This document shows positions 1-42,405 of a DNA stretch of 42,405 bases, piece after piece. The DNA comes from Candidatus Bipolaricaulota bacterium (GTDB lineage Bacteria > Bipolaricaulota > Bipolaricaulia > UBA7950 > UBA9294), in NCBI GenBank assembly GCA_021159055.1, contig JAGGSO010000030.1, positions 1 to 42,405 of the forward strand, read 5' to 3'. Position 1 is the stretch's first letter. Every line of letters starts with the position of its first letter. The translations under genes and the position numbers were made by a program. Below the pieces are notes generated by a model. The model ran no database searches. It saw only the letters and a program-made list of their open reading frames with translations, and had not been told where the DNA came from.

Positions 1-10
1 GGAGGTCAGT

Positions 11-1078
11 ATGCACAATCGACTTTTCACCCCCGGCCCGACCGAGGTCCGGCCGGAGATTCTGAAGGAGCTTTCCACTCCCCAAGTCCATCACCGCTCG
101 CCCGAGTTCTCGGCCCTCTATGCCGAGATCCAGCCGAAGCTGCAGAAGCTTCTCTACACCCAGAACCCGGTCTTTCTGTTCACCTCGTCCTCAACCGGCG
201 CGATGGAGGCGGCGGTGACGAACCTGGTCGCCAAGCGCTGCCTGAACCTGGTGAACGGCGCGTTCTCCAAGCGCTGGCACGATATCACCGTCGGAAACGG
301 CGTCCCGTGTGATGCGTTCGAGATCGAGTGGAACATCGCGATCAAGCCGGAGATGGTGGACGAACAACTGAAGACCGGCAAGTACGACGCGGTCACCCTC
401 GTCCTCAACGAGACCTCGACCGGGATGATGAACCCGGTGGCCGAGATCGCGGAAGTGGTGAAGCAATATCCCGACGTGTTCCTGCTCGTCGACGCGGTGA
501 GCGGGATGGCCGGGGTGAAGATCGAGACCGATGCGTGGGGGATAGATTTCGTCCTCGCCGGGGTGCAGAAGGCGTTTGCCCTCCCGGCCGGGCTCACCGT
601 CGCCGCGGTATCCGAGCGGGCACTCGAGCGGGCGAAGACCGTCCCGCCGCGCAGCTACTACTTCAACTTGAACAACATGTACAAGTACCACCAGAAAAAC
701 CAGACCCCGTCCACGCCGGCGATCCCGCACCTCTTCGCCCTGAACGCCCAGCTCGACGCCTTCCTCGCCGAGGGGCTGGAGGAGCGGTTCGCCCGCCACG
801 AGCGGATGGCGAAGATCGTGCAGGACTGGGCGAAGAAGTACTTCGACATCTACCCGGAGGAGGGGTACTGGTCGAAGACCCTCACCTGCGTGAAGAACAC
901 GCGCGGGATCTCGGTGAAGGACCTGATCGACCGGTTGGTGCACGACTACCACGTGCGCATCTCGAACGGCTACGGCGCGATCAAGGAAAAGACGTTCCGC
1001 ATCGCCCACATGGGTGACACCCAGCCCGACGAGATCCGCGGGCTGCTCGCGGCGATCGAGGAAGTCCTCGGACTGTAA
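11..1078 (+). CDS. Class V PLP aminotransferase (serine-pyruvate / alanine-glyoxylate type)
   Basis: Predicted soluble PLP-dependent aminotransferase of 355 residues, a usual length for this class V branch. Visible are the N-terminal FTPGPTEV segment, Asp161 in VDAVSG that would contact the PLP ring nitrogen, and the Schiff-base Lys187 in AGVQKAF. The start is fixed by GGAGGT at 1-6, five bases before ATG. It lies 11 bp ahead of serA, so it probably supplies the transamination step of phosphorylated serine synthesis or couples serine with glyoxylate or pyruvate. The sequence looks closer to the serine-pyruvate/alanine-glyoxylate branch than to classical SerC, so the exact amino donor and acceptor stay open. 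Family call is firm; substrate is inference. Confidence 0.88.
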   Translation: MHNRLFTPGPTEVRPEILKELSTPQVHHRSPEFSALYAEIQPKLQKLLYTQNPVFLFTSSSTGAMEAAVTNLVAKRCLNLVNGAFSKRWHDITVGNGVPCDAFEIEWNIAIKPEMVDEQLKTGKYDAVTLVLNETSTGMMNPVAEIAEVVKQYPDVFLLVDAVSGMAGVKIETDAWGIDFVLAGVQKAFALPAGLTVAAVSERALERAKTVPPRSYYFNLNNMYKYHQKNQTPSTPAIPHLFALNAQLDAFLAEGLEERFARHERMAKIVQDWAKKYFDIYPEEGYWSKTLTCVKNTRGISVKDLIDRLVHDYHVRISNGYGAIKEKTFRIAHMGDTQPDEIRGLLAAIEEVLGL

Positions 1079-1089
1079 AGGAGGGAAAG

Positions 1090-2010
1090 ATGGCGTTTCG
1101 TGTGCTTGTTTCCGATCCGCTCGCGAAAGACGCGGTGGAGGAGATGAAGGGTGCGGGGCTGGCGGTCGACGTGAAGACCGACATGTCCCCGGAGGAGCTC
1201 ATCGCGACGATCCCGGATTACGCGGCGATCGTGGTGCGGAGCGCAACCAAGGTGCGCAAGGAAGTGATCGACGCGGCGACGAACCTGAAACTGATCGTCC
1301 GCGCCGGGGTCGGGCTCGACAATATCGACGTCGACTACGCCAAGTCCAAGGGGATCGAGGTGCGGAACACCCCCGGCGCGAGCACGAACTCGGTCGCCGA
1401 GCTAGCGCTCGGCCACATCCTGTCGCTCGCCCGCCACATCGGGCGCGGCACCGTCTCTCTCAGAGCCGGCAAGTGGGAGAAGAAGGCGCTCAAGGGGGTG
1501 GAGATCACGGGGAAGACCCTTGGGATCGTGGGAATCGGCCGGATCGGTCAGGCCCTCGCCAAGAAAGCGCACGCCCTCGGGATGAGCGTGATCGCGTTCG
1601 ACAAGTTCGTGAGCGAGTCACCGCTTCCCGAGATCGTGACGATGGTCCCGTTTGCGGAGCTCCTGGCAAGAAGCGATTTCATCTCGCTTCACATCCCGTT
1701 CGACCCCAACGAGGGCGCGACGATCGGGAAGAACGAGTTCGAGATGATGAAGGACGGTGTCCGGATCGTGAACTGCGCCCGCGGCGGGGTGATCGACGAG
1801 GACGCGCTGGCGGATGCGCTCGCAAGCGGGAAGGTGGCCGGGGCGGCGCTCGACGTGTTCGCGACCGAGCCGCCGGACGTGAACTCCCCGCTGTTCAGAC
1901 AGGAGAACCTGTCCCTCACCCCGCACATCGGGGCATCGACCGTGGAGGCCCAGGCCCGGGTCGGGAGCGAGGCGGCGAAGATCGTGATCGAGTTCGCAAA
2001 ATCAGCCTAG
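1090..2010 (+). CDS. serA: D-3-phosphoglycerate dehydrogenase, short form
   Basis: Oxidises 3-phosphoglycerate to 3-phosphohydroxypyruvate with NAD, the first step of serine synthesis. The 306-residue protein has the D-isomer-specific 2-hydroxyacid dehydrogenase layout: substrate domain at both ends and a Rossmann domain with GIGRIG at about 148-153. Catalytic residues are visible as Arg231 in CARGG, Glu260 in DVFATEPP and His279 in TPHIG. It lacks the C-terminal ASB/ACT regulatory domains of long SerA, so serine feedback through an ACT domain is not expected. GGAGGG sits just before the ATG. The neighbouring aminotransferase and DUF1015 gene support a serine operon. Another 2-hydroxyacid substrate is possible but less likely. 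Confidence 0.9.
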   Translation: MAFRVLVSDPLAKDAVEEMKGAGLAVDVKTDMSPEELIATIPDYAAIVVRSATKVRKEVIDAATNLKLIVRAGVGLDNIDVDYAKSKGIEVRNTPGASTNSVAELALGHILSLARHIGRGTVSLRAGKWEKKALKGVEITGKTLGIVGIGRIGQALAKKAHALGMSVIAFDKFVSESPLPEIVTMVPFAELLARSDFISLHIPFDPNEGATIGKNEFEMMKDGVRIVNCARGGVIDEDALADALASGKVAGAALDVFATEPPDVNSPLFRQENLSLTPHIGASTVEAQARVGSEAAKIVIEFAKSA

Positions 2011-2018
2011 GAGGAGCG

Positions 2019-3313
<1,295 letters not shown>

Positions 3314-3317
<4 letters not shown>

Positions 3318-3530
3318 ACCTCCGCGATCTGGCCCGGTCGCGGAGATCGGTGCGCCGGTTCCGGACCGGGCCGGTATCGGATGATGCGATCCGCCGGATC
3401 ATCGCCGCCGGTCGCCTCGCCCCGTCGGGGGCGAACCACCAGCCATGGCGGTTCGTGGTGGTGGACGATCCGGGGACGCCACGGCGGTCGATCGAGGAGA
3501 TCGCGTTCCGCAACGGTTCGGGGATCCGCT
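3314..3530 (+). pseudogene. Truncated nitroreductase-family gene (N-terminal part only)
   Basis: A GTG at 3314 overlaps the DUF1015 stop by four bases (GTGA) and opens a frame whose first 70 or so residues match the N-terminus of FMN-dependent nitroreductases: RSRRSVRRF for flavin phosphate binding, then LAPSGANHQPWRFVVVDDP. Family members normally run to about 170-220 residues. Here recognisable sequence ends near 3527 and the frame then reads antisense through the end of the convergent permease gene to a stop at 3608-3610. The C-terminal flavin-binding half is missing. The join with the permease stop codon looks like a deletion or rearrangement breakpoint. Confidence 0.7.
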
Positions 3531-4211
3531 CTAGTGGTGCTCCATCCGCGCTCCGGCCCCGAGCCCGGGGATGTGCACCTTCCGCTCGAGCAGGCGTAAG
3601 AGCTGGGTGACGATGAACACGAGCGCCAGGTAGAACAAGGCGACGACGATGAACACCTCGAAGTAGCGGAAGTTGCGCGCCGCGATCCGGTATCCCGTCC
3701 CCATCAGGTCGAGGACGGTGACCATGTACACGATCGAGGTGTACTTGAGCATGAGGATCAACTCGTTCGACCAAGACGGGATCACGATCCGGAGCGCCTG
3801 GGGGAGGATGACGTAGCGGATCGCCTGCGGAAGGCTCATCCCCACCGACCGGGCCGCCATCAGTTGTCCTCCCCGCACCGCCTGGATCGCGCCGCGGAAG
3901 TACTCGGCCTGGTAGGCGGCGGTGTTCAACCCCAGCGCAAGGATCCCGCTCAGGATCGGAGGTAAGGAGATCCCCCATGTCGGCAGGCCGAAGTAGACCA
4001 AGAACAATTGCACCAGGAGGGGAGTCCCGCGGAAGAACTGGATGTAGATTGCGGCTGGGAGGCTCAACCATCGGGAGCCGTACACCCGCGCCATGGCGAG
4101 GAAGAGCCCAAGTACGATCCCGATCGCGATGCAGATAACCGTGATCTCAATCGTGATCACGAGCCCATTTGCCAATTGAGGAAGCCAGTTCCACTCGAAC
4201 ACGAGCTCCAT
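3531..4211 (-). CDS. Polar amino acid ABC transporter permease (HisM/GlnP family), second copy
   Basis: Inner-membrane permease of 226 residues, typical for the polar amino acid class, with about five hydrophobic segments. The cytoplasmic coupling loop is clear as GGQLMAARSVGMSLPQAIRYVILPQALR, followed by IPSWSNELI. It is last in the operon, and its ATG shares one base with the ATPase stop codon (TGATG), which suggests translational coupling. It would pair with the other permease (4957-5697) around the ATPase dimer. Specificity cannot be read from sequence; glutamine, arginine, histidine or cystine type importers are all possible. Its stop codon sits right at the truncated nitroreductase join. 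Confidence 0.9.
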   Translation of the reverse strand: MELVFEWNWLPQLANGLVITIEITVICIAIGIVLGLFLAMARVYGSRWLSLPAAIYIQFFRGTPLLVQLFLVYFGLPTWGISLPPILSGILALGLNTAAYQAEYFRGAIQAVRGGQLMAARSVGMSLPQAIRYVILPQALRIVIPSWSNELILMLKYTSIVYMVTVLDLMGTGYRIAARNFRYFEVFIVVALFYLALVFIVTQLLRLLERKVHIPGLGAGARMEHH

Positions 4212-4960
4212 CAGGCCGTCTCCCCGTAAAGCTCGGTGATCTTGTGCAGGAACTCCCCGGTGCGGGCGTGCTTGGGCGCGTTGAACAGCTGATCGGGGGG
4301 GCCCTGCTCCACGATCACCCCGTGCTCCATGAAGATGATCTCGTCGGCGACCGAGCGGGCGAACCCCATCTCGTGCGAGACGACGAGCATCGTCATCCCC
4401 TCCTTGGCCAGCTCGATCATCACCGTAAGGACCTCCCCGATCAGCTCGGGGTCGAGGGCGCTCGTCGGCTCGTCGAACAGGATCAGCTTGGGGGACATGG
4501 CAAGGGCACGGGCGATGGAGACGCGCTGTTGCTGCCCGCCGGAGAGCTGCGCCGGGTAGGCATCGGCCTTGTCCGCCAGTCCGACGCGGGCGAGCTCCTC
4601 CATCGCCAGCTTGGTCGCCGCATCCTTTTTCATCCCCTTCACCTTCATCGGCCCGAGGCGCACGTTCCCCAGCGCAGTCAGATGGGCGAACAGGTTGAAG
4701 TCCTGAAAGACAAATCCCATCTGCGCCCGCAGCTTGTTGATGTTCGACTTGGGATGGGTCACGTCCTCCCCGTCGAGCAGTACTCGCCCCTTGTCCGGCG
4801 GGGTCAGCCGGTTGATGCAGCGCAACAGGGTCGACTTTCCCGTCCCGGACGGGCCGATCACTACTTTGGTCTCACCCTTCTCCAACGAGAACGAGACTCC
4901 CTTCAGCACCTCTTCTTTTCCGTATTTCTTGTGGATGTCTTCCACGACCAGTAGACTCAT
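4211..4960 (-). CDS. Polar amino acid ABC transporter ATP-binding protein (GlnQ/HisP family)
   Basis: Cytoplasmic ATPase of 249 residues that powers amino acid import. All motifs are present: Walker A GPSGTGKST, Q-loop VFQDFNLF, signature LSGGQQQR, Walker B LILFDEPTSALD and the switch His in VVSHEMGFA. The start is the ATG at 4960 (MSLLVVEDI), which overlaps the upstream permease by four bases (ATGA); a longer in-frame reading exists but runs through the permease gene. Length and motif spacing match GlnQ/HisP. Gene order binding protein, permease, ATPase, permease makes this a complete importer. Confidence 0.94.
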   Translation of the reverse strand: MSLLVVEDIHKKYGKEEVLKGVSFSLEKGETKVVIGPSGTGKSTLLRCINRLTPPDKGRVLLDGEDVTHPKSNINKLRAQMGFVFQDFNLFAHLTALGNVRLGPMKVKGMKKDAATKLAMEELARVGLADKADAYPAQLSGGQQQRVSIARALAMSPKLILFDEPTSALDPELIGEVLTVMIELAKEGMTMLVVSHEMGFARSVADEIIFMEHGVIVEQGPPDQLFNAPKHARTGEFLHKITELYGETA

Positions 4961-5697
4961 AGCGTCCCTCCTCCCCGCGCCTCCAGCCCCGGGATGCGCA
5001 GCCTCTTCTCCAGCCAGCCGAGCCACCGGTTCCCGGTGTAGGTCAACACGAAGAATATCAGCGCCACGGTGATGTACGCGAGCATCGCCAGGTTGTAGTG
5101 ACGCACCATGATGAACCGTGCGTGGCGCAGGACCTCGTTCAACCCGACCGCATACGCCAGCGTGGTGTCCTTGACCACGGACGAGAACTCGTTCGACCAC
5201 GCGGGGATCGCAAGGCGAAACGCCTGGGGAAGGATGACATGGCGGATCGCCTGGGTCCGGCTCAATCCGACCGACCGCGCGGCCTGCATCTGCCCGTGGG
5301 GGAGCGCCTGGATCGCCCCGCGAAAGATCTGCGATTGATACGACGACGACCGGAATCCGAGCGCCAGTGTCGCGGCGAGGAACGGCGACAGGTTGATCCC
5401 GAACTCCGACAACCCGAAGTAAAACAGGATGAGCAAGACCAACGCCGGGATGCTGCGGAAGACCCACTCGTACCCCATGGCGAGGTAGCGGAGTCCACGC
5501 CCGCCGTAGACCTCGAGGAGCGCCACCACTGTCCCCACTACCAGCCCGACGGTGATGAGGGCGAGCAGAAGCTCGATGTTGAGGATGGTAGCACGCAGAA
5601 GATCGGGCAGACTACGGATGATGACGGATATTCCAGCGATTGGAGTCCCCCTTTCAGGAAATGGGGCCTCCCCCCGAGCGACAGGTGGAGGCCCCAA
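4957..5697 (-). CDS. Polar amino acid ABC transporter permease, first copy (start uncertain)
   Basis: Inner-membrane permease with the coupling loop HGQMQAARSVGLSRTQAIRHVILPQAFR and then IPAWSNEF. The frame opens at TTG 5697, but that codon lies inside a 9-bp hairpin, has no ribosome binding site and adds a proline-rich stretch unlike the family. A strong GAAAGGGGG sits downstream at about 5647-5655, yet no ATG, GTG or TTG follows at a proper distance; only ATC, ATA and CTG codons occur before the conserved region starting near SVIIRSLPDLL. So the true N-terminus is probably about 20-25 residues shorter, with a rare start codon or a sequencing error. Family assignment is secure; the paralogue at 3531-4211 is its partner. 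Confidence 0.85.
   Translation of the reverse strand: MGPPPVARGEAPFPERGTPIAGISVIIRSLPDLLRATILNIELLLALITVGLVVGTVVALLEVYGGRGLRYLAMGYEWVFRSIPALVLLILFYFGLSEFGINLSPFLAATLALGFRSSSYQSQIFRGAIQALPHGQMQAARSVGLSRTQAIRHVILPQAFRLAIPAWSNEFSSVVKDTTLAYAVGLNEVLRHARFIMVRHYNLAMLAYITVALIFFVLTYTGNRWLGWLEKRLRIPGLEARGGGTL
5663..5695 (-). other. Hairpin between binding-protein and permease genes
   Basis: GGGGCCTCC (5663-5671) and GGAGGCCCC (5687-5695) form a perfect 9-bp stem with a 15-base loop, 14 bp after the binding-protein stop on the minus strand. No U run follows. Hairpins in this position are known to stabilise the upstream message or partly attenuate, giving more binding protein than permease. Role here is inference. 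Confidence 0.6.
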
Positions 5698-5709
5698 TGT
5701 AATCCGGTT

Positions 5710-6636
5710 TTACTTATTCGCCTCTTCTGCAAACGCGGCCGCGAACTTCTCCACGTCGGCCAGGGTCTGGGCGTTGAGGAGAAGGTCCTTCGTCTTCAGC
5801 CACGCCGCCTCGATCTTGTCCGAGGACGGGCCGAAGTAGGCCTTCATCAAGTTGTCCCACACGCTTCCCGGAACGACGGTGAGGTCGTACTTGCCGGTCG
5901 GGTTCTTCCGCGCAGTCAATCCGAGCTTCTCCATCCCCTCGTTAAGTTTGGGGAGGATCCCCTTGGGGTCGTCCTTGGCGACCAGGAATCCGAAGTACTC
6001 GTAGGTGTTGATGATCCCAGCGATCGTCAGCTTCGTCGGATAGGCGGCGAGGGACGCGCGCGACGCTGGCTGGTCCTGGATTACCGCATCGACACGGCCG
6101 TTGACCAGGTCGAGGATCGCCATCGGATAGGTCTCGTACCCCTTCTGCTTGACCGGGAAGCCGTTGTCGATCAGGTTGTCCTTGATCCAATCGAATCCGG
6201 TCGTCCCGTTCTGGGCACCGATCGCCTTGGTCGGGCCCTTCCCGGCGAGGGCGGTGACGATGTTCAGTCCGGAGTCCTTGCGGATCACCACCGCCTGGTT
6301 CGAAAGGTAATACGGGTTCGAGAAAGTGACCGTCTTGGCCCGCTCCTCGGTGATGGTGAACCCGGATGCGCCGATGTCGGCTTTCCCAGCCTTGACCGCC
6401 GGGATGATGGAGTCAAACGCGATGTTCTGGATCTGAATGTCGAATCCCTCCACCACCGCGATCGCCCGCATCACGTCGAGGTCGAACCCGAAGTACTGTC
6501 CGTCCGCGGTCACCATCTCGAACGGATCCCACGGGATATCGGAAGCGACGACGTACTTGTCCTTCGCGATCGCCATCCCACCGAACACCAATCCCACTAC
6601 AGCGAGAAGAAGCAGCCCTACTAGAAACTTCTTCAT
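5710..6636 (-). CDS. Periplasmic polar amino acid-binding protein
   Basis: Solute receptor of the amino acid importer, 308 residues, SBP family 3. A Sec signal peptide covers about residues 1-24 (MKKFL, hydrophobic core, MAIA before KDKY); there is no lipobox cysteine, so it should be freely periplasmic, which implies an outer membrane. Family landmarks are WDPFEMV and YFGFDLDVMRAIA near the start, then GKADIGASGFTITEERAKTVTFS. AAGGAGGTG precedes the ATG, and a good sigma-70 promoter lies at 6661-6690. First gene of the four-gene operon. The ligand cannot be told from sequence. Confidence 0.92.
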   Translation of the reverse strand: MKKFLVGLLLLAVVGLVFGGMAIAKDKYVVASDIPWDPFEMVTADGQYFGFDLDVMRAIAVVEGFDIQIQNIAFDSIIPAVKAGKADIGASGFTITEERAKTVTFSNPYYLSNQAVVIRKDSGLNIVTALAGKGPTKAIGAQNGTTGFDWIKDNLIDNGFPVKQKGYETYPMAILDLVNGRVDAVIQDQPASRASLAAYPTKLTIAGIINTYEYFGFLVAKDDPKGILPKLNEGMEKLGLTARKNPTGKYDLTVVPGSVWDNLMKAYFGPSSDKIEAAWLKTKDLLLNAQTLADVEKFAAAFAEEANK

Positions 6637-6660
6637 AACGCAAACACCTCCTTAGAAATC

Positions 6661-6690
6661 ACTATACCACTGTTGCGGACCGGGAGTCAA
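6661..6690 (-). promoter_or_regulatory. Sigma-70 type promoter for the amino acid transporter operon
   Basis: On the minus strand TTGACT (6690-6685), an 18-base spacer and TATAGT (6666-6661) stand about 25 bases before the ATG of the binding protein, with the ribosome binding site between. It starts just outside the 3' end of the C69 peptidase gene. Confidence 0.7.
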
Positions 6691-6696
6691 GTAGCC

Positions 6697-8157
6697 CTAA
6701 TAGGCCCCGTGTGCTTCACCGGCCATCTTGGTCAATAGCTTTTCCTGCACGGCGTGAGCTTGATCCAACGCCCGAAGGGCGAGCCCGTCCGAGTAAGCGG
6801 TGAGAAATTTCATCGCCAGGTCGGGATCATCAGTGTATAGCTGCATCGCCGTCTCTTCTACCGCGGGCTGGAGCGCAAACTCACCCGCCTCAAATGTTTG
6901 CCATACTGTTTTCACCTCCTTTCCCAGCTTGGGAAGATCGGTGAACGCCAGGGTGGTTACCGTGCGGAACGTCCAATAAGCGGACTTGTCGTCGTAGTGG
7001 TCGGTTCCGAGCTGATAAGCGGAGGGAACCTCGGTTATCCCCGAATAATAAGGGATGTAGACGCTCGTCACTGGCGCGGACATGGCGATCCATGCCACTC
7101 CGCCGATCGGATTCGGCAACCAGGATCGCAACTGAAGCACATGCGATTCCAGGGTATTGGAGATCCCGATCGCTCGCTGCCCCTTCCCCGTCGAGGTATC
7201 GGGGTCGTACGGCGTCCCTTGGTAGCGGTACCGCAGCAGGGACATGACCGTTTTCGGATCGATCTTCTCATCCGGTGTCAGGAACAACGGATACCACTTA
7301 GCCTCTGGATCAGGATTGCTCGATGGGGTGAGGAAGTGCTCCGCCCCCCACACCCGGCGGTAATTCCGCTCGGCCGGATCAGCAGCGGTCCCATATGCCT
7401 TGGCGAAGTTGAACGGTTCACCACTCGTCGGGTCGTATAGCCCGTGCTCCTCCGCGAACGTGATGAGGTCGGGTGCCCCCTTGAAGTTGGCGGTGTCCTC
7501 CAGGTTTACCTCCCCGATCCGGAGCTCGTTCGGCTCCAGCACGTAGGAATCGTCCGGCACCCGGACGGCCACCCAGTGGTGTCCGCCGCCGACCTCGAGC
7601 AGCCAGGCCTCATCCGGATCACCGATCGCCATCCCAAACGCTTCACTCGCCCCGTACTCCTCTACAAGATGCCCGACGAGCTCGACCCCCTCCGCCGCTG
7701 TCTTGGCCTGTTGGAGGACGAGGGCGGTGACGATGTTCTCTCCTACTCCGGTATCGACCAATGGGTCGGCCAGCTTCGCTTTCTCGTTCTGCTTAGCGCT
7801 CTCTGTCGCACTCACCCCCACCTGGTATTCGTTTATCCCCCCTTCGTTGAACCGGCCCTGGGATGGATCCCAGTCCTGAAGGGAGATATACCCGTAAGTA
7901 ACCGGGGGAAGCGGCATGGAGAATCCGGTCGCCGATTCGATCGTCTCACCGGGCTTATGATCCGCCTTTGGCACAACTATGATGTGCTTAGCCCAATTCC
8001 CCGGGAAGTCCTCGTTCCGGGCGATCAGCACCGATCCATCGGAAGTCGCTGATTTGCCCACTATCAGCATGGTGCATCCGTAGCCGGAAGCTGTTCCCAA
8101 AGCGGCAGCAACGACCAACGCCACCACAAAAGTTAAAACTAGTCTTACTTTTTGCAT
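6697..8157 (-). CDS. Secreted C69-family dipeptidase
   Basis: Ntn-hydrolase peptidase of 486 residues that would cleave dipeptides or remove N-terminal amino acids in the periplasm. Residues 1-27 form a signal or pro-segment, and cleavage before Cys28 in GYGCTMLIVGKSATSDGSV would expose the catalytic N-terminal cysteine. ARNEDF follows as expected for the PepD/C69 family. Other family-like stretches are GVSATES, ALVLQQAKTAAEG and EAWLLEVGGGHHWVAVRVPDD. GGAGGAG precedes the ATG. It lies directly upstream of, and in the same direction as, the amino acid importer, so released amino acids could be taken up next door; that link is inference. Confidence 0.88.
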   Translation of the reverse strand: MQKVRLVLTFVVALVVAAALGTASGYGCTMLIVGKSATSDGSVLIARNEDFPGNWAKHIIVVPKADHKPGETIESATGFSMPLPPVTYGYISLQDWDPSQGRFNEGGINEYQVGVSATESAKQNEKAKLADPLVDTGVGENIVTALVLQQAKTAAEGVELVGHLVEEYGASEAFGMAIGDPDEAWLLEVGGGHHWVAVRVPDDSYVLEPNELRIGEVNLEDTANFKGAPDLITFAEEHGLYDPTSGEPFNFAKAYGTAADPAERNYRRVWGAEHFLTPSSNPDPEAKWYPLFLTPDEKIDPKTVMSLLRYRYQGTPYDPDTSTGKGQRAIGISNTLESHVLQLRSWLPNPIGGVAWIAMSAPVTSVYIPYYSGITEVPSAYQLGTDHYDDKSAYWTFRTVTTLAFTDLPKLGKEVKTVWQTFEAGEFALQPAVEETAMQLYTDDPDLAMKFLTAYSDGLALRALDQAHAVQEKLLTKMAGEAHGAY

Positions 8158-8544
8158 TTACTCCTCCGTAATGAAACTGTAGTCTGGAAGTATTTACATT
8201 GAACCGCGCGCGGGCAACGCCCCGACTACAAACGCATCTGTGCAGAGGGAAAATGGAAGACTGGCTCGGACAGAGATGCGGTACGGGACGCTACCCGTCC
8301 GTACGTCTGCGGTGAGGATGATGAAACTTCTGATATCGAGCCATAACACTCATAACATACGATGTTTCGAGCTGGTTGTCAAGTCATCCGAACGCGGCCT
8401 CGGACTTTCTGCGGAGCGAGTTTGCGATTCGACACCTGTCCGTTTCCCGGTGGACAAAGTAACTCCCACCCCTCCCCGTATTTCCTCTTCTCCTGTGCGG
8501 ACACCTGCTAGCCTTATGGCGAATAAACGGAGGAGGAGGTCGCA
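8158..8544 (+). other. 387-bp divergent intergenic region with one hairpin
   Basis: No convincing gene. It separates the minus-strand peptidase from the plus-strand beta-rich protein, so it should hold promoters for both. The clearest structure is an inverted repeat at 8281-8304 (GTACGG with CCGTAC, extended inward by ACG/CGT around one bulged base). A weak minus-strand promoter (TTCAAT, 16 bases, TACAGT) may lie near 8180-8205. A 109-codon open frame at 8240-8569 has low-complexity composition and overlaps the next gene; I do not accept it. Confidence 0.5.
8506..8514 (+). promoter_or_regulatory. Extended -10 promoter candidate (TGCTAGCCT)
   Basis: TGCTAGCCT has the TGn-TAnnnT shape of an extended -10 box and lies 39 bases before the ATG at 8545. 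The same ten bases, TGCTAGCCTT, occur 38 bases before apbE (17053-17062). No clear -35 box is visible. It would drive the beta-rich protein and sigma factor genes. Confidence 0.4.
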
Positions 8545-9741
8545 ATGCGACGGATGGACTATAGAATAATCGCGCTTATTCTGGTTCTGCCCCTATTTAC
8601 GTGGGTATGGGGCTTTAGCGAATGCGCGGATTGCACCACTACCAGCAACTTTACCGGGACGGTTGGGGTGGAGTTCACCTTCGTTCCGGTCCCGCCCACA
8701 TCCTACGACATCACCACGGATGTATCGGCATCGTTCACCATCGCCGGGTTCTCCATCGGGATGCAGACCGCGTTCGACCTGGCCGGCTTCCAATCGCTGG
8801 GAGTCGATTCCTCTCTTGATCTGGGGGCGTTTGGGATCGGGGAAGAGATATTGTTTGACCCCTACTTCAGCTGGAACGACTTCTCTCTCACCGGACAGGT
8901 TGTTGGGGTGGAGCTTGGACTTGACCTGATACTCGCCAATATCGGGACGGTCCAAACCCCGAGCTACAGCATGGGGGCAGTCCTTTCGGTGAGCAGCGGA
9001 CTGATCGACGGCTTTTCCATCACCGCCCTCACCGGGTTCGGCGCAACCGACCTCGTGAACGCTCTGGACGGGGTGGAAGCTCCGTTCTCACATGACCTCC
9101 TCTATCTGTACAATCATCTTGCCGATCTCGCTGCGAACTCCCCCACGGTTTGGCGGGTGACGATCGTCCCTGGGTTCTACTTCGAGGAGGAGCTCGTCCG
9201 GCTCGAAGTCGACACCTGTGGATTGATCGCAAGCAGCACCACCTGGCTCGATACGAGCGGATTCTCCCAGGAGATCGCCGAACTCGGCTATCGGTTGACC
9301 GAGCCGAGTATGGCATTCCTTACCGCGGTCACGATAGACAGCTCATTCTCCTTAAGTGGGCTCGACTTCATCCTTGACGTTCAGATCGACCCGGTCCGGT
9401 TCACCTCCAAGACGAGCTTCGCCGCTCCGAACCCGCCGCTTTCGATCCCGGTGGTGTTCGACACCCAAGGGTTCGCGCTCTCCTTCGACTTTTCCGGTGT
9501 TCTCATAACCTCGGAGACCGACTTCGATTACAGCTTTATGTTCTCCCGCGAGCTGATCGGAATCGAGACCACGATCGATCCGGTCACTTTCACGAGCCTG
9601 ACCGAATTCGACTTGACCGGATTCGCCGGGGAATGGATCGAGGCGAGTGTAAAGTTCTCCGGGATCACCCTCTCCACTGCCGTTGACTTCGATTTCACTG
9701 GGATCACCCGGGCGAGCTTCGGGTTCTCCCTCACCTTCTAG
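8545..9741 (+). CDS. Secreted beta-rich protein, putative outer-membrane barrel
   Basis: 398 residues of a family I do not recognise. A signal peptide covers about residues 1-23 (RRMDYR, hydrophobic core, WVWG), followed by CADC. The rest is a long series of short alternating polar and hydrophobic stretches, many of the form FDLAGF, FSLTG, FDFSG and FDFTGI, and the chain ends in a hydrophobic-aromatic strand GFSLTF. This pattern and terminal Phe fit an outer-membrane beta-barrel or a secreted beta-solenoid. Internal FD-T/S-G spacing suggests repeats of roughly 20-25 residues. GGAGGAGG precedes the ATG. Only two bases separate it from the sigma factor gene, so the two are surely co-transcribed. 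Confidence 0.75.
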   Translation: MRRMDYRIIALILVLPLFTWVWGFSECADCTTTSNFTGTVGVEFTFVPVPPTSYDITTDVSASFTIAGFSIGMQTAFDLAGFQSLGVDSSLDLGAFGIGEEILFDPYFSWNDFSLTGQVVGVELGLDLILANIGTVQTPSYSMGAVLSVSSGLIDGFSITALTGFGATDLVNALDGVEAPFSHDLLYLYNHLADLAANSPTVWRVTIVPGFYFEEELVRLEVDTCGLIASSTTWLDTSGFSQEIAELGYRLTEPSMAFLTAVTIDSSFSLSGLDFILDVQIDPVRFTSKTSFAAPNPPLSIPVVFDTQGFALSFDFSGVLITSETDFDYSFMFSRELIGIETTIDPVTFTSLTEFDLTGFAGEWIEASVKFSGITLSTAVDFDFTGITRASFGFSLTF

Positions 9742-9743
9742 CG

Positions 9744-10394
9744 ATGGAAGAAGGAAAGAATCAGGACTTGCTCGACCTCCTCAAGCGCGCCGCGGAAAAC
9801 GACGAAGCCGCGCGGGCGGAACTCCTCAAGCGCGGACGGGAGTGGGTAAACGAGGTGATTGCAACCGAGTTCGCCCAGAGCGGGTTCTCGCATGAGGAGC
9901 TGTTTCACTCCGGTTACCTCGGCCTGTTGAGCGCGGTATACAATGCCGACCTCTCCCGCGGCAAGGATTTCTTCACCTACGCCCGCAATATCATCCGGGG
10001 AGAGATCCGCCAGTACATCCGCGAGCGGACGCGCCGGAGCCAGTTTCCCCGCTTCCTCACCGACTTAAATCGGCAAGTGGAGGCAGTGGAGGCCCGCTTG
10101 CTGAAAGAGAAGGGGCGCCTCCCCACCCTGACCGAGCTCGCCGATGCAGTAAACGTCACGGAAGAGGGACTCACCGAGATATTCAAGGCACGGGAGGCGA
10201 TCAACTACGTTTCCTTGTCCGCCGAACGTCGCCGCACCGATCCCGCCCCCACGGTCGACCTATCCAAGATCAGAAACAAGCGGCCGGAGCCGTTTCCGAT
10301 CCAGTACCGCATCCGCATCGCCTCCGCGCTGGAGCGCCTCTCTCACATCCAAGAAACTCTCACAAAAAGCCTATTCCCTCCGTCACAATCATAA
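9744..10394 (+). CDS. Sigma-70 family factor lacking region 4.2
   Basis: 216 residues. Region 2 is complete at roughly 18-97: DEAARAELLKRG, FSHEELFHSGYLGLLSAVYNAD for core binding, and FFTYARNIIRGEIRQYIRERTR for -10 recognition and melting. A region-3-like helical stretch follows (LPTLTELADAVNVTEEGLTEI). Region 4 begins with ALERLSHIQETL but the chain stops at SLFPPSQS, before the helix-turn-helix that reads the -35 box. The bases after the stop are AT-rich and do not continue region 4 in another frame that I can see. It may be a degenerate factor, one arm of a split sigma factor as in Bacillus SigO/RsoA, or a factor that uses extended -10 promoters. It is co-transcribed with the beta-rich protein and sits just before the cyclic-di-GMP leaders. 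Confidence 0.82.
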   Translation: MEEGKNQDLLDLLKRAAENDEAARAELLKRGREWVNEVIATEFAQSGFSHEELFHSGYLGLLSAVYNADLSRGKDFFTYARNIIRGEIRQYIRERTRRSQFPRFLTDLNRQVEAVEARLLKEKGRLPTLTELADAVNVTEEGLTEIFKAREAINYVSLSAERRRTDPAPTVDLSKIRNKRPEPFPIQYRIRIASALERLSHIQETLTKSLFPPSQS

Positions 10395-10450
10395 ACCATC
10401 ACTTTCAATGTCTAAAAATGCCAAATATGTGGCATAATGAGAGTGATGGT
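10395..10450 (+). promoter_or_regulatory. Nested inverted repeats around an extended -10 box
   Basis: An outer perfect 9-bp inverted repeat, ACCATCACT (10395-10403) and AGTGATGGT (10442-10450), encloses an inner 6-bp one, ATGCCA (10418-10423) and TGGCAT (10430-10435). The inner right arm merges into TGGCATAAT (10430-10438), which looks like an extended -10 box. The layout suits a promoter with an operator for the first riboswitch leader, or a structured 3' end of the sigma message. No U run follows. Confidence 0.45.
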
Positions 10451-10540
10451 CATTGACAAGTGAACCGAGAGGGAAAGAGAAAGTTCGAGGAGCAAATCCC
10501 GAAAGAAATCGGGTAGCTCCTTCCGAATCAAGATCAAAAG

Positions 10541-10564
10541 ATTGTGGTAGGTCTCTACCGCAAT
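10541..10564 (+). other. Hairpin in the first riboswitch leader
   Basis: ATTGTGGTAG (10541-10550) pairs with CTACCGCAAT (10555-10564) around a four-base loop, with one central T/G pair. A smaller hairpin, CCCGA with TCGGG, lies at 10498-10513. Both are upstream of the aptamers in the same predicted leader; function unknown. Confidence 0.5.
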
Positions 10565-10582
10565 AATCCACATCCTCTGCGA

Positions 10583-10732
10583 AGCACCTACAAAGGCAAA
10601 CCGCTCGAAAGGGCGGGACGCAAAGCTACGGACCTTCTAGGCAGCGCCCGTCAGGGCACTGCGAAAAGGGCAAACCAGGGGCGACCCTGGGACGCAAAGC
10701 CACGGGTCTCGGTTGAGACAGCCGGGCTGCCG
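10583..10732 (+). ncRNA. Tandem cyclic-di-GMP-I (GEMM-I) riboswitch, leader 1
   Basis: Two GEMM-I modules in series. Module B (about 10660-10732) is canonical: GGCAAACC at 10669-10676, a CCAGGG/CCCTGG stem closed by a GCGA tetraloop, GGGACGCAAAGC at 10689-10700, a GTCTC/GAGAC stem, and the 3' element GCCGGGCTGCCG at 10721-10732. Module A has GGCAAACC at 10595-10602, a stem closed by GAAA and GGGACGCAAAGC at 10615-10626, but its 3' half is rearranged and lacks the standard GGGYTGCC element. The class is known to bind cyclic-di-GMP (a subclass binds cyclic GMP-AMP). The RNA leads directly into the first small secreted protein gene. Confidence 0.9.
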
Positions 10733-10739
10733 CAGCCTG

Positions 10740-10792
10740 CCTAATGGTGGCCGAGCCGCTAGGTGCTCGAAAAAACAAACCATTAGGAGGTG
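10740..10792 (+). promoter_or_regulatory. Translational expression platform masking the ribosome binding site, leader 1
   Basis: CCTAATGGT (10740-10748) is perfectly complementary to ACCATTAGG (10779-10787), and the latter overlaps the AGGAGG ribosome binding site (10785-10790) for ATG 10799. Between them lies GAGC..GCTAGGTGCTC, whose CTAGG could pair with the CCTA of the left arm instead. The two pairings exclude each other, as expected for a switch that opens or closes the ribosome site. The same design is repeated at 11584-11634. Confidence 0.75.
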
Positions 10793-10798
10793 CTTTCA

Positions 10799-11254
10799 AT
10801 GAGGATGAACAAACTCGTAGTAGGTCTGTTGGTGCTGGGGTTGGCGGTGGCGATGATCGGACTTGCCGGATTTGCAGCGGGCAAGGGGCATATCAACCCC
10901 CTTCCTCCGATCCATGTACCGACCGCTTCGGTGGAGGATAACGTCAGCTGGACGATCCAGGGATTCGTCGAGCTCAAGATCGCGGACAACGCGTTCGACT
11001 TCGGGACGATCCCGGCCGGTGTCGATGAAGTCACCAAGGAGAACGCTAACACTCTGTTCGTGTTCAGCAACACCAGCTGGGCGCTCACCGTAGCCCTTTC
11101 CGGGGACGGGAGCGATCACCTGAAGGTCGGGCTGTCCGCGGATGAGGGAAAGCGCGACGCTAAAATCAGCGTCGACTACACCCTGTTCAATCTGCGGACG
11201 ATGGATCCGGGAAGCTACACCGCAATCGTCACCTATACCGTCACCGCCAAGTAA
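10799..11254 (+). CDS. Small secreted pilin-like subunit 1 under cyclic-di-GMP riboswitch
   Basis: 151 residues with a Sec signal peptide (RMNKLVVGLLVLGLAVAMIGLAGFAAG). The mature part is a single beta-rich domain: VSWTIQGFVELKI, FDFGTIP, LFVFSNTSWALTVALSG and a final SYTAIVTYTVTAK. The same blocks occur in the same order in the protein at 11641, so the two are paralogues. The FDFGTI block and the strand-like end recall spore-coat-U/sigma-fimbria subunits, but cysteines are absent and I cannot assign a named family. ATG 10799 is chosen because AGGAGG lies eight bases upstream; a second ATG at 10805 is possible. A strong hairpin follows the stop. Confidence 0.82.
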   Translation: MRMNKLVVGLLVLGLAVAMIGLAGFAAGKGHINPLPPIHVPTASVEDNVSWTIQGFVELKIADNAFDFGTIPAGVDEVTKENANTLFVFSNTSWALTVALSGDGSDHLKVGLSADEGKRDAKISVDYTLFNLRTMDPGSYTAIVTYTVTAK

Positions 11255-11267
11255 GCTAAAATCGTAG

Positions 11268-11291
11268 GGGCCGGCGCATCAGCGCCGGCCC
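11268..11291 (+). other. Strong hairpin after the first subunit gene
   Basis: GGGCCGGCGC (11268-11277) and GCGCCGGCCC (11282-11291) form a perfect 10-bp stem with an ATCA loop, 13 bases after the stop codon. No U run follows, so it is either a U-less terminator or a 3' stabiliser of the message. Confidence 0.65.
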
Positions 11292-11338
11292 TGCAGACCT
11301 CGTTCGGTTCTCGGTTCACTGATTTCGCATTGCTCCGC

Positions 11339-11366
11339 TTGACAAAAATATACTTGGCGGTATAAT
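11339..11366 (+). promoter_or_regulatory. Consensus sigma-70 promoter for riboswitch leader 2
   Basis: TTGACA (11339-11344), a 16-base spacer and TATAAT (11361-11366): both boxes match the consensus exactly, within an AT-rich patch of otherwise GC-rich DNA. Transcription would start near 11373 and give a leader of about 270 bases. It is the strongest promoter match in the window. Confidence 0.85.
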
Positions 11367-11447
11367 ATACTTGCGACAAGCTGATACAGGAGGTGTTATA
11401 GGAGAAACAAACAGTTCAAGCGTAGGTTTTGGCCTCATCTCAACAAG

Positions 11448-11576
11448 CGCCGAAGGGCAAACCGCGCGAAAGCGCGGGGCGCAAAGCTACGGCCTGTCGG
11501 TATGAACGAAACGGCAAACCGGGAGCGATCCCGGGGCGCAAAGCCGCGAGTCTCACGCAAGACTGTCGGGCTGCCG
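11448..11576 (+). ncRNA. Tandem cyclic-di-GMP-I (GEMM-I) riboswitch, leader 2
   Basis: Second copy of the design seen at 10583. Module B is canonical: GGCAAACC at 11513-11520, a CCGGGA/TCCCGG stem with a GCGA tetraloop, GGGGCGCAAAGC at 11533-11544, an AGTCT/AGACT stem, and CGGGCTGCCG at 11567-11576. Module A has GGCAAACC at 11456-11463, a GCGC stem with a GAAA loop and GGGGCGCAAAGC at 11476-11487, but only about 25 bases then separate it from module B, so it lacks room for a normal third stem and 3' element. Module A may be a decayed copy or a half-aptamer that acts together with B. Confidence 0.9.
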
Positions 11577-11583
11577 TGGCGTA

Positions 11584-11634
11584 CCTAATGGTGGCAGAGC
11601 TGCTAGGTGCTCAAAAATAAACCATTAGGAGGTG
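11584..11634 (+). promoter_or_regulatory. Translational expression platform masking the ribosome binding site, leader 2
   Basis: CCTAATGGT (11584-11592) pairs perfectly with ACCATTAGG (11621-11629), overlapping the AGGAGG site (11627-11632) that serves ATG 11641. The intervening GAGCTGCTAGGTGCTC hairpin is also shared with leader 1. Near identity of both platforms, beyond the aptamer, indicates duplication of the whole leader-plus-gene unit. Confidence 0.75.
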
Positions 11635-11640
11635 CTTTTG

Positions 11641-12150
11641 ATGAAGAGGCTTATCATTTTGCTGGTAGCAGCAGCGACGGTAGCGATGATTGGAACGATG
11701 GCGTTCGGGGATACGGCGATCGGCGGTAACTCCGCGAGCCTGTCGCCGGTCGTTACGTGGAACGTGAGCGGGTGGATCATCCTGTACATCCCTCACTCGG
11801 ACATGACGGTCGACCTCGGGACGATCGATGGGAATCTGTACGATCCGGAAACTGGGACGTGGACGCCGCTTGTTTCCTCGACCAAGAACGCGTACGTGTT
11901 CGCCAACCGGACTTACACCCTCACCCTGAGCGCGGCGAGCACCGGGACGGAGACCGCTGACTTGACCCGATTTGAGGTCAAGGGAGGCGATCTGACCGCG
12001 TTCACCCCGCTCGACAGCGATCAGACGATGGCGACCGGGGGAGCCGGGATTACGCATATCGACGACATCCAGTATGAGTACATCCCGAGCTTCGACGATG
12101 CTCCCGGTGACTACGCGGTTACCGTGACCTACACTGTTACTGCTCCGTAA
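11641..12150 (+). CDS. Small secreted pilin-like subunit 2 under cyclic-di-GMP riboswitch
   Basis: 169 residues; signal peptide about 1-23 (KRLIILLVAAATVAMIGTMAFG). Paralogue of the subunit at 10799: VTWNVSGWIILYI, VDLGTID, AYVFANRTYTLTLSA and the closing DYAVTVTYTVTAP align block by block, with an insert of about 20 residues in the middle. The conserved C-terminal strand YTVTA could be a donor or assembly strand, by analogy with pilins; this is inference. The start is ATG 11641, eight bases after AGGAGG. It has its own consensus promoter and a strong terminator, so it can be expressed separately from subunit 1. Confidence 0.82.
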   Translation: MKRLIILLVAAATVAMIGTMAFGDTAIGGNSASLSPVVTWNVSGWIILYIPHSDMTVDLGTIDGNLYDPETGTWTPLVSSTKNAYVFANRTYTLTLSAASTGTETADLTRFEVKGGDLTAFTPLDSDQTMATGGAGITHIDDIQYEYIPSFDDAPGDYAVTVTYTVTAP

Positions 12151-12163
12151 CTGCGACCAATGC

Positions 12164-12194
12164 GCGGGGCGGCCATGCGCCGTCCCGCTTTTTT
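12164..12194 (+). terminator. Rho-independent terminator after subunit 2
   Basis: GCGGGGCGG (12164-12172) pairs with CCGTCCCGC (12180-12188), nine pairs with one G-U, around a seven-base loop, and six T follow at 12189-12194. It closes the transcript 14 bases after the stop codon. Confidence 0.85.
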
Positions 12195-12199
12195 CTTGC

Positions 12200-12236
12200 A
12201 TCCGGGCTCTTTTCCCCGGTAGACTTACGCTAACCT
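12200..12236 (+). promoter_or_regulatory. Promoter candidate ATCCGGGC-N21-GCTAACCT for the chaperone-like gene
   Basis: ATCCGGGC at 12200-12207 and GCTAACCT at 12229-12236 are separated by 21 bases. The same two elements, with the same spacing, precede apbE (17025-17032 and 17054-17061). The second element fits a -10 box (TAACCT), and the first would lie just upstream of the -35 position. It stands 18 bases before ATG 12255. Confidence 0.45.
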
Positions 12237-12254
12237 GACTATGAGGAGGAACGG

Positions 12255-13403
12255 ATGCGCCGAGCGATCTTTGTCAGCGGAATCTTTACCATAATTCTGG
12301 TTTTTATCTCACTACTTGGGTGCTCCTTGCAAATATCCCAGATCGAGTTCGATCTGCACCTCTCTCCGGGCGGCTCAACGAGCCAGACGTTTCTGATCAT
12401 CAACGACGAATCACGCTCACAGGAGATCACGGTCTACCTGAACGACTGGGTCCGCACCGCAACCGGAGAGACGGACTTTTTCCCCCCGAACGACGCGCGG
12501 TGGCTGTTCCTGCGAAGCTTTACCGCTGGTGAACGGTTGGAGCTTGTGTACCACGTCTTGCCCCCGTCCTCCAATGTGACGGTGACCGGCACTTACACCA
12601 TCGGGAGCCCGACCGGTCGGGGGAAGATTGAAGGACCGGATAATTTCGCCAATCCTGCCGAATCCGCATCTCCCACGACCGGAGCTGTTCCGGTACGGAT
12701 CATCCGCACGATCACGCCGGACACGGACGGCGGGTTCGAAGTGCGGCTGCAAATCGATGCCTTGACGGACTTCGTTGGGCTGCGGATCGACGAGGTCTTT
12801 TCGTCCCACGTGACGGTCCACGCCGTAGAGAACGCCGGGGGGGAATTCGTCACCGTCTCCCGTTCCGCCAGCGATTGGATCACCGTCGCTCCCAGGAAGT
12901 TCACCCTCGCCCCGGGAGCGACGCAGGAGGTAACGTTCACCGTGAACGTTCCGGCCACCGGCGTGGACGGCACCTACTGGGGAGCGATCCTGATCGAGGG
13001 CTCTCCGCATCAGGTGGAGCGGGAAGGGGCGACCGTACTGGCAGTGGAGCGGTTCGGAGTGAAGGTTTACGTCACGATAACCGGAACCGAGGTGCGGGAG
13101 GGACGGGTGATACGGGTGAGAAAGGTGTCTCTCAATCCCCTCACCTTCAAGATAACGTTCGCGAACACGGGGAACGTGCAGCTTCGGCCCACCGGGACTG
13201 TGACCATCATCTCCCAATCCGGGGAGACGGTGCGGACGATCGCGGTGGAGGAGTTTCCCGTCCTCCCGGGAGCGGTACAGACGATAACAGTGAAGGATCC
13301 ATCATCTGATCCACTCCCCCCTGGGATCTATCGTGCGCTGGTGATGCTCGACTACGGCGGGGAGAACCCGGTCGGCGGGACGCGCGATTTCCGGGTGAAG
13401 TAA
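12255..13403 (+). CDS. Chaperone-like putative lipoprotein with Ig-like domains
   Basis: 382 residues. The N-terminus is a putative lipoprotein signal ending in SLLGC, so Cys23 could be lipidated. The next part, FDLHLSPGGSTSQTFLIINDESRSQEITVYLNDW followed by FFPPN, has the feel of the first strand set of periplasmic pilus chaperones and other Fn3/PapD-like folds. A second Ig-like unit is seen at about 205-260 (WITVAPRKFTLAPGATQEVTFTVNVP) and a third near the end (FKITFANTGNVQLRPTGTVTI). It is too long for a classical PapD (about 230 residues). Position between the subunit genes and the usher-like gene suggests subunit folding or delivery. That role is inference. Confidence 0.7.
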   Translation: MRRAIFVSGIFTIILVFISLLGCSLQISQIEFDLHLSPGGSTSQTFLIINDESRSQEITVYLNDWVRTATGETDFFPPNDARWLFLRSFTAGERLELVYHVLPPSSNVTVTGTYTIGSPTGRGKIEGPDNFANPAESASPTTGAVPVRIIRTITPDTDGGFEVRLQIDALTDFVGLRIDEVFSSHVTVHAVENAGGEFVTVSRSASDWITVAPRKFTLAPGATQEVTFTVNVPATGVDGTYWGAILIEGSPHQVEREGATVLAVERFGVKVYVTITGTEVREGRVIRVRKVSLNPLTFKITFANTGNVQLRPTGTVTIISQSGETVRTIAVEEFPVLPGAVQTITVKDPSSDPLPPGIYRALVMLDYGGENPVGGTRDFRVK

Positions 13404-13456
13404 CCGGAATCACTCGGGAAGGCGACAAAGGTCCGCTGCGGCTATTTTCCCGGTCC

Positions 13457-13485
13457 TTTCCTGCACCCGTGACTGTTGGTAACGT
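13457..13485 (+). promoter_or_regulatory. Possible promoter before the usher-like gene
   Basis: TTTCCT (13457-13462), a 17-base spacer and TAACGT (13480-13485). A TCCCGGTC just upstream resembles the TCCGGGC element at 12201-12207. Weak match; the message could equally come through from the gene upstream, 88 bp away. Confidence 0.3.
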
Positions 13486-13491
13486 TGAACC

Positions 13492-16401
13492 ATGAAACCG
13501 GGGAAGATGGGGGTATTCCTGTTCATCGTGGCGGCAGCAGTCGGTGCAGTGAATCTTGCTGCGTTCGCCGCCGGCGTGGAGGTGAGTGTCCTCTCCGGAA
13601 TCAAGGAGGTCGGCCCGGGAGAGTTCGTCACCCACGTCTTCTCCATCACCAACCAGGAAAGCACTTCCGACACGTTCGCCCTTACCTACACCGCCCCGAG
13701 CGGCTGGGGGCTACTCGGAGCCCCGGAGAGCCTCACCCTCGACGCCGGCGAGGAGGGAACGATCTTCTTGACGATAACCGTACCTCCGGGAGCGGCGGCC
13801 GGGGATTACTCGGTCGGGCTTACAGCTGTCTCCCAGAGTGATTCGAGCGTAGTGGCGAGCGCCATCGCAACGGTGCGGGTGCAGCCGGTGAACAAGGTCG
13901 AACTCATTCCACCGGTGGGGAAGAGCGCTCCCCCAGGGGGCAAGGTCGTGTATTCGTTCACGGTGGTGAATCGGGGGAACGCTCAGGACACGTTCAAGAT
14001 AGAGGCGAACTCCGCCCAGGGATTCCCGGTGCAGTTGTCGGACGAGGAGATCAGCCTCTCCCCGCAGGAGAAACGGGAGGTGACGGTGACGGTGAGCATC
14101 CCCTTGGATGCATCCCCAGGTCGCGATCCTCTCACTGTGCGGGTTGCGTCCACCCTCTACCCCGGTGTATCCGATCAGGCTGTCTGGTTCACCACGGTCC
14201 TCCCCCCGCCGCCGCAGGCGGTGGGAGGGACGCTCCTCGACGTATTGACAGGGAGGACTCGGCTTTCGCTCAAATACGACCTGTTCGACAATGACCTCGA
14301 CAGCGACTTCTACTTCTCCCTCGCTGGTGGGGTGTACGACGGTTACTTTTCTTCGACCCTCCACCTCTCCCCGCTCTTCGGTCCGGACCCGATCGAGGTG
14401 AGCTCGTTCACCATGCAGTACCGGAAGACTCCGGCCACCTACGCGATCGGGGACACCTCTCAGCGCCTCACCGATCTCCTCAGCGTCTACTGCCGGGGAG
14501 GGAAAATCGCGATCGAGGCCGACACTTACGATATCTACCTGATCGGGGGAGGAACGGAGAGCGGAGAGACGCGGTTCGGGGGGAGGATCTCCCTCGGCCC
14601 GGACGCAGCGAACCTCGGGATCGATTACATGGACGACCGTGACGCCACAAATCGGTCCGCGGCGTGGAGCCTGACCGCGGCGGCGGAGCCGCTCGACGGC
14701 TGGAAGCTCCGACTCGAAGGGGCCCTCGGGCTCGATGGGACGCTCACCAGCCGCGCGTTCTACTTCCGCACGCAGATCGATACCACCCCCTACTTCCTGA
14801 GCGGGGAGGCGTTCTCGGTCGGAACCTACTTCCCCGGCAACAGGAGCGATCAGGCCGGAATCTCCCTCTCCCAGCGGCTGCGCACGGACGACTTCTCCCT
14901 CGGGGCATCGTTCCGGCACGGATGGAACAACGTGGTCGGAGATCCCCTCGTTCAGACGACGATCACCGATGAGCTCGGGCTGAACGTCGAAGTGATCCCG
15001 ATCGAGAATGGACCACGGATCACCGCCACTACGGAGTTCACCTGGGACCGGGCCCCGGACCTGACGGCAGAGAACGAGGTCGATCGTCTCGTATCCATCG
15101 GGATCAGCGACCGCGACGCCCCGTTCCCCTATTCCTTCTCTGGCAAGGTGCGCGATCGGGTCGATAACGCCGCTGGGACCGGTTATCGCACCCTCACGTT
15201 CGACGAGGGGATCGGCCTGTCCACCGATGCGTTCGAGATCTACCTCGACCTCACCCAGGAGCGGGCGATCGACCTGAATGATGGATCGACCCTCTCCACC
15301 ACGAACGACGTCTCCATCGACCTCGACATCGAGAACTCTCCCCATTCGGTGAACCTGAGCATCTCCAACACCGAGGACGACTTCGACCTCTCCCTGAGCG
15401 GAGATATCGAGATCCTCGACGGCCTCGAACTCCGCCTGGGAGGAAGGGCGAGCTGGGACAGGGGGGATGCCGCCCCGCCGAGCTTCAGCTGGAGCGTGCA
15501 GATCTATTGGAACTTCGACCTCCCGGTCCCGTTCCTCGTCACCAAGGGGAGGATAGAGGGACGCGTGTTCATCGACACCGACGGAGACGGGAGCTACGAT
15601 GCGGGTGACCGGCCGGTCGCCGGCGCGATCGTGACGAGCGATTCCGCCGAGGTCTCCACCGATGCGAGCGGTCACTTCCGCTTCCCGCCGGTCGGTCCGG
15701 GGCGCTACACCCTGAAGGTGAGCCACCTCCCGGCCGACGCCGCGGCCGCGGACATCCCGCTGCAAGTCGATCTCCAGCCGGGGAGAACGGTGTGGTTTGA
15801 CATTCCTCTCACCCCGGTCGCTCACCTCTCCGGGAAGCTGTTCAACGATGAGAACAAGAACGGAACCCTCGATCCCGGCGAGGGCGGGTTCGGCCAGGTG
15901 CGGATCACCATCTCCGGCCCGGACGGGACGAAGGAGACCTACACCGAGGTCGACGGGAGCTTCTCGTTCACCGGGCTCGTTCCCGGGACCTACACCCTGT
16001 CCGTCGACGACTCTACCCTCCCGCCCCGGTTCGAGTTCACCACGGACAAGGAGATCACCATCGACGTCTCCCCCGCGACAAGCGAGCAGGTCATGATCGG
16101 GGGATACATCAAGCCGAAGCAGGTGGTGATCACGTTCCAGCCTCCAACGGCCGACTTCACCTACTCCCCGGATTCTCCCCGGGCCGGGGAGCCGGTCACG
16201 TTCGACGCCTCCGACGCGTTCGACTTCGACGGAAAGATCGTCTCCTATGCGTGGGACTTCGATGGTGATGGGGAGCCCGATGCAACCGGGGTCACTGTGA
16301 CCCACACATTCGCCCAGCCGGGAGATTACGACGTTACCCTCACCGTCACCGACAACGACGGGAATAATGATTCCCTCACTGATACGGTGACGGTCAAGTG
16401 A
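13492..16401 (+). CDS. Usher-like outer-membrane protein with Ig, SdrD-type and PKD domains
   Basis: 969 residues, secreted (signal peptide about 1-26). Order of parts: two NEW3/CARDB-like Ig domains, about 28-125 (ITNQESTSDTFALTY) and 130-230 (VVNRGNAQDTFKIEA); a long beta-strand-rich region, about 245-685, with barrel-like stretches such as YAIGDTSQRLTDLL, RAFYFRTQIDTTPYF and SFSWSVQIYWNFDLP; a carboxypeptidase-regulatory-like domain (GRIEGRVFIDTDGDGSYDAGDRP); an SdrD-B-like domain (GKLFNDENKNGTLDPGEGGF); and a C-terminal PKD domain (about 885-969, YAWDFDGDGEPDATG). Barrel plus plug-like beta-sandwich domains recalls fimbrial ushers. It could instead be a large adhesin. No ribosome site is obvious before ATG 13492. 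Confidence 0.72.
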   Translation: MKPGKMGVFLFIVAAAVGAVNLAAFAAGVEVSVLSGIKEVGPGEFVTHVFSITNQESTSDTFALTYTAPSGWGLLGAPESLTLDAGEEGTIFLTITVPPGAAAGDYSVGLTAVSQSDSSVVASAIATVRVQPVNKVELIPPVGKSAPPGGKVVYSFTVVNRGNAQDTFKIEANSAQGFPVQLSDEEISLSPQEKREVTVTVSIPLDASPGRDPLTVRVASTLYPGVSDQAVWFTTVLPPPPQAVGGTLLDVLTGRTRLSLKYDLFDNDLDSDFYFSLAGGVYDGYFSSTLHLSPLFGPDPIEVSSFTMQYRKTPATYAIGDTSQRLTDLLSVYCRGGKIAIEADTYDIYLIGGGTESGETRFGGRISLGPDAANLGIDYMDDRDATNRSAAWSLTAAAEPLDGWKLRLEGALGLDGTLTSRAFYFRTQIDTTPYFLSGEAFSVGTYFPGNRSDQAGISLSQRLRTDDFSLGASFRHGWNNVVGDPLVQTTITDELGLNVEVIPIENGPRITATTEFTWDRAPDLTAENEVDRLVSIGISDRDAPFPYSFSGKVRDRVDNAAGTGYRTLTFDEGIGLSTDAFEIYLDLTQERAIDLNDGSTLSTTNDVSIDLDIENSPHSVNLSISNTEDDFDLSLSGDIEILDGLELRLGGRASWDRGDAAPPSFSWSVQIYWNFDLPVPFLVTKGRIEGRVFIDTDGDGSYDAGDRPVAGAIVTSDSAEVSTDASGHFRFPPVGPGRYTLKVSHLPADAAAADIPLQVDLQPGRTVWFDIPLTPVAHLSGKLFNDENKNGTLDPGEGGFGQVRITISGPDGTKETYTEVDGSFSFTGLVPGTYTLSVDDSTLPPRFEFTTDKEITIDVSPATSEQVMIGGYIKPKQVVITFQPPTADFTYSPDSPRAGEPVTFDASDAFDFDGKIVSYAWDFDGDGEPDATGVTVTHTFAQPGDYDVTLTVTDNDGNNDSLTDTVTVK

Positions 16402-17021
16402 GCCGCTACGGTCGGGCGAGCGCCCGGCTCTACTCGCTCCTGATCGACCCGCTGCTGCGAAAGCTACGGGAGAGGATCACCGCACTGTGCATCGCGGAAG
16501 GGGTGACTGCTGCACTGGACATCGCGTGCGCCACCGGGGCGCAGTGTCGGAGCCTGCACTCCGCGGGGATCAGATCGACCGGGATCGACCTCGCTCCGGA
16601 GATGATCGCCGCTGCGCGGCGGATCAGCCCACCGGAGATCGAATATCTGATCGGCTCGGCCCTCGAGCTCCCGTTCCCCGACGGCACGTTCCCCGGAACG
16701 ATCCTCAGCCTGTGCCTGCACGAGCACCCGTTCTCCGAACAGGACCGGATGGTGGCCGAAGCGGTCCGGGTCACCCGTCCTGGCGGGGCGGTGATCGTCG
16801 CCGAGTACTCCCCGCCCCGCCGGCCGCGCCCGGAATGGTGGCTGATCAACGCGATCGAGCGAGTTGTGGGGGAGGAGCACTTCCGCAACTTCCGCAAGTT
16901 CGTGCGCGCGGGGGGGATCGTCCGGCTCGAGCCGCTCCTCCCCTCGATCGGACGGCGGGTTTCAATCTTCGGCGGTGGAGTGACGATCCTCGTGGCGCGT
17001 GTGCCAAAGCGCGCGGCTTGA
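16398..17021 (+). CDS. Class I SAM-dependent methyltransferase
   Basis: 207 residues, UbiE/Methyltransf_11-like. Motif I is a variant, ALDIACATGAQCRSL, where the usual second Gly is Ala; motif II acidic residue is in STGIDLAPEMIAAARR; PFPDGTFPGTILSLCLHE and RVTRPGGAVIVAEYSPP follow as expected. The GTG start overlaps the stop of the usher-like gene by four bases (GTGA), so translation is coupled. A role in modifying the surface system, or in lipid or quinone methylation, is possible, but the substrate is unknown. Overlap alone does not prove a shared function. Confidence 0.82.
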   Translation: MSRYGRASARLYSLLIDPLLRKLRERITALCIAEGVTAALDIACATGAQCRSLHSAGIRSTGIDLAPEMIAAARRISPPEIEYLIGSALELPFPDGTFPGTILSLCLHEHPFSEQDRMVAEAVRVTRPGGAVIVAEYSPPRRPRPEWWLINAIERVVGEEHFRNFRKFVRAGGIVRLEPLLPSIGRRVSIFGGGVTILVARVPKRAA

Positions 17022-17024
17022 AAA

Positions 17025-17062
17025 ATCCGGGCGTTTCGTTAACATCATTCAGTGCTAGCCTT
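17025..17062 (+). promoter_or_regulatory. Promoter candidate ATCCGGGC-N21-GCTAGCCT for apbE-rnf
   Basis: ATCCGGGC (17025-17032), 21 bases, then GCTAGCCT (17054-17061) inside TGCTAGCCTT. Same elements and spacing as at 12200-12236. It ends 29 bases before the GTG start of apbE and probably drives the seven-gene operon. Confidence 0.5.
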
Positions 17063-17090
17063 GATCTTACGCCTCACGAAGGGAGATTGA

Positions 17091-18161
17091 GTGTCGAAGC
17101 ACACGCAGGAGGAGAGACCGCACTACCACAGATACCTGTTGGTGGTGATTGTTTTTGCCCTCGCCGCGGCGATCGCCGCGGACCGTGTCTTCTTCCGATC
17201 CCCCTGGGTCGAGCTCTCCGATCGTCGCTCGCTGATGGACACATGGGTGACGGTGACGGTGTACTCCCAGGACATGGGGGAAGCCAAACAGGCGATCGAG
17301 TCCGCCTTCTCCCGGATGGAGGAGGTCGTACACGCCACGTCCAATTTCGATCCGAACGCCGAAGCATCCCGATTAAACGAAGAAGGGAAGCTGGTGGATC
17401 CTTCCTCCGATCTGTGGACAGTGATTAGCGCGGCACAGCGCTATGCCCGGCTCAGCCGGGGAGCGTTCGACATCACGGTGGAACCGCTCCTCGAGCTGTG
17501 GAAGAACCCGGACGCCGACGGTAAACACCTGTGGGAGGTCGATCCCGCCACCCGCGACGCCCGCATCGCTGCGGCCCTCGTGCATGTCGGCCCGGACAAG
17601 CTCACCCTCACCCAGACAGGGTCGCACCGGATCATCTCCCTTGCTCCAGGGGCGAAGATCACCCTCGGGGGAATCGCCAAGGGATACGCGGTCGATCAGG
17701 GTCTCGCCGCCCTTCGCACCGCCGGGATCGCCCACGCGATGATAAACGCCGGCGGGGACATCGGAGTGTACGGGGGAAAGCCGGATGGGTCGGGATGGGA
17801 GATCGCGCTGCGCAACCCGCAGCGAGCCGAGGATATGCTCGCCCGGTTCGTGATCTCCGCTGGGGCGGTCGCCACCTCGGGGAACTACGAGCGTTACTTC
17901 GACCCGGCCGCGGAGGTGGGGCATATCATGGACCCCCGCACCGGCTACTCCGCCCACCGCTCGTCGAGCGCCACGGTGATCGCTCCGAACTGCATGGAGG
18001 CCGATGCCCTTGCCACGGCGACGTTCGTCCTCGGACCGAAAGACGGAATCGCTCTCCTCGATTCCCTTCCCGAGGCGGAAGGGCTTATCATCGGGTACGA
18101 TAACCCCCGTGAGCTTCACCGCACGGCGGGGTTGGAAAAGTACATGGAAGCGAAGGACTAG
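17091..18161 (+). CDS. apbE: FAD:protein FMN transferase ApbE
   Basis: Attaches FMN covalently to threonines of RnfD and RnfG, using FAD and magnesium. 356 residues with an N-terminal membrane anchor (about 15-31) and no lipobox, so it should face the periplasm. Family motifs: GGIAKGYAVDQ at 193-203, NAGGDIGVYG at 219-228, and MEADALATATF with Asp305 and Thr309 for metal binding. The start is GTG 17091 after GGGAGATTGA; no better start lies upstream. It ends two bases before rnfC, so the modifying enzyme is encoded directly with its targets. Confidence 0.93.
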   Translation: MSKHTQEERPHYHRYLLVVIVFALAAAIAADRVFFRSPWVELSDRRSLMDTWVTVTVYSQDMGEAKQAIESAFSRMEEVVHATSNFDPNAEASRLNEEGKLVDPSSDLWTVISAAQRYARLSRGAFDITVEPLLELWKNPDADGKHLWEVDPATRDARIAAALVHVGPDKLTLTQTGSHRIISLAPGAKITLGGIAKGYAVDQGLAALRTAGIAHAMINAGGDIGVYGGKPDGSGWEIALRNPQRAEDMLARFVISAGAVATSGNYERYFDPAAEVGHIMDPRTGYSAHRSSSATVIAPNCMEADALATATFVLGPKDGIALLDSLPEAEGLIIGYDNPRELHRTAGLEKYMEAKD

Positions 18162-18163
18162 AT

Positions 18164-19492
18164 ATGAACGAGATCTTGGAACTTCTCGGTTTGAAGCGGC
18201 ACGCCGGGGTTCATCCTCCGTACCGGAAGCTCTCCGCGGACTGCCCGATCGAGCAGGCCGAACTCCCTGAGCTGGTGACCCTCCCGCTGCAGCAGCACAT
18301 CGGCGCACCGGCGAAGGCGCTGGTGAAACGGGGGGATGAGGTCAAGGTCGGGCAATTGATCGGAGAGGCAGGTGGGTTCGTCTCCGCCCCGGTGCACGCC
18401 ACCGTATCGGGAACGGTGAAGAACGTCCTCCCAGTCCCGAGCCCGGTGACCGGAAAGCCCGTCCCCGGGGTGGTGATCGCGGCGGACGGGAAGGACGAGT
18501 GGGTCGAGCTCACGCCCGGCGACCCTGAGTCCATGTCCCCGGACGAGATGAAGGCGAGGATCAAGGATGCAGGGATCGTCGGGCTCGGCGGGGCGACCTT
18601 CCCCACCCACGTCAAGCTCTCCCCTCCCCCGGAGAAGCCGATCCATACCGTGATCGTGAACGGGGCGGAGTGCGAGCCGTACATCACCGCCGACGACCGG
18701 CTGATGCGGGAGCACCCCGATCGGATCTTGAGCGGACTGCGGATCGTGATGCGGATCCTCGGGGTGACCCGGGCGTTCGTGGCGATCGAGAGGAATAAAC
18801 CGGAGGCGATCTCGCGGATGCGGGACGCCCTCTCCCGCGCCAGTCTCCCGGGGGAGGTGCGCGTGACTCCGGTCCCGGCCCGATACCCGATGGGAGCGGA
18901 GAAGACGCTGGTGAAGACGCTCCTCGGAAGCGAGGTCCCGGAGGGAGGGCTTCCGATGGACGTGGGGGCGCTGGTGCAGAACGTCGCCACGCTGGCTGCC
19001 ATCCATGATGCAGTCGTGGTGGGAAAGCCGCTCGTGGAGCGCGTAGTCACCGTCACCGGGCTGGTCCAGACCCCGCGGAACCTCCTCGCCCGGTTCGGGA
19101 CTCCGGCGGCGGGGCTGATCGAGCAGTGCGGCGGGGTGCAGGAGGGAGCGGACGAGCTCATATTCGGAGGGCCGATGATGGGGATCGCCCAGCCGACGTT
19201 CGACACCCCGGTGATCAAGGGGACGAACTGCGTCCTGGTCAAGGAGAGCGAGGTCCGGCCTGAGCGTGACTGCGTCCGCTGCGGCAGGTGCGTGGACGCG
19301 TGTCCGATGGGGCTGATGCCGCTTCAATTCGTGAACATCGTGAAACAGAAGCAGTTCGAAGAGCTGCCCGCCTACCACATCCTCGACTGTGTGGAGTGCG
19401 GGTCGTGCGCGTACAATTGTCCGGCCAACATCCCGATCGTATCCTACATCAAGTCAGGAAAGGCGGAGCTGCGCAAGGCAGGGGTGAAGTAA
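18164..19492 (+). CDS. rnfC: Rnf complex subunit RnfC
   Basis: Peripheral NADH-binding subunit of the Rnf ferredoxin:NAD oxidoreductase, which couples electron flow to an ion gradient. 442 residues. The N-terminal barrel-sandwich part is at about 12-85 (VSAPVHATVSGTV), the FMN/NADH domain carries GLGGATFPTHVK at 140-151 and NGAECEPYITAD at 166-177, and two 4Fe-4S motifs lie at Cys370/373/376/380 and Cys409/412/415/419. No long C-terminal extension as in enteric RsxC. Its stop and the rnfD start share one base (TAATG). Confidence 0.95.
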   Translation: MNEILELLGLKRHAGVHPPYRKLSADCPIEQAELPELVTLPLQQHIGAPAKALVKRGDEVKVGQLIGEAGGFVSAPVHATVSGTVKNVLPVPSPVTGKPVPGVVIAADGKDEWVELTPGDPESMSPDEMKARIKDAGIVGLGGATFPTHVKLSPPPEKPIHTVIVNGAECEPYITADDRLMREHPDRILSGLRIVMRILGVTRAFVAIERNKPEAISRMRDALSRASLPGEVRVTPVPARYPMGAEKTLVKTLLGSEVPEGGLPMDVGALVQNVATLAAIHDAVVVGKPLVERVVTVTGLVQTPRNLLARFGTPAAGLIEQCGGVQEGADELIFGGPMMGIAQPTFDTPVIKGTNCVLVKESEVRPERDCVRCGRCVDACPMGLMPLQFVNIVKQKQFEELPAYHILDCVECGSCAYNCPANIPIVSYIKSGKAELRKAGVK

Positions 19493-20448
19493 TGGAAAAC
19501 GATAGAAAGCTCACGATAACTCCGGCGCCGCACCTGCACGGACCGGCGTCGATCACGCGCGACATGTACATCGTCGTCCTCGCCCTCCTCTTCCCCACCG
19601 CCGGGGCGGTCTACTTCTTCGGTGCGTACGTGATCCTGATGCTCGTCACCGCGATCGCCACCGCCATCCTCGCCGAGTACGTCGCCAAGTGGATGCGGCG
19701 ACGCCCGTTCCGGATGGACGGGAGCGCGGTCGTTACCGCGATCCTGTTCGTCCTGGTGATGCCGCCGCGCACCCCGCTGTGGGTCGTGATCGTGGGTACC
19801 GCGTTCAGCATCTGGATCGCCAAGGAGGCGTTCGGCGGGCTGGGACACAACGTGTTCAACCCCGCCCTCGCCGGACGGGCGTTCGCTACCGTCTCGTTCG
19901 CCGGGGCGTTGACCAACTGGATCGCGCCGGTTCATTCCTTCCTCGCCGACGGGGTGACGACCGCCACCCCGCTGAGCGAGAGCTTCACCACCAACCTGTC
20001 CCGGTGGGCGATGTACAAGGCGCTGTTCATCGGGAACGTCGCCGGGAGCACGGGGGAGACCTCGGCGATGCTCATCTTGATCGGAGGGTTGATCCTGATC
20101 GCGTTCGGGTTGATCCGCTGGCAGGTTCCGTTCTTCTACATCGGCACCGTGGCCCTGCTCAGCTGGGCCCTGGGTGAGGATCCGTTGTTCCAGATCCTCG
20201 CCGGGGGATTGTTCCTCGGCGCGTTCTTCATGGCGACCGACTACGTCACCACCCCGGTCACCACCCGGGGCAAGGTCATCTTCGCGATCGGGGCCGGGAT
20301 CCTGGTGGTGGTCATCCGTCGTTGGGGGACGATGCCGGAAGGGGTCTGCTATTCGATCCTGTTGATGAACGCAATCACCCCACTGATCGATCGCCACGTC
20401 CGTCCGCGGCCATACGGACTGGTCAAGAAGCGAAAGGAGACGGGATGA
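19492..20448 (+). CDS. rnfD: Rnf complex subunit RnfD (flavinylated)
   Basis: Membrane subunit of 318 residues with about nine or ten hydrophobic segments. The ATG at 19492 (MENDRKLTITPAPHLHGP) is chosen because it overlaps the rnfC stop; longer reading in this frame runs through rnfC. GLGHNVFNPALAGRAF is the conserved membrane block. DGVTTATPL at 153-161 is the predicted ApbE site, with Thr159 as likely FMN attachment residue. The stop overlaps the rnfG ATG (ATGA). Confidence 0.94.
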   Translation: MENDRKLTITPAPHLHGPASITRDMYIVVLALLFPTAGAVYFFGAYVILMLVTAIATAILAEYVAKWMRRRPFRMDGSAVVTAILFVLVMPPRTPLWVVIVGTAFSIWIAKEAFGGLGHNVFNPALAGRAFATVSFAGALTNWIAPVHSFLADGVTTATPLSESFTTNLSRWAMYKALFIGNVAGSTGETSAMLILIGGLILIAFGLIRWQVPFFYIGTVALLSWALGEDPLFQILAGGLFLGAFFMATDYVTTPVTTRGKVIFAIGAGILVVVIRRWGTMPEGVCYSILLMNAITPLIDRHVRPRPYGLVKKRKETG

Positions 20449-20978
20449 GGAAGAGTGAAGCATACCCGGTTTTGTTCCTCACCTTCGTCGTCTTGGTCGC
20501 GGTTGTCGTGCTCACCCTTACCAACTCGATCACCCGCGACAAGATCGCCCTCGCAAAGAAGCAGGCGGTGGCGGAGATGCTCTCGGCCCTGTTCCCGAAC
20601 ATGGATTCGTTCACCTACGACGACAAGACCGGGACGTACACGATCCTCGCCGACAAGACGACGATCGGATACGCATTCACCGCTGTGGGGCGCGGGTACG
20701 GCGGCCCGATCGATATCCTGATCGGGCTCAAGCCGGACAATAAGACCCTGCAGGGGATCAGGATCATCTCCCAGCAGGAGACCCCGGGGCTGGGGGCGAA
20801 GATCGTGGAGGCCTCGTTCCTCGACCAGTTCAGCGGAGTCAGCGTCGATCAGGTCAAGCTCGCCCGCAACGGGGGAAAGATCGATGCGATCACCGGGGCG
20901 ACGATCAGCTCGACCGCGGTGGTGAAAGGAGTACGGAACGCGATCGAGCAGCGCCTCGGGAAAGGGGGGACAGGATGA
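20445..20978 (+). CDS. rnfG: Rnf complex subunit RnfG (flavinylated)
   Basis: 177 residues: one N-terminal transmembrane helix (about 7-27) and a periplasmic FMN-binding domain. The flavin attachment motif DAITGATISS is at 147-156, with Thr153 as the FMN-carrying residue. QETPGLGAKI is the usual block ahead of it. ATG 20445 follows AAGGAGACGGG and overlaps the rnfD stop; the C-terminal stop overlaps rnfE by four bases. Length is typical for Rnf of anaerobes. Confidence 0.95.
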   Translation: MRKSEAYPVLFLTFVVLVAVVVLTLTNSITRDKIALAKKQAVAEMLSALFPNMDSFTYDDKTGTYTILADKTTIGYAFTAVGRGYGGPIDILIGLKPDNKTLQGIRIISQQETPGLGAKIVEASFLDQFSGVSVDQVKLARNGGKIDAITGATISSTAVVKGVRNAIEQRLGKGGTG

Positions 20979-21589
20979 GTTCGTTTTGGAAGAATCTCAC
21001 CAAGGGGATTGTAAAATCCAACCCGACGTTCATCCTCATGCTCGGGTTGTGCCCGACCCTTGCCGTCAGCACCTCGCTCGACAACGCGGTCGGGATGACG
21101 GCGGCGTTCGTGGTCGTCCTCGTTTTGTCCAACATCATCGTGTCGGCGATCAGGAACTACGTCCCTGATCGGGTGCGGATCCCGGTGTTCATCGTCATCA
21201 TCGCCACCCTGGTGAGCGTGGTCGACCTGATGATGCAGGGGTTCATGCCCGCCCTGAGCAAATCGCTCGGGATCTACATCCCCCTCATCGTGGTCAACTG
21301 CATCATCCTCGGACGGGCGGAGGCGTTTGCGCGGCGGAACGGGATCCTCGATTCGATCGCCGACGGGCTCGGGATCGGAATCGGGTTCGGGGTGGCGATC
21401 TTCCTCATCTCCTTCATCCGTGAGCTTCTTGGAACCGGGAAACTCGAGCTGTTCGGGTTTAAGCTGTTCTCGATCCCTGGCCTCGATCAGAACCCGGCGG
21501 CGATATTCCTGTTCCCGATGGGGGCGTTCCTCGTGATCGGCCTCCTCCTCGCGCTGTTCCGCCAGTTGGGGGTGAGCAAGTATGAATAG
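20975..21589 (+). CDS. rnfE: Rnf complex subunit RnfE
   Basis: Integral membrane subunit of 204 residues with about six helices, part of the RnfA/RnfE pair that holds an iron centre inside the membrane. Visible landmarks are NPTFILMLGLCPTLAVS near the N-terminus with its conserved Cys, and GIYIPLIVVNCIILGRAEAFA in the middle, where the second conserved Cys lies. The gene overlaps rnfG by four bases and rnfA by eight, so the message is read as a tightly coupled unit. Confidence 0.95.
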   Translation: MSSFWKNLTKGIVKSNPTFILMLGLCPTLAVSTSLDNAVGMTAAFVVVLVLSNIIVSAIRNYVPDRVRIPVFIVIIATLVSVVDLMMQGFMPALSKSLGIYIPLIVVNCIILGRAEAFARRNGILDSIADGLGIGIGFGVAIFLISFIRELLGTGKLELFGFKLFSIPGLDQNPAAIFLFPMGAFLVIGLLLALFRQLGVSKYE

Positions 21590-22157
21590 ACTGATCGCGA
21601 TATTCTTCGGGATGGCCCTGGTGAACAACATGGTCCTCGTGAAGTTCCTCGGGCTGTGCCCGTTCTTCGGGGTATCCAAGAAGACGAAGAGTGCGGTCAG
21701 CATGGGGATCGCTGTTACCCTGGTGATGCTCGTCGCCTCCGCCGTCACCTGGCCGATCTATTACTACCTCCTCGTGCCGTATGGGGTGGAGGTGATGAAG
21801 ACCGTCATCTTCATCCTGGTGATCGCGTCCCTCGTCCAGATCATCGAGATGGCGATCAAGCGGACAAACCTGACCCTGTACAACGCCCTTGGGATCTATC
21901 TCCCCCTCATCACCACCAACTGTGCGGTGCTGGGGATCACGTTCATCAACGTCGATCAGTCCTACACGTTCTGGGAGGCGCTCGTGGCGGCACTCGGCGC
22001 GGGATCCGGTTTCCTGCTCGTGCTGTTGATCATGTCCGGGATCAGGGAGCGGCTGGAGTACGCCGACACTCCGCGGGCGTTTCGGGGCTCCCCGATCGCG
22101 TTCATCACCGCGATGCTCCTCGGGCTTGCGTTCCTCGCGTTCAAGGGGATGATCTGA
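21582..22157 (+). CDS. rnfA: Rnf complex subunit RnfA
   Basis: Integral membrane subunit of 191 residues, paralogous to RnfE with inverted topology. Conserved blocks: NNMVLVKFLGLCPFFGVSKK at 15-34 and GIYLPLITTNCAVLGITF at about 106-123, each with the Cys expected at the intramembrane iron centre. It starts eight bases inside rnfE and its stop shares one base with the rnfB ATG. Confidence 0.95.
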   Translation: MNRLIAIFFGMALVNNMVLVKFLGLCPFFGVSKKTKSAVSMGIAVTLVMLVASAVTWPIYYYLLVPYGVEVMKTVIFILVIASLVQIIEMAIKRTNLTLYNALGIYLPLITTNCAVLGITFINVDQSYTFWEALVAALGAGSGFLLVLLIMSGIRERLEYADTPRAFRGSPIAFITAMLLGLAFLAFKGMI

Positions 22158-23002
22158 TGAGCCAGGCGATAGCAGTAGTCCTCCTCACCGTCGTTGGGTT
22201 CGCCATGGGGCTCGCCATCTTCCTCGCCAACCGCCTCCTCCCCAAGGAAGACAAGACGCTCGAGGAGGCGGCCCGGATAAAGGAGTTCCTCCCGGGAGCG
22301 GATTGTGGGGCGTGCGGCTATCCCGGCTGCTTTGCCTACGCCCAGGCGGTGGCGAAGGACAAGCAAGTGTTCGTCAAGAATCCGTGCCCGACCCTATCCC
22401 AGGACAAGGAGGGGATGAAGCGCCTGGAGGAGTACCTGGGGCTGAAGGCCGAAACGAAGGTGGGAAAGAAGGCGGTCGTGCACTGCACCGGCCGCTCGGA
22501 GGTAATCGCCGACTACCACGGAGTTACCACCTGTGCCGCTGCGGTCCAGGTCGCCTCGGGATACAAGGAATGCCCCTACGCCTGCCTTGGGTTCGGGGAC
22601 TGCGTCGCGGTCTGCCCCACTGGGGCGATCTCGATCGATCCGGAGAGACGGGTGGCGTTCGTGGATTGGGAAAAGTGCATCGGCTGTGGGCAGTGCGTCG
22701 CCGCCTGTCCGCAGGGGCTGATCGAGCTCGTCCCCGGTGACACCCCGCAGTATCTCGGGTGCAACTACCAGTCGCTGCGCGATGTCCCGGGAAGGAAGCG
22801 CTGTCCTGATGGCTGCATCCACTGCCACATCTGCGAGAAGGTCTCAAACGGCGCGGTCGGCTGGGATGAGAAGAAGGACCTTCCGGTGTTCACGCAAACC
22901 CCGGTCCCGACCGCGATTGAGAAGTGCCCGCGCAAGATCATCAAGAAGACGGCCGCTTACACCGAGCCGGAAGAGGAGGAAACCGCGGCGGTGGGTTCCT
23001 AA
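22157..23002 (+). CDS. rnfB: Rnf complex subunit RnfB
   Basis: Ferredoxin-accepting iron-sulfur subunit of 281 residues. One N-terminal membrane helix (about 4-26) is followed by the four-Cys motif CGACGYPGCFAYA with Cys50, 53, 58 and a later Cys77, then two ferredoxin-type 4Fe-4S motifs (ACLGFGDCVAVCPTG and CIGCGQCVAACP), and further cysteines in RCPDGCIHCHICEK. The N-terminal part marks it as true RnfB and not a soluble ferredoxin. ATG 22157 overlaps the rnfA stop; the longer frame is an artefact. It overlaps the convergent gene at 22999 by four bases, with no terminator visible in between. Confidence 0.95.
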   Translation: MSQAIAVVLLTVVGFAMGLAIFLANRLLPKEDKTLEEAARIKEFLPGADCGACGYPGCFAYAQAVAKDKQVFVKNPCPTLSQDKEGMKRLEEYLGLKAETKVGKKAVVHCTGRSEVIADYHGVTTCAAAVQVASGYKECPYACLGFGDCVAVCPTGAISIDPERRVAFVDWEKCIGCGQCVAACPQGLIELVPGDTPQYLGCNYQSLRDVPGRKRCPDGCIHCHICEKVSNGAVGWDEKKDLPVFTQTPVPTAIEKCPRKIIKKTAAYTEPEEEETAAVGS

Positions 23003-23364
23003 CCGGTGAAGTAGCTCGTCGCCGGGCAATGAGCGCAGGCGGAGAACCGTTCACAATCGATGCAGTTGGAACCACACGGAGCAATGTTCCCCTTCTGCGC
23101 GGGGATTCGTAATTCGTACTCCGCTGGGTGTGCCGGATGATCCGTCTGGTAGACGGCGGCGCGGCGCAGGCCCAAGGTTAACGTTGGCTCCTCGGCGACG
23201 AGCTTTATCCACCAATCCCGATCCGGGGGAAAGTAGAAGACGCCGACGAGCATCGTCCCGAATGCGGCGATGAAATGGACGTACGGGCAATCCTTGTACT
23301 GCTCCGCGACGCGGGCGGCTACCTCCGGGCTCGGCCCCTCCCCGATCAGGAGATAGGTGATCAT
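22999..23364 (-). CDS. Small protein with Cys-rich C-terminus, unknown
   Basis: 121 residues of no family I can name. The N-terminal two thirds look like a compact alpha/beta domain ([50 protein letters not shown]). The C-terminus has five cysteines spaced C-x3-C-x2-C-x5-C-x2-C (CGSNCIDCERFSACAHC), a likely zinc or iron-sulfur site that recalls the CGxxCxxC heads of DUF3795-type proteins. Its ATG overlaps the tyrS stop by four bases, so it belongs to the gyrA-tyrS transcript. It converges on rnfB with a four-base overlap. Confidence 0.72.
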   Translation of the reverse strand: MITYLLIGEGPSPEVAARVAEQYKDCPYVHFIAAFGTMLVGVFYFPPDRDWWIKLVAEEPTLTLGLRRAAVYQTDHPAHPAEYELRIPAQKGNIAPCGSNCIDCERFSACAHCPATSYFTG

Positions 23365-24566
23365 ATCGCCTCGACGAACGACCGCTTCCCCACCTGGATC
23401 AGGTGCGGCGGGGAGAACGGGAGGTCGTAGTCGATCGACGCTATCTTCTCCCCGTCGATCCGCACTCCACCCTGGGAGATCACCCGCTTCGCCTCGCCAC
23501 GGCTGCGCACGAGTCCGGTGGCGGCGAGGAGATCGACGATCCAGATCGTCCCGTCGTCCTTCACCAGGGCCCGATCGATCTCCACCTGCGGGACCTCGCT
23601 CGGCCGCTCATGGCGGATGTGGATCCGATCGAACTCGTCCCGCGCTGCATCGGCCGCGTCCCGGCCGTGATACATCCGCACGATCTCCCACGCCAGCTTC
23701 CGCTTCGCGTCGCGGGGGGAAAGTCCGCGGTACTCCTCCGCGGGGACGTCGGTCAGATAGAAGAAATACTCCTCGATCAACTCGTCCGGGATCGCCATCA
23801 GCTTCCCGAACATCTCCGCCGGCGGCTCGGATATCCCGACGTAGTTTCCCACCGATTGGCTCATCGCCCGAACTCCGTCCGTCCCGATGAGGAGCGGCAC
23901 TGTCAGCACCACCTGCGGCTCCTGCCCGTATTCGCGCTGGATCTCGCGGCCGACGAGGAGGTTGAACAGCTGATCCGCCCCGCCGAGCTCGACGTCGGCC
24001 GCGATCGCCACCGAGTCGTACGCCTGGGCGAGCGGGTAGAGGAACTCGAGGATGCTGATCGGACGGTTCTCAGCGAACCGCTTGGCAAAGTCGTCCCGCT
24101 CGAGCATGCGGGCGACGGTGTACTTGGAGGTGAGGGTGATCACGTCGGCGAAGGTGAGTCGGCCGAGCCACTCGGAGTTGTAGCGGACCTCGGTCCTTTC
24201 CGGATCGAGGATCTTGAACGCCTGTTCCTTGTACGTTGCCATGTTGCGGGCGATCTCTGCCTCGCTCATCAGCGGTCGGGTCGAGGCGCGGCCGGATGGG
24301 TCCCCGATGCGGCGGGTGAAGTCCCCCACCACGAGGACCCCAATGTGTCCGAGGTCTTGGAACTGGCGCATCTTGCGGAGTGGAACTGAGTGTCCCAACG
24401 TGAGATGCGGAGCGGAGGGGTCGATTCCGAGCTTCACCCGCAGTGGCTGGCCCGTCTCAGCGGACCGACGGAGCTTCTCCACCAGCTCCTCGCGCGGGAT
24501 CAGGTCCGCCGCCCCGGCGGCGAGGGCATCGACAATCTTCTCGTAGTCCATCGGCTTGTCTTTCAT
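23361..24566 (-). CDS. tyrS: Tyrosyl-tRNA synthetase
   Basis: Charges tRNA-Tyr. 401 residues, bacterial class I TyrRS with a C-terminal S4 RNA-binding domain ([24 protein letters not shown]). The first ATP motif is HLTLGH at 54-59. The second, usually KMSKS, reads AMSQS at 234-238 within [18 protein letters not shown], so both lysines are replaced. The rest of the active site looks intact, for example [16 protein letters not shown] 24566 overlaps the gyrA stop by four bases. Confidence 0.93.
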
Positions 24567-26965
24567 GTTCGTACGACCGAGACGATGCGGTCGTCCTCCT
24601 CCAGTTGGATCAGCCGCACCCCGCGGGCGTAGCGGCCGTAGGTGTTGATCTCCCCAGCAAGGATGCGGATCACCTTCTGCTCGGTGGTAATGATGATCTC
24701 GTCCTGGTCGGAGACGATTCCGATCGAGACGAGCGGCCCGGAGTCACGGTCGAGCTTGATCCCGAGGACCCCCTTGCCGCCCCGGCCCTGCAGCGGAAAA
24801 TCGACGAGCGATACCCGCTTCCCGTAGCCGCGCTCCGTCACCATCAGCAGCTTCTTGTCCATCGTGATGTCCCGCTCGACCGGAGCCATCCCGATCACCC
24901 GATCACCCTCCTCGAGCCGGATCCCGATCACCCCACGCGACGGTCGCTTGGTCAGGCGCACCTCGTCCTCGCGGAACCGGATCGTCTTCCCCTGATGGGT
25001 GGCGAGGATCACCTCCCCGTCTCCGGTCGTGGCGGCGACGTCGACGAGGTGATCATCCTCGTCGGCGTTTATCGCGATGATCCCGTTCGTGTGGACGTTG
25101 GCGTAGTCGCGCAGGCGGTTGCGGTTGACGATCCCGTTCTCGGTCGCCATCAGGCAGAATCGTCCCTCCACGTCCGAGAAGTCGGCGACCGGGAGGATCG
25201 CCCGCACCCTCTCGTCCTGCTCCATCGCGATCAGGGTACGCAGGTTCTTCCCGATCGAGTCCCGCCTGCCGGAGGGGAGCTTGTATCCCTGGGTGCGGTA
25301 GACGCGGCGCTTATTCGTGAACAATAGGATCTCGTCGCGCGCGTTCGCCAGGGCGCAGCAGGAGATGTAGTCGTCCTCCTTGGTCCGCTGACCGATCACC
25401 CCCTTGCCGCCGCGCCCCTGGCTGCGGAACTCGTGCGCCCGCGGGGCGTTGACATAGCCGCGGGCGGTGACCGAGACCATCAGGTCGTAGTCCGGGATCA
25501 GGCTGGTGAAATCGACCTCGCCATCCTCGTCGGTGATCAGGGTGCGACGCTCGTCCCCGTACTTATCGGCTACAGCTCTTAGCTCGCGCTTGATCGTCTC
25601 ATCGAGGATCTCCTCGCTCCCGAGGATCCGCTCGTAGCTTTTGATCTCCTCCAGCTTCTCTTTGTACTCGGTGTCGATCTTCTCCCGCTCCAGCCCGGTC
25701 AGCTGGGAGAGCCTCATCTTGAGGATGGCATCGGTCTGCTCGTCGGAGAGGGCGAGCTCCTCCTTCAGATGCGCCGCCGCGGTGGCGCTGTCTTTGGCCG
25801 CGCGCAGAAGCTCGATCACCCGCTCGATGTTGGAAAGGGCCTTTCTGTACCCTTCAAGGATGTGGGCGCGGGCACGCGCCACCTTGAGCCGGTGCTCGGT
25901 ACGACGGCGCACCACCTCACGGCGGAAGTCGATGAACGAGTTCAGGATCTCCTTCAGCGACAGGGTGCGCGGATTTCCATCCAGGATGACGAGAAACACC
26001 GCGGCGAACGTTCGCTCTAACGGTGTGTACTTGTACAGGCGATTCAGGATGACGTTCGGGTTTGCCGAGCGCTTGAGCTCAACCACCACACGGAGTCCCT
26101 CGCGATCCGACTCGTCACGCAAATCGGAGATCCCGTCGATATCTCCGGAGTGGACCTTAGCCGCGATTGCCTCCACCAAGGCGGATTTTCGCACCTGATA
26201 AGGGATCTCCGAGATGATGATCCGATCGTCCTCGATCGTCGCCTTCCCCCGCACGGTGATCTTCCCGGTCCCGGTCCGGTACATCTCCTCGATCCCGGCC
26301 CGTCCCATGATGATCCCCCCGGTGGGGAAGTCGGGGCCAGGGATGAACTGCATCAGATCGCGCACCGAGGCCTCGGGATGATCCATCAGGTAGATGATCC
26401 CATCGATCAACTCACCCAGGTTGTGTGGTGGGATCTGGGTCGTCATCCCGACCGAGATCCCCCACGCTCCGTTCATCAGAAGGTTGGGGACCTTGGCCGG
26501 GAGGACGACCGGCTCCTTGAGCGAGTCGTCGAAGTTCGGCATCCACTCGACCGTCTCCTCGCCGAGCTCCTCCAAGAACTCGGTCGCGATCGGAGCAAGC
26601 CGCGCCTCGGTATAGCGCATCGCTGCGGGTACGTCCCCGTCGATCGACCCGAAGTTCCCTTGCCCGTCCACCAGTGGGTAGCGGTAGGAGAACGGCTGGG
26701 CCATGTTCACCATGGTGTCGTAGATCGCGGCATCCCCGTGGGGATGGAACTTACCCATTACTTCGCCGACAATGCGGGCCGACTTCTTGTGGGGCTTCCC
26801 CGGCGTGAGGCCGAGCTCGTGCATCCCGTACAGGATACGACGTTGGACCGGTTTGAGGCCGTCGCGCACGTCGGGGATGGCGCGACCCCGGATCACGCTC
26901 ATCGCGTAGTTGATGTAGGACTGCTCCATCTCCTCTTCGATGAACGTCCTCTCAATCCGTCCCAT
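24563..26965 (-). CDS. gyrA: DNA gyrase subunit A
   Basis: 800 residues. The catalytic tyrosine is Tyr118 in [10 protein letters not shown]. The quinolone-determining segment [13 protein letters not shown] has Ala79 at the position of E. coli Ser83 and Asp83 at Asp87. The GyrA box that wraps DNA, QGRGGKG, is at 516-522, which supports gyrase over topoisomerase IV, and six-bladed C-terminal repeats follow (for example [12 protein letters not shown] near 725). No gyrB is in the window. An ATTATA at 27015-27020 gives TATAAT on this strand, about 50 bases before the start, as a possible -10 box. Heads gyrA-tyrS and the small Cys-rich gene. Confidence 0.95.
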
Positions 26966-27014
26966 GATCGTCCTTCCTTGTTGTCTTGTTTAGGAAAGCT
27001 CCATTCCGCAGGAG

Positions 27015-27020
27015 ATTATA
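27015..27020 (-). promoter_or_regulatory. Possible -10 box for gyrA
   Basis: TATAAT on the minus strand, directly after the oppC-like stop codon and 49 bases before the gyrA start. No good -35 box is seen at the right distance, so gyrA may also be read from the transporter operon. Confidence 0.4.
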
Positions 27021-28142
27021 CTACACGATGCTGTACGGATCGACGGCGTCGCGGATGGCATCCCCCATGAAGTTGAACGCGAGCACGGTGATAACGATGA
27101 ACACCCCAGGGATCAGAAGCCACGGATGCTGCTCGATCCCGGAGATGTTGTTCGCTGCGTTCAGAAGAGAGCCCCAGCTTGCCATCGGCTCGTGGATCCC
27201 CAGCCCGAGGAACGAGAGCGTCGCCTCGGTCAGGATCATCCCCGGGATGGTCAGGGTCGCCGCAACCACGAGATAGCTCGTGATGTTGGGAGTAATGTGA
27301 CGGAGAATGATCCGCAGGTCGTTGGAGCCAGCCGCCTTGGCCGCAGTGACGAAGTCCATCTCGCGGATCGCCAGGATCTGCCCACGGATGACCCGTGCCG
27401 CACCGGCCCAGCCGATCAGCGAGAGGATGATGATGATCCCCAGGAACTGCTGTGCCGGCGGGAGCCCCATCCCGGCAAGAGCCGCCCCCAGTGCGAGAAG
27501 GATCGGGAGGCCGGGGATCGCCATGAACACCTCGAATACACGCTGCATCAGCATATCTATCCAACCGCCGTAGTAGCCGGAGATTCCCCCGAACAGGATG
27601 GCAAATGGCATACTGAAGATGATGACTAACGGCCCGACGGCGAGGGATATCCATGACCCGACCATCGTGCGGGAGAACAGATCGCGACCGAACTGATCTG
27701 TCCCGAACAGGAATACAGGAGCGGTGGATCCGTCCTTGGCCTGTGCCCCGAACAGATGAATGTCGGTCTTAAATATTCCCAGAAACCGGTACGTGTCGCC
27801 GTGGACGAAGAAGTGAATGTAGTATTTTTTGGATGTGTCCTCGGTGAAAAGCGGTTGATAGGTCTCGGGATCGAACGACCGCTTGAGCGCGTACACGTAC
27901 GGTCGCAGAGAAAACCCTGATTCACTGCGAAAATGGAGCGTGCTCGGCCTGACGAACGGGTAGCTGCGAAATTGCCTGGCATAGGGATAGGGAGCGATGA
28001 ACTGGGCCCCGATCGCCATCAGGACGAACAGGAGGATGATCCCCGTCCCGATGTTTCCGAGGCGGTGCTTCCGAAACCCCCGCCAGATCAATCCCCATTG
28101 CGAAGGTCGGGCTTGTGATTCCTTCTTGGCCTTAGATCCCAT
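27021..28142 (-). CDS. Peptide ABC transporter permease (OppC/DppC family)
   Basis: Inner-membrane permease of 373 residues, longer than the usual 290-300. The extra length is a periplasmic-side insert between the first helix (about 32-52) and FLFGTDQFGRDLFSR, containing a poorly conserved stretch of about 100 residues. The rest is standard: AKAAGSNDLRIILRHITPN as ATPase coupling loop and EATLSFLGLGIHEPMASWGSLL near the end. GGAGG precedes the ATG. No ATPase gene lies in the cluster, so energy must come from a shared or distant OppD/OppF. Confidence 0.92.
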   Translation of the reverse strand: MGSKAKKESQARPSQWGLIWRGFRKHRLGNIGTGIILLFVLMAIGAQFIAPYPYARQFRSYPFVRPSTLHFRSESGFSLRPYVYALKRSFDPETYQPLFTEDTSKKYYIHFFVHGDTYRFLGIFKTDIHLFGAQAKDGSTAPVFLFGTDQFGRDLFSRTMVGSWISLAVGPLVIIFSMPFAILFGGISGYYGGWIDMLMQRVFEVFMAIPGLPILLALGAALAGMGLPPAQQFLGIIIILSLIGWAGAARVIRGQILAIREMDFVTAAKAAGSNDLRIILRHITPNITSYLVVAATLTIPGMILTEATLSFLGLGIHEPMASWGSLLNAANNISGIEQHPWLLIPGVFIVITVLAFNFMGDAIRDAVDPYSIV

Positions 28143-28160
28143 CTATGTTCCTCCGTATTT

Positions 28161-29150
28161 TCATTGGTATCGGATGCGCGGATCGACCCAGGCAAGCATG
28201 ATATCGGCAAGGAGGTTCCCGACGAGGAGGAGGAAGCTGAAGAATACCAGTCCCCCCATCGTTACGTATTGATCCTGGGCGTTGAGCGACTGCCAGTACG
28301 CTCGCTCCACAGTCGGCAGGTTGAAGATAATGGCAGTCACCAAGGTTCCCGAAAGGAGGTTGGGAAGGGACATCCCGAGCATGGTGATGAGCGGGTTGAT
28401 CGCGTTGCGGACGGCATGCTTGTAGATCACGACGCGCTCAGACAACCCCTTGGCCCGCGCCGTCTGCACGTAGGGAAGCCTAAGTGTATCGAGGAGGCTC
28501 CCGCGCATGTAGCGCATCAATCCAGCCATCCCCGAGGTGCCGACCACAAGCCAGACTGGCCACAAGTGCCACAGCAGGTTCAGGAATTTATTCCACGACC
28601 ACGGGGCCTCGATGTACTTGTTGCTGAACAGCCCACCCACTCCGAGGTCGGGGCCGACGTGAAACACCGCAACCAACATCCACAGCACGACGAGAGCGAA
28701 GAAGAAGTTGGGGATCGACAGTCCCAGGAATCCGAAGAAGGTCAAGGTGTGATCGCTCACCTTGTACTGATGGGTCGCGGAGTATATCCCCAGCGGGATG
28801 GAAACCAGCCACGTCAAAAGCATCGTGCTTGCCGAGATGATCAGCGTCCAGAATAGCCTCCCTCCCATGAACAGAGTGAAGAAGACGGGCTGGCGCGTCT
28901 CGAACGACGTCCCGAAATCGCCGTAGCGGATGATCCGCGTGAACCAGATCCACCACTGGACGATGAACGGCTTGTCGAGGCCGTAGCGGTGCGCCATCTC
29001 GTCGAACGTCTCCTGGGTGATGTCCGGGTTGAGCCGGGAGCGGGTGAGATAATCCCCCGGCATCAACTGCAGGATGGCAAATGAGATCAGGGAGATGATG
29101 ATAAGAAGCGGAATCATGTACAAAGTTCGTCGTATAATATAACTTATCAT
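28161..29150 (-). CDS. Peptide ABC transporter permease (OppB/DppB family)
   Basis: Inner-membrane permease of 329 residues. It starts with the typical MISYIIRRTLYMIPLLIIISLISFAI helix and continues with LMPGDYL; the coupling loop is YVQTARAKGLSERVVIYKHAVRNA, and the end is the conserved ADIMLAWVDPRIRY. It lies 18 bp before the OppC-like gene and 58 bp after the binding-protein gene, with a GC-rich hairpin in the latter gap. Only a weak ribosome site (AAGG) precedes its ATG. Confidence 0.93.
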   Translation of the reverse strand: MISYIIRRTLYMIPLLIIISLISFAILQLMPGDYLTRSRLNPDITQETFDEMAHRYGLDKPFIVQWWIWFTRIIRYGDFGTSFETRQPVFFTLFMGGRLFWTLIISASTMLLTWLVSIPLGIYSATHQYKVSDHTLTFFGFLGLSIPNFFFALVVLWMLVAVFHVGPDLGVGGLFSNKYIEAPWSWNKFLNLLWHLWPVWLVVGTSGMAGLMRYMRGSLLDTLRLPYVQTARAKGLSERVVIYKHAVRNAINPLITMLGMSLPNLLSGTLVTAIIFNLPTVERAYWQSLNAQDQYVTMGGLVFFSFLLLVGNLLADIMLAWVDPRIRYQ

Positions 29151-29169
29151 CGTTAACCTTCTGAAATAT

Positions 29170-29195
29170 GCGGGGACGCGTTGCCGCGCCCCCGC
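29170..29195 (-). other. Hairpin between peptide-binding protein and permease genes
   Basis: GCGGGGACGCG (29170-29180) and CGCGCCCCCGC (29185-29195) form an 11-position stem with one mismatch and a four-base loop that reads GCAA on the transcript. It sits right after the binding-protein stop, as in the other transporter operon at 5663-5695, and has no U run. Likely message stabiliser or partial attenuator. Confidence 0.65.
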
Positions 29196-29208
29196 GATTG
29201 GGTCGTTG

Positions 29209-31020
29209 TTACTTCTTTATGTATACGATGTCGATCAGGCCACCGCCCGGAGTCGCCAGCGGGTTAGTCGCCTCACCGTTTCCGATGAAGTTGTAGTACG
29301 CGTAGGTGAACTTCTGGTTGACGGTGAAGATCAACCCGAGGTCCTTCTCCGCGAAGAGCTGCTGGTACTCCTTGTAGTACTCGAACGCCTCATCGTTGTC
29401 GTACGTAGAGACGCCCTTGTCGAACAGCTCGTCGATCTGCTTCTCGTAGTCAAAGATATCGCCCTTGGCCGCCGAGTAGTGCCAGAAGTGGAGCCCTCCG
29501 GTGGAGCGATACACGTTCGCACCGTTGTTCGGCTCATCTCCGCCGGTAAGCCCGAGGACGACCGCCTCGTACTGGCCCCCGAGGAGCTTGGTGACCAGGG
29601 TGTTGAAGTCGACTGGGTTGAAGTTGGCCTTGATCCCGATCTTCTTCAGGTCGTCGGCGAGGATCTGGCAGAACCCTTCACGCAGTGTGTTACCGGAGTT
29701 CGTGTTGAGCTCGAACTCGACCGGGGTACCGTCCTCGAACTCGCGGATCCCGTCTCCGTCATTGTCCACGATCCCGATCTGATCCAGAAGTTTCGCCGCT
29801 TTATCCAGGTCATAGTCATAGATCACAGCGTTCTTCTCAGTGATCGGGCCACCGTAGTAGTCGCGTCCCGCGTAGAACGGGGAGTTCATGCTCACCGGGC
29901 TCCACTGCGGGGCCGCGAGACCGTTGTACAGGTTGTTGATGACCGTCTGCTTGTCGATCGCATGCGCGATCGCCTGGCGGAACGCGAGCTTGCGGAACAG
30001 CCCCTTCAGCTTCTCGTTCGGGGTATCGAGGTTAAACGAGACCCATAGGGTTCCGTACGTCGCGCCCTTGATCAGGACGGTGAACCCCTTCTGGGCCTCT
30101 TCGGCCTTCAGGATCGGGACGTCGCTCGGGCGGGCGCCGAACGCGTAGATCTCACCGTTGCGGAACTTGAGGAGCGACACGTCCTGGCTCGCCACCACCA
30201 GGTCGACCCACTTGTCGAGGTAAGGGAGCTGGACCCCGTTCGGATCGTAGTGGTAGTAGTAAGGGTTGCGGACCATCACGACCTGCTGGTCCGGGGTGAA
30301 GCTGTCCAGGACGAACGGTCCCATGCCGACGATCTCCTTGGGGTCGGTATCGAGTCCCCACACGCCGTTGAACGTACCCGCCGGCACGTCCGGGTTGAGC
30401 TTGTGCACGTACTGGGCAAGCTTGTGCTTCGGCATGATCGAAACGCCCATCGCGTTCAGGATCGGGCGGAAGACCATGGATATGGTCACCTTGACGGTGT
30501 AGTCGTCCACCTTCTCCACCTTCGGGAACGAGCCGTCCGGAAGCTGGAGAATGTCGCGGGTGTCGGTCTCCACGTCCTCGTTGAAGTAGAGATCGTTGAA
30601 CGTGAACACAACGTCGTCGGCAGTGAACGGCTCGCCGTCAGACCACTTGAGCCCCTGGCGCAGGTGGAACGTGATCGTCAGCCCGTCCTCAGAGATGTCC
30701 CACGACTTGGCGAGCTCGGGCTCGATCGCGCCGTTGATCGGGTTGGTTGTGGTCAACCCCATGAACATCTTGTCCGTATAAGCGGTCGTGCTCGTCTCGT
30801 GCGCGGTGACGGCGTTCCACTTCTTCGGGTTGGAGATGGTCGAGGTGTAGAGGGTCCCGCCCCTGACTCCAGGCTGCAGGTCAGCGTACGGGGTCCCCTC
30901 CTGTCCGAGGGGAACGATCAACGCATCCTTCGGCATCGTCGCGTACCCCTGCCCGAACACCACCGCACCGGCAGAGAGGACGAGTGCCAGTCCAATTACC
31001 AACAATGCCAGTCTTTTCAT
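29209..31020 (-). CDS. Periplasmic peptide-binding protein (SBP family 5, OppA-like)
   Basis: 603 residues with a Sec signal peptide (about 1-24, KRLALLVIGLALVLSAGAVVFGQ) and no lipobox. Family landmarks: LAKSWDISEDGLTITFHLRQGLKWSDGEPFTADDVVFTF at about 103-142, and RKLAFRQAIAHAIDKQTVINNLYNG further on. It would capture peptides, or nickel or sugars in some relatives, for the two permeases downstream. AAAGGAGG precedes the ATG. A HEAT-like secreted protein is encoded 27 bp upstream in the same operon. Confidence 0.92.
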   Translation of the reverse strand: MKRLALLVIGLALVLSAGAVVFGQGYATMPKDALIVPLGQEGTPYADLQPGVRGGTLYTSTISNPKKWNAVTAHETSTTAYTDKMFMGLTTTNPINGAIEPELAKSWDISEDGLTITFHLRQGLKWSDGEPFTADDVVFTFNDLYFNEDVETDTRDILQLPDGSFPKVEKVDDYTVKVTISMVFRPILNAMGVSIMPKHKLAQYVHKLNPDVPAGTFNGVWGLDTDPKEIVGMGPFVLDSFTPDQQVVMVRNPYYYHYDPNGVQLPYLDKWVDLVVASQDVSLLKFRNGEIYAFGARPSDVPILKAEEAQKGFTVLIKGATYGTLWVSFNLDTPNEKLKGLFRKLAFRQAIAHAIDKQTVINNLYNGLAAPQWSPVSMNSPFYAGRDYYGGPITEKNAVIYDYDLDKAAKLLDQIGIVDNDGDGIREFEDGTPVEFELNTNSGNTLREGFCQILADDLKKIGIKANFNPVDFNTLVTKLLGGQYEAVVLGLTGGDEPNNGANVYRSTGGLHFWHYSAAKGDIFDYEKQIDELFDKGVSTYDNDEAFEYYKEYQQLFAEKDLGLIFTVNQKFTYAYYNFIGNGEATNPLATPGGGLIDIVYIKK

Positions 31021-31047
31021 TATATGTAACCTCCTTTGTTTGGTCCC

Positions 31048-31830
31048 TTACTTGCCGTACCGGTTGGCCAGGGCCACCTCGTAGGCGTAGAGGTATTCTG
31101 CGCTCTTGACGCCGTGGCCGGCGACGAGGACCTTCTCCAGATCCTGAGCCGTGAGGTCGGACTCGATCAGCTTGCTCGACAGGGCGATCGCCCCGGCGAT
31201 CCGCAGCCCGGCGCTCTCTCCGTTCAGAGCGAGGTCTTCCAGCTCCGCCTGGGTCTTCGGGTTGAACGAGAGGTAGAACCCGGCCAAGACCTCACCAGCG
31301 GCGTAGGCGAGCTCGTCGGAGTCGTTGGTGACCGCTTGCTCTTCGAGGTCGGCTGCCTTCAGGCTACGACGGCTGATGAAGTAGTAGGCACGTGCCGCTG
31401 CAAGCCGTACCTCATGGGTCTTGCTTGTGTCGGCGGCCATCGCCTTCAGCTCGTCCGCCTTCTTTGCGATCAGGTAGGTGACAAGCGGGTTCACCGCCGC
31501 GGCCCGGATCATCTCCGGTTGGTCACCACCGGCGATCGCCATGAGCTCGTCTTCGGTCTTGTCACGATAGAGGATCTCGAGCGCCTTGCTCGCTGCGGTG
31601 CGCAGACCGATCGTGCGGCCGTTTGCCGCCAGGGCTTCAAGTTCAGCTACCGTCTTGCTCTGGGCGTAGGAATCGGCGAGAGCCATCCCTGCCGCCGTGC
31701 TGATTTCTGGGATCAGTTCGTTGGAAGCGATGTCCTCCAGTTGCGCTGTGGTGTACGCTCCCGCAATGAGTGAAAAGAGCAATACCACACCAGACAGTGC
31801 GACCAGCGTTCGCAGGCCGAAACGTTTCAT
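31048..31830 (-). CDS. Secreted HEAT-like repeat protein
   Basis: 260 residues from ATG 31830, chosen because AAAGGAGG lies just upstream; a longer frame to 31878 has no ribosome site. A signal peptide (about 1-25) leads into six or seven helical repeats of about 34-36 residues. Each has a core like ELxxLAxNGxxxxLRxAAxxAL, for example AELEALAANGRTIGLRTAASKAL and DELMAIAGGDQPEMIRAAAVNPL. This is the alpha-solenoid style of HEAT/PBS lyase-like repeats, usually a protein-binding scaffold. It is the first gene of the peptide transporter operon, so it may present substrate or dock the binding protein. Function is inference. Confidence 0.75.
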   Translation of the reverse strand: MKRFGLRTLVALSGVVLLFSLIAGAYTTAQLEDIASNELIPEISTAAGMALADSYAQSKTVAELEALAANGRTIGLRTAASKALEILYRDKTEDELMAIAGGDQPEMIRAAAVNPLVTYLIAKKADELKAMAADTSKTHEVRLAAARAYYFISRRSLKAADLEEQAVTNDSDELAYAAGEVLAGFYLSFNPKTQAELEDLALNGESAGLRIAGAIALSSKLIESDLTAQDLEKVLVAGHGVKSAEYLYAYEVALANRYGK

Positions 31831-31928
31831 ATTTGTACCTCCTTTTTGATGTTGAAGCCGTCCCAAAAGATACTGCAAAGTTGCCGCATCACCTCCGGGC
31901 TTCCTAAAGTCTAGTGGAGAGTCACCTA

Positions 31929-31958
31929 ATCATACCAGGAGTGGAGGCGGAATGTCAA
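31929..31958 (-). promoter_or_regulatory. Sigma-70 promoter for the HEAT-peptide transporter operon
   Basis: TTGACA (31958-31953), an 18-base spacer and TATGAT (31934-31929) on the minus strand, about 100 bases before ATG 31830. The -35 box overlaps the stop codon of the preceding gene. Confidence 0.75.
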
Positions 31959-33739
31959 TCAGAAAAACAGTCGATCCACTCCCCCACCGATTTGTCGAGC
32001 TCTTCACGGGAGAGCCCGCACGCTTCCCGAATCGCGGAGTCGAGCGAGAGGTCTTCTCCGAGGGGGGACGTACCGATCCAGATGGACCGGATCGCCTTCG
32101 GACCGAAATGATCGAGGACGTACTTCAACATCAGGCCCGCCTCGATTCTGACAGTATTCGGATCGCTCGTTCCGTAGTCGAGGATGTACAACGAAGTCCA
32201 GCGTCCCTCCTGACGGAGCCGTCTTCCTTGGGCGACGAGGTCCGCGGTCTCTGTAGTGAGGGCAACAGCGAGGCCGTCACGGAGCAGATTCGAGTAGGTA
32301 TCCATCCGGAACGCATAAGCCGGGATCGTCCGTGCGAGCTGAAAGACAGCGTCATCATCGACGAGGAGGTGAAAGGCGGCACTCTCCTCCGGGGGGAGCG
32401 GGGTAACCGTCTCTCCTGCAGTCCTTGTGGCTTGGTCGGGATAGAGGAACACCGTCACCTGAGAGGGAAGTTCAGCGGGTGCGAGAGCGAGTTCCCCGAT
32501 TACCTCCTGATAGCTTGTCTGGAGCGTTTTTACCTTCTCCTGCGCTGTAGCTCGATCTGGAGCGAGCACTCGAATCGTACCGCTGCTGGCCGTCGCCCAG
32601 CCGTGGAAGAGAGTGAGGTATCGCTTCATCTCAGCGTAAACTTCGCCGGTTAGTCCCGCGGCGATCCGCTCCGCCGCGGCGAAGTCCCCCATGGAGATTG
32701 CACACTTAACCGCGATCGCGATCTCGGCCGGATCCGCAGACCCGACTAGATACTTCCTCGCCTCTGCGTAGGCTCTTCCCGGATCCCCGCTTGCGAGGAG
32801 GTAATAGGAATGCCAACGATGGTAGTCCGGGGCTTTCATTCCGGAGGCGAGTGCCGCCTCACGCCACCCCTCACTGAGATGGGTAATCGACTCCGGGGTG
32901 ATACGGGCGAGCAGCCGCTCCGTGCTCCCCTTTCCCCATGCGCGTCTCACCCCGGTAATCCCCCCTTCCTCCTCAATGAGGAATTGAACGAGCGACGCCG
33001 ACTCGAGCGCCGGAATCGAGCCTGTCTCGTTCTCGACCCTTAGATCGAAGATCCCCTTGAACGCGTCGAGGGAGACGATCGCGGCGGGAGAGTAGGGGGA
33101 GTCGAACTGATCGTACAAAGAAGGCGGAAACCGGTTTTTCTCCTCTAACCGGATCAGTTGAGGGATGGAGAGAAAGAGGCGGTCGGGGAGTCCGGCGACG
33201 ACCGCGTGGAAGTTGCGGTTCGGATCAGCTGCGTACATCCGCATCCCCGTCTTCAGGATCTGGGATCGGCAGTCTCCCCACCCGAACGCAAGGACCAGCT
33301 CGGCGAGGCGGGGACGTGGGTCCTCCCCCACGAGCAGGTCCAGTGGTGCAGTATAGGTCGAGCTGGCGTTCGGACCTTTTCTCTTCATGATCGAGCTCTG
33401 GAGATCAGAGATATCGGGATGGACAAAGACGTCGATCGGTTGGGGGATGAGTTTCGGATCCACGTGAAGGAGGGCGATGAGGTCACGCAGCTCCTCCTCC
33501 AGCTCCGCGGCGAGGACGGAGTGACCGCTCTTGATCGACGAATCCTTGGGATACCACAGATTGAACTCCTCAGTCCGGTAGCACACCAAGCCCTGGAGCT
33601 CAGGGGTGGCGGCGGGTTGGACCAAATAGATGAGTATCGCGATCGCGATCCCGATCCCCAATCCTCCAATGAGGAGCCCCCCGATCATCGCCATCACTGG
33701 ATTACGAAAAAACCTCTTCCATCCCTTGCGCTCTTGCAT
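31955..33739 (-). CDS. Membrane-anchored protein with two peptidase-MA-like halves
   Basis: 594 residues from ATG 33739. A single transmembrane helix at about 15-40 follows a basic start (QERKGWKRFFRNP), so most of the chain is periplasmic. Residues about 52-320 and 395-590 look alike in layout: an opening strand, helices, then PIDVFVHPDISDL in the first half and SQVTVFLYPDQATRT in the second, as in peptidase-MA-like (gluzincin) domains. Neither half has HExxH where it is expected (LAELVLAFGW and LARTIPAYAF), so both are probably inactive. A helical TPR-like linker (HSYYLLASGDPGRAYAEARKYL) joins them. Family call is tentative. Confidence 0.65.
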   Translation of the reverse strand: MQERKGWKRFFRNPVMAMIGGLLIGGLGIGIAIAILIYLVQPAATPELQGLVCYRTEEFNLWYPKDSSIKSGHSVLAAELEEELRDLIALLHVDPKLIPQPIDVFVHPDISDLQSSIMKRKGPNASSTYTAPLDLLVGEDPRPRLAELVLAFGWGDCRSQILKTGMRMYAADPNRNFHAVVAGLPDRLFLSIPQLIRLEEKNRFPPSLYDQFDSPYSPAAIVSLDAFKGIFDLRVENETGSIPALESASLVQFLIEEEGGITGVRRAWGKGSTERLLARITPESITHLSEGWREAALASGMKAPDYHRWHSYYLLASGDPGRAYAEARKYLVGSADPAEIAIAVKCAISMGDFAAAERIAAGLTGEVYAEMKRYLTLFHGWATASSGTIRVLAPDRATAQEKVKTLQTSYQEVIGELALAPAELPSQVTVFLYPDQATRTAGETVTPLPPEESAAFHLLVDDDAVFQLARTIPAYAFRMDTYSNLLRDGLAVALTTETADLVAQGRRLRQEGRWTSLYILDYGTSDPNTVRIEAGLMLKYVLDHFGPKAIRSIWIGTSPLGEDLSLDSAIREACGLSREELDKSVGEWIDCFSD

Positions 33740-33748
33740 ATTGCGGTG

Positions 33749-33754
33749 ATTATA
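33749..33754 (-). promoter_or_regulatory. -10 box implying a leaderless transcript
   Basis: TATAAT on the minus strand (33754-33749) ends ten bases before ATG 33739, so transcription should begin within a few bases of the start codon. There is no Shine-Dalgarno sequence. The -35 region is weak. A TTG 45 bases upstream in the same frame lacks a ribosome site too. Confidence 0.5.
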
Positions 33755-33786
33755 CCGGACATCGGACAGGGATGCCGGGAGCAATT

Positions 33787-33815
33787 TTGACAGGAGGGGA
33801 GCCCGTTGCTATACT
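33787..33815 (+). promoter_or_regulatory. Sigma-70 promoter for spoVS-argS-ftsY
   Basis: TTGACA (33787-33792), a 17-base spacer and TATACT (33810-33815), about 49 bases before the spoVS ATG. It is divergent from the minus-strand -10 box 33 bases away. Confidence 0.8.
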
Positions 33816-33863
33816 AGTCATCGCGGGGTTTGATGCACGTCGTACGTGAAGTAGGAGGCCGCT

Positions 33864-34124
33864 ATGGAGATCCTGAAAGTCGCATCCCGTTCAAACCCAA
33901 ACTCGGTCGCTGGGGCGATCGCCGGGGCACTGGAGAAGGACGGCGTTGTTGAACTGCACGCGATCGGCGCCGGTGCGGTTAACCAGACAGTGAAAGCGAT
34001 CGCAATCGCTCGTCGTCTCGTGGAGAAAGGAGATGGCGCTCCGATCAAGGTTGTCCCCGGGTTTGTTGAGCTGAGGATCTCCGGTGAGGAGAAGACCGGG
34101 ATCCGGTTCATCGTGGAAAAGTAG
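33864..34124 (+). CDS. spoVS: Stage V sporulation protein S homologue
   Basis: 86 residues, the exact size of SpoVS, an Alba-like small protein needed for late sporulation in Bacillus but also common in non-sporulating thermophiles. The diagnostic core is SNPNSVAGAIAGALEKDG, then AIGAGAVNQTVKAIAIARRLV. The ATG at 33864 follows GTAGGAGG. It is first in an operon with argS and ftsY. In a diderm host without other sporulation genes in view, a nucleic-acid-binding or regulatory role is more likely than sporulation; that is inference. Confidence 0.92.
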   Translation: MEILKVASRSNPNSVAGAIAGALEKDGVVELHAIGAGAVNQTVKAIAIARRLVEKGDGAPIKVVPGFVELRISGEEKTGIRFIVEK

Positions 34125-34141
34125 CTTATCCATCCCTATCT

Positions 34142-35770
34142 ATGACATTGAGCAATAGCATTAGAGAATGCCTTGTCGCGGCTTGGGAGTCCCTTGGCTA
34201 CAGGGCGACGCCGGTGGAGGTGACCCCGGCGGAGCGCCCGGAGTTCGGGGACTTCTCCACAAACCTCGCCCTTGTGGGAAGCAGAGCGGCCCAACTTCCG
34301 CCGCGCGAGCTCGCGACGCAAATCATCGCTCATCTCCCGGACGGACCGTTCGCCAAGGTGGAGATCGCCGGACCAGGGTTCATCAACCTGTTCTTGAAAC
34401 CCGAGTTCATCCACTCTGCCCTGCGGGAGATCCTGCAAGCCGGGGAGGAATTCGGCAGCACGAACATCGGAAACGGGAAGTCACTTCAGGTTGAGTTCGT
34501 CAGCTCCAATCCCACCGGCCCGCTCACCGTGGGGCACGGGCGCCAGGCGGTCCTCGGGGACGTCCTCGCATCCCTGTATGAGTCACTCGGGTATCGGGTG
34601 ACGCGCGAGTACTACTTCAACGACGAGGGGCGCCAGATCGATCTCCTGGCGGAGTCCCTGTGGGTGAGATACCGGGAGCTGTTCGGGGAGCGGCGCGAGA
34701 TCCCGGAGGACGGATACAAGGGCGACTACCTGATCGAGATCGCCCGCGCCGTCCGGGACGAGATCGGGGATCGGTTCCCCGAGTTCACCCCCCAAGCACG
34801 GGAGTTCTTCGCGGAGGCCGCCGTATCCCGGATCAAGGAGTCGATCCGGGAGGACCTCGCCCGCCTTGGGGTGGAGTTCGACGTCTGGTTCAGCGAGGGG
34901 GATCTCCACCGCAGCGGGGAGGTGACCGCGACACTGGATGCCCTGCGCGCCCGCGGCGGGACCTACGAAAAGGACGGGGCGATATGGCTGCGGGCGGAGG
35001 AACACGGGGGAGCGAAGGATTCCGTCCTCATCCGCAGTGACGGGCGCCCGACCTACCTCATGGTCGACATCGCCTACCACATGAACAAGTTTCGCCGCGG
35101 CTTCGCTCGTGTTATCGACGTCCAAGGGGCCGATCATGTGGTGGAACAATCGTGCGTCAAGGCCGGGCTGCGCATCCTCGGGGTGCCGGAGGAGTTCCTC
35201 TCCTACGCCGTGCACCAGTTCGTGAGCATCAGGGAGAGGGGGGAAAGAGCCCGGATGTCGACCCGCGCCGGCAGGTTCATCACCCTCCGCACCCTCGTGG
35301 ATGAGGTGGGCAAGGATGTGGTCCGGTACTTCATGGCGGCGCGCAAGCCGCAGAGCCACCTCGAGTTCGATATCGACCTCGCCCGTGCCCAATCCCTCGA
35401 CAATCCGGCCTATTACATCCAGTACGCCCACACCCGCATCGCCTCGATCTTCCGCAAGGCGGAGATCACACGCGAATGGGCCGATGTCGATCTCTCCCCA
35501 TTGACGGCGCCGGCGGAACTCGGGCTGATCAAGCTCCTCGATCGGTTCCCGGAGATAATCGAGCAGAGCGCACGCGAGTTCGGACCGCACCTTCTCACCG
35601 ATTATGCCCTCGAGGTCGCCCGTGCCTTTCACGCCTATTACGATGCATACCGCGTGTTGGGAGAGGAAGAGGGAGTCACGCACGCCCGGCTCGCCCTCCT
35701 CGCCGGGGTGAAGACCGTCATCTCCCGGTCGCTCGGGCTGTTGGGGATGACCGCACCGGAGGTGATGTGA
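34142..35770 (+). CDS. argS: Arginyl-tRNA synthetase
   Basis: Charges tRNA-Arg. 542 residues, class I. N-terminal Add-1 domain at about 1-90 (RPEFGDFSTNLAL), first ATP motif region SSNPTGPLTVGHGRQAV with TVGH at 129-132, then YYFNDEGRQ, and RMSTRAGRFITLRTLVDEVGKDVVRYF where other ArgRS have their degenerate KMSKS. The C-terminal anticodon-binding helical domain ends with the usual LLGMTAPEVM. No strong ribosome site precedes the ATG. Its stop shares one base with the ftsY ATG. Confidence 0.95.
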   Translation: MTLSNSIRECLVAAWESLGYRATPVEVTPAERPEFGDFSTNLALVGSRAAQLPPRELATQIIAHLPDGPFAKVEIAGPGFINLFLKPEFIHSALREILQAGEEFGSTNIGNGKSLQVEFVSSNPTGPLTVGHGRQAVLGDVLASLYESLGYRVTREYYFNDEGRQIDLLAESLWVRYRELFGERREIPEDGYKGDYLIEIARAVRDEIGDRFPEFTPQAREFFAEAAVSRIKESIREDLARLGVEFDVWFSEGDLHRSGEVTATLDALRARGGTYEKDGAIWLRAEEHGGAKDSVLIRSDGRPTYLMVDIAYHMNKFRRGFARVIDVQGADHVVEQSCVKAGLRILGVPEEFLSYAVHQFVSIRERGERARMSTRAGRFITLRTLVDEVGKDVVRYFMAARKPQSHLEFDIDLARAQSLDNPAYYIQYAHTRIASIFRKAEITREWADVDLSPLTAPAELGLIKLLDRFPEIIEQSAREFGPHLLTDYALEVARAFHAYYDAYRVLGEEEGVTHARLALLAGVKTVISRSLGLLGMTAPEVM

Positions 35771-36663
35771 TGGCCTGGTTCGACCGACTCAAACAGGGAC
35801 TGAAGCGGACGCGCGCCGGGCTCGCCGCCCCGCTCGGTCAGATCCTCCGGGGAGGCAAGCTTGAGCCGGAGACGATGGAGGAGCTGGAGGAGGCGTTGAT
35901 CGCAGCTGATGTCGGGGCACGCGTCGCCACTGAGCTGGTGGAGTCCCTCGCCGCTGCCGGAGGCGCCCCCCTCGATGCGCTCAAGCAGGGGATCAAGGCC
36001 CGGCTCGCCGGGGCGGAGCGCCGGCTCGCCCTGCGAACCGACGGGAGCCCGACGGTGATCTTCGTCGCCGGGGTGAACGGGTCGGGGAAGACGACCACCG
36101 TGGCCAAGATCGCCGCTCGGCTGCGCGCCGAGACGCCGGAGATTCCGATCACCTTCGCTGCTGCGGACACGTTCCGGGCGGCGGCGATCGAGCAGCTCGG
36201 GGTGTGGGCGGAGCGGATCGGAGCCGACATCATCAAGCATCGGATCGGGGCCGACCCGGCCGCCGTGGTGTTCGACGCGATCGACCACGCGGTCAAGACC
36301 GGCGGGGTCCTCCTGATCGACACCGCGGGCCGGCTCCATACCAAGCACAACCTGATGGAGGAATTGAAGAAGATCGAACGGACCGTCCAAAAGAAGCTCG
36401 GACGCCCCTCGGACGAGCGGCTCCTCGTCCTCGACGCGACGACCGGGCAGAACGGGATCTCGCAGGCGCGCCTGTTCCACGACGCAATCGACCTTTCCGG
36501 GATCGTCCTCACCAAGCTCGACGGGACGGCCAAAGGCGGCGTGGTCCTTGCCATCTGGGAAGAACTTAAGCTCCCGATTCTGTACATCGGGGTTGGGGAA
36601 CAGCCGGAGGACCTGCACGAGTTCTCTGCCGAGCAGTTCGTCGAGGCGCTCTTCTCCGGGTAA
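35770..36663 (+). CDS. ftsY: Signal recognition particle receptor FtsY
   Basis: GTPase that docks SRP-bound ribosomes at the membrane. 297 residues from ATG 35770, which overlaps the argS stop; the longer open frame runs through argS. NG domain only: N domain at about 1-85, then G1 GVNGSGKTTTVAKIA at 101-115, DTFRAAAIEQL, the G3 DTAGR, and TKLDGTAKGGVVLAI. The acidic A domain found in many FtsY is missing; the N-terminal amphipathic segment MAWFDRLKQGLKRTRAGL may serve as the membrane contact. Confidence 0.94.
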   Translation: MAWFDRLKQGLKRTRAGLAAPLGQILRGGKLEPETMEELEEALIAADVGARVATELVESLAAAGGAPLDALKQGIKARLAGAERRLALRTDGSPTVIFVAGVNGSGKTTTVAKIAARLRAETPEIPITFAAADTFRAAAIEQLGVWAERIGADIIKHRIGADPAAVVFDAIDHAVKTGGVLLIDTAGRLHTKHNLMEELKKIERTVQKKLGRPSDERLLVLDATTGQNGISQARLFHDAIDLSGIVLTKLDGTAKGGVVLAIWEELKLPILYIGVGEQPEDLHEFSAEQFVEALFSG

Positions 36664-36757
36664 AATCGCGAGATTGAGGGATCGAATGATTGGGAGAAAA
36701 TAGCGATTGAAATTGCTCAATCGCGGGATCGCAGAATTTTTATGGAGGTGCAGTCAA

Positions 36758-39418
36758 GTGAAAAAGTACGTGTATTTCTTCAGCAAGGGCAAGAGCGAGG
36801 GGAACGCCTCGATGAAGGATATCCTCGGGGGAAAAGGGGCGAACCTCGCGGAGATGGCCAGGATCGGAATCCCGGTCCCGCCCGGGTTCACCATCTCAAC
36901 CGAGGTCTGCCGCTATTACGCCGAGGAGCATCCGGGTGAGTACCCGCCCGGATTGAAGGAACAGGTCGAGGAGAACATGCGCAAGCTCGAAGCCGAGACC
37001 GGGATGCGGTTCGGGGATCCGGACAACCCGCTCCTCGTCTCGGTCCGCTCCGGAGCAGCGGTCTCCATGCCCGGGATGATGGACACGGTCCTCAACCTCG
37101 GCCTGACCGACGAGACGGTGCAGGGACTCGCGCGCAAGACCGGGAACGCCCGGTTCGCCTACGACGCCTACCGGCGGCTCGTGCAGATGTACGGGGACGT
37201 CGTCCTCGGCCTGAAGCCCGAGTCCGAGAAGGAGCTCGATCCGTTCGAGCAGATCATCGACGCCCTGAAGAAGAAGCGCGGGGTTGAGCTCGACACCGAT
37301 CTCACCGCCGACGACCTGAAGGAGCTCGCCGAGTCGTTCAAGCAGGTGATCAAGGACAAGCTCGGGGTGGAGTTTCCCCAGGATCCGAACGAGCAGCTGT
37401 GGGGGGCGATCGGGGCGGTGTTCGGCTCGTGGAACAACCCGCGGGCGATCAAGTACCGCGAGATCAACGACATCCACGGCCTGATCGGAACCGCGGTGAA
37501 CGTGCAGGCGATGGTGTTCGGAAACATGGGCGAGAACTCCGGCACCGGGGTCGCGTTCACCCGCAACCCGGCGACCGGTGAGAACGAGTTCTACGGTGAG
37601 TACCTGCTGAACGCCCAGGGGGAGGACGTCGTCGCCGGGATCCGCACCCCGCAGCCGATCTCCACGCTGAAGGAGCAGATGCCGCAGGTCTACCAGGAGC
37701 TCCTCGAGATCCGCGAGATCCTGGAGGAACACTATCGCGACATGCAGGACATCGAGTTCACCATCCAGGAAGGGAAGCTCTACCTCCTCCAGACGCGGAC
37801 CGGGAAGCGGACCGCGGCGGCCGCGGTGCGGATCGCGGTCGACATGGTGAACGAGGGGAAGATCACCAAGGAGGAGGCGCTCATGCGCGTCACTCCGGCC
37901 CACATCGACCAGCTCCTCCATCCGACATTCGATCCGGAGGCGGAGAAAAAGGCCGTGCTGCTCACCAAGGGGCTCCCGGCAAGCCCGGGCGCGGCGACCG
38001 GAGCGGTCGTATTCTCCGCCGAGGCGGCGGAGGCAGCGGCCAAGCAGGGGAAGAAGGTGATCCTCGTCCGGATCGAGACCTCACCTGAGGACATCGGTGG
38101 GATGAACGCCGCGCAGGGGATCCTCACCGCCCGCGGCGGGATGACGAGCCACGCCGCCGTCGTCGCCCGCGGGATGGGGAAGTGCTGCGTCGCTGGGGCA
38201 GGAGATCTGGTGATCGACTACGCGAAGGGCGAGTTCACCGTCAACGGGCACACAGTGAAGGAAGGGGACTCGATCAGCCTGAACGGCTCCACCGGCGCCG
38301 TCTACCTGGGAGAGGTTCCGACAATTGAGCCGGAGCTGTCGGGGAACTTCGGCACCATCCTCACCTGGGCCGACGAGGTCCGGCGCCTCGGGGTGCGCAC
38401 CAACGCCGATACCCCGCACGACGCCGCCCAGGCGGTGAAGTTCGGCGCAGAAGGGATCGGGCTCTGCCGCACCGAACACATGTTCTTCGAGGGAGATCGG
38501 ATCATCGCCGTGCGCGAGATGATCCTCGCCGACGACGAGGCCGGTCGGCGCAAGGCGCTCGCCAAGCTCCTCCCGATGCAGCGCGGCGATTTCGAGGGGA
38601 TCTTCCGCGCCATGGGGGCCCGCCCGGTGACGATCAGGCTTTTGGACCCGCCGCTGCACGAGTTCCTCCCGCACGATGCTGAAGGACAGCGCGAAGTCGC
38701 GCAGGCGATGGGAATCCCGGTGGAAAAAATCAAGGAGAAGGTGGAGGCGCTGCACGAGTTCAACCCGATGCTCGGGCACCGCGGCTGCCGGCTCGGGATC
38801 ACCTATCCGGAGATCACCGAGATGCAGGCCCGTGCGATCATCGAGGCGGCGTGCACCGTGTACAAGGAGGGGATCAAGGTCCATCCCGAGATCATGGTCC
38901 CGCTCGTGGGAAACGTCAAGGAGCTCGAGCTGCAGCGGGCGGTGATCGACAAGACTGCACAGGAGGTCCTCAAGGAACAGGGCCTCACCACCGATGACAT
39001 CCCGTACAAGGTGGGGACGATGATCGAGGTCCCGCGTGCCGCGGTCACCGCCGACGAGATCGCCCGCGAGGCGGAGTTCTTCAGCTTCGGGACGAACGAC
39101 CTCACCCAGATGGGGTGTGGATTCTCCCGCGACGACGCCGGCAAGTTCCTGAAGGAGTACGTCGCCAAGGGGATCTACGAGTACGATCCGTTCCAGGTCC
39201 TCGACCAGGACGGAGTGGGCAAGCTCGTCAAGATGGCGTGCGAGCTCGGACGCAAGACCCGGCCGGACATCCACCTCGGGATCTGCGGCGAGCACGGAGG
39301 TGAACCGCGGTCGATCGCGTTCTGCCACCGCGTTGGGCTCGATTACGTGAGCTGCAGTCCGTACCGCGTCCCGGTGGCGCGCCTCGCCGCGGCACAGGCG
39401 GCGCTCGCCGACAAGTAG
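36758..39418 (+). CDS. ppdK: Pyruvate, phosphate dikinase
   Basis: Interconverts pyruvate, ATP and phosphate with PEP, AMP and pyrophosphate, working in gluconeogenesis or in PPi-dependent glycolysis. 886 residues, full length. GTG 36758 is chosen as start because GGAGGTG lies seven bases before it and [11 protein letters not shown] is the usual N-terminus; a frame opening at 36707 adds 17 unlike residues. Nucleotide-binding part carries [31 protein letters not shown]; the swivel His465 is in [21 protein letters not shown]-binding part has [14 protein letters not shown] and the catalytic Cys in GICGEHGG. Ends at a terminator. Confidence 0.95.
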
Positions 39419-39445
39419 CGACACTATTGGCACCTGATAACAACG

Positions 39446-39474
39446 GAGGCTGGGAGATCCCGGCCTCTTTTTTT
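39446..39474 (+). terminator. Rho-independent terminator after ppdK
   Basis: GAGGCTGGG (39446-39454) pairs with CCCGGCCTC (39459-39467), nine pairs including one G-U, with loop AGAT, followed by seven T at 39468-39474. Confidence 0.9.
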
Positions 39475-39606
39475 GGTGCACCGTGGAGACGCAGAGGACG
39501 CTGAGACTGGGGTTTCCGATGAGTCCACGCTCTTGCGCAGGATTATCCCTTTGCCGTGCTTTCAGCATCTCTGCGGTAAAATCCTACCCGTCGAGAAGGT
39601 GGTGAG

Positions 39607-40590
39607 TTGACGAAAGAAGAGACGATCGTAGTAGCGGGGATCGGTAAGGTGAGGATCCGCCTCGTTCCGACCGAGGAGGAGCTCGTGCAGGCGGAGCGGG
39701 CCAAGCGGGCGCGCGGGTTCTTCCTCTCCCTCGTCGAGTCCCTCTTGATCGAGCCTGAGTATGTCAAAGAAGACTGGGTCAAGCTCCCAGAAGAGGCACT
39801 CCGCCCTCTTGCCCGTTTGATCGCACAGGCGAACGGGCTCGACCCGTACTTCAAGCCGAAGAAGGAAAAGCCTTTCTACAACGCATTTCGTAACGCATGG
39901 CGCATGCAGCGGGCCGCGCACCGGGACGCCATCTTCCAGCGAGCGCTCGCTGCATGGAAGGCGCATCTGGAGGCAGGACTCGCCGCGGTGGAGAAAGCGT
40001 ACACCGAGCAGGTCGGGATGGATCGATCTGGTTTGTGTGAGCTCGCCCGGGACGGCTACCTCCTCTCCCCGCGCGTCATCGCAGCGGTCGGTAAACCGGT
40101 CGCTCCGGACGGGCTCGGAGAACTCATGACCGCGGAATTCATCGTCGGTCTCGTCGAATCGTGGTTCGACCTTCCCCCGTTCATCCGCAGGGAACGGATC
40201 ATCCGCGATGCGATCTCCGCGTTCCGGCGTGGGGAGTACGCACTTTCGATCTATGGACTGCTCCCTCAGCCCGAGGGTGTCCTGTGGGACTACCTGAAAG
40301 AGGCGAACCCGGCCGAACTCACGCTGGAGGAGCTGATCGAGATCCAAGGGCGAAGCTACGTCACAGTGGAAGCATTCCTGCGTGAGATTCTCTCTCGCCT
40401 GATCGGGACGGAAGAGCTTCCGTTCTATCGATTCGTCAAGTTCGCTGCGTTCACCGACGACGGAACCCTCAACCGTCACGCAGTGGAACACGGGATATCC
40501 CTCGCGTTCGCCACCCGGGAGAACGCGATTCGGGTCATCCTCCTTCTCGATTTCGTCCACTTCGTCCTCAAAGAATTGGAACATAAATAG
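39607..40590 (+). CDS. Hypothetical protein with a HEPN-like Rx4H motif
   Basis: 327 residues, largely helical, with no signal peptide or membrane segment. The TTG start at 39607 is supported by AAGGTGGTGAG upstream. Near the C-terminus, LNRHAVEHGISLAFATRENAIRVI holds Arg290 and His295 (R-x4-H), followed by a helix rich in Leu. This LNRHxxxHG pattern resembles the HEPN-type RNase site found in abortive-infection and toxin-like proteins. I cannot name the family for the first 270 residues. It stands alone between the ppdK terminator and an insertion sequence, with no antitoxin-sized partner. Confidence 0.65.
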   Translation: MTKEETIVVAGIGKVRIRLVPTEEELVQAERAKRARGFFLSLVESLLIEPEYVKEDWVKLPEEALRPLARLIAQANGLDPYFKPKKEKPFYNAFRNAWRMQRAAHRDAIFQRALAAWKAHLEAGLAAVEKAYTEQVGMDRSGLCELARDGYLLSPRVIAAVGKPVAPDGLGELMTAEFIVGLVESWFDLPPFIRRERIIRDAISAFRRGEYALSIYGLLPQPEGVLWDYLKEANPAELTLEELIEIQGRSYVTVEAFLREILSRLIGTEELPFYRFVKFAAFTDDGTLNRHAVEHGISLAFATRENAIRVILLLDFVHFVLKELEHK

Positions 40591-40717
40591 AGCTCACCAC
40601 CGCGGTTCGTGATCCGTAACTTTCGATCAAGATTTGCGTGATGCCTCAAAACGAGAATTGTCAGAGGGGTATCCGTCGTTGCCTCAGAATTTGGGTTACC
40701 CATTGCATCTCCACAGC

Positions 40718-40935
40718 TTACTCAGGTTCTTCTCCATTCGATGGCGAATCTCTACTAGGTTGAGGCCCGGATAACCTTCTTGGAAACTTCGGCCGATGCG
40801 CGCTGAGAAGACGGTAGATGGTAACAGAGTTGATCTGTCTCACCAGCTTCTCAACTTCGGGACAGAGCGTTGGTTCGCCGCTTTGCTCCAACACATTCAT
40901 GGCTTCGGTAACTTTTTCAATGAGGTACTGTAGTA
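40718..40935 (-). pseudogene. Remnant of an integrase-type transposase
   Basis: The minus-strand frame from 40935 to 40718 reads LLQYLIEKVTEAMNVLEQSG, then LCPEVEKLVRQINSVTIYRLLSAH. I recognise this as the part of a DDE integrase family that normally reads like DPEVRxxLLxISxATIDRLL, upstream of its catalytic core. Only about 70 residues remain; the frame is cut on one side by the IS terminal repeat and ends at a stop on the other. The stretch 40591-40717 shows no gene; TGCCTCA occurs twice there, which may be part of an old element end. Confidence 0.45.
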
Positions 40936-42018
40936 GGCCAAGACATCGTGACCCCCCTTAGAGGCCCAGATCACCGCCACCTTGTCGAGTAGGATCACCG
41001 GGAAACAAGCGAACTCGTCCGGTAGATCTAATCCTAATTCTCGCAGCTTCTCCATCGGCGTCTTCCCCTCCATCCCCGCCCCAAAGTGTGGCCGCTCCAC
41101 GTTGTAATAATACTGCCACCGCCGCGCCAACCTCAGAAACTCCTCATCGTTTTTAGCCCGCTTAAGACAGGGAATGTAGAACTCCTCGTCATCAGTGCGG
41201 TGCGACCGCTCTACCCGCCCTTGGTACCCCTTCCTCCCTTTTGGAGCCCGCCGCAGCCTCGCTCCAAACGGCCGGTAGTACTTCTCGTCCAGCTTGGCTA
41301 GGTGTTCTGGATTCTCTCCTCCAAACTCAGACCCCCAATCCTCTTGCCAGTCCACCTCGACCTCGATCCCCCATGCCCTAAGCCAACTCATCACCAACGC
41401 CACAAAACATAGCCCGTTCACCACTGAGAGCCTGTGGCTGTAAGCTAAGAATCTAAGCCTTGTCCGCCCCTCAAGGAATGTCCACTGGTAGCGGGGAAGC
41501 CTGTGTTTCCTCAGGTGGTCCCAACGCTTTGTCCCCAGCGTCCCCTTGTCCAGGATGTCCTTGGTGTCCACCTGGGCAAGGCGGAACGGCTCCTCCTCTT
41601 CCCACGCCCAGCGGGCCGGGTAGAACGTCTTGCGCTTCTTCCTCTTCCTCCTGCCTTCACCCAGGTGGCGCCTTAAGATGTGCCTGACCGTTCCCTCGGG
41701 TAGCCTCAGGGCGTGAGCGATACGTCTTCTGCCCCAGCCCCGCTCCTGGCTCAGGGAAAGGACTTCTTCCTCCACCTCCTTGGGAGTGCGGCGAGGGCTT
41801 GTGTGGGGACGGCGTGATCGATCCACAAGACCCGCCTCCCCTTCCTGCAGGTACCTCCGCACCCACTTGCGCACGGTATTGCGGGAGATGGAAAGCCGAC
41901 GGGCAGTCTCCCTCAGGCTCCCACACTCCTTGTAGGTGTCCACGATCTTCAGTCTTAAGGTCACTTTGCCCTCCGGGTGGGTGATCTTGTAAGCTTCGGT
42001 GAGCGTAAAGGCCAGCAA
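40897..42018 (-). CDS. IS transposase, HTH plus DDE integrase core
   Basis: 373 residues. An N-terminal helix-turn-helix at about 33-55 (SLRETARRLSISRNTVRKWVRRY) and a second helical domain precede an rve-type core with the acidic triad Asp151 (AQVDTKD), Asp227 (EDWGSEFGG) and Glu270 (RVERSHRTDDEEFY). This fits the IS481/IS3-like group. TTG 42018 is used as start: AGGAGGG lies eight bases upstream. The last 13 or so codons run through the terminal inverted repeat and beyond it, so the C-terminus is partly encoded by flanking DNA. The frame is intact, so the element could still be active. Confidence 0.88.
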   Translation of the reverse strand: MLAFTLTEAYKITHPEGKVTLRLKIVDTYKECGSLRETARRLSISRNTVRKWVRRYLQEGEAGLVDRSRRPHTSPRRTPKEVEEEVLSLSQERGWGRRRIAHALRLPEGTVRHILRRHLGEGRRKRKKRKTFYPARWAWEEEEPFRLAQVDTKDILDKGTLGTKRWDHLRKHRLPRYQWTFLEGRTRLRFLAYSHRLSVVNGLCFVALVMSWLRAWGIEVEVDWQEDWGSEFGGENPEHLAKLDEKYYRPFGARLRRAPKGRKGYQGRVERSHRTDDEEFYIPCLKRAKNDEEFLRLARRWQYYYNVERPHFGAGMEGKTPMEKLRELGLDLPDEFACFPVILLDKVAVIWASKGGHDVLAYYSTSLKKLPKP

Positions 42019-42136
42019 GGTGGCATCCCTCCTTTCATGGCTGTTTGTACAATCTTACGCATAGGAGGGATGCCGCACTTTTTCAAGAACTCCTCGAACG
42101 CTGAAAGGTTTGGGGGTGGGTCACCATGTGTTGGCG
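40936..42136 (-). mobile_element. Insertion sequence, about 1.2 kb, with imperfect terminal inverted repeats
   Basis: The 22 bases at 40936-40957 and the reverse complement of 42115-42136 agree at 18 positions; the shared core is GCCAA-ACAT-GTGACCC. They bracket the single transposase gene. A clear target duplication was not found, so exact ends may be off by several bases. Both flanks are remnants of other elements, so this insertion sits in a mobile-element graveyard. Confidence 0.65.
42022..42074 (-). promoter_or_regulatory. Inverted repeat sequestering the transposase ribosome binding site
   Basis: GGCATCCCTCCT (42022-42033) and AGGAGGGATGCC (42063-42074) are perfect 12-bp complements with a 29-base loop. 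On the transcript the 3' arm contains AGGAGGG, the ribosome site for TTG 42018. A message entering from outside the element would fold and hide the site, while one starting inside the loop would not. Such protection is known from other IS elements; here it is inferred from the sequence. Confidence 0.6.
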
Positions 42137-42327
42137 CATCCACCGGAGATGCTTGAACTCACGTAGTGTCTTCTCTACGTTCATCCCCCGAAACTGCTTA
42201 CGCCAGCTGTAGAACGTAGCTTGTGAGATTCCATGCTCACGACAGATCTCCGTGATGGTCTGGTCTCCCTTGTCCGCTTGCTCCAAAATCTTCACAATCT
42301 TTTTTCAGCGAACCTACTTCTCTTCAT
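42083..42327 (-). pseudogene. IS3-type OrfA remnant with a frameshift
   Basis: The minus strand opens with MKRSRFAE from ATG 42327, then hits a run of six A where one base appears to be missing; after shifting frame it continues KIVKILEQADKG, TITEICREHGISQATFYSWRKQF, the helix-turn-helix of IS3-family OrfA. Similarity fades after about residue 60, where the leucine-zipper part should follow, and the terminal repeat of the neighbouring IS overlaps the end. No OrfB is seen. From 42328 to the window end I see nothing recognisable. Confidence 0.65.
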
Positions 42328-42405
42328 GAGAATCGACTCCTTCCTCAGAGCGATTCTCTACTTACTGGTCCAGTTTCAAGGGTGCACGCCCCGCGGAAGA
42401 GCTTC

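Follow-up and report, generated by a model that had tools for sequence, protein, structure and literature searches.

Three kinds of described system are closest to the locus considered here: chaperone-usher pili (compared below as FimC/FimD/FimA, PapD/PapC, archaic Csu and CFA/I), the WxL clusters of Gram-positive bacteria, and tandem c-di-GMP-I riboswitches. WxL clusters combine a small WxL protein, a large WxL protein and a WxL-interacting protein (WxLIP, DUF916-DUF3324) (PMC10599100, PMC9772566); WxLIP has been proposed to bind the WxL domains, which are pilin-like. Described tandem c-di-GMP-I riboswitches stand side by side (PMC9481103; triple-tandem Bc3-5, PMC4759541).

The locus occupies positions 8545-16401 of contig JAGGSO010000030.1 of a Candidatus Bipolaricaulota bacterium (GCA_021159055.1). 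The window, i.e., the whole stretch of DNA analysed, covers positions 1-42,405 (42,405 nucleotides, forward strand). Overall, the locus appears to be a previously undescribed variant, chaperone-usher-like and WxL-related, and we hold it to be fairly probable that it encodes a c-di-GMP-induced surface fibre that works in a chaperone-usher-like manner while being built from other protein families. According to the ORF list and the annotation, all six proteins named in the original prediction are present, roughly where it had placed them; from its list of parts, the lipoprotein label of P5 probably does not stand. The two aptamers of each leader are nested and not tandem. The proteins are as follows.

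P1, 8545-9741, + strand: secreted beta-rich protein of 398 aa (ORF call)
P2, 9744-10394, + strand: SigB/F/G-like sigma factor without region 4.2
P3, 10799-11254 (ATG 10799), + strand: small pilin-like subunit with signal peptide (alignments)
P4, 11641-12150 (ATG 11641), + strand: small pilin-like subunit with signal peptide (AlphaFold2 and Foldseek)
P5, 12255-13403, + strand: WxLIP-family two-domain Ig protein, chaperone candidate
P6, 13492-16401, + strand: predicted usher-like outer-membrane protein of 969 aa

Genome searches find the block kept throughout the poorly known phylum Bipolaricaulota, the conserved core being the riboswitch, the small pilin-like subunits, P5 and P6, often with a large adhesin-like subunit added. 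Of 100 phylum genomes, 86 have homologues of P5 (37 of the 38 high-quality ones) and 67 have homologues of the pilins, and the cluster genes are co-conserved across seven families. Control by c-di-GMP is retained for the subunit genes even where gene order changes. More often than chance would give, a c-di-GMP-I core lies within 330 nt upstream of 68/72 small-pilin genes, compared with 23/1361 other ORFs in the same loci; for loci retrieved by protein similarity alone, the value is 45/49. Spread outside the phylum was examined for P6 only, and for close relatives only: in a scan of GTDB contigs, matches beyond the phylum are confined to the C-terminal region of P6, mainly the PKD domain.

As for the first two genes, P1 has no match in protein family searches and is inferred to be probably an outer-membrane barrel; it is a cluster member in family f1, and its orthologues adjoin the cluster in five loci (L122, L123, L124, L233 and L235). 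The sigma factor P2 is indeed atypical, as predicted, with region 4.2 absent from all family-f1 homologues seen. A frameshift is judged an unlikely reason for its shortness, because the end point is much the same in homologues from four genera.

P3 and P4 belong to one protein family according to the alignments. The AlphaFold2 model of P4, compared with the PDB by Foldseek, has its best matches in CfaB, CsuA/B, FimA and the pilin domain of PapG; the model includes an N-terminal extension, which is poorly ordered. Small subunits carry this extension; large ones lack it, and their match to the pilin profile begins only near column 46. No large tip-like subunit is found in the window genome. Searching PDB sequences with the profile of the pilins gives nothing useful, and the Pfam WxL domain has no match in the subunits. 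A comparison with WxL aligns only 23 C-terminal columns (84.8%), and full WxL membership of the subunits is not established.

P6 consists of a signal, two NEW3 Ig domains, a barrel of 26 strands between residues 249 and 683, a transthyretin-like domain, SdrD_B and PKD domains. Its AlphaFold2 model has a pLDDT of 88 and a pTM of 0.57, and because of the latter value the arrangement of the domains is unsure. An usher plug is not present in the model, no barrel loop being longer than 13 residues. The whole model matches FimD (E 1e-14) and PapC ahead of any other PDB entry. Regarding family membership, the usher family PF00577 is absent from the families reported for 30 P6 members, and a search for it finds none in 100 phylum genomes, with a positive E. 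coli control.

The sequence profile makes P5 a homologue of WxLIP from Gram-positive bacteria, with two domains, one of the DUF916 and one of the DUF3324 type. The P5 profile matches EfmWxLIP1 across both domains (E 4.6e-8), hhalign gives 96.7% over 209 columns against WxLIP, and the PF06030 match is above the cut-off. In the genus of the window, domain 1 has an insert of about 100 residues. The C-terminal membrane helix of WxLIP is not seen in any of 21 aligned P5 sequences, 1 of which has a PapD_N match (E 0.017). The original prediction had called P5 a chaperone-like lipoprotein. The lipoprotein part is rejected: the LLGC lipobox occurs only in the P5 of the window genome, the nearest orthologues reading SYS and AAA, and since the cysteine is not conserved, P5 is probably a soluble periplasmic protein. 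The chaperone part is upheld insofar as P5 is a homologue of WxLIP with two Ig domains, but no PapD relation is found. The link between P5 and WxL clusters had been overlooked.

Profile tests rule out membership of the classical chaperone-usher class: hhalign finds no sequence-profile relation of P5 to PapD-family chaperones (2.1%) or of the subunits to chaperone-usher pilin families (probability only 15.8%), and P6 scores 0.6% against the usher profile. The original prediction that the locus follows chaperone-usher logic and yet differs from known classes agrees with these results, given the pilin-like fold of P4, the barrel of P6 with ushers as best PDB matches (a computed model only), the two-Ig partner P5 and the co-conserved genes on the one hand, and the profile tests and the plug-less barrel on the other. 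Unrelated folds or an absence of co-conservation would have refuted it, and neither arose.

The roles of chaperone and usher, as well as polymerisation and surface location, are inferred. In the proposed scheme, subunits would cross the inner membrane via Sec and then meet P5, which would cap their presumably incomplete Ig fold in the periplasm. P6, whose barrel is flanked on either side by periplasmic Ig domains, would receive and export them, and the subunits may be joined by exchange of the N-terminal extension (donor strand). The tip position would fall, in many relatives, to the large subunit, in which a separate domain is fused to a pilin module that has no extension.

Each of the two subunit genes is preceded by an RNA element with the following parts.

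Element 1, 10584-10634, + strand: 5' half of the outer aptamer, with the 5' strand of helix P1, helix P2 and the 5' arm of helix P3 (Rfam match 10585-10633, 39 bits, above threshold; pairing)
Element 1, 10660-10735, + strand: complete inner aptamer inserted in the outer P3 arm (RF03167 73.6 bits, above threshold; RF01051 71.9 bits)
Element 1, 10746-10766, + strand: 3' half of the outer aptamer, with the 3' arm of helix P3 and the 3' strand of helix P1 (pairing, covariation)
Element 1, 10740-10790, + strand: expression platform, stem 10740-10748/10779-10787 reaching into the Shine-Dalgarno (SD) sequence AGGAGG at 10785-10790 and overlapping the outer P3 arm
Element 2, 11446-11492 (Rfam match to 11501), + strand: 5' half of the outer aptamer (34.5 bits, just below threshold; pairing)
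Element 2, 11503-11578, + strand: complete inner aptamer (RF01051 58.5 bits, above threshold)
Element 2, 11593-11611, + strand: 3' half of the outer aptamer (pairing)
Element 2, 11584-11632, + strand: expression platform, stem 11584-11592/11621-11629 reaching into the Shine-Dalgarno sequence

The conserved three-helix junction of c-di-GMP-I is present in the inner aptamers by their matches (74 and 58 bits) and in the outer ones by pairing analysis. The two pilin paralogues had been predicted to be riboswitch-controlled, and c-di-GMP-I aptamers do stand before both genes; the nesting, however, had been missed. Judged from base pairing, what looks like half a riboswitch is the 5' portion of an outer c-di-GMP-I aptamer whose 3' half lies beyond the complete inner one. 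A tandem arrangement is rejected: near the first copy there is no 3' half belonging to it, and the conserved 3' half that pairs with it sits beyond the inner aptamer. Nesting is supported by covariation, by an un-nested homologue (L223, matching Rfam end to end with 59 bits) and by conservation in three families. In total, 99.7% and 96.4% of cells are paired in the outer-aptamer alignments, compared with only 28-44% for slid partners in the control, and the covariation score is reached by none of 500 shuffles. RNAalifold folds the type-a set into the c-di-GMP-I structure and, for type b, recovers helices P1 and P2. G20, A47 and C92, which we take to be the c-di-GMP ligand contacts in the numbering of the solved aptamer, are kept in the window's inner aptamers. 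The Rfam label of the inner aptamers, "c-di-GMP-I-GGC", is not taken at face value, because the junction reads GCAAAG where the model has GCGAAG. In open-licence papers, no literature is found on nested c-di-GMP aptamers, nor any that connects riboswitches to Bipolaricaulota or c-di-GMP to Acetothermia.

Ligand binding and the direction of switching are inferred. The SD stem is held in the ligand-free minimum free energy structure of 18 of the 19 elements that possess one, and for element 1 the outer aptamer becomes the best fold once the inner aptamer is forced. Among single aptamers of family f4, 4-6 nt belong to both helix P1 and the anti-SD strand in 12/12 SD-covering platforms. The genome has four GGDEF matches. 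In the folding model c-di-GMP probably turns subunit synthesis ON, since the ribosome site is concealed in the ligand-free fold and becomes accessible when the outer aptamer is closed. Without c-di-GMP, a 9-bp stem in each subunit mRNA would reach over the SD region. Bound c-di-GMP would make the inner aptamer fold and bring the arms of the outer aptamer together, which may then take part of the anti-SD strand, free the ribosome site and allow subunits to be made. Such nesting should give a steep response.

Other explanations differ in which of these parts they keep. The proteins could form a diderm WxL-like surface complex, with the Ig-like subunits and P5 standing unpolymerised on peptidoglycan or an S-layer and P6 serving as an outer-membrane tether. 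This reading, which we consider rather unlikely, accommodates the homology of P5 to WxLIP, the trio of a small subunit, a large subunit and WxLIP shared with WxL clusters (PMC10599100, PMC9772566), and a P6 that ends in PKD domains of variable number and is often encoded away from the subunits. It is at odds, however, with the subunit and P6 models, which match chaperone-usher pilins and ushers best, with the lack of a membrane helix in P5 and of a full-length WxL match in the subunits, and with an N-terminal extension borne by small subunits and not by large ones. Weaker still is the case for P6 being an unrelated outer-membrane porin or adhesin, the subunits being exported otherwise (type II-like or unknown) and only the subunit-P5 pair belonging together. 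P6 adjoins P5 in about 20 loci of several families, and the Ig domains flanking its barrel are related to P5 itself. For the barrel alone, ushers fill the top Foldseek matches, although with scores only slightly above those of TonB receptors; this closeness to other barrels, the absent Usher profile match and the separation of P6 from the pilin-P5 cluster in several family-f1 genera are what speaks for an unrelated protein.

Regarding the RNA, the upstream half-aptamer might be a functionless decayed duplicate beside an ordinary single riboswitch, or c-di-GMP might switch the genes OFF. In the outer aptamers, U or A indeed replaces C at the ligand-pairing position 92, unassisted folding energies favour the SD stem, and the model shows no flip of element 2, whose nearest-neighbour energies do not favour the outer fold even with the inner aptamer formed. 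Nevertheless, all three helices of the outer aptamer (P1, P2 and P3) persist in 24 elements, where compensatory changes occur, the un-nested form L223 exists too, and the outer 3' half overlaps the SD-covering stem, and we find decay or an OFF switch improbable. The ligand-induced fibre with nested aptamers remains the preferred reading. A bolder version of it is possible and no more than tentative: a distinct outer-membrane fibre-assembly class, which would secrete donor-strand fibres by means of a 26-strand platform without a plug and a WxLIP-type chaperone and so connect Gram-positive WxL clusters with chaperone-usher pili, and in which the first ligand bound by the nested aptamers pre-organises the second site.

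If the proposal is true, a phylum of mostly uncultured diderms builds chaperone-usher-like fibres without a known usher-family protein, and donor-strand pili are connected, through the WxLIP-type partner, with the WxL clusters of Gram-positive bacteria, for which the mode of assembly is unclear. In the nested leader, two aptamers of the same class would fold one within the other, giving testable steep, switch-like control through one expression platform, and paired "partial" riboswitch matches in annotations may be halves of nested aptamers.

In comparison with tandem c-di-GMP-I riboswitches, the leaders likewise have two aptamers each, with a sharper response expected; they differ in that one aptamer lies inside the P3 arm of the other and a single expression platform is shared. 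With Gram-positive WxL clusters, the system has in common the P5/WxLIP homology over both domains, the same three kinds of gene (for a small subunit, a large subunit and WxLIP), and a similar last strand of the subunits. In contrast to them, the host is diderm, P5 has no membrane helix, an outer-membrane barrel is added and the subunits have no full-length WxL match. Chaperone-usher pili share with it Ig-like subunits whose C-terminal strand carries G-x-Y and which bear an N-terminal extension, a periplasmic partner of two Ig domains, an outer-membrane barrel flanked N- and C-terminally by Ig-like domains, an adhesin-like large subunit without extension, and the predicted folds of subunit and barrel protein. 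However, no sequence relation to them is detectable. The chaperone-usher barrel has 24 strands and an inserted plug, whereas P6 has 26 strands, no plug, N-terminal NEW3 pairs and additional PKD domains, and the subunit genes of the window are preceded by c-di-GMP riboswitches.

The window forms contig C30 of a draft genome of 1.62 Mb. In this genome GGDEF is matched four times and the c-di-GMP-I riboswitch nine times; four of the nine lie inside the block. Named relatives of the 969-residue usher-like protein P6 are 'Candidatus Bipolaricaulota' and 'Acetothermia', a diderm phylum known mainly from metagenomes. The ORF and riboswitch positions of the original prediction are borne out, with start codons of the subunit genes refined to ATG 10799 (P3) and ATG 11641 (P4). 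The riboswitch leader of each of these small pilin-like subunits contains, besides a complete aptamer, an isolated half:

10585-10633, aptamer half ahead of the complete aptamer, element 1 (leader of P3)
11446-11501, aptamer half ahead of the complete aptamer, element 2 (leader of P4)

Judging from its sequence, the conserved segment right ahead of the Shine-Dalgarno (SD) in element 1, GGTGGCCGAGC-CGC-TAGGTGC, appears to supply the absent 3' half of a c-di-GMP-I aptamer. Its partner is the isolated 5' half upstream (helix P1 GCACCUA/UAGGUGC, helix P3 GCU-A-CGG-ACC/GGU-GG-CCG-AGC), and the complete inner aptamer is located within the P3 arm of this outer one. Among 24 such elements, collected from more than 12 genera of families f1, f2, and f4, 23 are nested and 1 has a plain hairpin. 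In alignments that leave out the inner aptamer, 99.7% of outer pair cells are paired for type a (13 sequences) and 96.4% for type b (11 sequences), with 28-44% paired in a control with slid partners. Covariation scores are matched by 0 of 500 shuffles, which gives no probability since the sequences are related. Outer P1 shows compensatory changes in both sets; in the RNA of the window, ~155-175 nt separate its two strands. Without a given structure, RNAalifold recovers the c-di-GMP-I fold except the top of P3 for type a, and P1 and P2 with a different P3 for type b. Locus L223, where a short hairpin replaces the inner aptamer, is an un-nested form of the same outer aptamer and matches Rfam end to end (59.1 bits, barely above threshold). 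Aptamer identity and nested pairing are computational observations, as are the conservation, the family relations, and the predicted monomer folds of P4 and P6 described below. In 22 of the 24 cases the profile identifies the following ORF as a pilin (1 locus is incomplete, 1 has no call). Nothing was found in the open-licence library searched on nested c-di-GMP aptamers, Bipolaricaulota riboswitches, or Acetothermia c-di-GMP; a review of tandem riboswitches describes doublets and triplets arranged side by side (PMC9481103).

As for switching, 19 of the 24 elements have a 9- or 10-bp stem that covers or borders the SD. The minimum-energy fold without ligand includes this stem in 18 of these 19, and there closing outer P1 costs ~7 to 19 kcal/mol. 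The strand pairing at the SD (anti-SD) shares sequence with the outer P3 arm (GGU), and for the single aptamers of family f4, 4-6 nt of P1 also belong to the anti-SD strand on all platforms with an SD-covering stem. Given the ligand-free SD stem, these overlaps, and the enforced folds described next, c-di-GMP is predicted to turn subunit expression ON, which is probable and remains an inference, as do ligand binding and cooperativity. With the inner aptamer alone enforced, the outer aptamer enters the best fold of element 1 (energy −103.7; the SD-stem alternative has −100.6, and the unconstrained optimum is −108.7); for element 2 it is not in the best fold. Computed energies leave out tertiary contacts and ligand. 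Position 92, the ligand-pairing base of the solved c-di-GMP-I aptamer, is C in inner aptamers and U or A in outer ones, so the outer aptamer may have weaker affinity, recognise a different dinucleotide, or merely relay the signal.

The proposal of a joint system gains support from observed conservation in related genomes. Homologues of P5, the chaperone candidate, occur in 86 of 100 phylum genomes and pilin homologues in 67 (37 and 32, respectively, of the 38 genomes with completeness >=90% and contamination <=5%). P5 lies directly or nearly directly upstream of P6 in ~20 loci (families f1, f3, f4, f5, f6, f7, and f8), often with adjoining pilin genes; in several f1 genera P6 is encoded away from the pilin-P5 cluster. 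The genes of the secreted protein P1 and the sigma factor are part of the cluster in f1 (G000, G001, G002, G009, G010, and G013), and in f9 a sigma gene sits between pilin and P5. A c-di-GMP-I core stands <=330 nt upstream of 68 of 72 small-pilin ORFs vs 23 of 1361 other ORFs in the loci examined; loci L198-L227 had been retrieved via the riboswitch itself, and their exclusion leaves 45 of 49 small-pilin ORFs with a core. Of 26 large-subunit modules, none is preceded by a core of its own.

Several features adjoin this picture. The sigma factor (9744-10394) stops short of region 4.2, as does every f1 homologue observed (L122, L123, L124, L233, and L235), and the f9 homologue (L237 8940-9761) retains it; a conserved sigma factor without the −35-binding part is unusual. 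A UbiE-like methyltransferase gene (16398-17021) overlaps the P6 end and is retained in the two nearest genomes (L122 and L123). Downstream, 17091-21589 holds an ApbE gene and an apparent Rnf complex operon, i.e., ordinary energy metabolism. Elsewhere in this genome, further c-di-GMP-I riboswitches (L160 8152-8749, L158, L159, and L161) precede a third pilin, a subtilase-like protease, a short ribbon-helix-helix-like protein, a CBM96 protein, and a predicted outer-membrane protein. The riboswitch-preceded genes of this genome would together be a small surface regulon under c-di-GMP; adjoining the third pilin is a gene for a chagasin-type (I42) protease inhibitor (L160 7252-8091).

Structure prediction upholds both the pilin fold and the barrel with SdrD and PKD domains. 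The AlphaFold2 model of P4 (39 homologues) is a confident beta-sandwich (pLDDT >95 across most of the core), and in Foldseek chaperone-usher subunits take all of its top 15 PDB places, including CfaB, archaic CsuA/B, FimA, and the PapG pilin domain. No E-value is better than 7e-5, which is modest, and a Pfam search of the subunit family gave no match of note. Small subunits carry an N-terminal stretch ahead of the fold, poorly ordered in the P4 model; donor-strand polymerisation is inferred. Large subunits (~300-340 aa) have a separate N-terminal domain or extra pilin module, followed by a pilin module starting at about profile column 30-56 (mostly near 46 in f4). Tip adhesins of chaperone-usher pili consist of an N-terminal domain and a pilin module, and the large subunits share this anatomy; a tip position and an attachment function are inferences. 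The pilin profile search found no large subunit in the window's genome.

The P6 model (pLDDT 88, pTM 0.57) predicts a signal helix, two Ig domains, a barrel, and transthyretin-like, SdrD_B, and PKD domains. The barrel has 26 strands (residues 249 to 683) with the longest loop <=13 residues. Among PDB entries the model is closest to the ushers FimD and PapC (E 1e-14 to 3e-12); with the barrel only, ushers are barely ahead of TonB receptors (2e-7 vs 2e-6). Pfam Usher is reported for none of 30 P6 members and in 0 of 100 phylum genomes. Export through P6 is inferred. In several f1 genera (L145, L146, and L149) P6 reaches 1270-1600 aa via additional PKD domains, lies away from pilins, and is preceded by a gene of ~2000 codons.

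P5 had been called a chaperone-like lipoprotein; its chaperone likeness is inferred through WxLIP homology, and the lipobox was observed only in the window's genome. The P5 profile matches solved EfmWxLIP1 (9i1y, 9i25) over both domains (E 4.6e-8), and against six WxLIP proteins encoded on plasmids of lactic acid bacteria the profile-profile score is 96.7% across 209 columns. Controls are near zero (pilins vs WxLIP 0.5%, WxLIP vs PapD chaperones 1.0%). The N-terminal Ig pair of P6 is itself P5-like (97.4%). WxLIP, according to a modelling-based proposal, inserts a strand into the WxL domain (PMC10599100), and such insertion is chaperone-like behaviour. Unlike WxLIP, P5 has no membrane helix; its capping of subunits in the periplasm is inferred. 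Two variants were seen in relatives:

L125, L127, L128, L129, L131, L132, L150, L151: P5 homologues (f4, f3, f8) ending in a dockerin-like calcium-binding repeat (PF00404, 8 of 21)
L153 9841-10572, L154, L155, L135, L136: extra gene after P6 (f3, f7) repeating its N-terminal Ig pair with its own signal or anchor

Dockerin-like repeats are found in cellulosomes; the extra gene is possibly a second chaperone-like part.

In hhalign comparisons against alignments made from the fimbrial operons of E. coli K-12, the score is 0.6% with the usher, 2.1% with the chaperone, and 15.8% with the subunit. Given these low scores alongside the fold and anatomy matches, the block works like a chaperone-usher system in predicted fold and anatomy, yet is not a member by sequence. 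With WxL clusters it has one well-supported homologue in common, WxLIP (P5), and there is a fair chance that it represents a class separate from known systems.
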